A DNA stretch of 64,000 bases from an uncultured Clostridia bacterium (GTDB taxonomy: Bacteria > Bacillota > Clostridia > Oscillospirales > Acutalibacteraceae): assembly GCA_946555465.1 (NCBI GenBank), contig CAMNST010000006.1:62001-126000 (forward strand), in the 5' to 3' direction. Both the position numbers and the translations under genes were made by a program. Shown piece by piece: positions 1 through 64,000 of this stretch (position 1 is the first letter of the stretch; every line of letters begins with the position of its first letter). The notes beneath the pieces were generated by a model. That model made no database searches, was not told the DNA's origin, and saw only the letters and a program-made list of their open reading frames with translations.

Positions 1-2
1 AG

Positions 3-128
3 TATTTAAGTGAATTCAAACAGGGACGCAACAGCAACGGTGACGCCCGTGCAAAAAAAATTATGATCAAATCAAAAGATATTAACAACTTTTTAATTCA
101 CCAAAAAACTTTTAAAACAATTTATTGA
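3..128 (+). CDS. C-terminal end of an upstream ORF (unknown product), overlapping the methyltransferase start
   Basis: Frame 3 is open from the window edge: YLSEFKQGRNSNGDARAKKIMIKSKDINNFLIHQKTFKTIY*. Its TGA (126-128) overlaps the TTG start at 125. Confidence 0.45.
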   Translation, partial: YLSEFKQGRNSNGDARAKKIMIKSKDINNFLIHQKTFKTIY

Positions 129-1297
129 GGTACAATTTGAAAAAATTTGAATTTATAGATTTATTTTCAGGAATCGGCGGATTTCATCAGGCAATGGTTC
201 AGTTGGGCGGCAAATGTGTATTTGCAAGCGAAATTGACAAATTTGCCATTGAAACATATTACAAAAATTACGGAATTGATTCCAGCATAGATATAAGAAA
301 TGCAGATGAAAAAAAAATACCGAAACACGATGTATTATGCGCAGGTTTCCCGTGCCAGTCATTCAGCAAGGCAGGTAAGCAGGCAGGAATGAGCGACACG
401 CGCGGAACTCTTTTCTTTGAAATTGAAAGAATTTTAAAATATCACAAAACCAAATATATTATTCTTGAAAATGTAAGAAATCTTGTTTCTCATGATAACG
501 GAAACACATGGAAAACAATACACAAGCATCTTAAGGAAATAGGATACCGCTTAACACCTGTTCCGATTATACTGAGTCCGCATCAGTTTGGTATTCCCCA
601 GTTAAGGGAAAGAGTTGTAATTCTGGGAATATATGATCCTCATAATATTGACAAAGATATAATGATTGATTTTGACAATTTAATACAAAAAGATGATAAT
701 TCAATTTATGATATTCTTGATCAGGGTAAAGTTGAAGAAAAATACTATATAACCGAAAAAGAAGACTATGTTTTAACAGCATGGAACGAATTTTATAACG
801 GAATAAAAGAAACTACGATAGGCTTTCCGATTTGGGCTGAATATTTCATCGATAAAGATGAAGAAACTGATTTTCCGAAATGGAAAAAAGACTTTGTAAG
901 AAAAAACAAGAATTTGTATGCTGATAACCGTGATTTTATTGATTCATGGTTAAAAAAATATAATAACCTTGAAGATTTTACTCCGACACAAAGAAAGATG
1001 GAATGGCAGGCAGGCAACAGCATAAGTTCCGTCTGGGATGCGGTTATTCAGTTCAGACCATCCGGTATACGAATAAAAAAGCCGACCTGCTTTCCTGCGT
1101 TGGTGGCCATTGTTCAGGTTCCTATTATCGGCAGGTATAAAAGGAAACTGACAGTAAGAGAAGCAGCAAGACTTCAGAGTTTTCCCGAAAACTTTATACC
1201 GAACGCAAACGACCATCAGGCATACAAACAGTTTGGAAACGCCGTAAATGTTGAAATCATAAAACAAGTAACACAAAAATTATTTGAAATAGAATAA
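125..1297 (+). CDS. DNA (cytosine-5) methyltransferase, type II R-M or orphan
   Basis: C5-MTase motifs: FIDLFSGIGGF (I), GFPCQSFSKAGKQAG (IV, catalytic Cys), ENVRNL (VI), QLRERVVILG (VIII), REAARLQSFPENF and QFGNAVNV (IX/X). TTG start. Confidence 0.94.
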   Translation: MRYNLKKFEFIDLFSGIGGFHQAMVQLGGKCVFASEIDKFAIETYYKNYGIDSSIDIRNADEKKIPKHDVLCAGFPCQSFSKAGKQAGMSDTRGTLFFEIERILKYHKTKYIILENVRNLVSHDNGNTWKTIHKHLKEIGYRLTPVPIILSPHQFGIPQLRERVVILGIYDPHNIDKDIMIDFDNLIQKDDNSIYDILDQGKVEEKYYITEKEDYVLTAWNEFYNGIKETTIGFPIWAEYFIDKDEETDFPKWKKDFVRKNKNLYADNRDFIDSWLKKYNNLEDFTPTQRKMEWQAGNSISSVWDAVIQFRPSGIRIKKPTCFPALVAIVQVPIIGRYKRKLTVREAARLQSFPENFIPNANDHQAYKQFGNAVNVEIIKQVTQKLFEIE

Positions 1298-1299
1298 CA

Positions 1300-1330
1300 A
1301 AAAATCATAACCGATAACGGTTATGATTTT
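1300..1330. terminator. Bidirectional hairpin terminator between convergent genes
   Basis: aaaaaatcataaccGATAacggttatgatttttt inverted repeat with A/T tracts on both sides. Confidence 0.8.
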
Positions 1331-1373
1331 TTGTTTTTTATTAAATTGTATAGAAAATTTCTGAAACAGTATG

Positions 1374-3461
1374 TCACACTTCTTCAATCAGGATGATTTC
1401 ATTATAATCAACACCGTGGATATGAAGCGGTATACCGACATTCATCAGATAAGCGCCGCTTTTTTCATAGGTATTATTTTTTATTGTAAGTTTATAGCGT
1501 TTATTTTCATCAAGACCGTCAAAGCAAACAGGAATTCTCTTTTTATAAAACCTTGTACCGTTTGCAAGCAGGAATGCAACACCCTTTGACTTATCAACAG
1601 TTACATACTGATTAAGCAGAACTTCGTCTTTTTCAATATCAAGTATTCTGTACAAATCACCAAACTGAACAACATCACGTATTTGTTTATAAAGCGCAAT
1701 ATTCTTTTTGCAGATTTCCAAATCACTGTCACTGTATTTTGTAAGATTACCACCCACACCAAGCGAGCCCTGCATTGCAACTGCAAAGCGGAAATCAAGT
1801 GAGCATGGCTTGTTGATACCCTCAATATCAGTTACCCATGCACGCATGGTTTTTGCAGGACGCAGGAGAGAATAACCTTTCTGAATGGTCATCCTGTCAA
1901 TACCGTCGGTATTATCACTGGTCCACGCCTGATCATAGTGGCTCAAAGCACCAAGGTCACATCTTCCTCCGCCCGAAGCACATGTTTCAATGGCAACTTC
2001 AGGATGTTTTTCTTTAAGTTTATCAACAATATTATAAACAGCCATTGTGTGAAGATAGGAATACATTTTTGGATTTTGCAGATTTTCTGCTCCTGTTTCC
2101 GAAAACGGTCTGTTCATATCCCACTTAATATATTTAATATTATGATTAGAGAGAAGTTCATCAAGCAAATTAAAAATATATTCCTGAACGTCTTTTCTTG
2201 TCATATTAAGAACAAGTTGATGACGCAGTGTGCATGCCTCACGGTTAGGATAATGATATGCCCAGTCGGGATGTTTTCTGAACAAATCGCTGTCAGGGTT
2301 AACCATCTCAGGTTCAACCCATATACCGAAATCCATACCGAGTTCGTTTACCCTTTCAATAAGTTCGTTAAGCCCGTTAGGAAACTTTTCATTATTAACA
2401 TACCAATCTCCCAGTCCGGCACGGTCATTTTTACGCTGGCCGAACCAACCGTCGTCCATAACAAAAAGTTCAACGCCCATTTCAGCAGCACGCTCGGCAA
2501 GAGCAGACTGATTATTTACGCTTACATCAAAACCTGTTGCCTCCCAAGAGTTATAAAGAACAGGAAGCGGTTTATCATTAAACTGTTTAGGCAGAATATG
2601 ATTTACGGCAAAACGATTCATCTGTCTTGTCATTTCACCGAATCCCTGAACGTATCCACAGTAAACGGGAGGGGTATCAAAAATTTCTCCGCCGTTAACG
2701 GTATGAGAAAAATCGAAATCGTTCATTCCCATAACAACTCTTGTAATGCCGTAAAGGTCTCTTGAACAACTTACTTTGAAATTTCCGCTGTATGCAAGAG
2801 AGGCAAAATAAACATCGCCCGTTTTTTCATCGGCATTCTGATATGCAATAAAATATGGAGAATTGTTATGATTTGACGAACCTTTGCGGCTTTCAAAAAC
2901 AGTGTAACCGCCCTCAAGAACATTGTTTGTTTCTATAAATTCTCCGCCCCATGCACCGTTTGTGTTTTTAAAAGTATACGCATTAACAGACGGCAGACTG
3001 AACTGGGCAGATGAAATTTTTTCAAAATCTATTCTGCCTGTTCCTGTATTTTTTATTGTTGTCCATCGTTTTATAATATCACTGTTCTCAAAAATCTGAT
3101 AGTTAAGGGTTATTTCAAGAGGATAAAATTTGTCTGAAAAAACCAGTGAAAGCATATCATCACTTTTTTTATATCCATCATATTTTAAATTGATTTCACG
3201 GCACTTATCCTCAAACTCGGCCTTTATGTCACATTCGCGGTACATTGTCTGACCGAAAGGCGTCAGTTCCTGTTTATACTCATCAAGTCTTGTGTGATTT
3301 GAATTTTCGTCACCTGTATTATCCGCACAGTAATCTGACACATCACACTTTTGACCCCAGTGAATATGATGGTTATATCCTGCCTCATCTATTCCCATAA
3401 CATAATGGGTATTTTTTGTTTCAAGAACAAAAATATTATTCTTACATATAATTTTACTCAT
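1374..3461 (-). CDS. Alpha-galactosidase, GH36 family
   Basis: ELFVMDDGWFGQRKNDRAGLGDW, IKYIKWDMNRPF, IETCASGGGRCD motifs. Start placed at MSKIICKN (3461) behind AGGAG. Confidence 0.93.
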   Translation of the reverse strand: MSKIICKNNIFVLETKNTHYVMGIDEAGYNHHIHWGQKCDVSDYCADNTGDENSNHTRLDEYKQELTPFGQTMYRECDIKAEFEDKCREINLKYDGYKKSDDMLSLVFSDKFYPLEITLNYQIFENSDIIKRWTTIKNTGTGRIDFEKISSAQFSLPSVNAYTFKNTNGAWGGEFIETNNVLEGGYTVFESRKGSSNHNNSPYFIAYQNADEKTGDVYFASLAYSGNFKVSCSRDLYGITRVVMGMNDFDFSHTVNGGEIFDTPPVYCGYVQGFGEMTRQMNRFAVNHILPKQFNDKPLPVLYNSWEATGFDVSVNNQSALAERAAEMGVELFVMDDGWFGQRKNDRAGLGDWYVNNEKFPNGLNELIERVNELGMDFGIWVEPEMVNPDSDLFRKHPDWAYHYPNREACTLRHQLVLNMTRKDVQEYIFNLLDELLSNHNIKYIKWDMNRPFSETGAENLQNPKMYSYLHTMAVYNIVDKLKEKHPEVAIETCASGGGRCDLGALSHYDQAWTSDNTDGIDRMTIQKGYSLLRPAKTMRAWVTDIEGINKPCSLDFRFAVAMQGSLGVGGNLTKYSDSDLEICKKNIALYKQIRDVVQFGDLYRILDIEKDEVLLNQYVTVDKSKGVAFLLANGTRFYKKRIPVCFDGLDENKRYKLTIKNNTYEKSGAYLMNVGIPLHIHGVDYNEIILIEEV

Positions 3462-3547
3462 AAATTCTCCTATAAATACCTCTAAGAAATGATTGCACGC
3501 AAATGTATAAACGCCTATGCTTCCATACAATAAAATTCATATTGCAT

Positions 3548-5302
3548 TTAGTCCGGACTTTTTTCTATTACAGCAATTTTTGAATTTGTTTTTCTGATTT
3601 CGTCATATACACGATCTGAAAATTTCTTTTCTCTTTTATAATTAAATAAACCGTTTTGCTCCTGCTCAATATCATATAATTGTGTGTAGCAAAAGCCGAA
3701 CATCTTTTCATTTTGCATAAGTGCATCAGTCAAACCACAGTAACGTCTTATAAATTCCTCTTCCGTTCTTACATCAACACCATAGCCCCAAGCCTTATGC
3801 TCTTTATCAGTTTCCCATTTTATACCGCCATATTCGCTTACAAACACCGGCTGACCGCTATATTTCTGCCTGCCCGGATTATCTTTCAGCACATGCTCAT
3901 ATAAAACGTTTTCTGTTACAAGCCTGTCAAAATTGCGTTTAAAGAAATTTACATCATAGTTATAATCATGAACATCGTATATATCGGTTTTAACATGGAA
4001 ATTTCCGCTTGTGTCAATGCAGGGGCGTGTAGGATCAAGTGCTTTCGTATAATCATAAACAGAAGAGAGCAAAGCGTCATACTGCTTTCTTCCGCGATAG
4101 TTCCAGGTTTCATTAAGCGGACACCAACCGATAATGGAAGGGTGGTTAAAGTCACGTTCAACTGCCTCTCCCCATTCGGAAAGAAAAATATCAACTGACT
4201 TTGGATTTGAATGATCAAACCCCCAACTTGCATATTCACCCCATACAATATAGCCGAGTTTATCGCACCAATACAGAAAACGGGGTTCAAATACTTTTTG
4301 GTGAAGCCTTGCTCCGTTAAAACCAAGACTCATAGAAAGTTCAATATCTCTGCGTAATTCTTCATCGTCTTTTGCGGTATAAATACCATCCTTATAAAAG
4401 CCCTGATCAAGAACAAGTCTTTGAAAAACACTTTTACCGTTAATCAAAAATTTATATCCGTCAAGCGCAACATTGCGCAGACCGAAATAAGAGAAAACCT
4501 CATCCTTGCCAAACTTTATTTTCAACTCATAAAGTCTGCCGTTTCCAACTTTCCAAAAGTGGGTTTCGGCAAGAGATATTTCGGCAAAAACATTAGAAAT
4601 ACAGTTTTTCTTTTCTGCGCTGCCGACCAATCTTCCGTCATAGAACACCTCACAGGAAAAATCATCCCTGCCTTTAAGAACAGCACTTATTGCAACACAG
4701 GCATTTTCACTGTCCGGATAAATTTTAAAATTTTCAACATAATTCTGAGGCGTATATTCAATCCAAACACTCTGCCATATTCCGGTTGTTCTTGTGTAAT
4801 CACAGTCGTGGCTTTCTCTTCTTTCACTCTGCTTGCCTCTCATAACAAAGGGAGATTTAACATTATCCTCACAAAGAATAAAAATTTCATTTTCTCCGTC
4901 AACAGCATAGTCTGTTATGTCAAATGAAAACGAGGTATAACCACCCTTATGCCTTCCTGCCGGCTTTGAATTAACAAGAACCGTTGTGAGATAATCCGCT
5001 GCACCTATATGAAGAAAAACTCTGCAGTCGTTTTTATGAATCACAACCTTTTTTCTGTACCAAACAAGATTAACGAAATCCGTGCATCCAATGGCAGAGA
5101 GAATACTTTCAATACAAAACGGAACATTAATTTTATACGCATAATTGTTCTCAGCATAAATCTTCAATGCTCTGCTTTCATTTTCAGAAAACTTAAATCC
5201 GATATTTGCTTTTTTATATCCAAAGTCCCATTCACCGTTGAGATTCACCCAGTTTTTTCGTTCAAACTGCGGATTATGATGCTCTTTATTATACATATTC
5301 AT
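3548..5302 (-). CDS. Glycoside hydrolase family 2 (beta-galactosidase/beta-glucuronidase-like)
   Basis: GH2 architecture: N-terminal sugar-binding fold, NGARLHQKVFEPRFLYWCDKLGYIVWGEYASWG, HPSIIGWCPLNETW (acid/base), PVFVSEYGG. Confidence 0.9.
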   Translation of the reverse strand: MNMYNKEHHNPQFERKNWVNLNGEWDFGYKKANIGFKFSENESRALKIYAENNYAYKINVPFCIESILSAIGCTDFVNLVWYRKKVVIHKNDCRVFLHIGAADYLTTVLVNSKPAGRHKGGYTSFSFDITDYAVDGENEIFILCEDNVKSPFVMRGKQSERRESHDCDYTRTTGIWQSVWIEYTPQNYVENFKIYPDSENACVAISAVLKGRDDFSCEVFYDGRLVGSAEKKNCISNVFAEISLAETHFWKVGNGRLYELKIKFGKDEVFSYFGLRNVALDGYKFLINGKSVFQRLVLDQGFYKDGIYTAKDDEELRRDIELSMSLGFNGARLHQKVFEPRFLYWCDKLGYIVWGEYASWGFDHSNPKSVDIFLSEWGEAVERDFNHPSIIGWCPLNETWNYRGRKQYDALLSSVYDYTKALDPTRPCIDTSGNFHVKTDIYDVHDYNYDVNFFKRNFDRLVTENVLYEHVLKDNPGRQKYSGQPVFVSEYGGIKWETDKEHKAWGYGVDVRTEEEFIRRYCGLTDALMQNEKMFGFCYTQLYDIEQEQNGLFNYKREKKFSDRVYDEIRKTNSKIAVIEKSPD

Positions 5303-5326
5303 ATAAACTACCTTGTCAAATAAAAT

Positions 5327-6694
5327 TTATTTTTCCAATTCAAGCACGGTATTATAGTCATCTATATCATAATTTCCTGCAGAATTTTTGAGAATATCAA
5401 ACAAATCTGCTTTTCTGCCGTCAACCGTTTTCAGATTTATTTTTTTGAATACAGGATTCAAACGTTTTATAAATTTCAGGAAGATATCACCTTTCGGCGT
5501 CCCTTCTCTGAAGGTTTGATTGCCTTCAAATACACCTCGCACCAGTTCAGCGGCATAATTCTTTAAAAGCATATTTTTTATTGATTTATCACATTTTATC
5601 CACAGCAGACGACAAAGTCCGCCGAGAGTTATATTGTTGATTATTTTACCGGCAAATTTAAATGCCGAACAAATAACCTTATTATCTCCTATACCGAATT
5701 TCTGCATCATTCTTTCGGGATTATACTGCATATCATCAAGCATATTAAGGATCATTGAATCAAACAAATCCGATAAATACTTTTTACAACTCCTGCCGTT
5801 TGTATCCCATTCAAAATCGGGCGTTTCAATGCTCTTTATTATTGCCTTGTTATCGGCAGTAATTGTAACATGACGGATAACTGCAGGGGCTGCAATAATC
5901 GACCCTGTGCAGACATCATAAAATTTATTGCCGCTTTCGGTTATCTTTTCATTGATGCTCTGATTATGCATATGACCTGTAAAAACAAGATGAACACCTT
6001 CATCGGCAAGCATTGTTGTAACAGCATCACTTTCACGCTGAACTGCCGACGCAATCAATGAAAAAATCGGCTGACCGGGCAGTAAAGGATAATGATTCAT
6101 GGCAAACATAATCTGATTATCGTCACGTGCCTTTTTCGTCTGCTCTTTTATCCAGTTGATATGTGCCTCATCAAATCTTCTTCCGCCGTCATCTGCACCG
6201 TCGTTATTGAGTGCAAGCAGTCTTACGCCGTCACACAGTTGAACTACATATGATAAATGCTGCCTGTCAACAGCAATGGCATCACTGAATCCAAAATCAT
6301 AGTACAAATCATACAGTTCTTCACGTTTTGTACTTTCAGGTGAAAGCCGACCGCTTTCATCAAAAGCAAAGCAACTGTCATCTTGATTTTTAAAATCATG
6401 GTCGGCAGTTATAACATAAACCTTTTTTCCTGCCGCTTTAAGTTCACCCAGCAGTTTGATAAATTCAAGGTGACTTTCCTTTTCTCCGTTAAAAGACAAA
6501 TCACCTGCAATAAGAACAATATCAGCCTCGTCTGCTTTTTTCAGCCAGTCAAAAACAGAGCGGTTTATTGCCTCGGTTTCAGCAAAGCATTTTTGCTCAA
6601 AACGCATAAATGCATCATATTCTTTGCCTCTTGCCCCAAGAGAATTTTTAAAATAATGGGTATCTGTAATAAGATAGAAATTCAAATTTTCCAT
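5327..6694 (-). CDS. Calcineurin-like metallophosphoesterase
   Basis: ITDTHY, VLIAGDLSFNGE, MNHYPLLP, VFTGHMHNQ. Confidence 0.86.
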   Translation of the reverse strand: MENLNFYLITDTHYFKNSLGARGKEYDAFMRFEQKCFAETEAINRSVFDWLKKADEADIVLIAGDLSFNGEKESHLEFIKLLGELKAAGKKVYVITADHDFKNQDDSCFAFDESGRLSPESTKREELYDLYYDFGFSDAIAVDRQHLSYVVQLCDGVRLLALNNDGADDGGRRFDEAHINWIKEQTKKARDDNQIMFAMNHYPLLPGQPIFSLIASAVQRESDAVTTMLADEGVHLVFTGHMHNQSINEKITESGNKFYDVCTGSIIAAPAVIRHVTITADNKAIIKSIETPDFEWDTNGRSCKKYLSDLFDSMILNMLDDMQYNPERMMQKFGIGDNKVICSAFKFAGKIINNITLGGLCRLLWIKCDKSIKNMLLKNYAAELVRGVFEGNQTFREGTPKGDIFLKFIKRLNPVFKKINLKTVDGRKADLFDILKNSAGNYDIDDYNTVLELEK

Positions 6695-6706
6695 AAGTAT
6701 TGCCTT

Positions 6707-7714
6707 TTAATGAATATTGTTATAGTAACTGATTTTTCCGCTGTCGTCAATCACGGCAGCAACACCGTTTTCGCTGCCGGTTATAAGTATTGCAGAGTTA
6801 GAAATGCGTGTTATTCTTCTGAGTGTTCTTTTATCGGTTGATTCATAATTATTTGTAATAACACACACATCCGGTGAAAGCGTTTTAAGCCATTTTGATG
6901 TGGTTGAACCGCTGTAACTGTGATGGCCCACTTTTAACAAATCAACTTTTCCGATAAGAGGAGCAAGATGTTCTTCATCACCGTTAAGATTATTTATATC
7001 GCCTGCAAGAAATATTCTTGCACCGTTTTTTTCAATTAAAACACCTAATGAATTATCGTTTTCGCCAACTTTTTTACAGTTATTATCTTTGGTATTAAAA
7101 ATGGTAACCGTAAAATTTCCCAATGAAAAAGGTTTTTCACTAATATCTGATATAATGGGAATATTCTTGTCTTCAAGAGCGTTTATCATCTGTTCATAAA
7201 CCTCTTTATTATCCCATTTTTCAACCTCATAATCATTAATCTGCGATTCATCATATTTTTTCAGGTACGCTCTGCCGATTTTAACCGACGGATCGGATAT
7301 CACAGTATCAAATCCGCCGATATGATCTGAATGGCTGTGCGTTCCCAAAATAAAATCAAGATTAACAACTCCGTTTTCATCTGCCGCATTTTCTTTAAGA
7401 TAATCAAGAACTTTATCTTCATATCCTTCATAAGCAAGTTCGGCAAATCCTCTTGGATTGTCGCTGTCTTCTGCGCAGTCAATCAAAGCAAACATACCTT
7501 CACTTTCAATCAGAATTGCATCTGAACTTCCTGTACTCAAAAAGTGAACTGCGTCCCTGCCTTTATTATAATCAGCAAATGAAGAAATCTCAAGTTTTTC
7601 TCTGTTATCTTTCATATTGCAGTGACTTTTTATAACAGCAGAAACTGCACCTGCACCTCCTGCAATTACAGCAATACAAACGGCTCCTATTACTGTCTTT
7701 AATTTAAAATTCAT
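6707..7714 (-). CDS. Exported/membrane-anchored MBL-fold hydrolase (ComEC C-terminal-domain-like)
   Basis: LGTHSHSDHIGGFD, FLAGDINN, LLKVGHHSYSGSTT; N-terminal signal/TM segment. Start set at MNFKLKTV (7714) behind GGAG. Confidence 0.86.
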   Translation of the reverse strand: MNFKLKTVIGAVCIAVIAGGAGAVSAVIKSHCNMKDNREKLEISSFADYNKGRDAVHFLSTGSSDAILIESEGMFALIDCAEDSDNPRGFAELAYEGYEDKVLDYLKENAADENGVVNLDFILGTHSHSDHIGGFDTVISDPSVKIGRAYLKKYDESQINDYEVEKWDNKEVYEQMINALEDKNIPIISDISEKPFSLGNFTVTIFNTKDNNCKKVGENDNSLGVLIEKNGARIFLAGDINNLNGDEEHLAPLIGKVDLLKVGHHSYSGSTTSKWLKTLSPDVCVITNNYESTDKRTLRRITRISNSAILITGSENGVAAVIDDSGKISYYNNIH

Positions 7715-7739
7715 AACTACTCCGTTATAAAATATCTTC

Positions 7740-9188
7740 CTATTCTGTACCTTTCGCTTCACTGTCATCATTTGAAGCAAGTTTTTCACGCTGAGCAAGA
7801 ACCGCATTATGAATATCTTCCTTAGTCTTGCCTGTCAGTTTATAGAAGAAGAACGGAACACCTGCAAGGAACATCATAAGACCATGAACGATTGTATAGA
7901 AGAACAACAGCATAACCTTTGTATGCAGGCTCTGTTCCTGTGCAACACCGTCAACTGCCTGAATGTATTCAATAATCGGAACCTTTGTGCCGTAAAGAAT
8001 TGTAGGTGCAAGTGCAGATGCAATCGTACCTGAAATCATTGTGCCGATACCGATAACAAACGGCAGCGATGCATCAAGGCGCTTGCCTGTCTTAAGTTCA
8101 ATCGTTTCAAGCACATCTGCCTGAAACATAGTCGGCAGAAGATTTGATGCACCGAACTGCAAACCGATAAGAAACAGAAATACAACAAATATAATTTGCA
8201 AAGCAGAACTCGGATTTTTGAAATATGTGTAGCCGACTGCAAATGCTGCCGTGTTGGCAATTACAGAATAAATACCGCTTGCAATATACAGTTGTTTTGA
8301 GTTGAATTTTTTCAGCAAAAAGTTGATAGCAAGCATACCGACTGCCGTGCCGATACCTGTCGGTAAACCAAAAAGGAGGAATTTGCCGGGACCGAGAAGT
8401 GCTTCTGCAAGGAAAATTCCCATGTATGTTGAAACACCTCTGAAACTTTTAAGAAATTCCGATATAATAATTGTCCACGCATATTTATTCTTCAGGACAT
8501 CACCAAAACCTTCAATCGGATTCTTCTTTTCATTATTATATGTAATTCTTTCACGAACAGTTTTCATACCGAGAAGCATTGTGATGATACCGAAAACACT
8601 GCACAGTGATGCAACAGCAATATAACGCAGTGCCTTATCTTTAACCATAAAGGCAATAACAAGTTCAACAACAAGCGGTGCAGAGTTACCAACGGCCGAA
8701 ACAATACCCCTGAAAGATATAACCGTGTCACGCTCTTTCATATTCGGGGTCATTACAATGGCAACCTTGTTTACGCAGTCACCGAAGTTGGTGCACACAG
8801 CCCATGCAACTGCAACCGTAACAAGATATATCATAAGTGTTGAGCCGGTGATTCCTTTTGGTGCCCAGAACGAAAGAATCAAAAATATTCCTGCCGGAAT
8901 TGCCACAAGCAGTGCAAGCGGTCTGAATTTTCCGCCCTTGCCTGTCTTTCTTCCGTCAATATACATTGCTATAAAAAAATTCAGTATGAATGGTATTACT
9001 GATGTTAATGTATTAAACAAACTTACACTGCTGTCGGGCAGAGTAAGAACATTAACCAAATAATCGTTTCTGTATGAACCTACCGTACCTGTCATCATTG
9101 TATAAAAGAATACGGCTATAAGATACAGAACAAATTCTTTACCTTTAATATATTTCTGCTCTTTCTGCACCAAAACTGACTCTGACAT
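7740..9188 (-). CDS. MFS/GPH-type sugar transporter
   Basis: About 12 hydrophobic segments; DGRKTGKGGKFRPL loop typical of GPH-type MFS carriers. Confidence 0.85.
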   Translation of the reverse strand: MSESVLVQKEQKYIKGKEFVLYLIAVFFYTMMTGTVGSYRNDYLVNVLTLPDSSVSLFNTLTSVIPFILNFFIAMYIDGRKTGKGGKFRPLALLVAIPAGIFLILSFWAPKGITGSTLMIYLVTVAVAWAVCTNFGDCVNKVAIVMTPNMKERDTVISFRGIVSAVGNSAPLVVELVIAFMVKDKALRYIAVASLCSVFGIITMLLGMKTVRERITYNNEKKNPIEGFGDVLKNKYAWTIIISEFLKSFRGVSTYMGIFLAEALLGPGKFLLFGLPTGIGTAVGMLAINFLLKKFNSKQLYIASGIYSVIANTAAFAVGYTYFKNPSSALQIIFVVFLFLIGLQFGASNLLPTMFQADVLETIELKTGKRLDASLPFVIGIGTMISGTIASALAPTILYGTKVPIIEYIQAVDGVAQEQSLHTKVMLLFFYTIVHGLMMFLAGVPFFFYKLTGKTKEDIHNAVLAQREKLASNDDSEAKGTE

Positions 9189-9194
9189 GATTTT

Positions 9195-12176
9195 TTACCC
9201 CTTTTTTATAAATTTTATATTTATTAAGCCAAAACTATGAAGTGTAATTGTATCATCACATATTCTTTCAATACAATTCTCTGTAATATCCACTATCTCC
9301 GAAATTTTATACCCTTTAATTGAAACCTTCGCAGTCTGCTCAGTTTCACTTGAATTATAGAAACGGGCAATTATTCCGCTGCCGTCATCGGCAGTCTTTA
9401 TTGTTTCAAGAACAATGCTGTCATTGTCGGTATCATAAAATCCGGTTGAACTTCCCTGCTCTGCAGGCTCACCATCAGTTATAATCAATGGATTGTTAAG
9501 CAGGTATGCCTGCTTATACGTTTCAGTTGACAGTTGTCCTGCATGTGTAAACAATGCATACTTAATTCTGTGAATACCCTGATCAACATTTTTACCGGGT
9601 CCGCCCTTAGGGCTTCTTACAAGATTCATATCAATAATGTCATTTTTGCAGCGGTATCCGTATTTGCAATCATTGATTAACGAAATACCAAAATCATTTT
9701 CAGACATATCAACAAATTTCTGACCTGACACCTCAAACTGAGCCATCTCGATGCTGTTATTTTCAGTGGTAGGTCTTGAAATATGGCCAAACTGAAGATT
9801 AAATTTGCATTCATCGGATTTAATGCTGACAGGAAACGCAATACGAAGCATACTCGACTTCTGATTAACATCAAGTGTTAAATCAACATAAACATTCACA
9901 TCACCGTCTATGATATAAAACTCCTGTTTAACGGTACAGTCTCCAACTTTATATTCGGCCAAAGCGCCGGCTTTTGCCCCGTCAGTATATGTTGAAAATG
10001 CGGTACACACTGCATCCTGTTTTGTAGAAATATAATCAGCACGGCAGTTTTCTATATCCCAGCAGTCTCCGTTATCTGCATATTGCGAAACAACGGCAGC
10101 CTTTGTATTTGCTTTTATAAATTCTTTACCAAGTATCTTATTGAAAAGCGAAGAAACACAGCCGTCCTTAAACGCAACACGCACCCTGTCATTTTCAATA
10201 AAATCATAGCCGCACACTGCATTGAATGCTGAAATTTCTTTTCCCTTTTCAAGCAATTTATATCCCAGTGCAGGCACATTAACCCTGTACCATTTGTCAT
10301 TTATCTTTACCGCTTTTTCATATGAGTAAGGGTTAAAATTAACAACTGCTTTTTTCTTAACAAGCATATTTATAAGATAATCAACACTGTTTACCAACTT
10401 ATTATAGATTATCTCATACCTTGCCTCACATTCCGCATAAACACGATTGATTGAAGAACCCGGAAGAATATCATGAAACTGATAAAGCAATAATTCCTGC
10501 CAGATTTTATCAATCTCATTCCTCTCTATAGGAAGAGTTATACCCTGCGCCGCAGCAACAGGAACAAGCATTTCGTAATTTCTGATTACAATTTCGCACT
10601 TACGGTTATACCATTTATTCTTCGCTCTTGTAGTATATGTCCCCTGATGGCGTTCCAGATAAAGTTCGCCATTATAGGTTGGATATGCTGTGCCGTTATC
10701 AAGCCTGTTGAAAAAATCCATGCTCTTTTCAAAACGCACTCTCGGCATACCTTTTAAATCTTTAAATCTGCACGCTCTTTCAATATGTTCATAGCCCGGT
10801 CCTGCTCCGCCGTCACCAATACCGAAAAGGCTCATTGATATATCGGAAATATCACGCTGGGTATATTTCTTTTCACCATTGACAAGAAAATCCCCTCTCA
10901 TAGGCGAATTATATGTATCCTCCGGAAGCATATGTGCAAGCACCGACGTGCCGTCAATCCCCTTCCAGTTAAATGTATGATACGGAAATTTATTATAAAT
11001 ACTCCAACTCATTTTTTGAGTAAGAAAATACTTAACTCCCGCAAGTTTCATAACCTGAGGCAGACAGCCTGAATAACCGAAACTATCGGGCACCCAGAAT
11101 ATTTCCATATCCTTTCCGAATTCCTCTTTAAAGAATTTTTTGCCGTAATAGAACTGACGTATCATACTTTCAGCACCAATTAAATTGGAATCAGGTTCAA
11201 CCCAGGTTGCACCCTGAACATCCCACTTAGGCGTATCGGCAAGTTTCTTAATTTTTTCATACAAATCAGGGTACTGCTCTTTAATCCATAAATAAAGTTG
11301 TGCCTGTGAAGCACCGAAAATGTAATCATCATAGCGCTCCATATTACGCATCTGAGTTATAAAGGTTCTTGCACCCTTTCGCTTGCTTTCTCTTATCGGC
11401 CACTCCCACGCCAAATCAAGATGAGCATGACCTATTGCCGAATATGTAAATACATTTTCAGCATCATTTTTCCGTGAAAGCAGCGGTGCCAGCATTGCTC
11501 TGTACTCAACAGCCGTGCTTTCATCTATTGTACCGCAATACATAATTTTTTTAATTGCCGCAAATACTTCATCGGCAAATTCACGGTCAGAACCAAAATC
11601 ATAAACGCTGAGCAAAACCTGAACATCAAAAGCAAGTGCACGTACCTCCCGGTTTATCAAAGCCATCTGAAGTTCCTTTACCCTCGACTGATTTTCCATA
11701 CAACCAAACAAATCGTTTGCACCGCAGTCAATCCAAAAATCAATTTCTCTGCCATTTATAAGATTGTCATAAAGCGGAATTATTCTTTTTATAGGTGTTC
11801 CGAGTTCACCGCCGCCGAATTCAGCCGAATAACAGGTAATACTTTGCACCATATTGCCCTGTAAATCATAAAGCAAACCTTCACCGCCGACATTCAGAAT
11901 GAGAACCGCATCGTCTTTATTAATATCATCAGGCAGTGTTCCTGTAATATGAAACCATGCACAATCAAAAACATCCTCTGCCCATTTATCCCCTTCGCAC
12001 AGGGTTATGGCTTTGCCCGAAAACTTTTCTTCAAAAGGCAATGGCTCTTCACTTACATAAGCCCTGCAGTTCAATTTACCGACAGTGTTGTACGAATTAT
12101 CAAACAGCATATCGGAAAAGCGCTCTGCCTTTTCTCTCTCCTTATCATTAAAAGTTCTGTTATCGTTTAATGTCAT
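9195..12176 (-). CDS. Alpha-mannosidase, GH38
   Basis: AIGHAHLDLAWEWPIRESKRK, WVPDSFGYSGCLPQVMK, LLYQFHDILPGSS. Confidence 0.94.
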   Translation of the reverse strand: MTLNDNRTFNDKEREKAERFSDMLFDNSYNTVGKLNCRAYVSEEPLPFEEKFSGKAITLCEGDKWAEDVFDCAWFHITGTLPDDINKDDAVLILNVGGEGLLYDLQGNMVQSITCYSAEFGGGELGTPIKRIIPLYDNLINGREIDFWIDCGANDLFGCMENQSRVKELQMALINREVRALAFDVQVLLSVYDFGSDREFADEVFAAIKKIMYCGTIDESTAVEYRAMLAPLLSRKNDAENVFTYSAIGHAHLDLAWEWPIRESKRKGARTFITQMRNMERYDDYIFGASQAQLYLWIKEQYPDLYEKIKKLADTPKWDVQGATWVEPDSNLIGAESMIRQFYYGKKFFKEEFGKDMEIFWVPDSFGYSGCLPQVMKLAGVKYFLTQKMSWSIYNKFPYHTFNWKGIDGTSVLAHMLPEDTYNSPMRGDFLVNGEKKYTQRDISDISMSLFGIGDGGAGPGYEHIERACRFKDLKGMPRVRFEKSMDFFNRLDNGTAYPTYNGELYLERHQGTYTTRAKNKWYNRKCEIVIRNYEMLVPVAAAQGITLPIERNEIDKIWQELLLYQFHDILPGSSINRVYAECEARYEIIYNKLVNSVDYLINMLVKKKAVVNFNPYSYEKAVKINDKWYRVNVPALGYKLLEKGKEISAFNAVCGYDFIENDRVRVAFKDGCVSSLFNKILGKEFIKANTKAAVVSQYADNGDCWDIENCRADYISTKQDAVCTAFSTYTDGAKAGALAEYKVGDCTVKQEFYIIDGDVNVYVDLTLDVNQKSSMLRIAFPVSIKSDECKFNLQFGHISRPTTENNSIEMAQFEVSGQKFVDMSENDFGISLINDCKYGYRCKNDIIDMNLVRSPKGGPGKNVDQGIHRIKYALFTHAGQLSTETYKQAYLLNNPLIITDGEPAEQGSSTGFYDTDNDSIVLETIKTADDGSGIIARFYNSSETEQTAKVSIKGYKISEIVDITENCIERICDDTITLHSFGLINIKFIKKG

Positions 12177-12186
12177 AATACCTCCG

Positions 12187-12204
12187 TAAATGATATATCA
12201 TTTA
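12187..12204. promoter_or_regulatory. Palindromic operator O1 (TAAATGATATATCATTTA)
   Basis: Perfect 18-bp palindrome just upstream of the GGAGG RBS of the GH38 gene; the 16-bp core is identical to O2. Confidence 0.85.
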
Positions 12205-12291
12205 ATACAAATTTCCTTATGTGTTTAGAATATCATTTTTTTCGTTATTTTGTCAATTAACAGGATTTACAAAAATGTCTGACGGTTATTG

Positions 12292-12320
12292 TTGACAATT
12301 AAACTCAAATGATATATCAT
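12292..12320 (+). promoter_or_regulatory. Sigma-A promoter of the GntR gene (TTGACA-17-TATCAT) overlapping O2
   Basis: TTGACA 12292-12297, 17-bp spacer, TATCAT 12315-12320 inside the palindrome. Confidence 0.7.
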
Positions 12321-12324
12321 TTGA
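12305..12324. promoter_or_regulatory. Palindromic operator O2 (TCAAATGATATATCATTTGA)
   Basis: Perfect 20-bp palindrome directly upstream of the regulator RBS. Confidence 0.87.
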
Positions 12325-12335
12325 AAGGTGGTAAA

Positions 12336-13403
12336 ATGAAGTTATATGAAACAGTTTATACAGAACTAAAAAAAAGAATATATGCGGGTGAATTTGAAGG
12401 CGGCAAACTTCTGCCGACAGAAAAAAGCCTGCAGGAAGAATTCGGTGTAAGCAGAATAACCGTTAAACAGGCATACAGCATATTGTCAGAAGAAGGACTG
12501 ATAAAGAGAATTGCAGGCAAGGGCACGGTATTATCAGAAAAAAATAACATCAGCAAAAAAAGCAATCTGATAGGAATTGTGCTTTGCGATTTTGATTCGT
12601 CGTTCGGTGAAAAACTTATAAAAAGCATTGAAGAAAATGCAGAAAAACACGGTTACAGCATAATAATAAAAAGAAGTTTTGATAACCACAAAAAAGAAAG
12701 TTATGTGCTCAATGAACTTACAAAACTCGGTGTTGACGGAATTATTATCCAGAACTGCCACGGTGAATTTACAAAAAATCTGATTGAACTTTCGTTAAGA
12801 GACTTTCCGCTCATTTCCGTTGACCGTTACGCCAAAGGTCTTTTAATTCCTTCCGTCACATCTGATAATTTTTCGGCAGGAATAAAGGCTGCAGAAAATT
12901 TAATAAATAAAGGACATAAAAAAATATTTCTTGCCTCAATAAATCCGCAAAGCACATCAACGCTCACCGAAAGAGCAGAAGGGTTTAAACAGGCACATAT
13001 TAATCACGGAAAAACACTGTCACCCGATAATTTTGTTATTAACCTTAAAAGTCCCATAACAAAAAACAAAAACGATATTGAAAATGATATAAAAATATTA
13101 AAAAACCATATAAAGAAACATCACATCACCGCAATAGTTGCGGCAGAGCGTTTTGCCGCAGAACTTTGTGCAAGTGCAATCGGGGAACTTGGAATGTCAT
13201 TTCCCGATGACTGTGAAATGATTTGCTTTGACTATGAAGATATTTTTCTTTCACAAAGTAAATTCACATATATACGCCAGAACGAAGAAGAGATGGGAAA
13301 AATATGCACTGAACAGTTGATTAAAAAAATCAACAATGAAAATATCACAATGAGAAACATAATAAAATCTGACCTGATAAAAGGAAATTCAACAAAAGAG
13401 TAA
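12336..13403 (+). CDS. GntR-type wHTH regulator with LacI-like effector domain
   Basis: LYETVYTELKKRIYAGEFEGGKLLPTEKSLQEEFGVSRITVKQAYSILSEEGLIKRIAGKGT (GntR wHTH), then a periplasmic-binding-like domain. Start at 12336 after GAAAGGTGG. Confidence 0.92.
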   Translation: MKLYETVYTELKKRIYAGEFEGGKLLPTEKSLQEEFGVSRITVKQAYSILSEEGLIKRIAGKGTVLSEKNNISKKSNLIGIVLCDFDSSFGEKLIKSIEENAEKHGYSIIIKRSFDNHKKESYVLNELTKLGVDGIIIQNCHGEFTKNLIELSLRDFPLISVDRYAKGLLIPSVTSDNFSAGIKAAENLINKGHKKIFLASINPQSTSTLTERAEGFKQAHINHGKTLSPDNFVINLKSPITKNKNDIENDIKILKNHIKKHHITAIVAAERFAAELCASAIGELGMSFPDDCEMICFDYEDIFLSQSKFTYIRQNEEEMGKICTEQLIKKINNENITMRNIIKSDLIKGNSTKE

Positions 13404-13405
13404 AT

Positions 13406-13453
13406 AAAAATGCACAGGAACTGAGCCAAACAAAAAGTTCCTGTGCATTTTAT
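13406..13453. terminator. Bidirectional hairpin terminator
   Basis: aaaaatgcacaggaact ... agttcctgtgcattttatttt. Confidence 0.8.
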
Positions 13454-13896
13454 TTTTCCATAATGAAATTTGTAAGAGCAATTCCGTTTCTTATAACCTG
13501 CTGCTCTTTTACCGGAATATACCCTCTGCCGATAAAAAACGGTTTTGCAGTAATTGAGGAATGCGTAATTATCTTTTCAAAATCAGATGCATTTTCCAAA
13601 TCATTGCATATTGCTGTTGCAATCCCCTGTTTCTGATAATCTTTGTGAACATATAATCTGTCAAGATAACCGTTTTTATCAATATCGCCAAAACCGACTA
13701 TTATTTCGTTTTCAACTGCAACAATACTGTAATGCTCAGATAAAGTTTTGTTCCACTGTGTTAAATCAATACGGTCTGCCGCCCACGCATCCAACTGTTC
13801 AGGCGTATAATCTTTTGCATTAACAAAATGAACGGTTTTATAGAATAACTCTGCTATGCAACCAATGTCAGACGGCTGATACTTTCTTAAAAACAT
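13450..13896 (-). CDS. GNAT family N-acetyltransferase
   Basis: IVGFGDIDKNGYLDRLYVHKDYQKQGIATAICNDLE. Confidence 0.85.
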   Translation of the reverse strand: MFLRKYQPSDIGCIAELFYKTVHFVNAKDYTPEQLDAWAADRIDLTQWNKTLSEHYSIVAVENEIIVGFGDIDKNGYLDRLYVHKDYQKQGIATAICNDLENASDFEKIITHSSITAKPFFIGRGYIPVKEQQVIRNGIALTNFIMEK

Positions 13897-13923
13897 TTTA
13901 CTCCTCCGAAATAATACAAAACA

Positions 13924-14754
13924 TCAAAATCTTATATTTCTGAATTTCAGCGGGGATATACCCATTTGCTTTTTAAAAAAGAAAACAAAATTTGAAACGC
14001 TGTTAAAACCTGTTTTATAAGCAATGCTTTCAATAGAATTATCTGTTTGCTGCAGCAATTCTTTTGCCTTGTCAAGGCGAATGGCAAGCAGATAATCATA
14101 AGGCGAAAAATCTGTTGTTTCTTTAAATATTTTTGAAAAATATGAACTGCTCATATGAGCAGCACCCGCAATATCTTTAATAGATATATTTTTATCATAA
14201 TTTGCGGTTATAAAATTTTTTGCTGTTTCAATACTGTTCATTTTTCTGCTTGTCTGATTAAATTCATCTTTTTTGCTGACAATGCAAAGTAAGAAGTATA
14301 AATCATTTGAAATATCATACTCATTATGATTCAGTTTTATATATGTAATCATATTAAAAATGCAGTCCGCTGTCTGGCGGGTACATTTTATTTTTTTGCT
14401 TTTCTGGGCGGTAATTTCATCAAACCACTCTTTTGAATTATTACCGTCAAAATGCACCCACACCGTGTGGGCATCCGTATCCGTAAAATATCTGTGCGGC
14501 TTATAGCAATCAACCAACAGCAATTCATTTTTCTGTGCGTTAAACTCGGCACCGTCCTGAATCATTGTTATATTTCCGTCAAGTACATATATCGCAAGAA
14601 TACTGTTATAATTATCCCTTACAACGTTATATTCTGCATTGCAATAGAATTCGCCGGCGGCTATGGGATAGTATAATAACCTTTTGGCAGTTTGAGACGG
14701 AGTATAAAAATACATATGTGAGCCTCTGTTAAGACCGTTTCCGATAAGTTCCAT
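13924..14754 (-). CDS. AraC family transcriptional regulator
   Basis: N-terminal cupin-like half; C-terminal double HTH ISIKDIAGAAHMSSSYFSKIFKETTDFSPYDYL...IAYKTGFNSVSNFVFFFKKQMGISPLKFR. Confidence 0.92.
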   Translation of the reverse strand: MELIGNGLNRGSHMYFYTPSQTAKRLLYYPIAAGEFYCNAEYNVVRDNYNSILAIYVLDGNITMIQDGAEFNAQKNELLLVDCYKPHRYFTDTDAHTVWVHFDGNNSKEWFDEITAQKSKKIKCTRQTADCIFNMITYIKLNHNEYDISNDLYFLLCIVSKKDEFNQTSRKMNSIETAKNFITANYDKNISIKDIAGAAHMSSSYFSKIFKETTDFSPYDYLLAIRLDKAKELLQQTDNSIESIAYKTGFNSVSNFVFFFKKQMGISPLKFRNIRF

Positions 14755-14859
14755 AAAAATATAATAGGATTTCTAAATTTTTTGATATTATTTCAAAACA
14801 AATCCTCTTAAAGAGATATTACAATAAAAGTAAAAATAAGTCAAATTCGGAGTGGTAAA

Positions 14860-15217
14860 ATGAGTAATATTTCTAAAGTTATGGTATGGGAGGAAACTGT
14901 TATTATTCCCGCATATGAAACCGCCAAACCCGTCATTTCTTGAAAAAAGAGTTTATCAGGAAAACAGCGGCAAGGTTTACCCACATTCGGTTATTGACAA
15001 AATCAGCGATATAAAAACCGACAAAAAATATAAACATCATCTTAAAAAGGCATTTGGCGACAATCCGTACTGCTGTTTTCCTAACAGGATTGATGATATT
15101 GCGGTATCGCTGCCTGACTTACTTGTATTTGAAGAAGATTTAAACATTAAAAACAAACTGCAACACTTTTCAGATTGCAACGCATTACAAATTATCATTT
15201 TAGGAGAACCGATATGA
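14860..15217 (+). pseudogene. Decayed DUF5107-type (TPR) protein gene: frameshift plus internal deletion
   Basis: ATG at 14860 gives MSNISKVMVWEETVIIPAYET...*; the next frame continues KPPNPSFLEKRVYQENSGKVYPHSVIDKISDIKTDKKYK, then jumps to HHLKKAFGDNP...SLPDLLVFEEDLNIKNK. Confidence 0.7.
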
Positions 15218-16818
15218 GATATAATATTTCTTTAAACAAATGGAACTTTTCTATTGAAAAACTTAATTATTGCGCAAAAGTTACAAGCCCTCACACATGG
15301 AATGTTGACGACAGTGTTATGAAACACAGAGGATACGCAGAATATGAAACAACTGTTTTTATAGATGAAACACTGAAAAACAACAAGGCTTTTATTTCCT
15401 TCAATGCTGTTTATCACACTGCTAAAATTTATATAAACACAGTATTTGCAGGAGAACACAGCCGCTCAGGTTTTACACCTTTTAAAATTGATGTAACCGA
15501 CAAAATTATTTTTGGTAAAAACAATACCATTAAGGTAATTGTAAATAACACCCATATTGATGAAATGCTTCCCCATAAAGATGATTTTGACTGGGCAGAT
15601 GACGGCGGTATTATCAGAAAAGCAGAGTTACAGTTTATGCCCAAAAATGCAATAGAATATATAAGAGCCGAAGAATGCATTTCTTCAATCCATAATGATT
15701 TTTGCAGCGGCAGACTTTTGATAAAAACTGCTTTTCTCGACGGCAGTACCAAAAATGCCAATCTGAAAATCATGGATTATTCAACCGGCAAAACAGTTAT
15801 AGAAAAACATTTTGAAAACATTCAGAACGAAATTACGGTTGATTTTGAAAACCTTAAACCATGGAGTTGCTGCTCACCTAACCTTTACAGAATTGCACTT
15901 GAAACCGATAACGATTATTATGAAATCAGAACAGGGCTGAGAACTGTTGAAGTTAAGGGCGAAAAAGTATTTTTAAATGGTAAAGAAATCTATCTTAAAG
16001 GCTGCGAATGGATGCCGGGCTCACATCCTGATTTCGGCATGGCAGAACCACTGGAACACAGTATAAAATGTCTTAAACAATTAAAAAATGCAGGTTGTAT
16101 ATTCACGCGTTTTCACTGGCAGCAGGATGATGCTCTGTTTGACTGGTGCGATGAAAACGGATTGCTTGTTCAGGAGGAAATTCCATACTGGGGTTATCCG
16201 AAACAGGCAACACCGCTTCAGTTCGACATAGCAAAACAGCAGGCAGACGAAATGGTTTACTTTCATTCAAATCACCCATCAATTATATGCTGGGGCGTCG
16301 GCAATGAACTTGGTGCAGAAACAGAACCGACAATAAACTATGTTAAAGATATGATTGCATACTTTAAATCTATTGACAGCAGACGTCTTGTAAACTATGT
16401 TTCAAACACTCTGAGCAGAATTGAAAATGCCGACAAAGATGATGCTGCACTTTACGGCGACATTGCAATGTGGAATGATTATCTCGGCCTGTGGGAGCCG
16501 AGTGATGATATTAAAAATCACATGATAAGAACCTGTAAGAAAGCAAAGGGAATGCCGCTGCTCGTTTCGGAATTCGGTCTCTGCGAGCCACATTTTAAAG
16601 GCGGCGATAAAGAAAGAGAAAGAATTCTTAAAGAACGTCTTGAAATGTATGCAAAAATAGAAAATATATGCGGCTATATGTGGTTTTCGCTTAATGATTA
16701 CCGCACACACTGCGGTGAAGCAGGAGAAAATAAAATGCGTCAGCGTGTTCACGGCTCAACAGATTTATACGGCAATGAAAAGCCATCATACAGACTGCTT
16801 TGTGAATTGCAGAAATAA
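15214..16818 (+). CDS. Glycoside hydrolase family 2
   Basis: GCIFTRFHWQQDDALFDWCDENGLLVQEEIPYWG, HPSIICWGVGNELG, PLLVSEFG. Start at 15214 behind TAGGAG. Confidence 0.9.
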   Translation: MRYNISLNKWNFSIEKLNYCAKVTSPHTWNVDDSVMKHRGYAEYETTVFIDETLKNNKAFISFNAVYHTAKIYINTVFAGEHSRSGFTPFKIDVTDKIIFGKNNTIKVIVNNTHIDEMLPHKDDFDWADDGGIIRKAELQFMPKNAIEYIRAEECISSIHNDFCSGRLLIKTAFLDGSTKNANLKIMDYSTGKTVIEKHFENIQNEITVDFENLKPWSCCSPNLYRIALETDNDYYEIRTGLRTVEVKGEKVFLNGKEIYLKGCEWMPGSHPDFGMAEPLEHSIKCLKQLKNAGCIFTRFHWQQDDALFDWCDENGLLVQEEIPYWGYPKQATPLQFDIAKQQADEMVYFHSNHPSIICWGVGNELGAETEPTINYVKDMIAYFKSIDSRRLVNYVSNTLSRIENADKDDAALYGDIAMWNDYLGLWEPSDDIKNHMIRTCKKAKGMPLLVSEFGLCEPHFKGGDKERERILKERLEMYAKIENICGYMWFSLNDYRTHCGEAGENKMRQRVHGSTDLYGNEKPSYRLLCELQK

Positions 16819-16820
16819 TA

Positions 16821-16857
16821 AAAAGTCAGGCAGACTATTGATCTGCCTGACTTTTTA
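16821..16857. terminator. Bidirectional hairpin terminator
   Basis: aaaagtcaggcaga ... tctgcctgactttttat. Confidence 0.85.
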
Positions 16858-16864
16858 TATTAAC

Positions 16865-17854
16865 TTATTTAAGATTTTCATTAAAGAAGTCAGCCATCTT
16901 GTCAAACGGAATAATATCACTTTTATCATACAAATCGGTATGAACAGCACCGGGAATAAGCATAAGTTCTTTATTTTCTGAATAAGCACTGTCTTTCACC
17001 ATATCACTGTAAGCATCTTTGCTGAAATAGCAGGAGTGTGCCTTTTCTCCGTGAATAAGCAAAACAGCACTGCGAATTTCATTGCTGTATTTCAGAATAG
17101 GCATATTCATAAATGACATACAACCTGTAATATTCCAACCGTCATTTGAATTAAGTGAATGTTTATGATAGCCTCGCTCGGTTTTGTAATAATCATAATA
17201 ATCTTTTACAAAAAACGGAGCATCTTCAGGCAATGGGTCAACAACACCGCCGCCGCGCACATAAGTTTTCTCTCTGTATTCTTTTGTTCTCTGCTCATTC
17301 AGCGCCTTTTTCTTTTCAAAGCGTGCTTCCTCGCTGTCTTCCGAATCAAAATATCCGTTTGCATTTACCCTTGTCATATCATACATGGTCGATGCAACCG
17401 TGGCTTTGATTCTTGTATCAAGTGCTGCCGCATTAATCGCCAGACCGCCCCAGCCGCAAATACCGATAATGCCGATTTTATCCGAATCAACATTTTCCTG
17501 AACGGAAAGAAAATCAACAGCAGCCTGAAAATCTTCGGTATTAATATCAGGTGAAGCCATATATCTCGGTTCACCTCCGCTTTCACCGGTAAAAGAGGGG
17601 TCAAATGCGATTGTCAAAAAACCTTTTTCTGCCATAGTCTGGGCATAAAGACCTGAGGACTGCTCTTTAACTGCACCGAAAGGACCGCTTACGGCAATCG
17701 CAGGAAGTTTGCCCTGCGCATTTGCAGGCTCATATAAATCTGCTGCCAATGTTATTCCGTAACGATTATAAAAAGTTACTTTGCGGTGGTTTACTTTGTC
17801 ACTTTTCGGGAAAGTCTTATCCCACTCAGTTGTTAAATTAAGTTTGTTCTCCAT
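16865..17854 (-). CDS. Alpha/beta hydrolase (dienelactone-hydrolase/YcjY-like)
   Basis: GITLAADLYEP, GIIGICGWGGLAINAA (nucleophile-elbow region with Cys), VLLIHGEKAHS, PGAVHTDLYD. Start at MENKLNL (17854). Confidence 0.82.
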   Translation of the reverse strand: MENKLNLTTEWDKTFPKSDKVNHRKVTFYNRYGITLAADLYEPANAQGKLPAIAVSGPFGAVKEQSSGLYAQTMAEKGFLTIAFDPSFTGESGGEPRYMASPDINTEDFQAAVDFLSVQENVDSDKIGIIGICGWGGLAINAAALDTRIKATVASTMYDMTRVNANGYFDSEDSEEARFEKKKALNEQRTKEYREKTYVRGGGVVDPLPEDAPFFVKDYYDYYKTERGYHKHSLNSNDGWNITGCMSFMNMPILKYSNEIRSAVLLIHGEKAHSCYFSKDAYSDMVKDSAYSENKELMLIPGAVHTDLYDKSDIIPFDKMADFFNENLK

Positions 17855-17975
17855 AAAACTGCCTCCTGAAAATATTATATACACAACGTGCATCCAATGT
17901 AAAATACTTATATCTGATATCTTGTTATACTTTACACAAATAACCGGTTTTGTTATAATAAAACGAGGTGATTCT

Positions 17976-18857
17976 ATGGAAATCAGAGTTTTAAGATATT
18001 TTTTAGAAATTGCAAGAGAAGAAAACATGTCAAGAGCAGCAGAACGGCTGCACGTTTCACAGCCTACACTGTCACGCACTGTGAAAGATTTAGAGGAAGA
18101 ACTCGGCAAACAACTTTTTACAAGAAGCAATTACAGCATTCACCTTACGGATGAGGGAATGCTGCTCAGAAAAAGAGCCGAGGATTTAATTGAAATGGCT
18201 GATAAAATAACGGATGAGTTCCGCTCTCTCGGTAACACTGTAAGCGGTGATATTTATATTGGCTGTGCCGAATCCTATCTTGTTAAATATCTGGCTCGTG
18301 CCATTAAAAATCTTAACAAAATTTATCCTCTGATACGCTTTCACATTACAAGCGGTGACACAGAACAAGTTGAGGAAAAACTAAAAAAAGGACTCTACGA
18401 TTTTGCTTTTATCGTAGAGCCGCCCGATTTGTCCCAGTATAATTATCTTGAAGTACCCGAAAGCGATATATGGGGAGCAGTAATACCGAACACGCATCCC
18501 CTTGCACAAAAAAATGAAATCACCATAAACGACCTGCTGCCTTATCCGATATTTGCATCAAGACAATCCATGATCGTTGACTTACCGCGATGGTGCGGCG
18601 AATATTCGGAAAAATTAAACCTGCTTGCAAATTTTAATCTGACAACCAATGCCGCCGTATTTTCAAAAGAGGGGCTCGGTATTACTTTAACATTTGACCA
18701 TCTTGTGGATACAAGCAAAGAAAGCGGACTGGTTTTCAGACCGCTTTCACCAAAACTGGAAACAAAAATGTATATTATATGGAAAAAATATCAAATGTTC
18801 ACCCCCGCTGCAAAAGCACTGCTTGACGAACTTAATAATATTTTTAACGTTGAATAA
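17976..18857 (+). CDS. LysR family transcriptional regulator
   Basis: MEIRVLRYFLEIAREENMSRAAERLHVSQPTLSRTVKDLEEELGKQLFTR. Divergent from the hydrolase. Confidence 0.93.
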   Translation: MEIRVLRYFLEIAREENMSRAAERLHVSQPTLSRTVKDLEEELGKQLFTRSNYSIHLTDEGMLLRKRAEDLIEMADKITDEFRSLGNTVSGDIYIGCAESYLVKYLARAIKNLNKIYPLIRFHITSGDTEQVEEKLKKGLYDFAFIVEPPDLSQYNYLEVPESDIWGAVIPNTHPLAQKNEITINDLLPYPIFASRQSMIVDLPRWCGEYSEKLNLLANFNLTTNAAVFSKEGLGITLTFDHLVDTSKESGLVFRPLSPKLETKMYIIWKKYQMFTPAAKALLDELNNIFNVE

Positions 18858-18888
18858 ATATTAAAAATTATTTTGTTTTATACCGAAC

Positions 18889-19221
18889 CTATTCTCTTAT
18901 AAACTCACAATCCGTGGCAGGAACACCCAAATCGTCCGACTCATAGCGTTCAATTTTCATATGCAGGTCATATTTATCCCTTAACTGTGCAATTTTCTGC
19001 ATCATAGGTGATGCATGATGAACATCCAATGCGTGTTGATTTTTCCAACTGTCAATTAAAAGCACCGTCTCATTATCATTCATCGGAAAAAAATAATCAT
19101 ATCTTAAGTTCCCCTCCTCGGCACGAATATCATCGGCAGTTCCGCTTTTGGTCATTTCCTCTGCAAATTTTCTGGCATTTCCGTTTTTGCCGCTGTAATA
19201 AATATTTATAGTAACAGCCAT
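18889..19221 (-). CDS. Antibiotic biosynthesis monooxygenase (ABM)-like small protein
   Basis: Single ABM-like fold: KFAEEMTKSGTADDIRAEEGNLRYDYFFPMNDNETVLLIDSWKNQHALDVHHASPMMQKI. Confidence 0.75.
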   Translation of the reverse strand: MAVTINIYYSGKNGNARKFAEEMTKSGTADDIRAEEGNLRYDYFFPMNDNETVLLIDSWKNQHALDVHHASPMMQKIAQLRDKYDLHMKIERYESDDLGVPATDCEFIRE

Positions 19222-19284
19222 ATAATTACCCCCTTCAATTCAATTTTTTACCGGCAGACAGCAGTTCATCCCCGGCTGAATCCG

Positions 19285-20169
19285 TTATTTTATTTTTTCG
19301 GAAAGCAAATCTGTTATAACTTCTTTTATATCATGGTCAATGCAGATTGACCGGCTTTTTATTTCATCGGGACAGGAAGCATCACCCATGTTTATGCATA
19401 CATAGGATGCTTTGGGATTTTTTGCAGTCATCTGCCGGAATGGATATTTGATTATAACAGGCGTATTATATCCCACTCCAAGTTCAAGAAAAAGTATTTT
19501 TTGATTTTGTCTTGTTCTTAAAAAGTTCTGATATCTTTCTGCCGCAATATGCCAGCCTTCATCTTCAACAAATTTATCATCTGCCCTTAAATTTGTTGTT
19601 AAAGGTTTATTGCAATACGGACACCTCGGTATAAGTTCACCGGGTATTTTCATATCACTCTGTTTGGCAAACATTTCTCTTATACTTTCTTCATTGCCAA
19701 AAGTTTTGCTGCAGCAAGGCTCACTGCACTGAAAAAGACCGTAATCCCCCTGTGTGTAAAACAATCTTTTTTTATCAAAACCGGCTTTCTGAAAGCAATG
19801 GTCAACATTGGTTGTGATAACAAAGTAGTCTTTATTTTTCACCAGATCAAACAGTTGGCTGTATAAATCGCTCGCAACATCGAGATAACGGTTGATATAA
19901 ATATACCTGCTCCAGTACGCCCAGTATTCTTCAAGTGTTCTGTAAGGATAAAAACCACCGTAATACATATCACTGAAACCGTATTTTGCCTTAAAATCAG
20001 AAAAATATTTATCAAATCTTTCACCGCTGTAGGTAAAACCTGCGGCAGTTGAAAGCCCTGCACCTGCGCCTATAAGAACGGCATCGGCATCCTCAATTTT
20101 TTCTTTTAGTTTGTTTATACTATCCGAGTAATTTTCGGTAGATTTTGTAATCGGTTTCTTTAAAGACAT
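19285..20169 (-). CDS. Sir2-family protein, class M-like (SirTM)
   Basis: DADAVLIGAGAGLSTAAGFTYSG, TTNVDHCFQKAGF, Cys pairs CSEPCC and CPYCNK. Confidence 0.87.
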   Translation of the reverse strand: MSLKKPITKSTENYSDSINKLKEKIEDADAVLIGAGAGLSTAAGFTYSGERFDKYFSDFKAKYGFSDMYYGGFYPYRTLEEYWAYWSRYIYINRYLDVASDLYSQLFDLVKNKDYFVITTNVDHCFQKAGFDKKRLFYTQGDYGLFQCSEPCCSKTFGNEESIREMFAKQSDMKIPGELIPRCPYCNKPLTTNLRADDKFVEDEGWHIAAERYQNFLRTRQNQKILFLELGVGYNTPVIIKYPFRQMTAKNPKASYVCINMGDASCPDEIKSRSICIDHDIKEVITDLLSEKIK

Positions 20170-20902
20170 TGAATATCACCTTGATTTTGCTATTGGTTTC
20201 TGCCTTATATTTTTCAACTGTATTCACCGCTGTTTTCGCTGCCTTATCATTCGGGAAATGAAATTCTCCTGTTGAAATGCAGCAAAAAGCAATGCTTTTT
20301 ATACCATATTCATCTGCAAGTTTCAGACATTGCATATAACAAGATGCAAGCAGATTTTCATCGTTGCGGCAGGGTATATCATTTATTATCGGTCCTACCG
20401 TGTGCATAACATATCTGCTTGGCAAATTATATGCAGGGGTAATTTTTGCTTTGCCCGTAGGCTCTTTATACCCTTGGGCCTTCATAATTTCACCGCATTT
20501 CAGACGCAGTCTTACGCCTGCAAAAGTATGAATACAGTTATCTATACAGGCGTGACAGGGGCAGAAACAGCCTAAAAGTTGACTATTTGCTGCATTGACA
20601 ACAGCATCGCATTTCAAAGTTGTAATATCCCCTTGCCACAAATACATATCGTTTTTTACCGGTTTTAAATTATTTATATCTGTTATACCCTTTTTGTCAA
20701 GTTCTTCACGCAGATATTCACTCTCAATATTGATAAATTCTTCGCTGATTGGTTCGGGCATACGAACATTAACGAGTGAGCGGTAAAGTTGAAACCGCTC
20801 ATTTTTGTTATCAGGTATTGTAACCTTGCTGTATCTTGAATTTTCATTAAGAAGGTATTTAATTAACCATATAAGTCTTTCATTCTGTGTAATATGAATC
20901 AC
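20120..20902 (-). CDS. Macrodomain protein (putative protein ADP-ribosylhydrolase)
   Basis: GDITTLKCDAVVNAANSQLLGCFCPCHACIDNCIHTFAGVRLR, VMHTVGPI, AFCCISTGEFHFPNDKAA. Confidence 0.9.
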   Translation of the reverse strand: MIHITQNERLIWLIKYLLNENSRYSKVTIPDNKNERFQLYRSLVNVRMPEPISEEFINIESEYLREELDKKGITDINNLKPVKNDMYLWQGDITTLKCDAVVNAANSQLLGCFCPCHACIDNCIHTFAGVRLRLKCGEIMKAQGYKEPTGKAKITPAYNLPSRYVMHTVGPIINDIPCRNDENLLASCYMQCLKLADEYGIKSIAFCCISTGEFHFPNDKAAKTAVNTVEKYKAETNSKIKVIFNVFKETDYKIYRKLLG

Positions 20903-21153
20903 CCATCCAAATAAGAGTTATTCGCATTCTGCATTGCGTATTTCGCAACATCATGCATAAAAGATGCACCCGCACCTAATTTACAATCCCCTGCAAAAAA
21001 TCAAGTGTGCTTTCTTAAGAACATATCAGCGTATCTCTTGAATATATTATATCCTCCTGTAACAGCATTTGTAAAGTACGCACTTTTTTGTTCTGTAGGC
21101 ACCAAAAAGTAACTATTGGAATAAGCAGAATAAAATATATTCTGTTTCAGTTT

Positions 21154-21315
21154 TCAAAATTCAAACTCATCACACGGAATACAAAATTCCAGCCTGTCTC
21201 CGCTATCAACCTGAAACGTTACATAATAAAATGTTGATGAATGATAATCGTCAAAATAAACAGAATTGTTTATACTTGTCATATCTTCATTATCAAGCGT
21301 GTAATCAAATTCCAT
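21154..21315 (-). CDS. Small 53-aa ORF, possibly a truncated DUF2500-like fragment
   Basis: GGAGG RBS before MEFDYTLDNEDMTSINNSVYFDDYHSSTFYYVTFQVDSGDRLEFCIPCDEFEF*; the YYVTFQVDSGDR core resembles DUF2500 from memory. Confidence 0.4.
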   Translation of the reverse strand: MEFDYTLDNEDMTSINNSVYFDDYHSSTFYYVTFQVDSGDRLEFCIPCDEFEF

Positions 21316-21455
21316 TTAAATACCTCCAAACGATTTGACAACCATGCGTTTTTTCAATCAGCCTGATAAAATTCAGGTTTTTCTTTAATGATACAACTGA
21401 TTATCAGTTGTATCAACTGCATTCTCGTTTTAGTATTACTTATTTTTTCAATTAA

Positions 21456-21851
21456 CTATTTCTGCATTATTTTCACATCACAAAAATACTCTGTTAAAAT
21501 CAAAATCAATGCACTGCAGGCAAATATGCCGTCCATTATTCCGGCGGGCAGCATAAACATCATCAATATCATTGTAACAACACAATTTATTAAAGATAAC
21601 ACCAATCCCCACATTTTATTTTTCCATAATCCTGCAGCACCTATAACCCTTACAATGCCGTAAATTGCACCCATTATCAGCATTAAATTCATATTATTCT
21701 GAAAATAAGGAACTATAAAAGAAAAATATGAACTTATATCAAACTTGTCATCTCCCATAATAAATACAGGAACAAGACTTAAACAACCGCCTATTTCCAT
21801 AAATGCACCATGTATAATCATTAATATTGCTGCAATCTTATACTTTTTCAT
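21456..21851 (-). CDS. Small multi-pass membrane protein
   Basis: 131 aa, four hydrophobic segments. Confidence 0.7.
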   Translation of the reverse strand: MKKYKIAAILMIIHGAFMEIGGCLSLVPVFIMGDDKFDISSYFSFIVPYFQNNMNLMLIMGAIYGIVRVIGAAGLWKNKMWGLVLSLINCVVTMILMMFMLPAGIMDGIFACSALILILTEYFCDVKIMQK

Positions 21852-21995
21852 AATATCCCCTTAACATTTAAAACTATAAATTTGTATAGAAAATTTTTCT
21901 GCATAATCCTGATATTCTATAGATTTATGCGAATAGAATTTTGACTTTTTAAGTTTTTCTGTAGAAATAATGTATACTACTGTAAAAATAGCAAT

Positions 21996-22026
21996 AAAAA
22001 AGAGCGGCAAAAACCGCTCCTTTTTA
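21996..22026 (-). terminator. Hairpin terminator downstream of the kinase gene
   Basis: aaaaagagcggcaaaaaccgctccttttt. Confidence 0.8.
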
Positions 22027-22040
22027 TTACTATATTTATT

Positions 22041-23057
22041 TTAGACTCTTGCTACCATTTCTCCGTATTCTTCTTTGCTCTTTTTGATAAATTCTTCTAC
22101 CTGTTTTGCAGAAGGCATAGCATCTGAACAGGAATGAGCAGAAATAAGGATTGATGCAGAGGCAGAACCGAACTCAAGACATTCAATTATTTCTTTACCC
22201 TGAAGCAGGCTGTAAAGGAAGGATGAACCATAACCATCGCCGCCGCCGAAGCCTTTAAGTTTAACAGCAGGGAAAGGTTTAATAGAGTAGAACTTTCCGT
22301 CATTTGTATATGCGGTTGAACCTTCTTTTCCATGCTTAATAACGCAGATTGCTGCGCCGAAAGACTGCCAGTATTTTGCAGATTCCGGATCGGATTCTTT
22401 AACACCAACAATACCCTCTGTTAAATCAAATTCTTCTCTTGAGCCCATAATGATATCGGCATTCTGGGCTACAAGACTGTAATAAACAGCAATTTCATCT
22501 TTAGAAGTCCATGTATACTCACGATAGTCAATATCAAAAATAATTCTTACGTTATTTTTCTTTGCAAGCATCATTGCTTTAAGACAAGCCTCTCTTGAAG
22601 GCGATTTGGCAAGAGCAGTTCCGCTGATAACAATCGCCTTTGCTGATGCAATATAATCTTCCTTAATATCTTCGGGAGCCATACAGAAATCGGCAACATT
22701 GTCACGATACATAAGGATAGATGATTTTTCTTTTGAAAGAATTTCAGTAAACGTAAGACCTAAGCACTCGCCGTTCTTTGCTCTTGTAATCTGGCTTGTG
22801 TCAATGCCTTCTTTATCAAAATAATTAACAACAAAATCACCGAACTGGTCATTGCTTACACAGCCGCAGAAACCGACTTTACAGCCAAGTCTTGCAAGAC
22901 CCACCGCAATATTGGCAGGAGAACCGCCGACATACTTGTTAAAGTTTGACGATTCACTGAGCGGCATATACATATCGGTAGGATTAAAGTCAATAGCAAT
23001 TCTTCCGATTGGAATAAAATCAAGCGGTTTTGACATATCAAATTCAATATACTTCAT
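22041..23057 (-). CDS. iolC: PfkB family sugar kinase, 5-dehydro-2-deoxygluconokinase-like
   Basis: IGRIAIDFNPTDMYMPLSESSNFNKYVGGSPANIAVGLARLG, GFGGGDGYGSSF. Confidence 0.8.
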   Translation of the reverse strand: MKYIEFDMSKPLDFIPIGRIAIDFNPTDMYMPLSESSNFNKYVGGSPANIAVGLARLGCKVGFCGCVSNDQFGDFVVNYFDKEGIDTSQITRAKNGECLGLTFTEILSKEKSSILMYRDNVADFCMAPEDIKEDYIASAKAIVISGTALAKSPSREACLKAMMLAKKNNVRIIFDIDYREYTWTSKDEIAVYYSLVAQNADIIMGSREEFDLTEGIVGVKESDPESAKYWQSFGAAICVIKHGKEGSTAYTNDGKFYSIKPFPAVKLKGFGGGDGYGSSFLYSLLQGKEIIECLEFGSASASILISAHSCSDAMPSAKQVEEFIKKSKEEYGEMVARV

Positions 23058-23070
23058 AAAATTACCTCAC

Positions 23071-23913
23071 TTATGCTTTATTGTCTGTGCCGAAAATGAG
23101 AATATGTTTCTTGGCGTTCTGATATGCGCCTTCAACTTCGGCAGCCTGCAAATCATAATAGCCATTAATGCTTTTATCATTATAGCACTTGCTTACGGTA
23201 TTTTCAACCATATCAAAGGTTGCAGTAGCAATATTTATTTTTTTTATACCTGTATGAGAACAACGAACGAAATCATCAGGTGTAATTCCCGTTCCGCCGT
23301 GAAGAACAAGCGGAAGGTCGGTATTTTTTTCAACTTCTTCAAGAATATCAAAACGAAGTTTCGGTGTACTTTTATAATTGCCGTGGGCATTGCCTATGGC
23401 TATTGCAAGAGCATCAACCTGAGTTTCAGCCTCAAAACGAACTGCATCTTCCACTTTTGTACAGTTAATTGCAATATCCTCACTGCCGTCTTCAGAACCG
23501 CCCACACAGCCGATTTCAGCCTCAACAGCGGCATCATATTCTTCAGCCATCTGCATAACCTTTTTGGTCATTTCAATATTTTCATCAAGCGGAAGATGAG
23601 AACCGTCAAACATAACGGAAGTAAATCCAAGATCAAGAGCCTGACCTATTTTTTCAAGAGTTTTGCCATGGTCAAAATGAACAGCAACGGGGGTAGAGGC
23701 ATTTTCTGCCGCCGCCACCATTAACGGACCTATCAACTCAAGCGGACTCTGTTTAAGCCTTACTTCGGCAATCTGAAGAATTACAGGTGCATTCAGTTCT
23801 TCTGCGGCTTTAAGCACGCCAAGCACCATTTCCATATTTGCAACTGAAAATGAACCTACTGCATAGTTTCCTTCCTGAGCATCTGCAAGCAAATCACGCA
23901 TATTAACAAGCAT
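23071..23913 (-). CDS. Class II fructose-bisphosphate aldolase family protein (IolJ-like)
   Basis: VAVHFDHGKTLE, GFTSVMFDGSHLP, AEIGCVGGSEDG, LPLVLHGGTGI. Confidence 0.9.
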   Translation of the reverse strand: MLVNMRDLLADAQEGNYAVGSFSVANMEMVLGVLKAAEELNAPVILQIAEVRLKQSPLELIGPLMVAAAENASTPVAVHFDHGKTLEKIGQALDLGFTSVMFDGSHLPLDENIEMTKKVMQMAEEYDAAVEAEIGCVGGSEDGSEDIAINCTKVEDAVRFEAETQVDALAIAIGNAHGNYKSTPKLRFDILEEVEKNTDLPLVLHGGTGITPDDFVRCSHTGIKKINIATATFDMVENTVSKCYNDKSINGYYDLQAAEVEGAYQNAKKHILIFGTDNKA

Positions 23914-23947
23914 ATATCTTTCTCCTTAACCAAAACAATAACAAACA

Positions 23948-24280
23948 CGAGCCGGCAGTAAGCCGAGTTCTGTCGTGGGCAGTTATCTATCTCGACGCAG
24001 AATTGCTCCTGCGCTCAAGCCATCCTTTGAAGTTATGTGTCGAGCAAACAACCCTTCTGTCGATGTTGCAGCGGATAGAGTTTACATGGCAGAAAATGTC
24101 TCCACTTTCTCGGTGGGCTCTTACCCCGCCTTTCCACCCTTACCCGAAAACTTCGGGCGGTATATCTCTGTTGCACTGTTCCTGAGGTCACCCTCGGCGG
24201 CCGTTAGCCGTTACCCTGCTCTGTGCTGCTCGGACTTTCCTCATACTCTTTAAGAGTACGCAACTGCCTTGCCGACTCGA
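23948..24280 (-). ncRNA. rnpB: RNase P RNA, bacterial type A-like
   Basis: Minus strand has GAGGAAAGTCCGAGC (P4 region), ACAGTGCAACAGAGATATACCGCC, GGTAAGGGTGGAAAGGCGGGGTAAGAGCCCACCG and the 3' CACGACAGAACTCGGCTTACTGCCGGC; P1 CGAGTCGGC/GCCGGCTCG closes. Confidence 0.95.
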
Positions 24281-24396
24281 TAATTTATATTTTAAAATAA
24301 GTTCATATAGAAAGTCAATACATTTTACAAATGACAGTTGAAAAAATATATAATATGTAGTAAGATTTTTATATATAATGTATTGGAGATGACAAA

Positions 24397-25701
24397 ATGC
24401 CTCGTTTTGAAAATGAAGGTTTTAATAATAACCGAAAAAGAGATGTTGACAGAACTGTTCCGGAAAATGAAAATTACTATGGTTACTCGCCTGTTGACTT
24501 TAATTTTAACAGCAGAAAAAAGAATGACCGTGTTGTTGAGGATAATCAGAAAGAACAGGGGTTCAATCCATGCGAAAGTTATTTTTCAGATGATGCGAAA
24601 CAGCAAAGAAGACAGGAGTATTTCCGAAGCGAAACCCCCGATGATTATATTTCCGTTCCTAAACGGACAAGTTCTGCACCGTCAGACAAAAGAAATCCAA
24701 ATAAAAAAACAAACCAAAACCGCAACTCCGGTAAAAAGACAGATATCAAAAAGATTATAAAATCTGTTCCCATAATTATTCTTGTGCTTATTGTTATTGC
24801 CGCAGGTTCCCTTTTATCTGTAATGAATAAAATCAATTATAAAGAAAAAACAGAGAACACCTATGTTTCGGAAAATCTGATGCATGACAGTTCCGTAAAA
24901 AACATTCTGCTTTTGGGTGTAGATGCAAGAAGCAATGACAATGCCGAAACTTCACGTTCCGACACAATGATGCTTATCTCACTGGACTCAAAGCATCATT
25001 GCATAAAAATGGTATCATTTCTGAGAGATACATGGGTCTACATACCCTCACTCGGATATGAACAAAGACTCAATGCCGCCTGTTCTTCCGGAGGATATGA
25101 GGGTGTTGTAGGCGCTATTGAGTATAATTTCGGAATTGATATTGACGGTTATGTTGTTGCCGACTTTGAAATGTTCAAAACACTTGTAGACAGTCTCGGC
25201 GGCGTTGAAGTTGAAGTAACCGCAGAAGAGGCTGATGAAGTTACAGGGCACCCGATGCGTTACGGCAATGTTACGCTGAATGAGGGAAAATACAAACTTA
25301 CAGGTGAACAGGCACTTGCCTATTGCAGAATAAGAAAAATAGATACAGATTTCAACAGAACCCAGAGACAGCGCACAGTTATGAGTGCCATCCTGAGCAA
25401 AGCAAAAAAATCAGGTCCGATAAAATTATATAAAATGGCATCGAACAGTGCACCGTATATTGAAACCAATCTCAGCAAAAGTGAAATTATGGGTATCGTA
25501 TTCAAAGCAATGGGCTGCATCACAGGCGATTTTCATCAGAACAAAGTTCCGTTTGAAGGCACATGGAATTATGCAACTATTCAAGGCAATAGTGTAATTT
25601 CAATAAATACAGATGAAAACAAGCAAATGCTTATTGATTATATTTATAATAAAAGTTCCGCTGATATAAAAGCAGAAGAAAACAGCAATAATGATAATTG
25701 A
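24397..25701 (+). CDS. LytR-CpsA-Psr (LCP) family protein
   Basis: NILLLGVDARSND, SRSDTMMLISLD, VSFLRDTWVYIP, ALAYCRIRKIDTDFNRTQRQRTVM; one TM after a ~120-aa polar N-terminus. Confidence 0.92.
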   Translation: MPRFENEGFNNNRKRDVDRTVPENENYYGYSPVDFNFNSRKKNDRVVEDNQKEQGFNPCESYFSDDAKQQRRQEYFRSETPDDYISVPKRTSSAPSDKRNPNKKTNQNRNSGKKTDIKKIIKSVPIIILVLIVIAAGSLLSVMNKINYKEKTENTYVSENLMHDSSVKNILLLGVDARSNDNAETSRSDTMMLISLDSKHHCIKMVSFLRDTWVYIPSLGYEQRLNAACSSGGYEGVVGAIEYNFGIDIDGYVVADFEMFKTLVDSLGGVEVEVTAEEADEVTGHPMRYGNVTLNEGKYKLTGEQALAYCRIRKIDTDFNRTQRQRTVMSAILSKAKKSGPIKLYKMASNSAPYIETNLSKSEIMGIVFKAMGCITGDFHQNKVPFEGTWNYATIQGNSVISINTDENKQMLIDYIYNKSSADIKAEENSNNDN

Positions 25702-25722
25702 TAAAAACATATGATAGTAAAT

Positions 25723-25749
25723 AACCCACGAACTTAATGCTCGTGGGTT
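25723..25749 (+). terminator. Hairpin terminator after the LCP gene
   Basis: aacccacgaacttaatgctcgtgggttgttt. Confidence 0.8.
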
Positions 25750-25829
25750 GTTTATTTACTATTGTAATGTAATACAAAACAAACATATTTTTGTGCAAAC
25801 ACAGTTCAACCGGCATCAATTTACACACT

Positions 25830-26558
25830 TTACCAAATACCATAAAAATACTTTTTTATATTATCAGCATCAGGATAATTTATCTCTTCAATCATATGAA
25901 CCACATCAACCGCATTATATTCTATATCAATCGTCTGTATCTCAAAATTTCCATTTTCTATTTTTACAACACCGGCTCTTGCCAAATTTCTGTCTTGCGC
26001 AGGACAGCCAAGTGAACCAAAATTAATATATGATTTGTCACTTTTGCAAATATTTCTGCAATGATTGTGTCCATACAGAATAATATCGCTCTTAACATCG
26101 GCAAACATGCTTTTCAAATCGTCCTCAGACGGATTTATTTTATAATTAGTATAATTATAATGCCCGTCACTATCCATACAATAATGCATAACGGATATAG
26201 TAAACCCTTCAAGTGTAATATCAGTCTTATATGGCAAACTTTTAAGAAATGCAATGGATTCTGCCGACAGCAGACTGTGCTCCCAATGATGATGTTTCAT
26301 TTCGTCAATGCCCATATTTTCCTCATTCGGATATGTATCGGGCATTCCGTCAAGCAAATATTTTTCGTGATTTCCGCGAACGGCAATTAAATTCGGAATT
26401 TGCATCATATATTGAACCGTTTCTTCAGGACACGGTCCGATTCCGATTATATCACCGCAGCAAATTATTTTATCGCATTCCATTTGATTTAGTTTATCCA
26501 CAACAACTCTGAGTGCTGGCAGATTATTGTGAATATCTGTAATTACACCTAATTTCAT
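25830..26558 (-). CDS. Metallophosphoesterase (YfcE/MJ0936-like)
   Basis: MKLGVITDIHNNLPAL, CCGDIIGIGP, VRGNHEKYL, ILYGHNHCRN. Confidence 0.9.
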   Translation of the reverse strand: MKLGVITDIHNNLPALRVVVDKLNQMECDKIICCGDIIGIGPCPEETVQYMMQIPNLIAVRGNHEKYLLDGMPDTYPNEENMGIDEMKHHHWEHSLLSAESIAFLKSLPYKTDITLEGFTISVMHYCMDSDGHYNYTNYKINPSEDDLKSMFADVKSDIILYGHNHCRNICKSDKSYINFGSLGCPAQDRNLARAGVVKIENGNFEIQTIDIEYNAVDVVHMIEEINYPDADNIKKYFYGIW

Positions 26559-26588
26559 TGTATAAATTTTCCATCCTTATTGCTAAAA

Positions 26589-27194
26589 TCACTTATTCTC
26601 TTCAGGATTGTACACAGGATAACTGTATTTATCTTTCTCGGTTATTTCGCGCTGAACACGGCACGGAACACCGACTGCTACCACATTTGCAGGTATGGAT
26701 TTTGTAACCACACTGCCTGCACCGATAACAGAATTATCACCTATAGTAACACCTGCAAGTATTGTTGAAGAAGCACCGATCCATACATTATTTCCAATGG
26801 TTATAGGCTTGGCAATTTCTATACCGGCCTTGCGCATTTCAGGGTCTATTGCATGCTCCGCAGTGGTGAAACAGCAATTCGGAGCAATAAAAACATGATC
26901 GCCGAAAGTCACCTTGGCGCCGTCGGTAATGACAAGATTATGATTAGAATAAAAATAATCACCAACAGAGATATTATACCCGTAATCACACCAGAAAGGC
27001 GGAGTAAAAATCACCTCTTTGCCCATATGGCCTAAAAGTTCACAAAGAATTTTTTTCTGTTCTTCCCGGTCATTGGGACTTAACTGATTATATCTGTAAC
27101 ATTTATCTTTGCCTTTAACAATTTCAGCCTCAAAAGCGGGATTATAACATCCCTGAAAGAAACAGTTAATCGGCACTTCGGGTTTATTGCTCAT
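26589..27194 (-). CDS. Hexapeptide-repeat sugar O-acetyltransferase (maltose/galactoside type)
   Basis: NHNLVITDGAKVTFGDHVFIAPNCCFTTAEHAID...IGNNVWIGASSTILAGVTIGDNSVIGAGSVVTKSIP. Confidence 0.92.
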   Translation of the reverse strand: MSNKPEVPINCFFQGCYNPAFEAEIVKGKDKCYRYNQLSPNDREEQKKILCELLGHMGKEVIFTPPFWCDYGYNISVGDYFYSNHNLVITDGAKVTFGDHVFIAPNCCFTTAEHAIDPEMRKAGIEIAKPITIGNNVWIGASSTILAGVTIGDNSVIGAGSVVTKSIPANVVAVGVPCRVQREITEKDKYSYPVYNPEENK

Positions 27195-27216
27195 CATTTT
27201 CCTCCGTATTATTTCA

Positions 27217-27251
27217 AAGGCTGCCTCTGAGAACACCTCAAAGACAGCCTT
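27217..27251 (-). terminator. Hairpin terminator downstream of purB
   Basis: aaggctg ... cagcctt inverted repeat followed by AT-rich sequence. Confidence 0.6.
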
Positions 27252-27273
27252 ATATTATTATGTTATTAAATTA

Positions 27274-28707
27274 TTAAACATTAATTTCAACGCTTACACC
27301 GAGCAAATCCTTTTCTTTTTCAAGAATAGGTTTAATAACTTCATTCAGAAAATCAGCAGTCTGCTCAGGCGCTCTGCCCACAAAATTTTCAGGTTTAAGA
27401 ATGGAAAGAATTTCTTCTTTCGTTGTCATAAATGCAGGGTCAGCAGCAATACGGTCAACAAGATCGTTTTTGCCGCCCTCAACCTTAACAACTGCACCTG
27501 CAGCCATAGAATGCTGGCGTATTTTTTCGTGAAGTTCCTGACGGTCTCCACCCTTTTTAACGGCATCCATCATAATATTTTCGGTTGCCATAAACGGAAG
27601 TTCGCTCATAAGTCTTGCTTCAATTACTTTTGGATAAACAACAAGACCCGATGTTACATTGATATACAAATCAAGAATACCGTCTGTCGCAAGAAATGCT
27701 TCTGCAACAGATACTCTCTTGTTAGCAGAATCGTCAAGTGTTCTTTCAAACCACTGAGCAGATGCGGTCCACGCAGGATTAAGTGCATCAATCATAACGT
27801 AACGCGAAAGAGACGCAATACGCTCACTTCTCATAGGATTGCGCTTATATGCCATTGCGGATGAGCCTATCTGATTTTTTTCAAACGGTTCTTCAATTTC
27901 TTTAAGGTTTTGAAGAAGTCTCAAATCATTTGAAAACTTGCAGCATGACTGAGCAATAAGACCAAGACAGTTGCAGACAATGGTATCAAGTTTTCTTGCA
28001 TAAGTCTGTCCGCTTACAGGGAAACAAGACTTGAATCCCATTTTTTCGGCAATCTTTCTGTCAAGTTCTTTGCACTTCTCGTGGTCGCCGTCAAACAGTT
28101 CAAGAAAAGATGCCTGCGTGCCGGTTGTGCCTTTTGAGCCAAGAAGCATAAGCGTATCAATAACATGGCAGATTTCTTCATAATCAAGAACCAAATCCAT
28201 AAGCCAGAGCGTTGCCCTCTTGCCTACCGTTGTAGGCTGAGCCGGCTGAAAATGGGTAAAACCAAGACAAGGCATATCTTTATATTCATCTGCAAATTTT
28301 GAAACAGATGCAATGGCATTAACAAGTTTTTTCTTGATAAGAAGAAGTGCTTCACGCATTGTTATAACATCCGTATTATCACCGACATAACAACTTGTTG
28401 CGCCAAGATGAATAATGGGTTTTGCATTAGGGCATTGTTCACCGTAAGCATGAACATGGCTCATTACATCGTGGCGGAATTTCTTTTCATATTCCTGAGC
28501 AACTTCGTAATTGATATTATCCGCATTTGCTTTTAACTCTTCAATCTGCTCTTTGGTAACATTAAGCCCAAGTTCATTTTCTGCTTCGGCAAGAGCAATC
28601 CACAGTTTTCTCCATGTTTTAAATTTAAAATCCGGAGAATAAATATACTGCATTTCTTTTGAAGCATAACGCGCATTAAAAGGTGAATTGTATGTATTAT
28701 TCGGCAT
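27274..28707 (-). CDS. purB: Adenylosuccinate lyase
   Basis: GATSCYVGDNTD, LGSKGTTGTQASFLELFDGD, GSSAMAYKRNPMRSERI signature. Confidence 0.95.
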   Translation of the reverse strand: MPNNTYNSPFNARYASKEMQYIYSPDFKFKTWRKLWIALAEAENELGLNVTKEQIEELKANADNINYEVAQEYEKKFRHDVMSHVHAYGEQCPNAKPIIHLGATSCYVGDNTDVITMREALLLIKKKLVNAIASVSKFADEYKDMPCLGFTHFQPAQPTTVGKRATLWLMDLVLDYEEICHVIDTLMLLGSKGTTGTQASFLELFDGDHEKCKELDRKIAEKMGFKSCFPVSGQTYARKLDTIVCNCLGLIAQSCCKFSNDLRLLQNLKEIEEPFEKNQIGSSAMAYKRNPMRSERIASLSRYVMIDALNPAWTASAQWFERTLDDSANKRVSVAEAFLATDGILDLYINVTSGLVVYPKVIEARLMSELPFMATENIMMDAVKKGGDRQELHEKIRQHSMAAGAVVKVEGGKNDLVDRIAADPAFMTTKEEILSILKPENFVGRAPEQTADFLNEVIKPILEKEKDLLGVSVEINV

Positions 28708-29417
28708 TAGTCAAGTCCTACTCTCTTCATCATTTCTGCATATGCATCTTCGACACCGCCCATATCACGACGGAAACGGTCCTTATCAAGTTTTTCATGT
28801 GTTTCAATATCCCAGAAACGACAGGTATCAGGGCTGATTTCATCAGCAAGAACAATAGTGCCGTCTGCTGTTTTACCAAATTCAAGTTTAAAATCAATAA
28901 GTTCAACGCCGATTGAAGCAAAATATTCTTTTAAAACATCATTAACGGTGAAAGCCATTTCCTTGATTGTATCAACTTCTTCCTGCGTTGCAAAACCGCA
29001 GGAAACTGCATGATAACCATTGATAAGCGGATCGCCGAGATCATCATCTTTATAAGAAAATTCAATAGACGGGCAAACAAAATCCATACCCTCTTCAAGG
29101 CCTAATCTTTTGCAGATTGAGCCTGCTGCACGGTTACGGATAATAACTTCGAGAGGAACGATTGTTACTTTTTTAACTGCTGTTTCTCTGTCTGAAAGTT
29201 CTTCGACAAAATGGGTAGGTACACCCTTCTTTTCAAGAATCTGCATAAGGAAGTTAGACATTTTGTTGTTTACAACACCCTTGCCAACGATTGTACCTTT
29301 TTTAAGTCCGTTAAATGCAGTTGCATCATCTTTGTAATCAACGATTACAACTTCAGGGTCTTCAGTAGCCCAGACTTTTTTTGCTTTTCCTTCATAAAGT
29401 TGTGTAGTTTTCTCCAT
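28707..29417 (-). CDS. purC: Phosphoribosylaminoimidazole-succinocarboxamide synthase
   Basis: [34 protein letters not shown]-type motif, [23 protein letters not shown]. Confidence 0.96.
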
Positions 29418-29432
29418 AGTCTTATATCTCCT

Positions 29433-30650
29433 TTATTTTTTATATGCTGTTTTAATTCTTTCAATAGCCTCAATGGTTTTTTCTGCGTTACCGAAAGATG
29501 TCAGTCTGAAATAACCCTCGCCGGCAGGACCGAAACCTGAGCCCGGTGTACCTACAACCTGACATTTTTCAAGAAGTTCATCAAAGAACTCCCAAGAGGT
29601 ATAGCCTTCAGGAACTCTGAGCCATACGTAAGGTGAATTTACACCGCCGTAGCACTCAAATCCTGCGTCACAGAGACCTTCGTAAATAACTCTTGCATTT
29701 TTCTGATAATAAGCAAGTGTTTCTTTAATCTGCTTCTGGCCTTCCTCAGTGTAAATGGCCTCGGCTGCTCTCTGTGTTATATAAGAAACGCCGTTGAACT
29801 TAGTTGCCTGGCGGCGTGCCCAGAGAGGATTAAGGCTTGTACCATTAAATACAAGTTCCTTCGGCACAACGGTATACCCGCAGCGCATACCTGTAAAACC
29901 TGCTGTTTTTGAGAAAGAACGAAGTTCGATTGCACAGGTTTTTGCACCCTCAATTTCATAAATTGACTTTGGAATATTTTCGTCAACAACGAATGCTTCA
30001 TATGCTGAATCAAAAAGAATAAGTGAGTTATGCTCGTTTGCAAAATCAACCCATTTTTTGAGTTGCTCTTTTGTTGCAACCATACCTGTAGGATTGTTAG
30101 GGAAACAAAGATAAATCACATCCGGAATTTCTTTCGGGATATCAGGTGTAAAGTTATTTTCAGCGGTACATGGCATATAGATGATATTTGACCAAAGACC
30201 GTTTTCATCTTTTTCACCGCTTCTGCCTGCCATAACATTTGTATCAACGTAAACAGGATAAACCGGATCACAGATAGCAACTTTATTATCTACAGAAAAA
30301 ATATCGCCGATATTTCCGCAGTCGCTTTTTGCACCGTCAGAAAGGAAAATTTCATCTTTTTCAATATCAATTCCCCTGTCAGTATAATCATTTTTAAGTA
30401 TAGCGTCAAGAATGAAATCATAACCATACTCAGGCGGATAACCGCGGAAAGTTTCCTCATTTGCCATTTCATCAACTGCTTTATGCATTGCATCAATAAC
30501 AACAGGAACAAGAGGCTTTGTAACATCACCGATAGAAAGACGGATTACATCTGCATCAGGATGAGCAGCCTGATATTCCCTCTGCTTTTTTGCAACAGTT
30601 GAGAAAAGATAGCTTGACTCAATTTTTAAAAAATTTTCATTAATTTTCAT
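29433..30650 (-). CDS. dapL: LL-diaminopimelate aminotransferase
   Basis: [54 protein letters not shown]. Confidence 0.95.
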
Positions 30651-30672
30651 ATATTTAAACCTCCAAAATAAT

Positions 30673-31515
30673 CTACAAATTTATTTCACCGTCAAATACA
30701 GTGGATGCCGGACCGCTCATAATAACGCTGTCGTTAAGATTACCGCTCCAGTATATTTTCAAATCACCTCCGAGGAGATGAACGGTTACATTATTATCGG
30801 TAAGACCGCCAAGTATTGCCGCAACAACTGTTGCACAGGTGCCTGTTCCGCAGGCGAGTGTTTCGCCTGTTCCTCTTTCCCAGACACGCATATCAATATT
30901 TTTACGGTCAATTATCTTTGCAAACTCGGTATTTGTTCTTTTGGGAAATCTTTTATGATTTTCAAACATAGGACCGATTTTTTCAATCGAAAAATCTTTA
31001 ACATCCTCATCAATAAAAACAACGGCATGAGGATTGCCCATGGAAACGCATGTCATCTTATACAGATTGCCGTCAACTTCTATTTCTTCATTCAAAACAG
31101 TTTCATTATCGGAAACAACAGGAACCTCGTCTGCTTTTAAGACAGGCGCGCCCATATCAACTTTTACGCTTTCAACTTTGCCGTCACTGCCTAAAGTCAA
31201 ATCAATATATTTGATTTTACCCATAGATTCAATCGACAAAGAAGTTTTATCGGTCAGATTATAATCATAAACATATTTAGCAACGCATCTTATACCATTG
31301 CCGCACATTTCGGCACGGCTTCCGTCAGCATTATACATCACCATTTCAAAATCGGCAATATCTGATTTTTTTATAATAATCATACCATCGCCGCCGATAC
31401 CGAAATGACGGTCGGATACGAACTGAGCAGTTTTAACCTCGTCTTCAATTTTTTCTGCAATACCGTTTACGTAAATGTAATCATTTCCGCATCCATGCAT
31501 CTTTGTAAATTTCAT
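30673..31515 (-). CDS. dapF: Diaminopimelate epimerase
   Basis: [51 protein letters not shown]. Confidence 0.96.
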
Positions 31516-31529
31516 ACCATTTCACCCTC
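31481..31529 (-). repeat. Direct repeat copy 1: the real dapF start region
   Basis: tcatttccgcatccatgcatctttgtaaatttcataccatttcaccctc; 47/49 identical to 31623-31671. Confidence 0.95.
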
Positions 31530-31540
31530 GTATTAATCAA

Positions 31541-31616
31541 GTTGCTACAAAACAGTCCACCGGACTGTTTTTCCCAAATCCAAGATTTGGAGCAACGGTC
31601 TCTTTTGCTTCGCAAA
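31541..31616. repeat. Small palindromic (cloverleaf-like) repeat element between the duplicated dapF 5' ends
   Basis: Closing GTTGCT (31541-31546)/AGCAAC (31591-31596); AAAACAGTCC-acc-GGACTGTTTT; CCAAATC-caa-GATTTGG; then TTTTGC-ttc-GCAAAA. Confidence 0.75.
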
Positions 31617-31622
31617 ATTCAC

Positions 31623-31671
31623 TCATTTCCGCATCCGTGCATCTTTGTAAATTTCATACCATTTCACCTTC
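31623..31671 (-). repeat. Direct repeat copy 2: duplicated dapF 5' end encoding [12 protein letters not shown]
   Basis: tcatttccgcatccgtgcatctttgtaaatttcataccatttcaccttc. Confidence 0.95.
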
Positions 31672-31776
31672 ACATAAGTTAAGTTTTTCTTTCTCAACTA
31701 TTATATCCGGAAATATTTGCCGATAAAACGATAAATCGTGCTCTTGAATATGCAAATAATGCTGTATTCACTTTAA

Positions 31777-32295
31777 TTATCCGCCGAAATCGTTAACGAT
31801 TTCTTTTGCAAGGTCTATCAGTTTTTTTCCGCTTTTCATACTTTTCTGCTGTAAATATTTATGAGCCTGGATTTCACTGATATTCATTTCATTCATTATA
31901 ATTATTTTTGCATTCGATATAATTTCATTTTCATCATCTTTTCTTCTTGTAAATGAAGAACGTGAACTGACAAGAACAGAAACAATGTGCAAAAATTCAT
32001 CTCTGTTTACAGGCAGAGCCAAATTTATAAGATTGCCTGAAAAATCATCTTTTCCGTTTTTTGAAAGAGCTATAACATCACATCCTGCAGGCAGGTTTTC
32101 TGCAAGCACGCCGGCACTCATATCACTTAAAATTGAAGAACATACAACAACGCATTCGTTAATGCCCTGTGCAATATTTAAAACACTTGAGCCGAGTGCG
32201 CAAACATAAGAAACATGAAACCCTTCACTTTCAATCAGGGCGCGGAGTTTCAGTGCCGTTTCCTTGGCGGGATATGCAACGATAATATCCTTCAT
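31777..32295 (-). CDS. ANTAR-domain response-regulator-like protein (RNA-binding antiterminator family)
   Basis: Receiver-like N-terminus; C-terminal IISNAKIIIMNEMNISEIQAHKYLQQKSMKSGKKLIDLAKEIV matches ANTAR helix layout. Start at MKDIIV (32295). Confidence 0.8.
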   Translation of the reverse strand: MKDIIVAYPAKETALKLRALIESEGFHVSYVCALGSSVLNIAQGINECVVVCSSILSDMSAGVLAENLPAGCDVIALSKNGKDDFSGNLINLALPVNRDEFLHIVSVLVSSRSSFTRRKDDENEIISNAKIIIMNEMNISEIQAHKYLQQKSMKSGKKLIDLAKEIVNDFGG

Positions 32296-32571
32296 AAAAC
32301 TCCCTTCCATATTTATTGCTTTTTTATTGTCATAATTTAGAATACCTTAAAATCTTTTTTATTATACCATATAAATATACTTACATTCAATACCAAATAT
32401 GAACGATTTTATACTTGTTCACATTGCAACAAAATACACATATTTTTAAAAAAATAAAAATATTTTTGTAACAAAATAGCCAAAAACACCTTGATTAATT
32501 TATACAAAGGTGATATATTATAACTATAATTACCAATTACACTCAAAAGGTATGCCAAAGGAGATGAAAAA

Positions 32572-34488
32572 ATGGCTGAGGTTAAGAAAGAGTATGAATT
32601 CCCGCTTTATCTTTTTCATAGCGGAAAGAATTATAAAGCATATGAATTCTTCGGCTGTCATAAACTGAAAGACCATCGTTTTGTTTTCAGAGTCTGGGCA
32701 CCTCACGCAGCAAATGTCTGCGTTGCAGGTGATTTCAACAACTGGAACGAAAGTGAAGGAATTATGACCCAGATTTCACCGGGTATATGGGAGGCTGAAA
32801 TCGACGGTGTAAATAATTATGACTGCTATAAATATGCAATTACAACAAAAAGCGGAAAAATAAATATGAAAGCAGACCCTTATGCTGTTCATTCTGAAAC
32901 ACGCCCGGGAACAGCATCAAAGGTTTATGTTGAAAAAAATTACAAATGGAAAGACAAAAAATGGCGTGAAAACTCCAAGAAAGGCAATATTCTTGAAAAA
33001 CCCGTAAATATTTATGAAATTCACTTCGGTTCATGGAAACAACATGAAAACGGCGATTTTCTTTCATACAGGCAGATGGCGGAAGAACTTGTGCCTTATG
33101 TAAAAGAAATGGGATATACCCATATTGAAATGATGCCTATTACTGAATATCCGTTTGACGGTTCGTGGGGATATCAGGTCACGGGTTACTTTTCACCTAC
33201 CTCACGTTACGGAACACCTGACGATTTAATGTATTTTATCGATTGCTGTCATAATGCAAATATAGGTGTTATTCTTGACTGGGTTCCTGCACATTTTCCG
33301 AAAGATGCCCACGGACTTTACGAATTTGACGGAGAATGCACATATGAATATTCAGATTTGAAAAAAGGTGAACATAAAGAATGGGGCACAAGGGTTTTTG
33401 ACTACGGCAAAAACGAGGTTAAATCCTTTCTTATTTCCTCTGCAATGTATTGGGTTGATAAATTCCATTTTGACGGACTTCGTGTTGACGCTGTTGCTTC
33501 AATGCTTTATCTTGATTACGGAAGAGAAGACGGGCAATGGACACCCAACAAAAACGGAGGAAGAGAAAATCTTGAGGCAGTTGAATTTTTCCGTGAACTC
33601 AACTGCACTATGTTCAAAGAACATCCCGAGGTTATGATGATTGCAGAGGAATCAACTGCATGGCCTATGATTACAATGCCGACTGATATAGGCGGATTGG
33701 GATTCAACTTCAAATGGAATATGGGCTGGATGAACGATATGCTTCGCTACACATCCATGGATCCACTGTTCAGAAAAGGAAACCACAACTGTATAACTTT
33801 CAGTTTCTTTTATGCTTTCAGTGAAAATTTCATTTTGCCGATAAGCCACGATGAAGTTGTTCACGGAAAAGCAAGTCTCATCGGAAAAATGCCCGGCGAC
33901 TACGATATGAAATTTGACGGAGTAAGATTGTTTTTCGCCTATATGTTTGCCCATCCCGGCAAAAAACTCCTGTTTATGGGAAGCGAATTCGGTCAGTTCA
34001 TTGAATGGAATTACAAACAGGGGCTTGATTGGCTGCTGCTTGACTATGAAAAACACAAAAAACTCCAGAATTTCACAAAAGAACTCAACAAATTTTATTT
34101 ATCAAACCCGGCACTCTGGGAAATTGATTACAGTTGGGAAGGTTTTCAGTGGATTTCCAGCGAAGATAATGCAAATTCTATTATTGCTTTCAGAAGAATC
34201 GACAAAAAAGGTAAAGAACTTATTGCTATATTTAACTTTACGCCGAACAGTTTTAACGATTATAAAATAGGTGTGCCGGAAGCAGGAACATATAAAGTTG
34301 TTCTTGATACATCACTTTCAAAATACGGAGGAACAAAACCCCGTTTATCAGGCACCTATAAATCAAAAAAAGAACCTATGCACGGTCTTGATAACAGCAT
34401 AGGAATAAAACTGAACGGACTGTCCGCAGTTTATCTTGAAAAAAATGATATTAAGGTTAAGGAGAGAAAAAATGGCACAAAAAACTAA
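32572..34488 (+). CDS. glgB: 1,4-alpha-glucan branching enzyme
   Basis: [76 protein letters not shown]. Confidence 0.96.
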
Positions 34489-35680
34489 TGTTGTAGCAAT
34501 GCTTCTTGCAGGGGGCCAGGGAAGCCGACTTGGCGTTCTTACAAAAAACATTGCCAAACCAGCCGTACCATACGGCGGAAATTACAGAATCATAGACTTT
34601 CCGCTTTCCAACTGTGTTAACAGCGGAATTTACACTGTCGGTGTTCTGACCCAGTATCAGCCGCTTGAACTTAATGACTATCTCGGAAACGGCCAGCCAT
34701 GGGATCTTGACAGACAGCACGGCGGTATTCACATTTTATCGCCATATGAGGCTATCGGCGGTGCAGAATGGTATAAAGGCACTGCCAATGCAATTTATCA
34801 GAACATAAACTTTATTGAAAAATATGATCCGGAATATGTTGTAATTCTTTCAGGCGACCATATATACAAAATGAATTATGCAAAAATGGTTGATTTCCAC
34901 AAAAAGAATGACGCAGCATGCACCATTGCCGTTCTTGAAGTTCCGTGGGAAGAGGCATCACGCTTTGGCATTCTTGCCACCAAAGATAATGACGAAATCT
35001 ATGAATTTGCAGAAAAACCGGCCCAGCCCAAGAGCAACAAAGCATCAATGGGTGTTTATGTTTTCAGTTGGGATAAACTTAAACAGTATCTTATTCAGGA
35101 TGAAAACACCGAAGGTTCTGCAAACGATTTCGGCAAAAACATAATACCGACAATGCTTAATGCCGGTGAAAGAATGTTTGCATTCCCGTTCCAGGGTTAC
35201 TGGAAAGATGTCGGCACAATCGACTCTCTCTGGGAGGCTAATCTTGATATCATCAATCCTAATGTTGATCTTGATCTCAGTGATACGAGTTGGAGAATTT
35301 ATTCAAGAAATCCGATGGCGCCTCCGCATTATATCGGCAAAAATGCCGTTGTTGAGAACTCTTCAATAAGTGAAGGCTGTGAAATTGAAGGTGACGTTGA
35401 TTACAGCGTAATCTCTTCAAATGTTGTTATCGAAGAAAACGCCGATGTTAAATACAGCGTTATTATGCCGGGTGCAACAATAAAAAAAGGTGCAAAGGTT
35501 TATTATTCAATCGTTGCCGAAAATGCCGTTATTGAAGAAGACGCTAAAATAGGCGAGATTCCGGAACAACTTGAAAACCCCGAAGAATGGGGCATTCCGG
35601 TTATAGGTGCAGGCGCAACAATTACAAAGGGCAAATATGTAGCGCCCGGAGTGATGGTTAAATCAGGAGAGGAGGTATAA
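34472..35680 (+). CDS. glgC: Glucose-1-phosphate adenylyltransferase
   Basis: [58 protein letters not shown]. Start at 34472; overlaps glgB by 17 nt. Confidence 0.96.
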
Positions 35681-35682
35681 TT

Positions 35683-36801
35683 ATGAACGGAAAAAGAGTT
35701 TTAGGCATCATTTTTGCCAATATTCACGAAGAGTCACTTGACTCACTTACTGCTACAAGAACTATGGGTTCGGTTCCATTCTGTTCAAGATACCGCTTAA
35801 TTGACTTCCCTCTTTCAAATATGGTGAACAGCGGAGTTGCAAAAATCGGTGTTGTAACAAACGCAAATTTCCAATCTCTTATGGATCACGTAGGCACAGG
35901 AAAGCCATGGGATTTGAGCAGAAAATCAGACGGTCTTTATCTTCTTCCTCCGTTTTCTGTAGGAAGTGCATCAATGTGGGGCAATAGAATTGATGCTATT
36001 TATGGAAACATGAGTTTTCTCCAGCAGTCAAACCAGACCTATGTCCTTATGTCAGACTGTAACAATGTGCTTTCCATCGATTATTCCGAATTGTTCAATG
36101 CACACGAAGAAAGCGGTGCAGATATAACTATTCTCGGTGTTAAAGGAAAAATGCCGAAAAACATCGGTTCTGTTCTCTGCTTTGACAAGGTTGATGAAGA
36201 CGGAAGAATTACAGAAATGAGCCTTGATAAAAAAACAGACGGCGATGTTTTCCATTCCTGCAACATAATGATTATGAAGAAATATCTTCTTGAAACACTT
36301 GTTACCACTGCTCATTCAAAAAATGAAATTTCATATCAGAGAAATATTATTATGGCAAATGTGGGCAAACTTAGAATTCACGCTTTTGATGCAACAGACA
36401 GTTTTGTGGGCACGGTTGACTCTATTCAGAGTTATTATGACATTTCAATGTCTGTTCTTGAAAAGGAAAACAGACAAAAACTTTTCTCTTATCCTATTTT
36501 AACCAAAGAACGTGATGATATGCCAACGATATACGGTCCTGACTCATCACTTAAAAATTCTCTTGTGGCAGACGGCTGCATTATCAAGGGTAAAGTTGAA
36601 AACTGCATTGTTTTTAAAGGTGTTAAGATTGGAAAAGACACAGTTGTTAAAGATTCTATCCTTATGCAGGATACTGTTATAGGCGACAACTCAAAGATAA
36701 GTTGCGTTATTGCAGATAAAAATGTCAGCATAAAAGACAGTGTTGAACTTTCCGGAGCAGATACATTCCCTATCTGCCTTACTAAGAATACAAGAGTTTA
36801 A
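35683..36801 (+). CDS. glgD: Glucose-1-phosphate adenylyltransferase-like regulatory subunit
   Basis: ADP-Glc pyrophosphorylase fold lacking the GGxGxRL loop (IIFANIHEESLDSLTATRTMGSVPFCSRYRLIDFPLSNMVNSG); follows glgC. Confidence 0.93.
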   Translation: MNGKRVLGIIFANIHEESLDSLTATRTMGSVPFCSRYRLIDFPLSNMVNSGVAKIGVVTNANFQSLMDHVGTGKPWDLSRKSDGLYLLPPFSVGSASMWGNRIDAIYGNMSFLQQSNQTYVLMSDCNNVLSIDYSELFNAHEESGADITILGVKGKMPKNIGSVLCFDKVDEDGRITEMSLDKKTDGDVFHSCNIMIMKKYLLETLVTTAHSKNEISYQRNIIMANVGKLRIHAFDATDSFVGTVDSIQSYYDISMSVLEKENRQKLFSYPILTKERDDMPTIYGPDSSLKNSLVADGCIIKGKVENCIVFKGVKIGKDTVVKDSILMQDTVIGDNSKISCVIADKNVSIKDSVELSGADTFPICLTKNTRV

Positions 36802-36812
36802 GGAGGAAAACA

Positions 36813-38231
36813 ATGAAAGTATTATATGTTGCCTCCGAGGCACTTCCCTTTATGGCATCAGGCGGACTTGGTGATGTTGCCGGTTCGCTTCCGGTTGCTC
36901 TGAGGAAAAGACTTATAGGATGCCGTGTGGTTATGCCGCTTTACGACAGCATCAAGCAGGAATATAAAGACAAGATGAAGTTTATAACATCCATTTCCGT
37001 TCCTGTTTCGTGGAGACGCCAGTATTGCGGTGTATTTGAAGCGAAAGCAAATGGAGTTATCTATTATTTCCTTGATAATCAGTATTATTTCAAGCGTGAC
37101 GGAATTTACGGTCACTACGATGATGCCGAAAGATTTGCATTTTTTGCAAGAGCGGTTCTTGAAATTATACCCGTAATTGACTGGAAACCCGACATCATTC
37201 ACTGCAACGACTGGCAAAGCGCTCTTACACCGCTTTATTACAGTTGTTATTATGCAAACAGAATGGGTTATGAAAACATCAAAACCGTTTTTACAATTCA
37301 TAACATTCAGTATCAGGGAAAATATGGTGACGAACTTTTAAACGATGTTCTCGGCATTGCTCCCGAACATAACAATCTGATTTTATATGACGGACTTGTA
37401 AACTTTATGAAAGCGGGCATTGAATGCGCCAATATGGTTACAACTGTTTCGCCAACATACGCAAAAGAAATTCTTGACCCTTGGTTCAGCCACGGCCTTG
37501 ACCCGATTCTCAATCAGCGCAGTTGGAAACTCTGCGGTATATTAAACGGTATTGATGTTGACGGTTATAATCCTGAAACCGACAAGGATATTTGGGCAAA
37601 TTACAACGCCGAAGATTTTTCTGCAAAAGCAAAAAATAAAGAAGAACTTCAAAAAATGATGGGTCTTAATGTTGATGCAAATACACCCGTTATCGGAATT
37701 GTAACAAGACTTGTCGGCCACAAAGGCGTTGACCTTATGAGAGAAGTTCTTGAAAAGAGTATCTGTGAAAGAAACATTCAGTATGTTATGCTCGGAAGCG
37801 GTGAATGGCAGTATGAAAACTATTTCCGCTACCTTCACGATAAATATCCTGACAAAGTCGGCATCACAATCGGATTTGTACCCGACCTTGCAAGAAAAAT
37901 TTATGCAGGTGCAGATATGTTCCTTATGCCGAGTAAATCTGAACCCTGCGGTCTTTCCCAGATGGTGGCACTTCGTTACGGAACAGTTCCCATTGTTCGC
38001 GAAACAGGCGGTCTTAAAGACTCAATCAGCGACAGCGGCGACGGCGAAGGCAACGGCTTTACATTCAAATCATATAATGCTTACGATATGCTTGGTGCAA
38101 TCTATCGCGCAGAAGATGCATACCGCAGCGGCAGTTGGGATATTCTTGTTAAAAGAGCGCTCGACTGTGATATGAGTTGGGGCAAAAGTGCAAACGAATA
38201 CATCAAAATGTACCGCGGTTTGCTTAAATAA
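36813..38231 (+). CDS. glgA: Glycogen synthase, ADP-glucose type
   Basis: MKVLYVASEALPFMASGGLGDVAGSLP, TIHNIQYQGKYG, MPSKSEPCGLSQMVALRYGTVPIVRETGGLKDSI. Confidence 0.97.
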   Translation: MKVLYVASEALPFMASGGLGDVAGSLPVALRKRLIGCRVVMPLYDSIKQEYKDKMKFITSISVPVSWRRQYCGVFEAKANGVIYYFLDNQYYFKRDGIYGHYDDAERFAFFARAVLEIIPVIDWKPDIIHCNDWQSALTPLYYSCYYANRMGYENIKTVFTIHNIQYQGKYGDELLNDVLGIAPEHNNLILYDGLVNFMKAGIECANMVTTVSPTYAKEILDPWFSHGLDPILNQRSWKLCGILNGIDVDGYNPETDKDIWANYNAEDFSAKAKNKEELQKMMGLNVDANTPVIGIVTRLVGHKGVDLMREVLEKSICERNIQYVMLGSGEWQYENYFRYLHDKYPDKVGITIGFVPDLARKIYAGADMFLMPSKSEPCGLSQMVALRYGTVPIVRETGGLKDSISDSGDGEGNGFTFKSYNAYDMLGAIYRAEDAYRSGSWDILVKRALDCDMSWGKSANEYIKMYRGLLK

Positions 38232-38234
38232 AAT

Positions 38235-38274
38235 AAAAAAACGTATTGCTCATAACGGGCAATACGTTTTTTTA
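38235..38274. terminator. Terminator of the glg operon
   Basis: aaaaaacgtattgctcataacgggcaatacgttttttta. Confidence 0.9.
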
Positions 38275-38288
38275 TTCTATAGATATGA

Positions 38289-38831
38289 TTAATAATTTTC
38301 TGCCTTTATTTCAAAGTATGCTTTTGCATGCTTACATACCGGGCAAACGTTAGGCACTTCCTTGCCGATAATAATATGGCCGCAGTTGGAGCAGACCCAT
38401 ATCTTATCTTCATCACGGCTGAATACAAGACCGCCCTCAACATTCTCAAGCAATTTAAGAAATCTTTGTTCATGCTCTTTCTCTATCTTGGCAACCTCGT
38501 CAAAAAGAAAAGCAATATGGTCAAATCCCTCTTCCCTTGCCTCTTCGGCAAACTTGGCATACATATCAGTCCACTCGTAATTTTCACCGGCTGCCGCATC
38601 TTTAAGATTTACGCCTGTATCTTTCCACTCGCCGCCATTTAAAAGTTTAAACCAGATTTCAGCGTGCGCTCTTTCATTATCTGCAGTTTCCATAAACAAA
38701 TCTGCAATCTGATTAAAACCGTCCTTGCGTGCTTTTTCAGAATAGAAAGTATATTTATTTCGTGCCTGGCTCTCGCCTGCAAATGCAGCCATCAGGTTTG
38801 CCTGTGTTTTGGTTGATTGTAAATCTTTCAA
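38289..38831 (-). CDS. Rubrerythrin (C-terminal rubredoxin domain)
   Basis: [73 protein letters not shown]. Likely TTG start at 38831 behind AGGAG. Confidence 0.94.
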
Positions 38832-38925
38832 AAAAATCACTCCTATCTCTATTATATTTAACCATATAAGGAAAAATATACACAAACAGGAGTGATAACT
38901 TAACATATTAAATTATTCATTGCAG

Positions 38926-41394
38926 TTATAACATTTTTATTCTTGAAACAACTTCAATAAATGCGCACCAGACAGCCTGAAAAATAACAACATTCAGGGC
39001 ACCCAACTGACTGAGTCCGCCTATAAATCCAAGCAGCGCAACCACGCCTAAACCAATAGCACAGCCGAAAGAAATCAGAACACTTAAAAGCCTTCTCGTA
39101 TCTTCAATGCTTTCAGCGGCCTCCATTGCACTTACAAAACCGAGAGCCGAGCCGTTATGAACCACGTATGCAGGCGATTTTTCAACACACATATCCGAAT
39201 ATTTTTCAAATACCCTGCCGTTTGAAGAATTCATAACCCTTACATAACCCTCAGGCAATGAAAACAATTCTGCAATGCTTTCATCATTGATAAACGGATC
39301 GGAACTTTTTACTAAAATTGTCATTCCGCTTTTTTCAAGTTTTCTCAGCGCTCTTTTAAGTTTAGGGTCTGCATTATACGAAACAACAAACATTGCCATA
39401 ACCGTTCCCGTAACGGCAAGATAAAGTATTTTTCTTCCCTTTCGGGTATACTTTTTCTCAAAATCCTCTTTCGGCACCCGTACACCGTGATGAATAAGAA
39501 GATCTCTTGTTCCTACAAGAATTTTTTTACGGTATATCCACGCTGAAGTTCCCAGCCTGTCCTCATAAATAACACCGTCAACATCGGGCAGAATGGTCTG
39601 CTTGCCGATAATTACATCATCAAATACATAGGAAAGCGGGCTTTTTGTTTTCATAATCACTGCGGCAGTTTTTAAAATAACATCATCTGCCTTTGCGCCG
39701 TTAAAGGTTTTTATGCCGTGAATTTCACAACTGTTCGGGCCGAAAAGATCCTGCGCTTCAATAACGATTGCGTTGGCATCATCAACCATCTGCGCACCTT
39801 TAAAACCGTTAATCATGGCACCGCAGTCTTTGAGTTTTTGCGAAATGCCGAGAAGCGTGCTGTTGGTGCAGAAAAGAGATATGCACGGCAGAGAAATACT
39901 CAAAGCGCAGACACCAATGTTAAAACCGATATGCCAGTCTTTGTTGATAGCAGAAAACACAACAAAAAGTATAAGGCTCAGCACCATCATAACACTGCCC
40001 GTAACAGCAGCAATTTTATCAGCAGGTTCGTCACTGCTGCTTATATCAAGAAACTTTGTTGTAAAATCTGTTTTAATGCTTGTTTTCAGATTAGCCTCGC
40101 CCGTCAGAACACCTCTGCTGATAATCGTTGCATCCACTGTATTTGCGATTGTTTCAACAGTATGTGTTTCCTCCTGCGCCACAAGAAATTCAAAATTCTT
40201 TATAATTCGGGTCAGCATAATTCTTCTGCCGAGGCCGCCCATAAATATTGCAAACGTTGCTGCAAGCGGATATGCATTTCCGCCGCTGATTGCAAAATCG
40301 CTGTCAAAAATCATCAGAACAGTATGTACAAGAACAATGATACTGACTGCAGAAATCGGAAAATCACTGTTAATCTTATATTTAAAGTTAAAACCGTGAA
40401 GTATCGTTTTTATGTTCACAATCATAACAACAGCATAAATAATGCTTAAAACAGAAAAATAAACCGTGTCTGACATAAGAAATGTAGGCAGATAAGCACT
40501 GTTTTTAAATGCGGTAATAAAGCCGATAACAATACCCAGTGCAAGCGTAACCGACATTTTAAAACTTACACTTGATTTTGCAGAAAAAAGTTTTTCAAGG
40601 AAAGCGGTTTTGTCATCGTCATTTTCATATTCATCTCTTACAGCACTGCCCTTTGAAGTTTCATTTTCAATTTCGTCAGGGCTGAAAAGACGAAACTTAT
40701 TTATCTTGTCTTTTCTTCTTTCCCTTAACTGCTTTTCGGCTAATTCTTCATCAATCTTTGATATTTCTTCGGTGCTGTCTTCAAAACCTTCGAGAACAAT
40801 CTGCTCGCCTTCATCACTCTCATAAATATCTGTTTCCGGTTTTGACATAAAATTTGAACCGCCGAGAGAAATTCTTGTTTTCTCAAGTTCGTCAACTGCA
40901 ACAATCGTTGGCACTTCCTGCAAATCAGAAGTTTTGTCAAACCTTGATTTGCTTTTGATTGTTGCCGGCTTTTCAACCATTTCAGGCGGATTTTTGGAAT
41001 AAACAGGCTCTGACGAACGGCTCTGAAAAAAACTGGTTTTCTTTTTGAATTCCTTAACATCTCCAACAACGCCTGTTTTCTCGCTCACTTCAACGTGCCT
41101 TGTTTTCTGGTCAACAATCCTTGTTTTTTCATCGGCACCGCTTTGGCTTTTTTCGCCGATTTCTTTGCTCACAACTGCAGTTTTTTCAATATTTTCTTTT
41201 TTTCTGTATTCGTGTGTATTTGATTTAATCTGTATATTTTTAACGTCCGGCTTGGGAACTTCGATATTTCTCTGTGTTATTTCTTTTGCTGTTGAATCTA
41301 TATCCTCAAGCGCAGACTGAGCCGTTTTAACGGTTTTGGTTCTTATTTCTTCTGCTCTTCTTATAATTTCATCTATTGATAAATTCTCGCTCAT
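38926..41394 (-). CDS. P-type ATPase-like membrane protein, apparently catalytically degenerate, with long polar N-terminal extension
   Basis: A-domain-like GVLTGEANLK; SLPCISLFCTNSTLLGISQKLKDCGAMINGFKGAQMVDDANAIVIEAQDLF aligns by eye with CPCALGLATP...GILIKGGEALE...VVFDKTGTL; N-domain-like ILVGTRDLLIHHGVRVP. No DKTGT, TGDN or GDGxNDAP. Confidence 0.75.
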   Translation of the reverse strand: MSENLSIDEIIRRAEEIRTKTVKTAQSALEDIDSTAKEITQRNIEVPKPDVKNIQIKSNTHEYRKKENIEKTAVVSKEIGEKSQSGADEKTRIVDQKTRHVEVSEKTGVVGDVKEFKKKTSFFQSRSSEPVYSKNPPEMVEKPATIKSKSRFDKTSDLQEVPTIVAVDELEKTRISLGGSNFMSKPETDIYESDEGEQIVLEGFEDSTEEISKIDEELAEKQLRERRKDKINKFRLFSPDEIENETSKGSAVRDEYENDDDKTAFLEKLFSAKSSVSFKMSVTLALGIVIGFITAFKNSAYLPTFLMSDTVYFSVLSIIYAVVMIVNIKTILHGFNFKYKINSDFPISAVSIIVLVHTVLMIFDSDFAISGGNAYPLAATFAIFMGGLGRRIMLTRIIKNFEFLVAQEETHTVETIANTVDATIISRGVLTGEANLKTSIKTDFTTKFLDISSSDEPADKIAAVTGSVMMVLSLILFVVFSAINKDWHIGFNIGVCALSISLPCISLFCTNSTLLGISQKLKDCGAMINGFKGAQMVDDANAIVIEAQDLFGPNSCEIHGIKTFNGAKADDVILKTAAVIMKTKSPLSYVFDDVIIGKQTILPDVDGVIYEDRLGTSAWIYRKKILVGTRDLLIHHGVRVPKEDFEKKYTRKGRKILYLAVTGTVMAMFVVSYNADPKLKRALRKLEKSGMTILVKSSDPFINDESIAELFSLPEGYVRVMNSSNGRVFEKYSDMCVEKSPAYVVHNGSALGFVSAMEAAESIEDTRRLLSVLISFGCAIGLGVVALLGFIGGLSQLGALNVVIFQAVWCAFIEVVSRIKML

Positions 41395-41413
41395 ATCACT
41401 GTTTCCCGTCTTT

Positions 41414-42172
41414 TCAAAGTCCTAATCTCTGTTTGGCAACTTCATACATAATAATTCCCGCGGCAACCGAGGCATTAAGCGAATTGACTTTGCCGCACAT
41501 CGGAAGACTCACCGTAACATCGCATTTTTCTTTAACAAGTCTGCCGACGCCTTTGCCCTCATTGCCTATAACAATGGCACAGCCTCCCGAAAAATCGGTT
41601 TTGCACCAGGGCTGTCCATCCATATCGGCACAGTATACCCAGATGTTTTTCTTTTTCAGTTCTTCAATCGTTGCCGCAATGTTGTTTACTCTTGCAACTT
41701 TCATATATTCAAGCGCTCCGCACGAGGTTTTTGCAACAATAAAATTGAGCCCCACATTTCGCCTCTTCGGAATAATGATTCCGTGAACGCCGCATGCCTC
41801 CGCACTTCGGATAATTGCGCCGAGATTATGACTGTCTTCAATCTCATCACAAATAATCAGAAACGGGTGCTCACCCTTGCTTTCGGCGTATGCAAGAATT
41901 TCATCCAGACTTGAATAACTGTGGGCAGGCACATTTGCGGCAACGCCCTGATGATTGGCATTTGCGCACATAAAATCAAGTTTTTTTCTGTCTACATTTT
42001 TTATAACAATGCCGTTTTCGCGGCACATAGAAATAATTCGGTTTATAGACCCCTCTCTTTCACCTTTGGCGATAAGAACATTTTCAATTTCTCTTCCGCT
42101 TTTTAAAAGTTCCATAACCGCATTTCTGCCGATAACCAGATTGTCATTTACAATATTATCTTCTCTTGCCAT
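41414..42172 (-). CDS. rlmB: TrmH/SpoU family 23S rRNA (guanosine-2'-O-)-methyltransferase
   Basis: VIGRNAVMELLKSGREIENVLIAKGE, DEIEDSHNLGAIIRSAEACGVHGIIIPKRR, VIGNEGKGVGRLVKEKCD, LNASVAAGIIMYE. Start at MAREDN (42172) behind GGAGA. Confidence 0.94.
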   Translation of the reverse strand: MAREDNIVNDNLVIGRNAVMELLKSGREIENVLIAKGEREGSINRIISMCRENGIVIKNVDRKKLDFMCANANHQGVAANVPAHSYSSLDEILAYAESKGEHPFLIICDEIEDSHNLGAIIRSAEACGVHGIIIPKRRNVGLNFIVAKTSCGALEYMKVARVNNIAATIEELKKKNIWVYCADMDGQPWCKTDFSGGCAIVIGNEGKGVGRLVKEKCDVTVSLPMCGKVNSLNASVAAGIIMYEVAKQRLGL

Positions 42173-42284
42173 ATTTTGTATCTCCGCATAAATATTCATA
42201 TTAATTATAACATTATATCGCCCATTAATCAACGGCAAATATTGTAAACACCTGCTGCTCCGTTTTGCAAAACATTGTATTCTG

Positions 42285-42314
42285 TTGACTTTTTCAGTTC
42301 ATTTGTGGTATAAT
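42285..42314 (+). promoter_or_regulatory. Sigma-A promoter TTGACT-18-TATAAT for the structured RNA
   Basis: TTGACT 42285-42290, 18-bp spacer, TATAAT 42309-42314. Confidence 0.8.
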
Positions 42315-42320
42315 AACTTT

Positions 42321-42489
42321 GCCAAATAATTCAACTCAATATTGAAACATAATCAGTAAGTGTGTATTTCTATCCCTTGATAAAAATGCAGGCTTTTATC
42401 CGCATACTTACTTTTTATGTAGTATTAGGTTGAATTGTTTGGCGACAGTTGAAGCCTTGCGTTTTTTATGCACGGCTTCGGCTGTGCAT
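42321..42489 (+). ncRNA. Candidate structured ncRNA / 5' leader (6S-like architecture)
   Basis: 15-bp closing helix 42321-42335/42429-42443 (one G-U), large internal loop, 11-bp inner helix 42355-42365/42402-42412, apical GATAAAA/TTTTATC; strong promoter upstream, UUCG terminator downstream. Confidence 0.65.
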
Positions 42490-42500
42490 TTTTTATTTTA
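42468..42500 (+). terminator. UUCG-tetraloop intrinsic terminator
   Basis: ATGCACGGC-TTCG-GCTGTGCAT followed by ttttttatttt. Confidence 0.9.
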
Positions 42501-42514
42501 AGGGGGTCATAAAA

Positions 42515-42790
42515 ATGACTGAAAAAACGTATTCATATGACATTGAGGGCAAAGATTTGCACGAATTCTTCAAACTGCACAATCAACTCAACGACAGGCT
42601 GGGGATACTATCCAACAAAATAGAACTGCTGAATGTTCTGCAGGGCTGCTGTGTTGAACTGGAGGCATATAACAACAAAAACTACGATCTGCTCTGCATG
42701 GCAATCAGCGATGCGCTGGATTACACTGAAGAACTGACCGCATTTTCAGATAAATGCTATCTACATATGCAGCATATGCTGAAAAAATGA
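42515..42790 (+). CDS. Small protein of unknown function (91 aa)
   Basis: AGGGGG RBS, ATG at 42515: MTEKTYSYDIEGKDLHEFFKLHNQLNDRLGILSNKIELLNVLQGC... Confidence 0.75.
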   Translation: MTEKTYSYDIEGKDLHEFFKLHNQLNDRLGILSNKIELLNVLQGCCVELEAYNNKNYDLLCMAISDALDYTEELTAFSDKCYLHMQHMLKK

Positions 42791-42806
42791 ATCCATCATA
42801 AAAAAG

Positions 42807-42831
42807 GCGTGAGGATAATCCATCCTCACGC
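42807..42831. terminator. Hairpin terminator
   Basis: gcgtgaggataatccatcctcacgc with A-tract upstream and T-rich sequence downstream. Confidence 0.8.
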
Positions 42832-42836
42832 TGTTT

Positions 42837-43595
42837 TCATAATCTTACAGAAATATTTCTCTCGTTAAGATATTTTTTCAATTCAGGCACAGGCAATTCG
42901 TTAAAATGAAACAAACTTGCTGCCAGAACTGCATCTGCCTTTCCTTCGGTAAAAGCATCATAAAAATGCTCTGCTTTTCCCGCACCGCCCGATGCAATAA
43001 CAGGTATTCCCACATTTTCACTGACTGCCCTTGTCAGTTCAATATCATATCCGGTTTTCTGTCCGTCGCAGTCCATAGAAGTAAGAAGAATCTCGCCTGC
43101 TCCCCTTTTTTCTGCCTCAACTGCCCATTTAACCGCATCTATACCGGTTGGAACGCGGCCGCCGTTGAGATAAACTTCCCATCCGCCGCCGTCTTTTCTC
43201 TTTGCATCTATCGCACAGACAACACACTGTGAGCCGAATTTATATGAAGCCTCATTAATTAAATCGGGGTTTCTTACTGCTGCAGAATTAACCGAAATTT
43301 TATCGGCGCCTGCTCTGAGAAGTTCTTTAAAATCATCAACCGTTGATATACCGCCGCCAACCGTAAATGGAATAAACACAGTTTCGGCAACCCTGCGCAC
43401 AATATCAATCATCGTGCCGCGCCCCTCGTGCGACGCCATAATATCAAGAAAAACAAGTTCATCTGCCCCTTGTCTGTCATACTCGGCAGCACATTCAACA
43501 GGGTCACCCGCATCACGCAGACCAACAAAGGAAACGCCTTTAACCACTCTTCCGTTTTTTACATCAAGGCATGGAATAATTCTTTTTGCGTACAT
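42837..43595 (-). CDS. hisF: Imidazole glycerol phosphate synthase subunit HisF
   Basis: [67 protein letters not shown]. Confidence 0.97.
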
Positions 43596-43597
43596 AG

Positions 43598-44209
43598 TTA
43601 TTCCCCCTTACTCAAGAAATTTTCAAGAAGTTTCAAACCGACCTTGCTGCTTTTTTCAGGGTGAAACTGTGTTGCACATAAATTTCCCTTTTGAACAGCA
43701 CACTGAATCGAAACGCCATATTCAGTTGTTGCAGCAACAACATCTTCTTCTGCATCCTTTAAATAATAAGAATGAACAAAGTAGAAATAACTTTCGTCAT
43801 CTATATCTTTAAATATACCGTCTTTCTGCTTAACGGATATGGAATTCCAGCCCATATGAGGAACTTTTAAACCTGTATTCTTAGGAATTTCAACAATTTT
43901 CCCTTTCAGAATTCCAAGGCCTTCTGCACCCGGGCTTTCCTCGCTGCTTTCAAAAAGCAACTGCAGACCAAGGCAAATACCAAGAAAAGGTTTTCCGCTT
44001 GCTGCCGCCTCTTTAACAACATCAACAAGTCCGCGCGCTTTCATAGAGTTCATAGCATCTTCAAAAGAACCTACACCGGGCAAAATTATGTGAGTGGCAG
44101 AAAGAATCTTTTCTCTGTCCTGCGTAATTTCATTTTCTGCGCCAAGGTAATCAAGTGCTTTTTTTACACTGGAAAGATTACCTGCACCGTAATCAATAAT
44201 TGCAACCAT
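43598..44209 (-). CDS. hisH: Imidazole glycerol phosphate synthase subunit HisH
   Basis: [63 protein letters not shown]. Start at 44209. Confidence 0.96.
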
Positions 44210-44327
44210 ATTTTTCTCCATCGTTTGTAATGAAAATATTCTATCACAAAATATTTTCAGTTTCAATATTAATTGCAAAAGCCGTATTGACAAATGCTCT
44301 GCAAAATGCTAAAATTTACAAGCACAC

Positions 44328-44416
44328 GGAGATGTATCGAAGTGGTCATAACGGGGCTGACTCGAAATCAGTTAGGGAGCAATCCCCCGCGAGTTCGAAT
44401 CTCGCCATCTCCGCCA
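44328..44416 (+). tRNA. tRNA-Ser (anticodon CGA)
   Basis: GGAGATG...CATCTCC acceptor, long variable arm, CTGACTCGAAATCAG anticodon arm, GAGTTCGAATCTC T-arm, encoded CCA. Confidence 0.95.
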
Positions 44417-44472
44417 GAAAGACGGGGAACGAGTGACCAAACTCACTCTCCCTGTCAAAAATAAATATATAT

Positions 44473-44548
44473 CGGGGTGTAGCGCAGGTGGTAGCGCACC
44501 AGACTGGGGGTCTGGGGGCCGCAAGTTCAAGTCTTGTCACTCCGACCA
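44473..44548 (+). tRNA. tRNA-Pro (anticodon GGG)
   Basis: CGGGGTG...CACTCCG acceptor, CCAGACTGGGGGTCTGG anticodon arm, GTTCAAGTC T-loop region, encoded CCA. Confidence 0.95.
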
Positions 44549-44549
44549 A

Positions 44550-44586
44550 AAAGCACGCTTTGGGTTTTCCGAAGCGTGCTTTTTTC
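44550..44586 (+). terminator. Hairpin terminator downstream of the tRNA pair
   Basis: aaagcacgctttgggttttccgaagcgtgcttttttc. Confidence 0.85.
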
Positions 44587-44694
44587 TTTTCATTATTAAA
44601 TGTATTTTTAATATTCATTTGTATTTTTCTGCAATTTATGGTATAATTTTTTTGTGAATTTTGTAATTTATGAATGTAATAAATGAGGAAAGTT

Positions 44695-45810
44695 ATGGAT
44701 AAAATTTTAAAAATAGGAAACAACTCAACAGACACTAAGAAGAGATCGGCCTATTGGGATAATATTAAGGGAATTTTAATAATTTCAGTAGTTATTATTC
44801 ACAGCATCTATTCCCTTCAAGATTCTACCATCAACAATCTTATTTTTGATGCGTTGATTTTTTTCAATATGCCTGCATTTGTGTTTGTTGCAGGCTATTT
44901 CAGTAAAAGTGAAAGAAGTCGCAGTACAAATGCAATACTAAGACTTTTAGTGTCATATTTTCTATTTATGCTGCCGTTTTTGCTTTACAACACCTACTTG
45001 GGCAAGGAGCCTAAAATTATTCATTCCTACTATTCGGAATGGTTCCTAATGGCATTAGTATTTTGGCGATTGATTACTCCCTATCTTGCAAAGTTTAAGG
45101 GTATTATGCCTGCAATGATAATCTTTTCAGTTTTAATCGGATTTTGGGGAACAGTCAACGGTGAACTTGCCTTTGCAACAAATAAAATTGTTGTTTTCTG
45201 GCCCTATTTTATGGCAGGATATTTGCTAAAAAAAGACACTGTTGAAAACAAAATTAAGACCATAAAAACACCCGTTAAATTGCTTGCGGGCGGTGCCGCT
45301 TTAGCAGGTGCCGGTCTTATTGAAGCATTGTCCCACAAAATGCTTAATATTACAGACAATGACTTTCTACCAAATAAATACTCCGGCTTTAACCTTGAGG
45401 ACCCACTTTCAAGAATATCAATAATTGCAGTTTCAACTCTTATGATAATTGCATTTTTGCTTTTATCTGTTGAAAAGAATATTCCGATTATAACCAAGGC
45501 AGGCAAAAATTCGTTAGTTATATTCCTGTTCCACAGAATATTTACACTTGCTTATTGCAATATTGCAGAAGATTTTAGTGTAGGATATCAACTTTTAGGT
45601 GCGGCAATTTGCACAACTCTTATAGTTTTGGTGTTTGGAAATAATTTTGTTTCAAACATTGTGAACTCATTTATTGATAACTGTGCCGCTTCGATTTCAT
45701 TTTTACCCGATGAAGATAAAAAGAAAAGCAGGATTTATAGAATTATACTTTTTACACTTTTGACAATCGCATTTGTTGTTCCGATTTGTGTCGGATTTAT
45801 CCGTAATTAG
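44695..45810 (+). CDS. Acyltransferase 3 family membrane protein
   Basis: YWDNIKGILIISVVIIHSIYS, FFNMPAFVFVAGYFSKSERS; ~10 TM segments. Confidence 0.88.
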   Translation: MDKILKIGNNSTDTKKRSAYWDNIKGILIISVVIIHSIYSLQDSTINNLIFDALIFFNMPAFVFVAGYFSKSERSRSTNAILRLLVSYFLFMLPFLLYNTYLGKEPKIIHSYYSEWFLMALVFWRLITPYLAKFKGIMPAMIIFSVLIGFWGTVNGELAFATNKIVVFWPYFMAGYLLKKDTVENKIKTIKTPVKLLAGGAALAGAGLIEALSHKMLNITDNDFLPNKYSGFNLEDPLSRISIIAVSTLMIIAFLLLSVEKNIPIITKAGKNSLVIFLFHRIFTLAYCNIAEDFSVGYQLLGAAICTTLIVLVFGNNFVSNIVNSFIDNCAASISFLPDEDKKKSRIYRIILFTLLTIAFVVPICVGFIRN

Positions 45811-45889
45811 CAATATATTAAACTAAGCTGCTGTATATATTTGAAAAATTCTAATTTATAGAACCCAAATATTTATAATAGTATACAAC

Positions 45890-45921
45890 GCCCCTCAAAC
45901 TCTGTTAAGAGAATGAGGGGC
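45890..45921. terminator. Hairpin terminator
   Basis: gcccctcaaactctgttaagagaatgaggggcattttta. Confidence 0.8.
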
Positions 45922-45941
45922 ATTTTTATGTCTTTTTAATC

Positions 45942-46937
45942 TTATTTGACATTTTTTACTTGCTTTTTTAAAATATATTTTTTTGCAAATTCATTATAAG
46001 AATTAAGCAGAAATTCATTAGCCTTTTTACTGATTTTTGCATATGGTGCCATCATATCAAAAGCGTGATAGCAGCCGTCGGCAATCATCAATTTTGTTTC
46101 GATATTTTCATTTTTAAGATTATTAAAATATGTAACAACCTCATCATAAAACGGCTCAACAGTACCTACAACAGAAATTGCAGGAGGCAGTTTTTTGTAG
46201 TTCGTTTCTCTTGCAGGCGCCGCATAAACAGGCACATAATTATTCATTACCCTGTTACCCAAATAAATATGCCATGCAGATTTATTTGCCTTTGTATCCC
46301 AAATGGGTGCATTATTATCTTTAGAACTTTTCGTTACTCTGTCATCGAGCATAGGATAAAGCGGTATCTGGAATGCTATGCTGTCATTTCCGTTATCTCT
46401 TGCATAAAGGCAGAGCGCAGACGCCAAACCGCCGCCTGCACTTTCTCCGCCAACAACGAATTTATCACAGTCAATTCCTAATTTTTCTCTGTTATCCGTC
46501 AGCCATAATAAAGTTTGATAAGCATCGTCTAATGCGGCAGGATACGGCGCATTTGCAGACAAAGTATAGTCAGGTGCAACAATCACACAATTACAGTTAT
46601 GAATCAGATGCTTTGGAAAAGACATAACTGCCATTTCAGGCGAACCTAAAACATAACCGCCGCCGTGAAGCCAAAGTATGCCAACGGTTTTGCCGGTATT
46701 CTTTTTGCCTTTCATAACACATACACGAAAAGAACTTCCGTCTGCCCTTTTGATTTTTGTTTTCGTGCAGTTAAGACTTTTTAATGGTAAAAGTGAAAGC
46801 ACTGCATTAGAAACAGGAGACAACAATCTTTGCACTTTCTCATTGCCAAGCGGACTTATTGCCCTGATAAGCACACCCTCTAACCTTATTTCTTTATCAA
46901 TATCACTGTTTTTCATTTTCTCTATATCCTTTTTCAA
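45942..46937 (-). CDS. Alpha/beta hydrolase, acetyl-esterase (Aes/HSL-like)
   Basis: ILWLHGGGYVLGSPEM, VGGESAGGGLASALCLYA, DGCYHAFDMM. Confidence 0.92.
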   Translation of the reverse strand: MKKDIEKMKNSDIDKEIRLEGVLIRAISPLGNEKVQRLLSPVSNAVLSLLPLKSLNCTKTKIKRADGSSFRVCVMKGKKNTGKTVGILWLHGGGYVLGSPEMAVMSFPKHLIHNCNCVIVAPDYTLSANAPYPAALDDAYQTLLWLTDNREKLGIDCDKFVVGGESAGGGLASALCLYARDNGNDSIAFQIPLYPMLDDRVTKSSKDNNAPIWDTKANKSAWHIYLGNRVMNNYVPVYAAPARETNYKKLPPAISVVGTVEPFYDEVVTYFNNLKNENIETKLMIADGCYHAFDMMAPYAKISKKANEFLLNSYNEFAKKYILKKQVKNVK

Positions 46938-47415
46938 GTTTTAAAAGTTCAATTTTCCTGCTGATGCCTCCGGCATATCCTGTCAGATTCCCGTTTGCTC
47001 CTACTACTCTGTGACAAGGAACAATTATTGATATTCCGTTTTTTCCGACGGCTGCGCCTACTGCCCGTGCAGACATTTTTTTTAGTCCTCTTCGCTTTGC
47101 CAAAATATCTGCTATTTCTCCATAAGTCATTGTTTTACCATAAGGAATTGAATAAAGAATTTCCCATACTTCATTTTGAAAATCTGTTCCGGTAAAATGA
47201 ATCGGTAATTTAAAATTCGGTTCTTTGCCGCTAAAATAAACATCAAGCCATTTTTTTGCGTCTTTTAATAAATGTGTTTCTTTCTCTTCATTTTCTTCAT
47301 CTAAATAACGCGCAAAGTACTTTTGACCAACAAACCATAAACCTGTTAAGCCTTTTTCATCTGCCGCTATCATAATTTCTCCTAAAGGAGATTGATATTT
47401 GCCTGTGTATTGCAT
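46903..47415 (-). CDS. ogt: Methylated-DNA--[protein]-cysteine S-methyltransferase
   Basis: TMTYGEIA, RAVGAAVGKNGISIIVPCHRVVGANGNLTGYAGGISRKIELLKLE. Confidence 0.95.
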   Translation of the reverse strand: MQYTGKYQSPLGEIMIAADEKGLTGLWFVGQKYFARYLDEENEEKETHLLKDAKKWLDVYFSGKEPNFKLPIHFTGTDFQNEVWEILYSIPYGKTMTYGEIADILAKRRGLKKMSARAVGAAVGKNGISIIVPCHRVVGANGNLTGYAGGISRKIELLKLEKGYRENEKQ

Positions 47416-47626
47416 ATTTTCTCCGTTTGCTATTAAATTTTCATACAATCAGATTTATTATCTTTCAGAAACTTACTGTTCATCACTTTCATCACTTCTA
47501 TTATATCATAACATGCCATAAATACAATACAGCATCTCTCACACAAAGACTTACAATCAATTCCGTTCATTTTTAAATAAACAGATTTAAAACAGTTTTC
47601 GACTGTTTTAAACTATTTCGCATAGA

Positions 47627-47672
47627 AAAAACTGTGGCAGTACAGGTCAAAAATCACCTATACCGCCACAGT
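47627..47672 (-). terminator. Hairpin terminator downstream of the MFS gene
   Basis: Minus strand AACTGTGGCGGTATAGGTGATTTTTGACCTGTACTGCCACAGTTTTTTC. Confidence 0.8.
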
Positions 47673-47755
47673 TAAAATATTATAAACTTAAACCAACATA
47701 ATGAATTTTAAAATATAAAAATCTAAAATTATATTAAAAAATTCTACACATACCA

Positions 47756-50224
47756 TCAAACTGCTTTGTCTGTCTTAAGAGCCTCATAGCGCTCTTTAAT
47801 TTCTTCAAAATGAGTATAATTTTCAGCCTGCTTTAAGAGTTTTTGAGCATCCAAAAGCGGTTTTGCAGAACGGGTATATGAAAGTCTGTTGTTTTGTTCA
47901 TCATTAATTTGTTTGTTAAGTTTTCTGAAATCATCTTTAAGTTCTTTAATTTCATGATTAAGAACTTTTATTTGTTCTTTATTCTTATTTTCTTTTGCTT
48001 CAAAAAGATTTTTATATAAAATATCCTCTTTTTTATCGTACTGCTCTTCAATATTAAACAATTCGTTAAGAGCAGTATCATCAGGCTTTTCAATTACGGT
48101 TGATGAACCATAGTATTTAATCTGATATTTTCTTGCTGTAATTCTTGTTCTGCAGAAATTAATTTTATAATTTTTAATTTCTTTTTCTTCTTCAGTTCTT
48201 GCAGGAAGATTTTTGGCAGCCTTGAGTTCCTGTTTAAGTTGTGAAAGTTCAACAAGTCCAAGACCATTAAGACCTGCTTCACAAATCATCTTTGCATCAT
48301 CAATCTGAATTCGGCCTATTTCATTTTCAAAACGGTTCATTTCATTGACAACAAAGGGTGCAAGTTTGATTTCCATATTTCTGTTAACTGCATTTTTATA
48401 CTCATTCTTAGCCGCTTTAATTGCAGATTTATCTTTTGAGGCACGAGCGGCTTTAATAGCACTCTTTGTAACAGGTTTTTCTTTTTCATCAATAAGTTCG
48501 TTTGCAAGACTAACCATTTCAACAACTTCAACAAGATCATTATCATTAAGCGTTGAATTACCGAAGTCTTCAAAAAAGGCACGGATTTTCAGCACCTTAA
48601 CCATACCTTTTTGTTTTAACTCGGTTAAGTCATAAAAGAAATAAGGAATAACATTTATAACAGCACCACCGATTGATGCAACTATAACAACCGTCAGCAT
48701 TGTTCTGAGTATATTTGTATCATAAAGTGAAAAATACGAAACATTAGCACTACCTGATTCAACAGCACTGTTAATAACGTCACCTACAACGGTTCCGTTT
48801 TTCATAACCCTGCTCATAACTTCAGGATCCTGCATAACCTCTCTTGCTGTTGCCTCATTGATACCGAATTTGTCATAAAGGAAGTTGATTATACCACTGG
48901 TTGCAACAGTTATAATTCCGCCAAGAGCAGTAATTGTTGAGAACATACCGTCAATTCTCTCGCCGCTGATATATTGCTGATAATCTCTGATATCAGCATT
49001 AACGGTAGGCGTTAAAATCTGAGCAAATGCATTCATAAGATTGTTCATCCAGAAGCATATTACAAGCATAATAAGTGGGAAATATGTATTAATAAAACCT
49101 GTGTCTGAATCAGACATATTAATAACATGAACAACAGGAAGCATAAGTGCAATAAACACAACGTTCATAACGTTTGTGCCGATAAGCACTGCACGTTTGC
49201 CCCATTTTCTGATAAAGAAAGGTGCAAGCAGCATACCTACAAGACCCGCATTTTGGCAAACCATTGTTATAAGTGAAAATTGCGCACCGTTGCAAATGCC
49301 GCCATAGTTGTAAAGCCAGTTAAGTATACCTGATGCCGCTGACTCAAGGAAACCAAGCCATGTTGCCATCGCAATAACCCAGAAGTATTTATTATGCATT
49401 ACCTGACGAAGCGAATCCATAAATTTAATCTGGATAACATGTGTTTTTGCCTGAACAATTTTTTCTTTTGTGTTCACATATACAACAATACAAAGAATAA
49501 CAGATATAATTGAAAGCGGAGGATAAATATATCTGTAAAGTCTTATATCATACATATTGTTGTTTGTTATAAGTTGTGCCATTATAGGCATAGCAAGATT
49601 TAAGATTGAAGGAGCAAGAGAATATACAACGCCCTTTATCGTAGCAACATCTGTTCTTTCCTGCGTATTAGGTGAAAGAACGTGCAGCAGATTATCGTAT
49701 GATTCTGCAAAGAAATAATAGAAAAACTGCTGAACAAAATTTAAAAGAAGAACTACGGCACAGGTAACAACATAGGCTCTGTCCTTGCCAAAAAAGGTTC
49801 CCTCACCAAATAAATTACCAAATGCCTGATACGGAAACCATACAAATAAAATCGTTGTAATTGCACTCGGTATACCCATTTTTACAATATACGGACGATA
49901 TTTACCTTCCTTGCTTCGGGTGTTGTCAATAATATTTGCCCTTACACCTGAAAGCGGAATATTCACAAGAACCGAAATCACATAAAGTATGTACATATCT
50001 ATAGGTGCAACACCTATCGTGTTTCCGATTAATGCATTTGTTGATGACAGTATCATATTTACTGCCATTACTGCAAGAAACTTTACACCGATACCGCCAC
50101 CTGAATATGCAACAATTTCCTTAAACGGCATATATTTGCCTTTTTCCGGTTCATTCCAGTGCAGACGGACATCTGTTAAAATTCCTTTAACAGTGGTTTT
50201 CAGATTTGTTTTTTTATTCTCCAC
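47756..50224 (-). CDS. GPH/MFS-type transporter with ~280-aa charged, helical C-terminal extension
   Basis: N-terminal MFS related to the 57371 protein (HWNEPEKGKYMPFKEIVAYSGGGIG); tail rich in K/E/A helices after YFFYDLTELKQKG. Confidence 0.82.
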   Translation of the reverse strand: MENKKTNLKTTVKGILTDVRLHWNEPEKGKYMPFKEIVAYSGGGIGVKFLAVMAVNMILSSTNALIGNTIGVAPIDMYILYVISVLVNIPLSGVRANIIDNTRSKEGKYRPYIVKMGIPSAITTILFVWFPYQAFGNLFGEGTFFGKDRAYVVTCAVVLLLNFVQQFFYYFFAESYDNLLHVLSPNTQERTDVATIKGVVYSLAPSILNLAMPIMAQLITNNNMYDIRLYRYIYPPLSIISVILCIVVYVNTKEKIVQAKTHVIQIKFMDSLRQVMHNKYFWVIAMATWLGFLESAASGILNWLYNYGGICNGAQFSLITMVCQNAGLVGMLLAPFFIRKWGKRAVLIGTNVMNVVFIALMLPVVHVINMSDSDTGFINTYFPLIMLVICFWMNNLMNAFAQILTPTVNADIRDYQQYISGERIDGMFSTITALGGIITVATSGIINFLYDKFGINEATAREVMQDPEVMSRVMKNGTVVGDVINSAVESGSANVSYFSLYDTNILRTMLTVVIVASIGGAVINVIPYFFYDLTELKQKGMVKVLKIRAFFEDFGNSTLNDNDLVEVVEMVSLANELIDEKEKPVTKSAIKAARASKDKSAIKAAKNEYKNAVNRNMEIKLAPFVVNEMNRFENEIGRIQIDDAKMICEAGLNGLGLVELSQLKQELKAAKNLPARTEEEKEIKNYKINFCRTRITARKYQIKYYGSSTVIEKPDDTALNELFNIEEQYDKKEDILYKNLFEAKENKNKEQIKVLNHEIKELKDDFRKLNKQINDEQNNRLSYTRSAKPLLDAQKLLKQAENYTHFEEIKERYEALKTDKAV

Positions 50225-50363
50225 AATTTTGTCCTTTCTTTCATAAGTGATTATTTGATACCCTCAAAACGTATTATAACTAGTATAACAAAAAGGGATA
50301 TATTATTCAATCATTTTTTGTGTAATTATTCTATATTTTAAAATCAACGAGTATTTATAGGCT

Positions 50364-50531
50364 TTAATCAATATCAAATTCACATAAAATCTTCTGAAAG
50401 AGAACACTCAGCCCCAAAATCTTTTTCCTGTTTGCATTTTTAAATTTACTTCCATTTCTTTGCTCTTTTTCACACCGTACCGGATCACCATTGCCCTGCA
50501 TTCTTACATAATCCATAACAAAACTGCTCAT
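50364..50531 (-). CDS. Possible 55-aa basic ORF (below the ORF-track cutoff)
   Basis: ATG at 50531: MSSFVMDYVRMQGNGDPVRCEKEQRNGSKFKNANRKKILGLSVLFQKILCEFDID*. No homology recognised. Confidence 0.2.
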   Translation of the reverse strand: MSSFVMDYVRMQGNGDPVRCEKEQRNGSKFKNANRKKILGLSVLFQKILCEFDID

Positions 50532-50679
50532 TGAAAATAATGACCGGTTAAGATATAATACTATTGACTGCTTTTTCTATAATTAATTATAATTACATCA
50601 GGAGTAAAATTTTTCTCTTCGGTATAAAAGAAAACGCACTTTTGAATTTGATATAAAAATTGATAATGAGGATTAAATT

Positions 50680-51183
50680 ATGAAATGGATATATAAAAAA
50701 CCAATGATATTTCCGCAATGGACGAAATTTAAAGGAAATGAAAAAAACGAAGAATACTATTTCTGCGAAAATGACGGCATCGTTTTTTCTGCAGAGAGCG
50801 GCAAATTATCACATTCCAATCACATAGAAATGGCAGGATTTGAAACATCATCAATTATAAGTTATAAGATTGATAATGATAAAAAACTAACACTTTACCG
50901 TTTTTGCGTTTTTCCTCAGATAAGGGTTGCCTGTCTTAAAAACTGCGGAATGAGCATTTCGGAAATGAAGGAATATCTGGCTTTGTGTTTGGAAGGTCCG
51001 TCAACAATAAATGAAAGAAAGGTTATTCTTAAAAGAAAAAAAGAAGCCCTGCTTGATAAAATGGCAGAACTTCAGAAAAGCATTGATTTTATTGACTGGA
51101 AACAAAATTTTTATGATGATGTTCTTTTGGGGAAAACAGAATATATAAGCAATTTAATTGATACAAATAATCCTGATCAGTAA
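50680..51183 (+). CDS. Protein with MerR-type C-terminal coiled coil but no recognisable wHTH
   Basis: C-terminal CGMSISEMKEYLALCLEGPSTINERKVILKRKKEALLDKMAELQKSIDFIDWKQNFYDDVL is MerR-like; the N-terminal 90 aa lack a MerR HTH. Confidence 0.65.
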   Translation: MKWIYKKPMIFPQWTKFKGNEKNEEYYFCENDGIVFSAESGKLSHSNHIEMAGFETSSIISYKIDNDKKLTLYRFCVFPQIRVACLKNCGMSISEMKEYLALCLEGPSTINERKVILKRKKEALLDKMAELQKSIDFIDWKQNFYDDVLLGKTEYISNLIDTNNPDQ

Positions 51184-51254
51184 ACCGGTTTTTAACAGTT
51201 ATTATAAAATAACCGATGCACACTTGCAGCACATATTAATCAAGAAAAAATAAA

Positions 51255-51306
51255 GAATACCTATAGCGGTACGAACTTAAAAGGATTCAGACTGCTATAG
51301 GTATTT
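51255..51306. terminator. Hairpin terminator between convergent genes
   Basis: aaatacctatagc ... gctataggtattt. Confidence 0.7.
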
Positions 51307-51311
51307 CAAAT

Positions 51312-52037
51312 TTATCTGTTAAATTCTCTGTATTTTAAAGGTGTTAAGCCCATATATTTTTTAAACACCTTGGAAAAATAATTCAAATCAAGTATTCCAC
51401 ACTGCTGAGCAATACTCTGCACCTGAAAACTTGTTGTTTTCAACAACCGTGCAGCGTATTCAACCCGTTTTTTATTAACATAATCGGAATAGGTTGTTCC
51501 TACTTCTTTTTTAAAAAGACTTGAAAGGTAACTTGCATTTACACCCAGATCTTCTGCCTGCGCCCGCAAACTTAAATCAGCAGTCAAATCAGCATCTATT
51601 CTTGTTGTAAGTTTCTGAATTATAGGTGAATATGCTTTGGAGGAATGAAACTGAACCAGCCTGCAATAACTATATATCATATTATAATGCAGTTTTTTTC
51701 CTTCCTCTACGGAAGAAAGTTTTTCTGTCTTAACGGCAAAATCAGATGAAATTTTATCAATATAATACGGATGAACCTTTCCGAACTCTGCCGCTTTGCG
51801 AAGAAGAGTATTAAAAATTATGGTATAATTTTTCAGATTTCTTAAAGAATCCTCTGTTCTTTTTTCAGTTAAAAAAGCATGGTTTGAAGCAGCCAGCATT
51901 TCTTCACACTTTTTTATATTTCCCTGTGAAACTGCCTTAATAAAAATATTCTCTTTTTCATATCTCTGCTCAAGGTTTTTAAGAGACTCCTCTGATACCC
52001 TCTCACTATAATCGTTAATCCTATATTTTTCGACCAT
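51312..52037 (-). CDS. AraC family transcriptional regulator
   Basis: LSLRAQAEDLGVNASYLSSLFKKEVGTTYSDYVNKKRVEYAARLLKTTSFQVQSIAQQCGILDLNYFSKVFKKYMGLTPLKYREF. Confidence 0.93.
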   Translation of the reverse strand: MVEKYRINDYSERVSEESLKNLEQRYEKENIFIKAVSQGNIKKCEEMLAASNHAFLTEKRTEDSLRNLKNYTIIFNTLLRKAAEFGKVHPYYIDKISSDFAVKTEKLSSVEEGKKLHYNMIYSYCRLVQFHSSKAYSPIIQKLTTRIDADLTADLSLRAQAEDLGVNASYLSSLFKKEVGTTYSDYVNKKRVEYAARLLKTTSFQVQSIAQQCGILDLNYFSKVFKKYMGLTPLKYREFNR

Positions 52038-52063
52038 AAAATCAACCTCCTTGTCTGATTATC

Positions 52064-52156
52064 GTACAATATTTATAAAAAATCAATATTTAATAAAAAT
52101 TTTACTATTATCTACAAAAATAATACTCACATAATAACTGTGTATATTGTACAATA
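52064..52156. promoter_or_regulatory. Repeated GTACAATA motifs in the araC/MFS divergent intergenic region
   Basis: GTACAATA at 52064-52071 and the perfect palindrome TATTGTACAATA at 52145-52156. Confidence 0.5.
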
Positions 52157-52204
52157 GAATTGTTAAACATTCACAATTTTATCAAACTGAACAGGGGGAT
52201 TTTT

Positions 52205-53575
52205 ATGGAGTCAAAACAACTGAGGCCTTTTGGCATGCGTGACAAAATAGGATATGCCTTTGGTGATATGGGTTGTAATTTTTCATTCCAACTTGTATCA
52301 TCATATATGTATTTATTTTACACGCAGTGCATTGGTCTGAGTGCAAAGCACTGGGCATGGATAATAGTTATATCAAAAGTGTGGGATGCCGTTAACGACG
52401 TAATTATCGGCTCTATGGTAGACAGAACGCATATAGGCAAAAAAAGTAAATTTATGCCATGGATATCAATCGGCTCAATCGGGCTTGTAGTTTTTTCAAT
52501 AATGATATTTACCCCGGTCAGCAGTTTTTCAAATGCCGGAAAAATATTATGGTGCCTGCTGTCATACTGCTTGTGGTCTGTTGCATATACAATGATCAAT
52601 GTACCATACGGTTCCCTGCATTCCGTTATTACAGATAATCCGAAACAGCGCACAACACTGTCTACCTTCAGAAGTATCGGTGCGGCACTGCCTGCTGTTC
52701 TTGTTATGATTCTGCCTAAAATTGTATATAAAGACAATATTTTATCATCAGACAGACTTTTTATAGTTTCAGTTATATTTTCAGTTGCAGCATTTTTTAC
52801 ATTTTTTGCTTTAAGAAAAATGGTAACAGAAAGAGTTGTAAGAGAAGATAAAACAGAAAAAGCAAGTTATATTTCAACAATAAAATCATTTTTTTCAAAT
52901 CGGGCTATGGTTGGAATAACAATTTCAACAGTTGCCGTTGTAATATTTTATAACTCATCTATGTCTGTTAATAATCTGGTGTTCCAGTTTTATTTTAACG
53001 ATGCGGAAAAATCAACTCTTGCAATGATTGCTTCTTATATACCTCTTGTAGCCTTTATGCCGTTTGCTTCAAATATTTCTGCAAAGATAGGAAAGAAAAA
53101 ACTCCTCACTATATCAGGTCTCGTAAGCGTTATAGCAGGTGTTATTATGCTGTTTTTGCCTATTACCCCTGATATGAAAGGAATCATAATTTATGTAATC
53201 GGACTGATGTTTGTAAATACGGGCTGCTGCGTATTTCAGATTATTGTATGGGCTATGGTTGCCGATTGTATTGAAGACAGTTACAGAAAAAAAGGCATTC
53301 GCGAAGAGGGTTCTCTTTACGCAATATATTCATTTTTCAGAAAGTTGTCTCAGGGAATCGGCTCAGCAGTTGTTGCTCTTGCACTCAGTTCTGTAGGCTA
53401 TATTGAAAGTGCAGCAGTTCAGACTGCCGAGGTTTCAGAAAACATCAAAAATCTTTACATTATTCTTTTAGTTACAGGATTACTGATAATGACGCTTTCA
53501 ATGAAATTTGTTTATAACATAGGCTTTAAAGAAGAACAGAAATTCAATAACTCTGCTTGCACTTCAGAAGAATAA
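52205..53575 (+). CDS. GPH/MFS-type sugar transporter
   Basis: MESKQLRPFGMRDKIGYAFGDMGCNFSFQLVSSYMYLFYTQ, DRTHIGKKSKFMPWI. Start at 52205 after AGGGGG. Confidence 0.92.
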   Translation: MESKQLRPFGMRDKIGYAFGDMGCNFSFQLVSSYMYLFYTQCIGLSAKHWAWIIVISKVWDAVNDVIIGSMVDRTHIGKKSKFMPWISIGSIGLVVFSIMIFTPVSSFSNAGKILWCLLSYCLWSVAYTMINVPYGSLHSVITDNPKQRTTLSTFRSIGAALPAVLVMILPKIVYKDNILSSDRLFIVSVIFSVAAFFTFFALRKMVTERVVREDKTEKASYISTIKSFFSNRAMVGITISTVAVVIFYNSSMSVNNLVFQFYFNDAEKSTLAMIASYIPLVAFMPFASNISAKIGKKKLLTISGLVSVIAGVIMLFLPITPDMKGIIIYVIGLMFVNTGCCVFQIIVWAMVADCIEDSYRKKGIREEGSLYAIYSFFRKLSQGIGSAVVALALSSVGYIESAAVQTAEVSENIKNLYIILLVTGLLIMTLSMKFVYNIGFKEEQKFNNSACTSEE

Positions 53576-53605
53576 AAACACTTATACGGAAATAAAGGAG
53601 ATTAT

Positions 53606-55837
53606 ATGAGAGATATAAAAATCATCAACGAAAACTGGGAATTTATCAAAAAAGGTAAAAGCACAATGGTTAATCTGCCTCATACATGGAACGGCAGTGA
53701 CGGTCAGGACGGCGGCAATGACTATTACAGAGGCACCTGTATTTATAAAAAAAACATATCAAAAGCAAATTTCCCCAAAGGCAAAGTTTTTTATATTCAG
53801 TTTGATGGTGTAAATTCAAGTTCCAAGGTGTTTTTTAATAATAAGGAAATAACCGCTCATCACGGCGGATACTCAACCTTCAGAGCAAAACTTGAAAATA
53901 TCATGGACAGCAATGAAATAAAAATCGAGGTTGATAATTCGCCTAACGATTTTGTTTACCCTCAGCAGGCAGATTTCACATTCTACGGCGGAATTTACCG
54001 CAATGTGTCAATAATAGGCGTTTCTGAAAAGCATTTTGATCTGGATTATAACGGTGCACCGGGCATTATGGTGACACCAAAAGTAAACGGCAAAAGTGCA
54101 GATATTGAGATGCAGGCATTTGCAGACGGCGAGGTTAAGTTTGAAATTATTGCGGATGGTGAAATTATTAAAACCGTATCGTCAAGCGGCAAAAATCCTA
54201 AAGCCTGTGCTGCAGTTGAAAATGTCCATTTATGGAATGGCATAATTGACCCGTATTTATACACATTAAAAGCAACCCTTTTATCAGACGGAGAAGCAGC
54301 AGATGAAGTATCTGTTCATTTCGGTGTGCGCTGCTTTGAAGTAAATCCTCAAAAGGGTTTTATTTTAAACGGCAAAGAATATCCGCTCAGAGGTGTATCC
54401 CGCCATCAGGACCGACCTGATATAGGCAATGCCCTGCTGCCGGAGCATCACAAGGAAGATATTGATTTAATTTGCGAAATGGGTGCAAACACAATCCGCC
54501 TTGCACATTATCAGCATGCACAGACTTTCTATGATTTGTGTGACGAAAGGGGCTTGGTTGTTTGGGCTGAAATTCCCTACATTTCAAAGCATATGCCAAA
54601 TGGAACAGAAAACACAAAAACACAGATGACAGAACTTATTTGCCAGAATTACAACCATCCCTGCATAATTACCTGGGGGCTATCCAATGAAATCACAATG
54701 AGCGGTGCAGGTGATAAAAGCCTTATCAGCAACCATAAAATGCTTAATGAACTGGCCCACTCGCTTGATAAAACGAGACCAACTACATTAGCGGCACTTA
54801 CAATGTGCGGCATTGATGAAGAATATGTCCACATTTCAGATATACTCTCCTACAACCATTACTTCGGCTGGTACGGCGGAAATGTTTCCATGTATGGTCC
54901 GTGGTTTGATAATTTTCACAAAAAATATCCGAACAAAGCAATCGGTATAAGCGAATATGGCTGTGAAGCGCTGAACTGGCATACATCAAACCCAGAACAG
55001 GGCGATTATACAGAAGAATATCAGGCTTATTATCATGAAGAGGTTATAAAACAGATTATTGACAGGCCTTATCTTTGGGCAACACATGTTTGGAATATGT
55101 TTGATTTTGCTGCCGATGCGCGCTGCGAAGGCGGCGAAAACGGTATGAACCACAAAGGGCTTGTCACTTTTGACAGGAAATATAAAAAAGACAGTTTTTA
55201 TGCCTATAAGGCATGGCTTTCGGATGAACCGTTTGTTCACATCTGTTCAAAAAGATATGTTGACAGGGTTGAGCCTGTAACAAAAGTTACTGTTTATACA
55301 AACCAAAATGAGGTTGAACTGTTTGCCAACAAAGAATGTATAGGGAAACAGACTAAAGGCAAATATCCATTTTTCTATTTTGAGGTTAAAAATGAGGGTG
55401 AAACAAAAATCACCGCCAAAGCAGGCAACTGTGAGGATACAGCAATAATCAGAAAAACGGATACCTTCAATGAAAAATACAGAATGGCAGAAGAAGGCGC
55501 CGTTATAAACTGGTTTGAAATTGATACACCTGTGGGTTATCTTTCAATCAATGATACGCTCGGCGATATTCTGGCAACATTCAGGGGAAAACTTGTTTTG
55601 CTAAGTATGATTCCAATGCTGAAAAATGCACTCAGTAAGAACGATAATAAAAACAAAAAAGATAAAAAATCAGACAGCGGATTTTCCGTTGCAGGATTTA
55701 AAATCAATAAAACCATGCTTGATATAGCAAAAGGCTTTGCATTGAAACGTGCATTTTCAATGCTGGGAGGCAAGTTTACAAAAGAACAAATACTTAGTCT
55801 GAACCGAAAACTGAATAAAATTAAAAAGAAACACTAA
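53606..55837 (+). CDS. Beta-galactosidase, GH2
   Basis: FNGKEYPLRGVSRHQDRPDIG-type motif, NHPCIITWGLSNEI, AIGISEYGCEA, YLWATHVWNMFDFAADARCEGG. Confidence 0.95.
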   Translation: MRDIKIINENWEFIKKGKSTMVNLPHTWNGSDGQDGGNDYYRGTCIYKKNISKANFPKGKVFYIQFDGVNSSSKVFFNNKEITAHHGGYSTFRAKLENIMDSNEIKIEVDNSPNDFVYPQQADFTFYGGIYRNVSIIGVSEKHFDLDYNGAPGIMVTPKVNGKSADIEMQAFADGEVKFEIIADGEIIKTVSSSGKNPKACAAVENVHLWNGIIDPYLYTLKATLLSDGEAADEVSVHFGVRCFEVNPQKGFILNGKEYPLRGVSRHQDRPDIGNALLPEHHKEDIDLICEMGANTIRLAHYQHAQTFYDLCDERGLVVWAEIPYISKHMPNGTENTKTQMTELICQNYNHPCIITWGLSNEITMSGAGDKSLISNHKMLNELAHSLDKTRPTTLAALTMCGIDEEYVHISDILSYNHYFGWYGGNVSMYGPWFDNFHKKYPNKAIGISEYGCEALNWHTSNPEQGDYTEEYQAYYHEEVIKQIIDRPYLWATHVWNMFDFAADARCEGGENGMNHKGLVTFDRKYKKDSFYAYKAWLSDEPFVHICSKRYVDRVEPVTKVTVYTNQNEVELFANKECIGKQTKGKYPFFYFEVKNEGETKITAKAGNCEDTAIIRKTDTFNEKYRMAEEGAVINWFEIDTPVGYLSINDTLGDILATFRGKLVLLSMIPMLKNALSKNDNKNKKDKKSDSGFSVAGFKINKTMLDIAKGFALKRAFSMLGGKFTKEQILSLNRKLNKIKKKH

Positions 55838-55840
55838 AAA

Positions 55841-55876
55841 ATTCAGGGATACTGTAATACCACGGTATCCCTGAAT
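55841..55876 (+). terminator. Hairpin terminator
   Basis: attcagggatactgtaataccacggtatccctgaat. Confidence 0.85.
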
Positions 55877-56147
55877 CTATATTATGTATTTATAAAATAA
55901 AGTGTAATACTAAACATCAAAGCCGCTCCATATCTTAATCAAATCTCCTTTTCGGTTGATAATTTAATTATAGCAAACAGATAAAAATACTGAATATTTT
56001 ACAAAAACTATATTGACGACACATATTAAAGATTAAATCTTGCGATTATTCCTTTTTAAGAATATAATGTACTTATAGATTTAACATAATACCAAAACCT
56101 TGATATGGATTTTAAACAAATCTATTAAAACTAAAAAGGAGAAGCCG

Positions 56148-57236
56148 TTGAAAACAACCGACTCAATTTATAAACAACTACCGGATACGCTGTTGCCATG
56201 GTACAAACAGAATGCACGTGTACTCCCTTGGAGACAAGACACCGAACCCTATCATGTCTGGATTTCGGAGATTATGCTGCAGCAGACACGTGTGGAGGCC
56301 GTACGAACATACTACCTCCGCTTTTTAGAACAACTCCCCGATATCCATGCTCTGGCTGAAGTACCGGAAAGTCAACTGTTCAAGTTGTGGGAGGGGCTTG
56401 GCTACTATAACCGTGCACGCAATCTGCAAAAAGCGGCACATGTGATTGAAACGCAATACAGCGGACATTTCCCGAATAAATACGAAAATATCCGCGCCTT
56501 GCCCGGCATCGGACCATACACTGCAGGCGCCATTGCTTCAATCTGTTTTAATCAACCTTATGCTGCTGTAGATGGTAATGTGCTGCGCATTATCACACGC
56601 ATGACAGAAAATGATGCGCCGATTAATCATATGCAAACCAAAGCCGAAATCGCCGCACAACTTGAAAAGGTATATCCAAAAAATAATTGCGGACAGTTTA
56701 CACAAGCATTAATGGAGTTGGGGGCAACGGTTTGTACACCCAATTCACCCAAATGCAGCGAGTGTCCGGCAAATAACTTCTGCCGTGCATATGCCAATGG
56801 CACAGTGCTGCAGTATCCGGCCAAACAACCGAAAAAAGAAAAACGTTTAGAAGAACGCACAGTCTTTTTACTGCAATGCGAAGATAGATACGCTCTGACT
56901 AAACGCACCGAAAGCGGTCTGCTTTCCGGGCTTTGGCAACTGCCGAATGTTCTCGGAAAAATGGACGTGAATCATGCATTGCATACGGCCGATGCCTTCG
57001 GTGTTCAGCCTGTGGAATTATATAAACAGATGCACCGGGTTCACATCTTTACTCACATAAAATGGCAAATGACCTGTTATCATATTCTATGTACCAAAAA
57101 AACATCTGATTTTGTTTGGGCGACCGCACAGGAGATTCAAACGACCTATGCACTGCCGACTGCATTTCGTATGTTTTTTGAGCCCCAACACAAAATCAAC
57201 AAAACAGAAAACAGTTCACGAGCAAAAAAGGAATAG
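56148..57236 (+). CDS. mutY: A/G-specific adenine glycosylase
   Basis: LPWRQDTEPYHVWISEIMLQQTRVEAV, LPGIGPYTAGAIASICFNQPYAAVDGNVLRII, FeS Cys cluster CTPNSPKCSECPANNFC. TTG start at 56148 after AAGGAG. Confidence 0.95.
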   Translation: MKTTDSIYKQLPDTLLPWYKQNARVLPWRQDTEPYHVWISEIMLQQTRVEAVRTYYLRFLEQLPDIHALAEVPESQLFKLWEGLGYYNRARNLQKAAHVIETQYSGHFPNKYENIRALPGIGPYTAGAIASICFNQPYAAVDGNVLRIITRMTENDAPINHMQTKAEIAAQLEKVYPKNNCGQFTQALMELGATVCTPNSPKCSECPANNFCRAYANGTVLQYPAKQPKKEKRLEERTVFLLQCEDRYALTKRTESGLLSGLWQLPNVLGKMDVNHALHTADAFGVQPVELYKQMHRVHIFTHIKWQMTCYHILCTKKTSDFVWATAQEIQTTYALPTAFRMFFEPQHKINKTENSSRAKKE

Positions 57237-57370
57237 GGTGATTATCTGATTTTTTTGAAGATACAATCAGAAAAAGATATAAAAGCAAAACAACGAGCAT
57301 TAATCATTTAAGTTCAATCATAAAGCGGGTAAACTTTATTAAAAATAAAAAGTAAAATGAGGTAAAAATT

Positions 57371-58810
57371 ATGCTTGAAAAAATCAAAGAACTTCCAAGA
57401 GAAATAAAGACACACTGGAAAACGCCTGCCCGGGGCAAATATATTCCGTACAAGGAATTTGCGGCATACAGTATCGGTGGAATCGGTGTAAATACGGTTA
57501 ACTCACTTTTTAACTATGTGGCACTTAATGCCAACTGCCTGCTTATCGGCTCAGCCTACGGCATTAAGCCGACACATCTTGCATGGCTGAATATATTAAT
57601 GGGTATTATCAACCTGATTAAAGCCCCGTTTATCAGTATGATGATTGATAATACAAATTCAAAATACGGCAAGTTCCGCCCTTATCTTTTATATACAGGT
57701 GTACCGACTGCTATTTTGCTTTGTCTTATGGCATTTATACCAAATGATATGAACTATGGAGCAAAGGTTGCGGTTATCAGCGTTACATACGCATTTCTGA
57801 TGATATTTCAGGCTCTTTATGCACAGGCCTTTACAAGTCTTGCACAGGTTCTTACACCTAACGGAGAAGAAAGAACAGGACTTTTATCTGTCAGTATGTT
57901 TATTTACAGTCTCGGTCCGTCGATTGTTAATATGCTTCTTCCGATACTTTCGGGGCTTACTGGCGGTATGACCAATTTTAAAACCTACAGAATTTTCTTC
58001 CCGATATTCTCAATAATCGGTATTGCTCTGAGCATAATTACCTTCAGCGGAACCAAGGAAAAGATTGTGGTTGCTAAAGATTATGTGGCAAAGGTTAAAT
58101 TCAGCCAGGGTATTAAGCAGGTTGCAAAAAACAAATATTTTTGGCTGATTAACATTCATTCGATTCTCAGCGGACTTAAATACGGTATCGGCTCAATTTT
58201 AGGCTGGTATTGTATTTATCAAATAAAAAGTGATGAAATGCTTGGCGTAATGAATACGGTTATCGGCACAGCATCTGTTCCGCTTATGCTGCTCGCCCCG
58301 CTGCTTGCAAAGAAAATAGGCAAACGCAATGTTTTAATCTGGACAAATCTTCTGCGTGCGGTCTTTTGTGCAATCATGCTGTTTACAATGGATAATACAA
58401 TTATTTTCTTTGTATGCTTGTATCTTGCAACACTTACACTTGGCGGTGACAGTGTTATTACAACCTCAATGACCGCAGAAATCTTTGACTATCAGCAATG
58501 GAAAACAGGCACAAGGCTTGAGGGCTTTATCACCCAACTCGGCGGTATGATTACCACACTTGCCGGTATGTTCACAGGCCTGATTATTCCTTATTTTTAC
58601 GAGCATTACGGTCTGGGTGAGGATTATACCGTTTTATATGATTCAGCAGTAAGAACGCCTATTTTCAATATTTTAATTATAACAACAATCATCAGTTGTG
58701 TAATTTGTGTAATTCCTATCTTTTTCTACGATTTAAGGGAAAAGGATCATGAAAAAATAATTGCAGATCTTAAAGACAGAGCAGATAAAAAACAACAAAC
58801 TGCTATTTGA
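57371..58810 (+). CDS. GPH/MFS-type sugar transporter
   Basis: HWKTPARGKYIPYKEFAAYSIGGIGVNTV, DNTNSKYGKFRPYLLYTG. Confidence 0.9.
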   Translation: MLEKIKELPREIKTHWKTPARGKYIPYKEFAAYSIGGIGVNTVNSLFNYVALNANCLLIGSAYGIKPTHLAWLNILMGIINLIKAPFISMMIDNTNSKYGKFRPYLLYTGVPTAILLCLMAFIPNDMNYGAKVAVISVTYAFLMIFQALYAQAFTSLAQVLTPNGEERTGLLSVSMFIYSLGPSIVNMLLPILSGLTGGMTNFKTYRIFFPIFSIIGIALSIITFSGTKEKIVVAKDYVAKVKFSQGIKQVAKNKYFWLINIHSILSGLKYGIGSILGWYCIYQIKSDEMLGVMNTVIGTASVPLMLLAPLLAKKIGKRNVLIWTNLLRAVFCAIMLFTMDNTIIFFVCLYLATLTLGGDSVITTSMTAEIFDYQQWKTGTRLEGFITQLGGMITTLAGMFTGLIIPYFYEHYGLGEDYTVLYDSAVRTPIFNILIITTIISCVICVIPIFFYDLREKDHEKIIADLKDRADKKQQTAI

Positions 58811-58917
58811 TGAAAACGCATATGGTAAATGAAATGTTTGAACAAAGCAGAAAAAAATCAGCCAAATATGCTAATTAAAAAAGCAAAAAGCAGTAAACGA
58901 ATAATTACAAAAACCAA

Positions 58918-58953
58918 AGGTAGGGGTACGCATTTTATGCCGTTCCCCTACCT
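58918..58953 (+). terminator. Hairpin terminator
   Basis: aggtaggggtacgcattttatgccgttcccctacct. Confidence 0.75.
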
Positions 58954-59037
58954 CAAAATTTGGTGACATTGATATATAAACTTAACTAATCTAATTGACA
59001 AACCGGGATTTATCTATTACTGATACATAAAAACTGT

Positions 59038-59742
59038 TTATGTACGAACAAACACATAAAAATCGGGTTTCATCCCGCCATAAATATAGTTACCCATTTT
59101 CCACTCCATAAACAAATACTCTGTACCATTTATAACATATATTTCATAAGCAGACACAGTTGTACGATGTAGGTTAATAACAGAACCTTTCGTCCATTTA
59201 TCGTTCCATATCTCATCCATATAAGTCTGTTTGAGTCTGCCATCAGAGAAAAAATTTATTTCTTTCAAGTAAAGACCGTTACTCTCATTATCAGGAGAAA
59301 AGTTTTCTATTGTATCAACAAAACCAACAGATCTCCATTTTCCAAGCACTCGCTCATCGTAAATAAATGGGAGATTAATATTATCGTGTTTTCCAAGAGT
59401 TGCTTTTGTGTAATGCTTTGAATTTGCCTTAACAAAAACTTCGCTCTTATTGTCAAGCCTGAAAAACAGGTATTCCTTGCTATCAATTCTTTGAATATCG
59501 TATTTATATGTAATGATAGGCTCATCACCGCCATAATGTATCAGAAGAACCCCTTTTGTCCAACCTTCAAATATCCAGTAAGGTTCACCATTTGGCAGAA
59601 AATACAGCGTATCATATTCCCCGCTTTTTTCTTTCAAATCGTCAATCGAGATACAATATGTATTTCCAATCCAACCAATATTACTCCATTTTCCAATCAC
59701 GGCTTCATCATTTATAAACTCCATCCCGTTTGCAATTTTCAT
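59038..59742 (-). CDS. Protein of two tandem repeats, similar to C-terminal repeats of Clostridial BlaR1/M56-type proteins
   Basis: Repeat 1 AVIGKWSNIGWI...FLPNGEPYWIFEGWTKGVLL...YDIQRIDSKEYLFFRLDN; repeat 2 RVLGKWRSVGFV...FFSDGRLKQTYMDEIWNDKWTKGSVI...YEIYVINGTEYLFMEWKMGNY. Confidence 0.7.
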   Translation of the reverse strand: MKIANGMEFINDEAVIGKWSNIGWIGNTYCISIDDLKEKSGEYDTLYFLPNGEPYWIFEGWTKGVLLIHYGGDEPIITYKYDIQRIDSKEYLFFRLDNKSEVFVKANSKHYTKATLGKHDNINLPFIYDERVLGKWRSVGFVDTIENFSPDNESNGLYLKEINFFSDGRLKQTYMDEIWNDKWTKGSVINLHRTTVSAYEIYVINGTEYLFMEWKMGNYIYGGMKPDFYVFVRT

Positions 59743-60013
59743 TTTATTTCTCCCTTAGTTTCAAAAAACGATAACACTAAAAAAACTGATTTATCAAACT
59801 GTTTGAACGAGTAAATTATATCATAATAAAAATTATATTCAATATTACCGGACTTTAGGAACAAATTGTGGTATGTGTTGATTTAAAAGCGACAGCTGAC
59901 TGTGGCAGATAAAGAGAATTTGGAAAAATGGCAGTCTCAAAAAATCTCGAAATAATCAGAAAATCAAAACCACCCGTAAATAAAGCAAACCCCAAAGTTT
60001 AGACAAATAAATA

Positions 60014-60063
60014 TCAACTTGCAAGAGAATGAGTTCGGTATTGCACCGGACTCATTTCTTCTA
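60014..60063 (-). mobile_element. Remnant C-terminus of an IS3-family transposase
   Basis: Minus strand encodes EEMSPVQYRTHSLAS*, followed by an IR-like TTTGTCTAAACTTTGGGG. Confidence 0.6.
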
Positions 60064-60195
60064 CAATAGACTTAAACACTTTATTGTACCTGATTGGAGT
60101 TTTTTGTATAACTTCTGTTGCACACCCGCATAGCGATTGGTTCTTTGTTTTGCTCTTCGTGCAAAACTGTCTGTTTTAACCATGGTTCGGATTTC

Positions 60196-60366
60196 TACTC
60201 ATTGCCTGCGGTAAACATAAACGGCAGATGCTTTTCACCTGATGCTTCGGTGGTGTAGGGATAAGTATTTCCATTTTTGTACACAACATATCAGCGGAAA
60301 CGCCTGAATAATTAACAAATTCTATCAAGTTGCCGCAATAGCGGCAACCATAAAACTTTCTTTCAT
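60196..60366 (-). pseudogene. Decayed desulfoferrodoxin-like gene
   Basis: Minus-strand frames give (M)KE-RKFYGCRYCGNLIEFVNYSGVSADMLCTKMEILIPT, then shifted TTEASGEKHLPFMFTAGNE; compare desulfoferrodoxin FYxCxHCGNxV...GVPxxCCGxKMxxLVPxTxxASxEKHxPV. Confidence 0.65.
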
Positions 60367-60379
60367 TGTATTTTATTCT

Positions 60380-61033
60380 TTAATAGTTTTCTTTGCGAAT
60401 TTCAAAATACGCTTGCGGATGATTGCAGACAGGACATTTTTCAGGAGCGGTTGTGCCGACTACAATATGCCCACAATTACGGCATTCCCAAACAGTTACT
60501 CCGGACTTTTCAAAAACCGCCTTGGTTTCAACATTGTTAAGGAGCGCACGGTATCTTTCCTCGTGCGCCTTTTCTATAGCAGCAACACCACGGAATTGCT
60601 CGGCTAAATCGTGGAATCCTTCTTCGTCGGCTTCCTTTGCCATGCGGTCATACATATCGGTCCATTCCGCATTTTCGCCTTCGGCGGCATGAAGAAGATT
60701 TTCAGCGGTATCGCCAAGTTCACCCAAAGCCTTGAACCAAAGTTTTGCATGTTCCTTTTCGTTTTCAGCTGTCTGCAAGAAAAGTGATGCAATTTGCTCA
60801 TAACCTGCCTTCTTCGCCACGCTTGCAAAATATGTATACTTATTCCTTGCCTGAGATTCACCGGCAAACGCTTCCCAAAGATTCTTTTCTGTCTTGGTGC
60901 CCGCATATGGGTTCTTAGATTCCGCTTCGATTCTTACAAACTTTTCTTTCGGCTGTTTGCAAACAGGGCAGATTTCAGGAGGCATGTCTCCCTCGTGAAT
61001 ATAACCGCATACGGCACATTTCCATTTTGCCAT
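60380..61033 (-). CDS. Rubrerythrin with rubredoxin-like domains at both termini
   Basis: N-term [25 protein letters not shown]; core [28 protein letters not shown] and [13 protein letters not shown]-term [31 protein letters not shown]. Confidence 0.93.
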
Positions 61034-61466
61034 TTTCATTACCTCTTTCTTTTCAGTATTTTTGCTAAAATTAATGTTTTTAAATAAAGTTTCCAACATA
61101 TCTGTTAGAATATCAGGTATAACTTTAATGAGTTTTAAAAACTCTTTTGTATTTGTACTCAGAGGAAGCATAAAACCCGCCCGCAGCATAAGTCCTCTGC
61201 CGATAAGCCTCATTGTTTCAAATTCGTTACATCTAAGACGGAAGTCAATATTGTCTGATAAGTGACATACACTTCAACATCTTATCAATCCGACCATATC
61301 ATTACCTCTATGAAGATTATACAAAAATAATGAACATATATCAATAATATTATTGACATATGTTTGAAACAATGATAGGTTAAAAATTGAGGAAAATAAA
61401 AAAACGTCAGCAGTCAAAATTTTAATACAGCACTTTGCACTGCAAAAAGTTTTAGGTATCACAACT

Positions 61467-61648
61467 GTAGTTACGGAAACGCAGGCTCCGTTTGTCGCTA
61501 CACAAAGGTTATATGGTAAAGGCGAGGATTAGATTCCTTGCCTTTGCACAGTTGCAGTGCCCATAATTTTGTTCATACCTGAAGGTATTCCAAAATTATG
61601 ACCGCTGCCAATTCTTATTAATCCCTTCATCTCGAACTGCGAGCGGTC
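61467..61648. other. Hairpin-dense intergenic segment
   Basis: Successive inverted repeats: 61473-61491; AAAGGCGAGGA-ttaga-TTCCTTGCCTTT (61518-61545); CATAATTTTG...ATACC-TGAA-GGTAT...CAAAATTATG (61562-61600); GACCGCT...AGCGGTC (61600-61648). Confidence 0.6.
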
Positions 61649-61814
61649 GCAAACGAATCTCTCAAAAGTCTCTCACCTAAACGCTCCCAGTCGCTCTCGT
61701 TCGGTTTTGAAAATTTGAGATATATAGGTCTCTGAAAGTCTCACAAAAAATCTCAACAAAACAGAAAAGAAAAAATCGCACTTAAATTCACAGCAGATTG
61801 AGGGCGATTTTGGA

Positions 61815-63329
61815 CTATTTAAGGCTATTTTGCATAGAAAAAAGGCTTGGAACATCTAAATTCCAAGCCTGTGGCAGAGCATTGAGAAGTGTATCCGAAC
61901 TTTTCTCAATATCTGATAATTTCAGTTTTAATGCGTGTTCTTTATAGTTCAAGTAAAACAAAGCATAATCATCATAAAGCACAACAGCATTCACAAAATA
62001 ATTTATTAACGCTTTTCGTTGTGCCTGGTCTTTTAAATCTGCAACCTTTGCATTGTTGAAAAACTCTTTATACTGTTCTCTTGTGTATTTGGGTTTTGAG
62101 ATTTCTTCTTGCACTATCTGAACTTCAATATCCTTTTTCTTGCTTTCAAGTTCTTGCAATCGCTGTTTTGTAGAATCCGTAATAATACCCTGTTCAATCG
62201 CATTTAACATATTATCAATTTTCTTATTCGTTTTTGATAGCTGTTGTTGAAGAAGTTTCAAATCCGTATTTTCAGATTCCTGATATTCTAACAGAGCATC
62301 AATTAATTGATTGATATAATCATCATTTGTGAGTGTTGCAACTACTGCATTGAGAACAATATTTTCAATGTATTCTTTCTTAACTGCTTTTTTCTTACAG
62401 TCACGACCTCGCTTTGCATCAATACACTTGTAATAACGATAAGTTAAACCTTGATGATTAGTACCGCTTTCGCCTACCATAAAAGATTTGCAATTACCAC
62501 AATACAGCTTCGTTGTAAGGATATATTCATCGTCTGCTTTGTACTTTGCGGATGCGTGTTTATTCTTTTCCAAATTTGCTTGCACTCTATCAAATAAATC
62601 CTTATCAACTATTGCAGGAATACCATCAGGTACAATTATGTCTCGGAATCTATACTCACCGATATATCTCCTGTTTGAAAGAATTTTTGAGATGATATTG
62701 ATAGTAAATCTTCCACCGCGAGAATTTGAAACACCCTTATTGTTTAAGTCCTCAGCAATTTCTTTCATTGTCATTCCGCTGTCATAAGCATTGTAAATAT
62801 GCGTAATATATGGTGCAGTTTCTTCATCAATCTGAAAGTGCTGTTCATCATCAATATAATAACCAAAGGTAACAGGTCCGCCGTTGAACTTACACTTCAT
62901 TGCATTTTCAGTTTGACCACGGATAACCTTTTCAGCGAGTTCAGCAGAATAATATTCAGCCATACCTTCAAGTACAGATTCAAGAATGATACCTTCTGCG
63001 CCCTCGCTTATGGCTTCTGTTGCAGATACAACCTTAACACCATTTTTGCGAAGCTGAGCCTTGTAATGCGCAGAATCATAACGATTTCGAGCAAAGCGGT
63101 CAAGTTTCCAAACAATAATCACGTCAAACTGATTTTTAGCGCTATCTCGAATCATCTTTTGAAAAGACGGACGATTATCTGTTTTGGCAGAAAATGCACG
63201 GTCAATGTATGTATCAACAATCGTAATGTCATTGCGATTGGCAAATTCTTTGCATTCACGCAACTGACCTTCAATAGACTCTTCACGCTGGTTATCGCTT
63301 GAGTATCTTGCATAAATTACACCATTCAT
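61815..63329 (-). CDS. Large serine recombinase
   Basis: Resolvase domain GVIYARYSSDNQREESIEGQLRECKEFA; RFARNRYD; recombinase domain; Zn ribbon LYCGNCKSFMVGESG...CIDAKRGRDC; coiled coil. Confidence 0.95.
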   Translation of the reverse strand: MNGVIYARYSSDNQREESIEGQLRECKEFANRNDITIVDTYIDRAFSAKTDNRPSFQKMIRDSAKNQFDVIIVWKLDRFARNRYDSAHYKAQLRKNGVKVVSATEAISEGAEGIILESVLEGMAEYYSAELAEKVIRGQTENAMKCKFNGGPVTFGYYIDDEQHFQIDEETAPYITHIYNAYDSGMTMKEIAEDLNNKGVSNSRGGRFTINIISKILSNRRYIGEYRFRDIIVPDGIPAIVDKDLFDRVQANLEKNKHASAKYKADDEYILTTKLYCGNCKSFMVGESGTNHQGLTYRYYKCIDAKRGRDCKKKAVKKEYIENIVLNAVVATLTNDDYINQLIDALLEYQESENTDLKLLQQQLSKTNKKIDNMLNAIEQGIITDSTKQRLQELESKKKDIEVQIVQEEISKPKYTREQYKEFFNNAKVADLKDQAQRKALINYFVNAVVLYDDYALFYLNYKEHALKLKLSDIEKSSDTLLNALPQAWNLDVPSLFSMQNSLK

Positions 63330-63451
63330 TCTATCACCTCACTCGCATCTTAACGCTCATTAGAATTTTTGTCAACTATATAAACATAACAAATAATATT
63401 ATAAATTTAAATTAAAGATTATAAAAAATCAACTTTTAACACTAACTAACA

Positions 63452-64000
63452 TTAATCTTTAACTTTAGCTATAATAATTAAACTTGTACTATTATTTGTA
63501 AATTTATTAAATTTGTAATCACCATATTTTTCCACAATTTGATATCCACAAAGATCTAATAACAATTCAAATTCCCCAATAAAAAAAACACGATTTAACA
63601 TTTTAACTCTTTTTTCACTAACAAAATTATTATCGATAAAATATTTAAAATTTCGTTCTTGAATAAATAGTTGATTAGACTGATCAAATTTTTGTCTTGT
63701 ATAAATACCAATATCAAATTCTCCAATAGTTACAGTATTATAATTATAATCTGAGTGATCATACAGCATACTTTTAAATGTATTAATTGTCAATAAATCA
63801 AATATAATTATTTTATCTTTTGATAAATATTTTTTTAGTGATATTAGTGCCTTTTTTTGCTCCTTAATGGATAGAAGATAATTAAATGTACAAAACGGAT
63901 AATACGCAATATCAAAATCATCAGTGATAGATAAATCACAAAAATCCTGTTGATATAAAATAATATTCGATGAATTATTATTTTCTAATTTATTCTTTAG
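63452..64000 (-). CDS. Class I SAM-dependent methyltransferase, partial at the window edge
   Basis: The frame is open past the reported start to 64000: LKNKLENNNSSNIILYQQDFCDLSITDDFDIAYYPFCTFNYLLSIKEQKKALISLKKYLSKDKIIIFDLLTINTFKSM...; MTase motifs IV/V-like region. Confidence 0.65.
   Translation of the reverse strand, partial: LKNKLENNNSSNIILYQQDFCDLSITDDFDIAYYPFCTFNYLLSIKEQKKALISLKKYLSKDKIIIFDLLTINTFKSMLYDHSDYNYNTVTIGEFDIGIYTRQKFDQSNQLFIQERNFKYFIDNNFVSEKRVKMLNRVFFIGEFELLLDLCGYQIVEKYGDYKFNKFTNNSTSLIIIAKVKD

Follow-up and report, generated by a model that had tools for sequence, protein, structure and literature searches.

The phosphoenzyme cycle of P-type ATPases requires the aspartate of the DKTGT motif, the hinge, the actuator domain and the ATP contacts. 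In a 2023 review all P-type ATPases are described as sharing one catalytic machinery, and this machinery is also ascribed to prokaryotic branches about which little is known, such as P6 and isolated families of the CtpH/CtpI kind (PMC10654040). Many enzyme families include pseudoenzymes, and the few degenerate P-type cases that we found are eukaryotic and either disputed or fused to other domains. The closest parallels found were human TMEM94 (ERMA) and, in Plasmodium, the ATPase half of GCbeta. TMEM94 has a P-type fold without TGES and GDGxND and with an altered phosphorylation loop, the corresponding sequences being DKQGIL and GSSANL, and its function is disputed, as one study reported no ATPase activity (PMC12134183) and another claimed magnesium transport (PMC13322241). 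The ATPase half of GCbeta is a degenerate P-type protein, with a regulatory role having been discussed for its relatives (PMC6592433). Like the P6 and CtpH/CtpI branches, the proteins described here are prokaryotic, yet they have lost the machinery that the review ascribes to those branches. No bacterial P-type pseudo-ATPase, and no experimental work on any member of the present family, was found in the open-access literature searched. A near-universal and mostly single-copy bacterial family of this sort would represent a clean natural experiment on the P-type fold without phosphorylation; in addition, the host order, a large one whose members are mostly gut bacteria, includes common gut commensals, and the fixed pairing of the gene with rlmB gives a directly testable prediction.

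Relationship to P1B pumps

The protein of 822 amino acids is encoded on the minus strand of the window (the whole stretch of 64,000 nucleotides that was analysed), and inspection of the ORF and its translation established that it is uninterrupted at the coordinates given in the preliminary description (Table 1). Its similarity to P1B-ATPases, which that description had recognised by eye, goes beyond chance: Legionella CopA (3rfu) was the only PDB match of the single sequence in a phmmer search (E 8e-8) and the NCBIfam CopA model was weakly matched over residues 458-709 (1.8e-9), while a profile of 42 diverse homologues retrieved 3rfu at 9e-32 together with about 60 P-type ATPase chains from the PDB, and 41 of the 42 homologues individually matched NCBIfam CopA. 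In view of the profile match and these individual matches, common descent with P1B pumps is secure. A Pfam search with the 822-residue protein returned no match, and nothing in it was recognised as an RNA- or ribosome-binding domain. The gene is intact in all seven close relatives (63-70% identity), which have the invariant segment NAIVIEAQDLFG in common.

An AF2 model of the core, computed from eight sequences, placed eight helices at the P1B positions with good confidence, albeit with a poorly modelled headpiece (mean pLDDT 54, or 36 when the headpiece was modelled alone). An unrelated fold, the outcome that would have spoken against the preliminary description, was not obtained: the best Foldseek matches were CopA structures over the full length (4bbj, E 3e-6, probability 1.00), and since confidence in the model is low this match serves as supporting evidence only. 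Sequence and model together indicate a protein of eight helices whose A, P and N domains are arranged as in P1B pumps. It resembles Legionella CopA in helix count, in the order of the N- and P-domains and in segment lengths, but differs from it by the absence of DKTGT, TGES, GDGxND, HP and CPC, by an actuator domain of half the size, by a long N-terminal tail and by the lack of a recognisable metal-binding domain. Although a P1B relative by descent, it ought not to be classified among the P1B ATPases.

Loss of the catalytic machinery

Motif and residue counts were made on 100 homologues, and segment lengths were taken from one alignment in which 50 homologues were combined with 15 active pumps encoded by the same genomes or by related ones. 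The DKTGT position of the window protein reads EAQDL, CPC has become LPC and GDGxND is absent, all as first described, and homologues with an intact DKTGT, a finding that would have counted against that description, were not encountered: DKTGT and GDGxND were present in 0 of the 100 homologues, all of which lack KTGT. Both motifs are present in each of the host's own three canonical P-type ATPases. The machinery as a whole has thus been lost universally. The same does not hold for the catalytic aspartate, whose loss the preliminary description had proposed to test in this respect: 45 of 60 family members retain an Asp at the nucleophile position (546) without KTGT, the clade of the window has Glu there, and the residue varies across the order.

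Only two stretches differ in length from active pumps. The actuator loop between M2 and M3 comprises 54-78 residues (median 67) as compared to 132, with the TGES columns lying inside the deletion, and the stretch from D699 to M5 comprises 71 residues as compared to 102, which corresponds to a 31-residue deletion that removes the GDGxNDAP hinge. The lengths of M3-M4 (83), of the N-domain (122) and of the segment up to TGD (31) are the same in homologues and pumps. LTGEAN, initially taken for an A-domain motif, was rejected as a chance resemblance, as the TGES columns are gapped and TGE[SA] occurs anywhere in the sequence of just 9 of the 100 homologues. As regards the ATP contacts of the N-domain, the Glu and the His of the HP motif were found in 0 of 50 homologues, while the second glycine of GxG and that of GN are kept. 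Furthermore, the canonical metal-site residues of M4, M5 and M6 are lost in the alignment with active pumps, and the invariant Asp of pumps at position 673 is replaced by Tyr in 97 of 100 homologues.

With the Asp/KTGT, the hinge, the actuator and the ATP contacts gone, the protein is very unlikely to pump by the known mechanism, and these losses make a strong case that the protein would undergo no phosphoenzyme cycle and would not pump. The family is conserved and keeps the P-type fold while its catalytic motifs are lost, and by analogy with TMEM94 it can be classed as a P-type pseudo-ATPase, its own sequence and fold matches being to P1B pumps. TMEM94 differs in that it is eukaryotic, has ten helices, is most like SPCA, possesses a complete actuator-like domain and keeps the Asp-Lys of its loop, while GCbeta differs in that it is apicomplexan, P4-type and fused to a guanylate cyclase (PMC6592433).

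Table 1. Coordinates of the pseudo-ATPase gene, its parts and the adjacent rlmB gene in the window
Feature	Residues	Position	Strand	Basis or remark
Pseudo-P1B-ATPase gene, 822 aa		38926..41394	-	ORF, homology and order-wide conservation
Charged N-terminal tail	1-257	40624..41394	-	Composition (22% DE, 18% KR); higher dN than core
N-terminal motif LSIDEII	5-11	41362..41382	-	LSIDEII or WSxEEIDxLL variant in 53/100 homologues
Repeated [DEQ]KTxx[VI] motifs (EKTAVV, EKTRIV, QKTRHV, EKTGVV)	70-109	41068..41187	-	Motif count
Four helices matching MA, MB, M1, M2	259-406	40177..40620	-	AF2 model, pLDDT mostly above 70
Actuator domain remnant, about half length, TGES segment deleted	407-455	40030..40176	-	Alignment with active pumps
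Helices M3 and M4	456-523	39826..40029	-	AF2 model; as long as in active pumps
LPC, former CPC metal site	502-504	39883..39891	-	Pro kept in 83/100, Cys not conserved
Former DKTGT strand (NAIVIEAQDLFG minus its first residue)	541-552	39739..39774	-	No KTGT in any homologue; D549 newly conserved as an acidic residue (D/E in 92/100)
N-domain, full length	553-667	39394..39738	-	Retains G615 and G628; Glu and His that contact ATP lost (0/50)
P-domain, second half	668-749	39148..39393	-	Y673 replaces invariant Asp; D699 of TGDN kept
Approximate junction of 31-residue deletion, GDGxNDAP removed	735/736	39189..39190	-	71 vs 102 residues, D699 to M5
Helices M5 and M6	750-822	38929..39147	-	Canonical metal-site residues lost; W809 newly conserved (86/100)
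rlmB (23S rRNA Gm2251 methyltransferase), next gene upstream, separated by 19 bp		41414..42238	-	TIGR00186

Conservation and distribution

The segment ILVGTRDLL, previously aligned with the N-domain, proved a genuine match, with G628 invariant in 100 of 100 homologues and G615 kept in 99. Absence of TGDN had also been reported, and while the literal motif is indeed missing, its Asp is retained as D699 in 98 of 100 homologues within a TxDxN[IV]T-like loop whose Gly and Asn positions are changed. Newly conserved in the family are D549, F551, F591, Y673, N701 and W809, the window's own clade having F at 701. The analysis of dN/dS envisaged in the preliminary description yielded values far below 1 for the core, namely about 0.03 in the sole unsaturated pair and about 0.07-0.15 (below 0.16) in other pairs, in which dS was saturated; dN of the tail was higher than that of the core. 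These ratios indicate that the pseudo-ATPase family is under purifying selection and, with the absence of DKTGT and GDGxND, strongly support the original view of a conserved and non-pumping protein.

Homologues were present in 232 of 250 genomes of the family (127 of 135 genera), mostly one in each, and in all 26 families sampled of the order Oscillospirales, where 148 of 149 genomes gave a profile match, a few of these partial or pump-like. Beyond the order, samples of the class (about 280 genomes) and of the phylum (about 148) gave listed matches that were all confined to the pump-like segment of the profile (about 197-479), and the 13 best class matches, whose sequences were read, were active pumps with DKTGT and GDGxND. 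Among the 18 family genomes without the gene, nine, mostly reduced genomes, retain RlmB, and nine also lack an over-cutoff RlmB, which may reflect assembly gaps. The family has apparently been inherited vertically. In a midpoint-rooted tree the active pumps formed one clade and the root fell among the pseudo-ATPases, so that only the unrooted split is usable.

Phage and plasmid matches were set aside: the one phage record examined was bacterial sequence, and most plasmid matches were ordinary pumps. That record, a public faecal 'Bacteriophage sp.' entry (MT835633.1, L139), carries hisF-rlmB-pseudo-ATPase in sequence that looks bacterial; six further 'Bacteriophage sp.' records match the family, and a Subdoligranulum variabile record labelled as a plasmid (OY725837.1, L140) carries the rlmB-pseudo-ATPase pair. 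In one homologue (L118, genome G271, 4125-6557) two halves that are otherwise good are separated by an in-frame TGA, for which sequencing error, decay and recoding are candidate explanations.

The N-terminal tail

The charged tail is probably disordered, and its length (about 86-1096 residues) and sequence vary widely in the family. Its [DEQ]KTxx[VI] motifs resemble what we take to be phosphothreonine sites of the type read by FHA domains. In the tails of 10 clade members 30 such motifs were seen as compared to 0.7 expected by shuffling, these ten sequences being related to each other, and the enrichment is strong in the window's clade, weak in the family and absent in the order.

A motif of the form [FYL]S[VLI][DE][DE]I[LI], to which the start of the window protein conforms, also begins one LCP protein of the host genome and, in relatives, another LCP, a sortase B and an export permease (types assigned by eye). 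The longer form [FY][SDN][VLI][DE][DE]IL[AS]E begins L158 of the host genome (G000:C8:91384), L169, L173 and L162, which comprise two LCPs, a sortase B and an ABC-2 export permease, and in each of the four the motif is followed by a charged linker. This sharing is suggestive, and the motif could possibly constitute a docking site common to envelope proteins. Most LCPs checked were without the motif, and a test for co-loss of the pseudo-ATPase gene with LCP envelope proteins was negative.

Gene neighbourhood

The window rlmB, which shares the strand of the pseudo-ATPase gene, matches TIGR00186 with 258 bits (cut-off 160). Among the 116 loci for which upstream sequence is available, the pseudo-ATPase gene comes directly after rlmB in 115, made up of 59/59 in the family, 38/39 in the order (one further locus, at a contig end, lies outside the 39) and 18/18 additional loci; the next most frequent neighbour cluster was found at 11 of 59 loci. 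At the sole exception (L099, genome G250, 3438-7181) the neighbour is obgE, encoding a 50S-assembly GTPase, after rplU, and at another locus (L252) the gene order is obg-rlmB-pseudo-ATPase. Downstream in the window and on the same strand lies a rubrerythrin gene (38289-38906), which occurs at only 9 of 59 loci and hence is not a fixed partner, and positions 32572-38231 hold a glycogen-type run of a branching enzyme, two ADP-glucose pyrophosphorylase-like genes and a glycogen synthase, as read from the translations.

Proposed role and alternatives

The explanation that we favour, at a probability of roughly 0.6, is that of a P-type pseudo-ATPase which acts as a constitutive membrane scaffold or receptor. 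Such a role fits because the membrane body is conserved, the headpiece is conserved but rebuilt, and the tail carries repeated short motifs; the fixed adjacency of rlmB also counts in its favour. An ancestor of the order would have taken a copper-type (P1B) pump and lost half of its actuator domain and the GDGxND hinge by deletion, and its phosphorylation loop, its ATP contacts and its metal sites would have decayed, with the eight membrane helices, the full-length N-domain and most of the P-domain being kept. The new set of conserved residues would then have been fixed around the retained D699 and a long disordered cytoplasmic tail gained, and tail and rebuilt headpiece may bind cytoplasmic partners, possibly including RlmB, thereby holding them at the membrane. 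We place moderate confidence in the scaffold or receptor role taken alone, and weak confidence in the identity of the partners; the regulator, sensor or scaffold put forward in the preliminary description is likewise an inference. Counted against this explanation are that no named partner is tied to the tail, that nine family genomes without the gene keep RlmB, that the headpiece was not reliably modelled, that co-loss with LCP proteins was negative and that adjacency within an operon can be inherited without functional coupling.

A narrower form of this explanation, in which the scaffold is specific to RlmB or to late 50S ribosome assembly at the membrane, is a tentative possibility. It draws on the near-invariant adjacency of rlmB and on the obgE and obg neighbours mentioned above, but RlmB persists in nine family genomes that lack the pseudo-ATPase, and is independent of it for that reason, and the protein has no recognisable RNA- or ribosome-binding domain.

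It is doubtful that the eight-helix bundle instead moves a substrate without ATP, as a passive transporter, channel or lipid scramblase with the inert headpiece as a gate. All eight helices and, in 83 of 100 homologues, the M4 proline are kept, and in the comparable eukaryotic protein TMEM94 a lipid sits inside the helix bundle (PMC12134183); however, no outstanding conserved polar or metal-binding residues are found in the membrane part, the M4, M5 and M6 site residues being lost. Somewhat speculative is also a more elaborate version of the favoured scaffold or receptor, whereby the dead pump headpiece and a phosphorylatable disordered tail would connect RlmB and the late steps of ribosome assembly with signalling by the envelope or by kinases.

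That the protein regulates canonical P1B pumps of the same cell, for example as a heterodimer with CopA, would accord with its descent from CopA-like pumps and with the three canonical P-type ATPases of the host genome, but is improbable given that rlmB is the only constant neighbour and that no genomic link to metal genes was found. It is very improbable that the protein is a working ATPase whose unusual cycle relies on D549, or on D546 in those members that have it, as nucleophile. The Asp at 546 in most family members, the near-invariance of D699 and the claim that TMEM94/ERMA needs the Asp of its noncanonical DKQGIL loop (PMC13322241), itself disputed (PMC12134183), could be cited in its favour, but the nucleophile Asp is not conserved across the order and is Glu in the window's clade, and the protein lacks the KTGT lysine, the GDGxND hinge, TGE, an Asp at position 673 and both residues, Glu and His, that contact ATP. 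Finally, a decaying pseudogene or a chance look-alike, to which the many lost catalytic residues might point, is refuted by intact ORFs in hundreds of genomes, the low dN/dS, the newly conserved residues and the P1B profile match.
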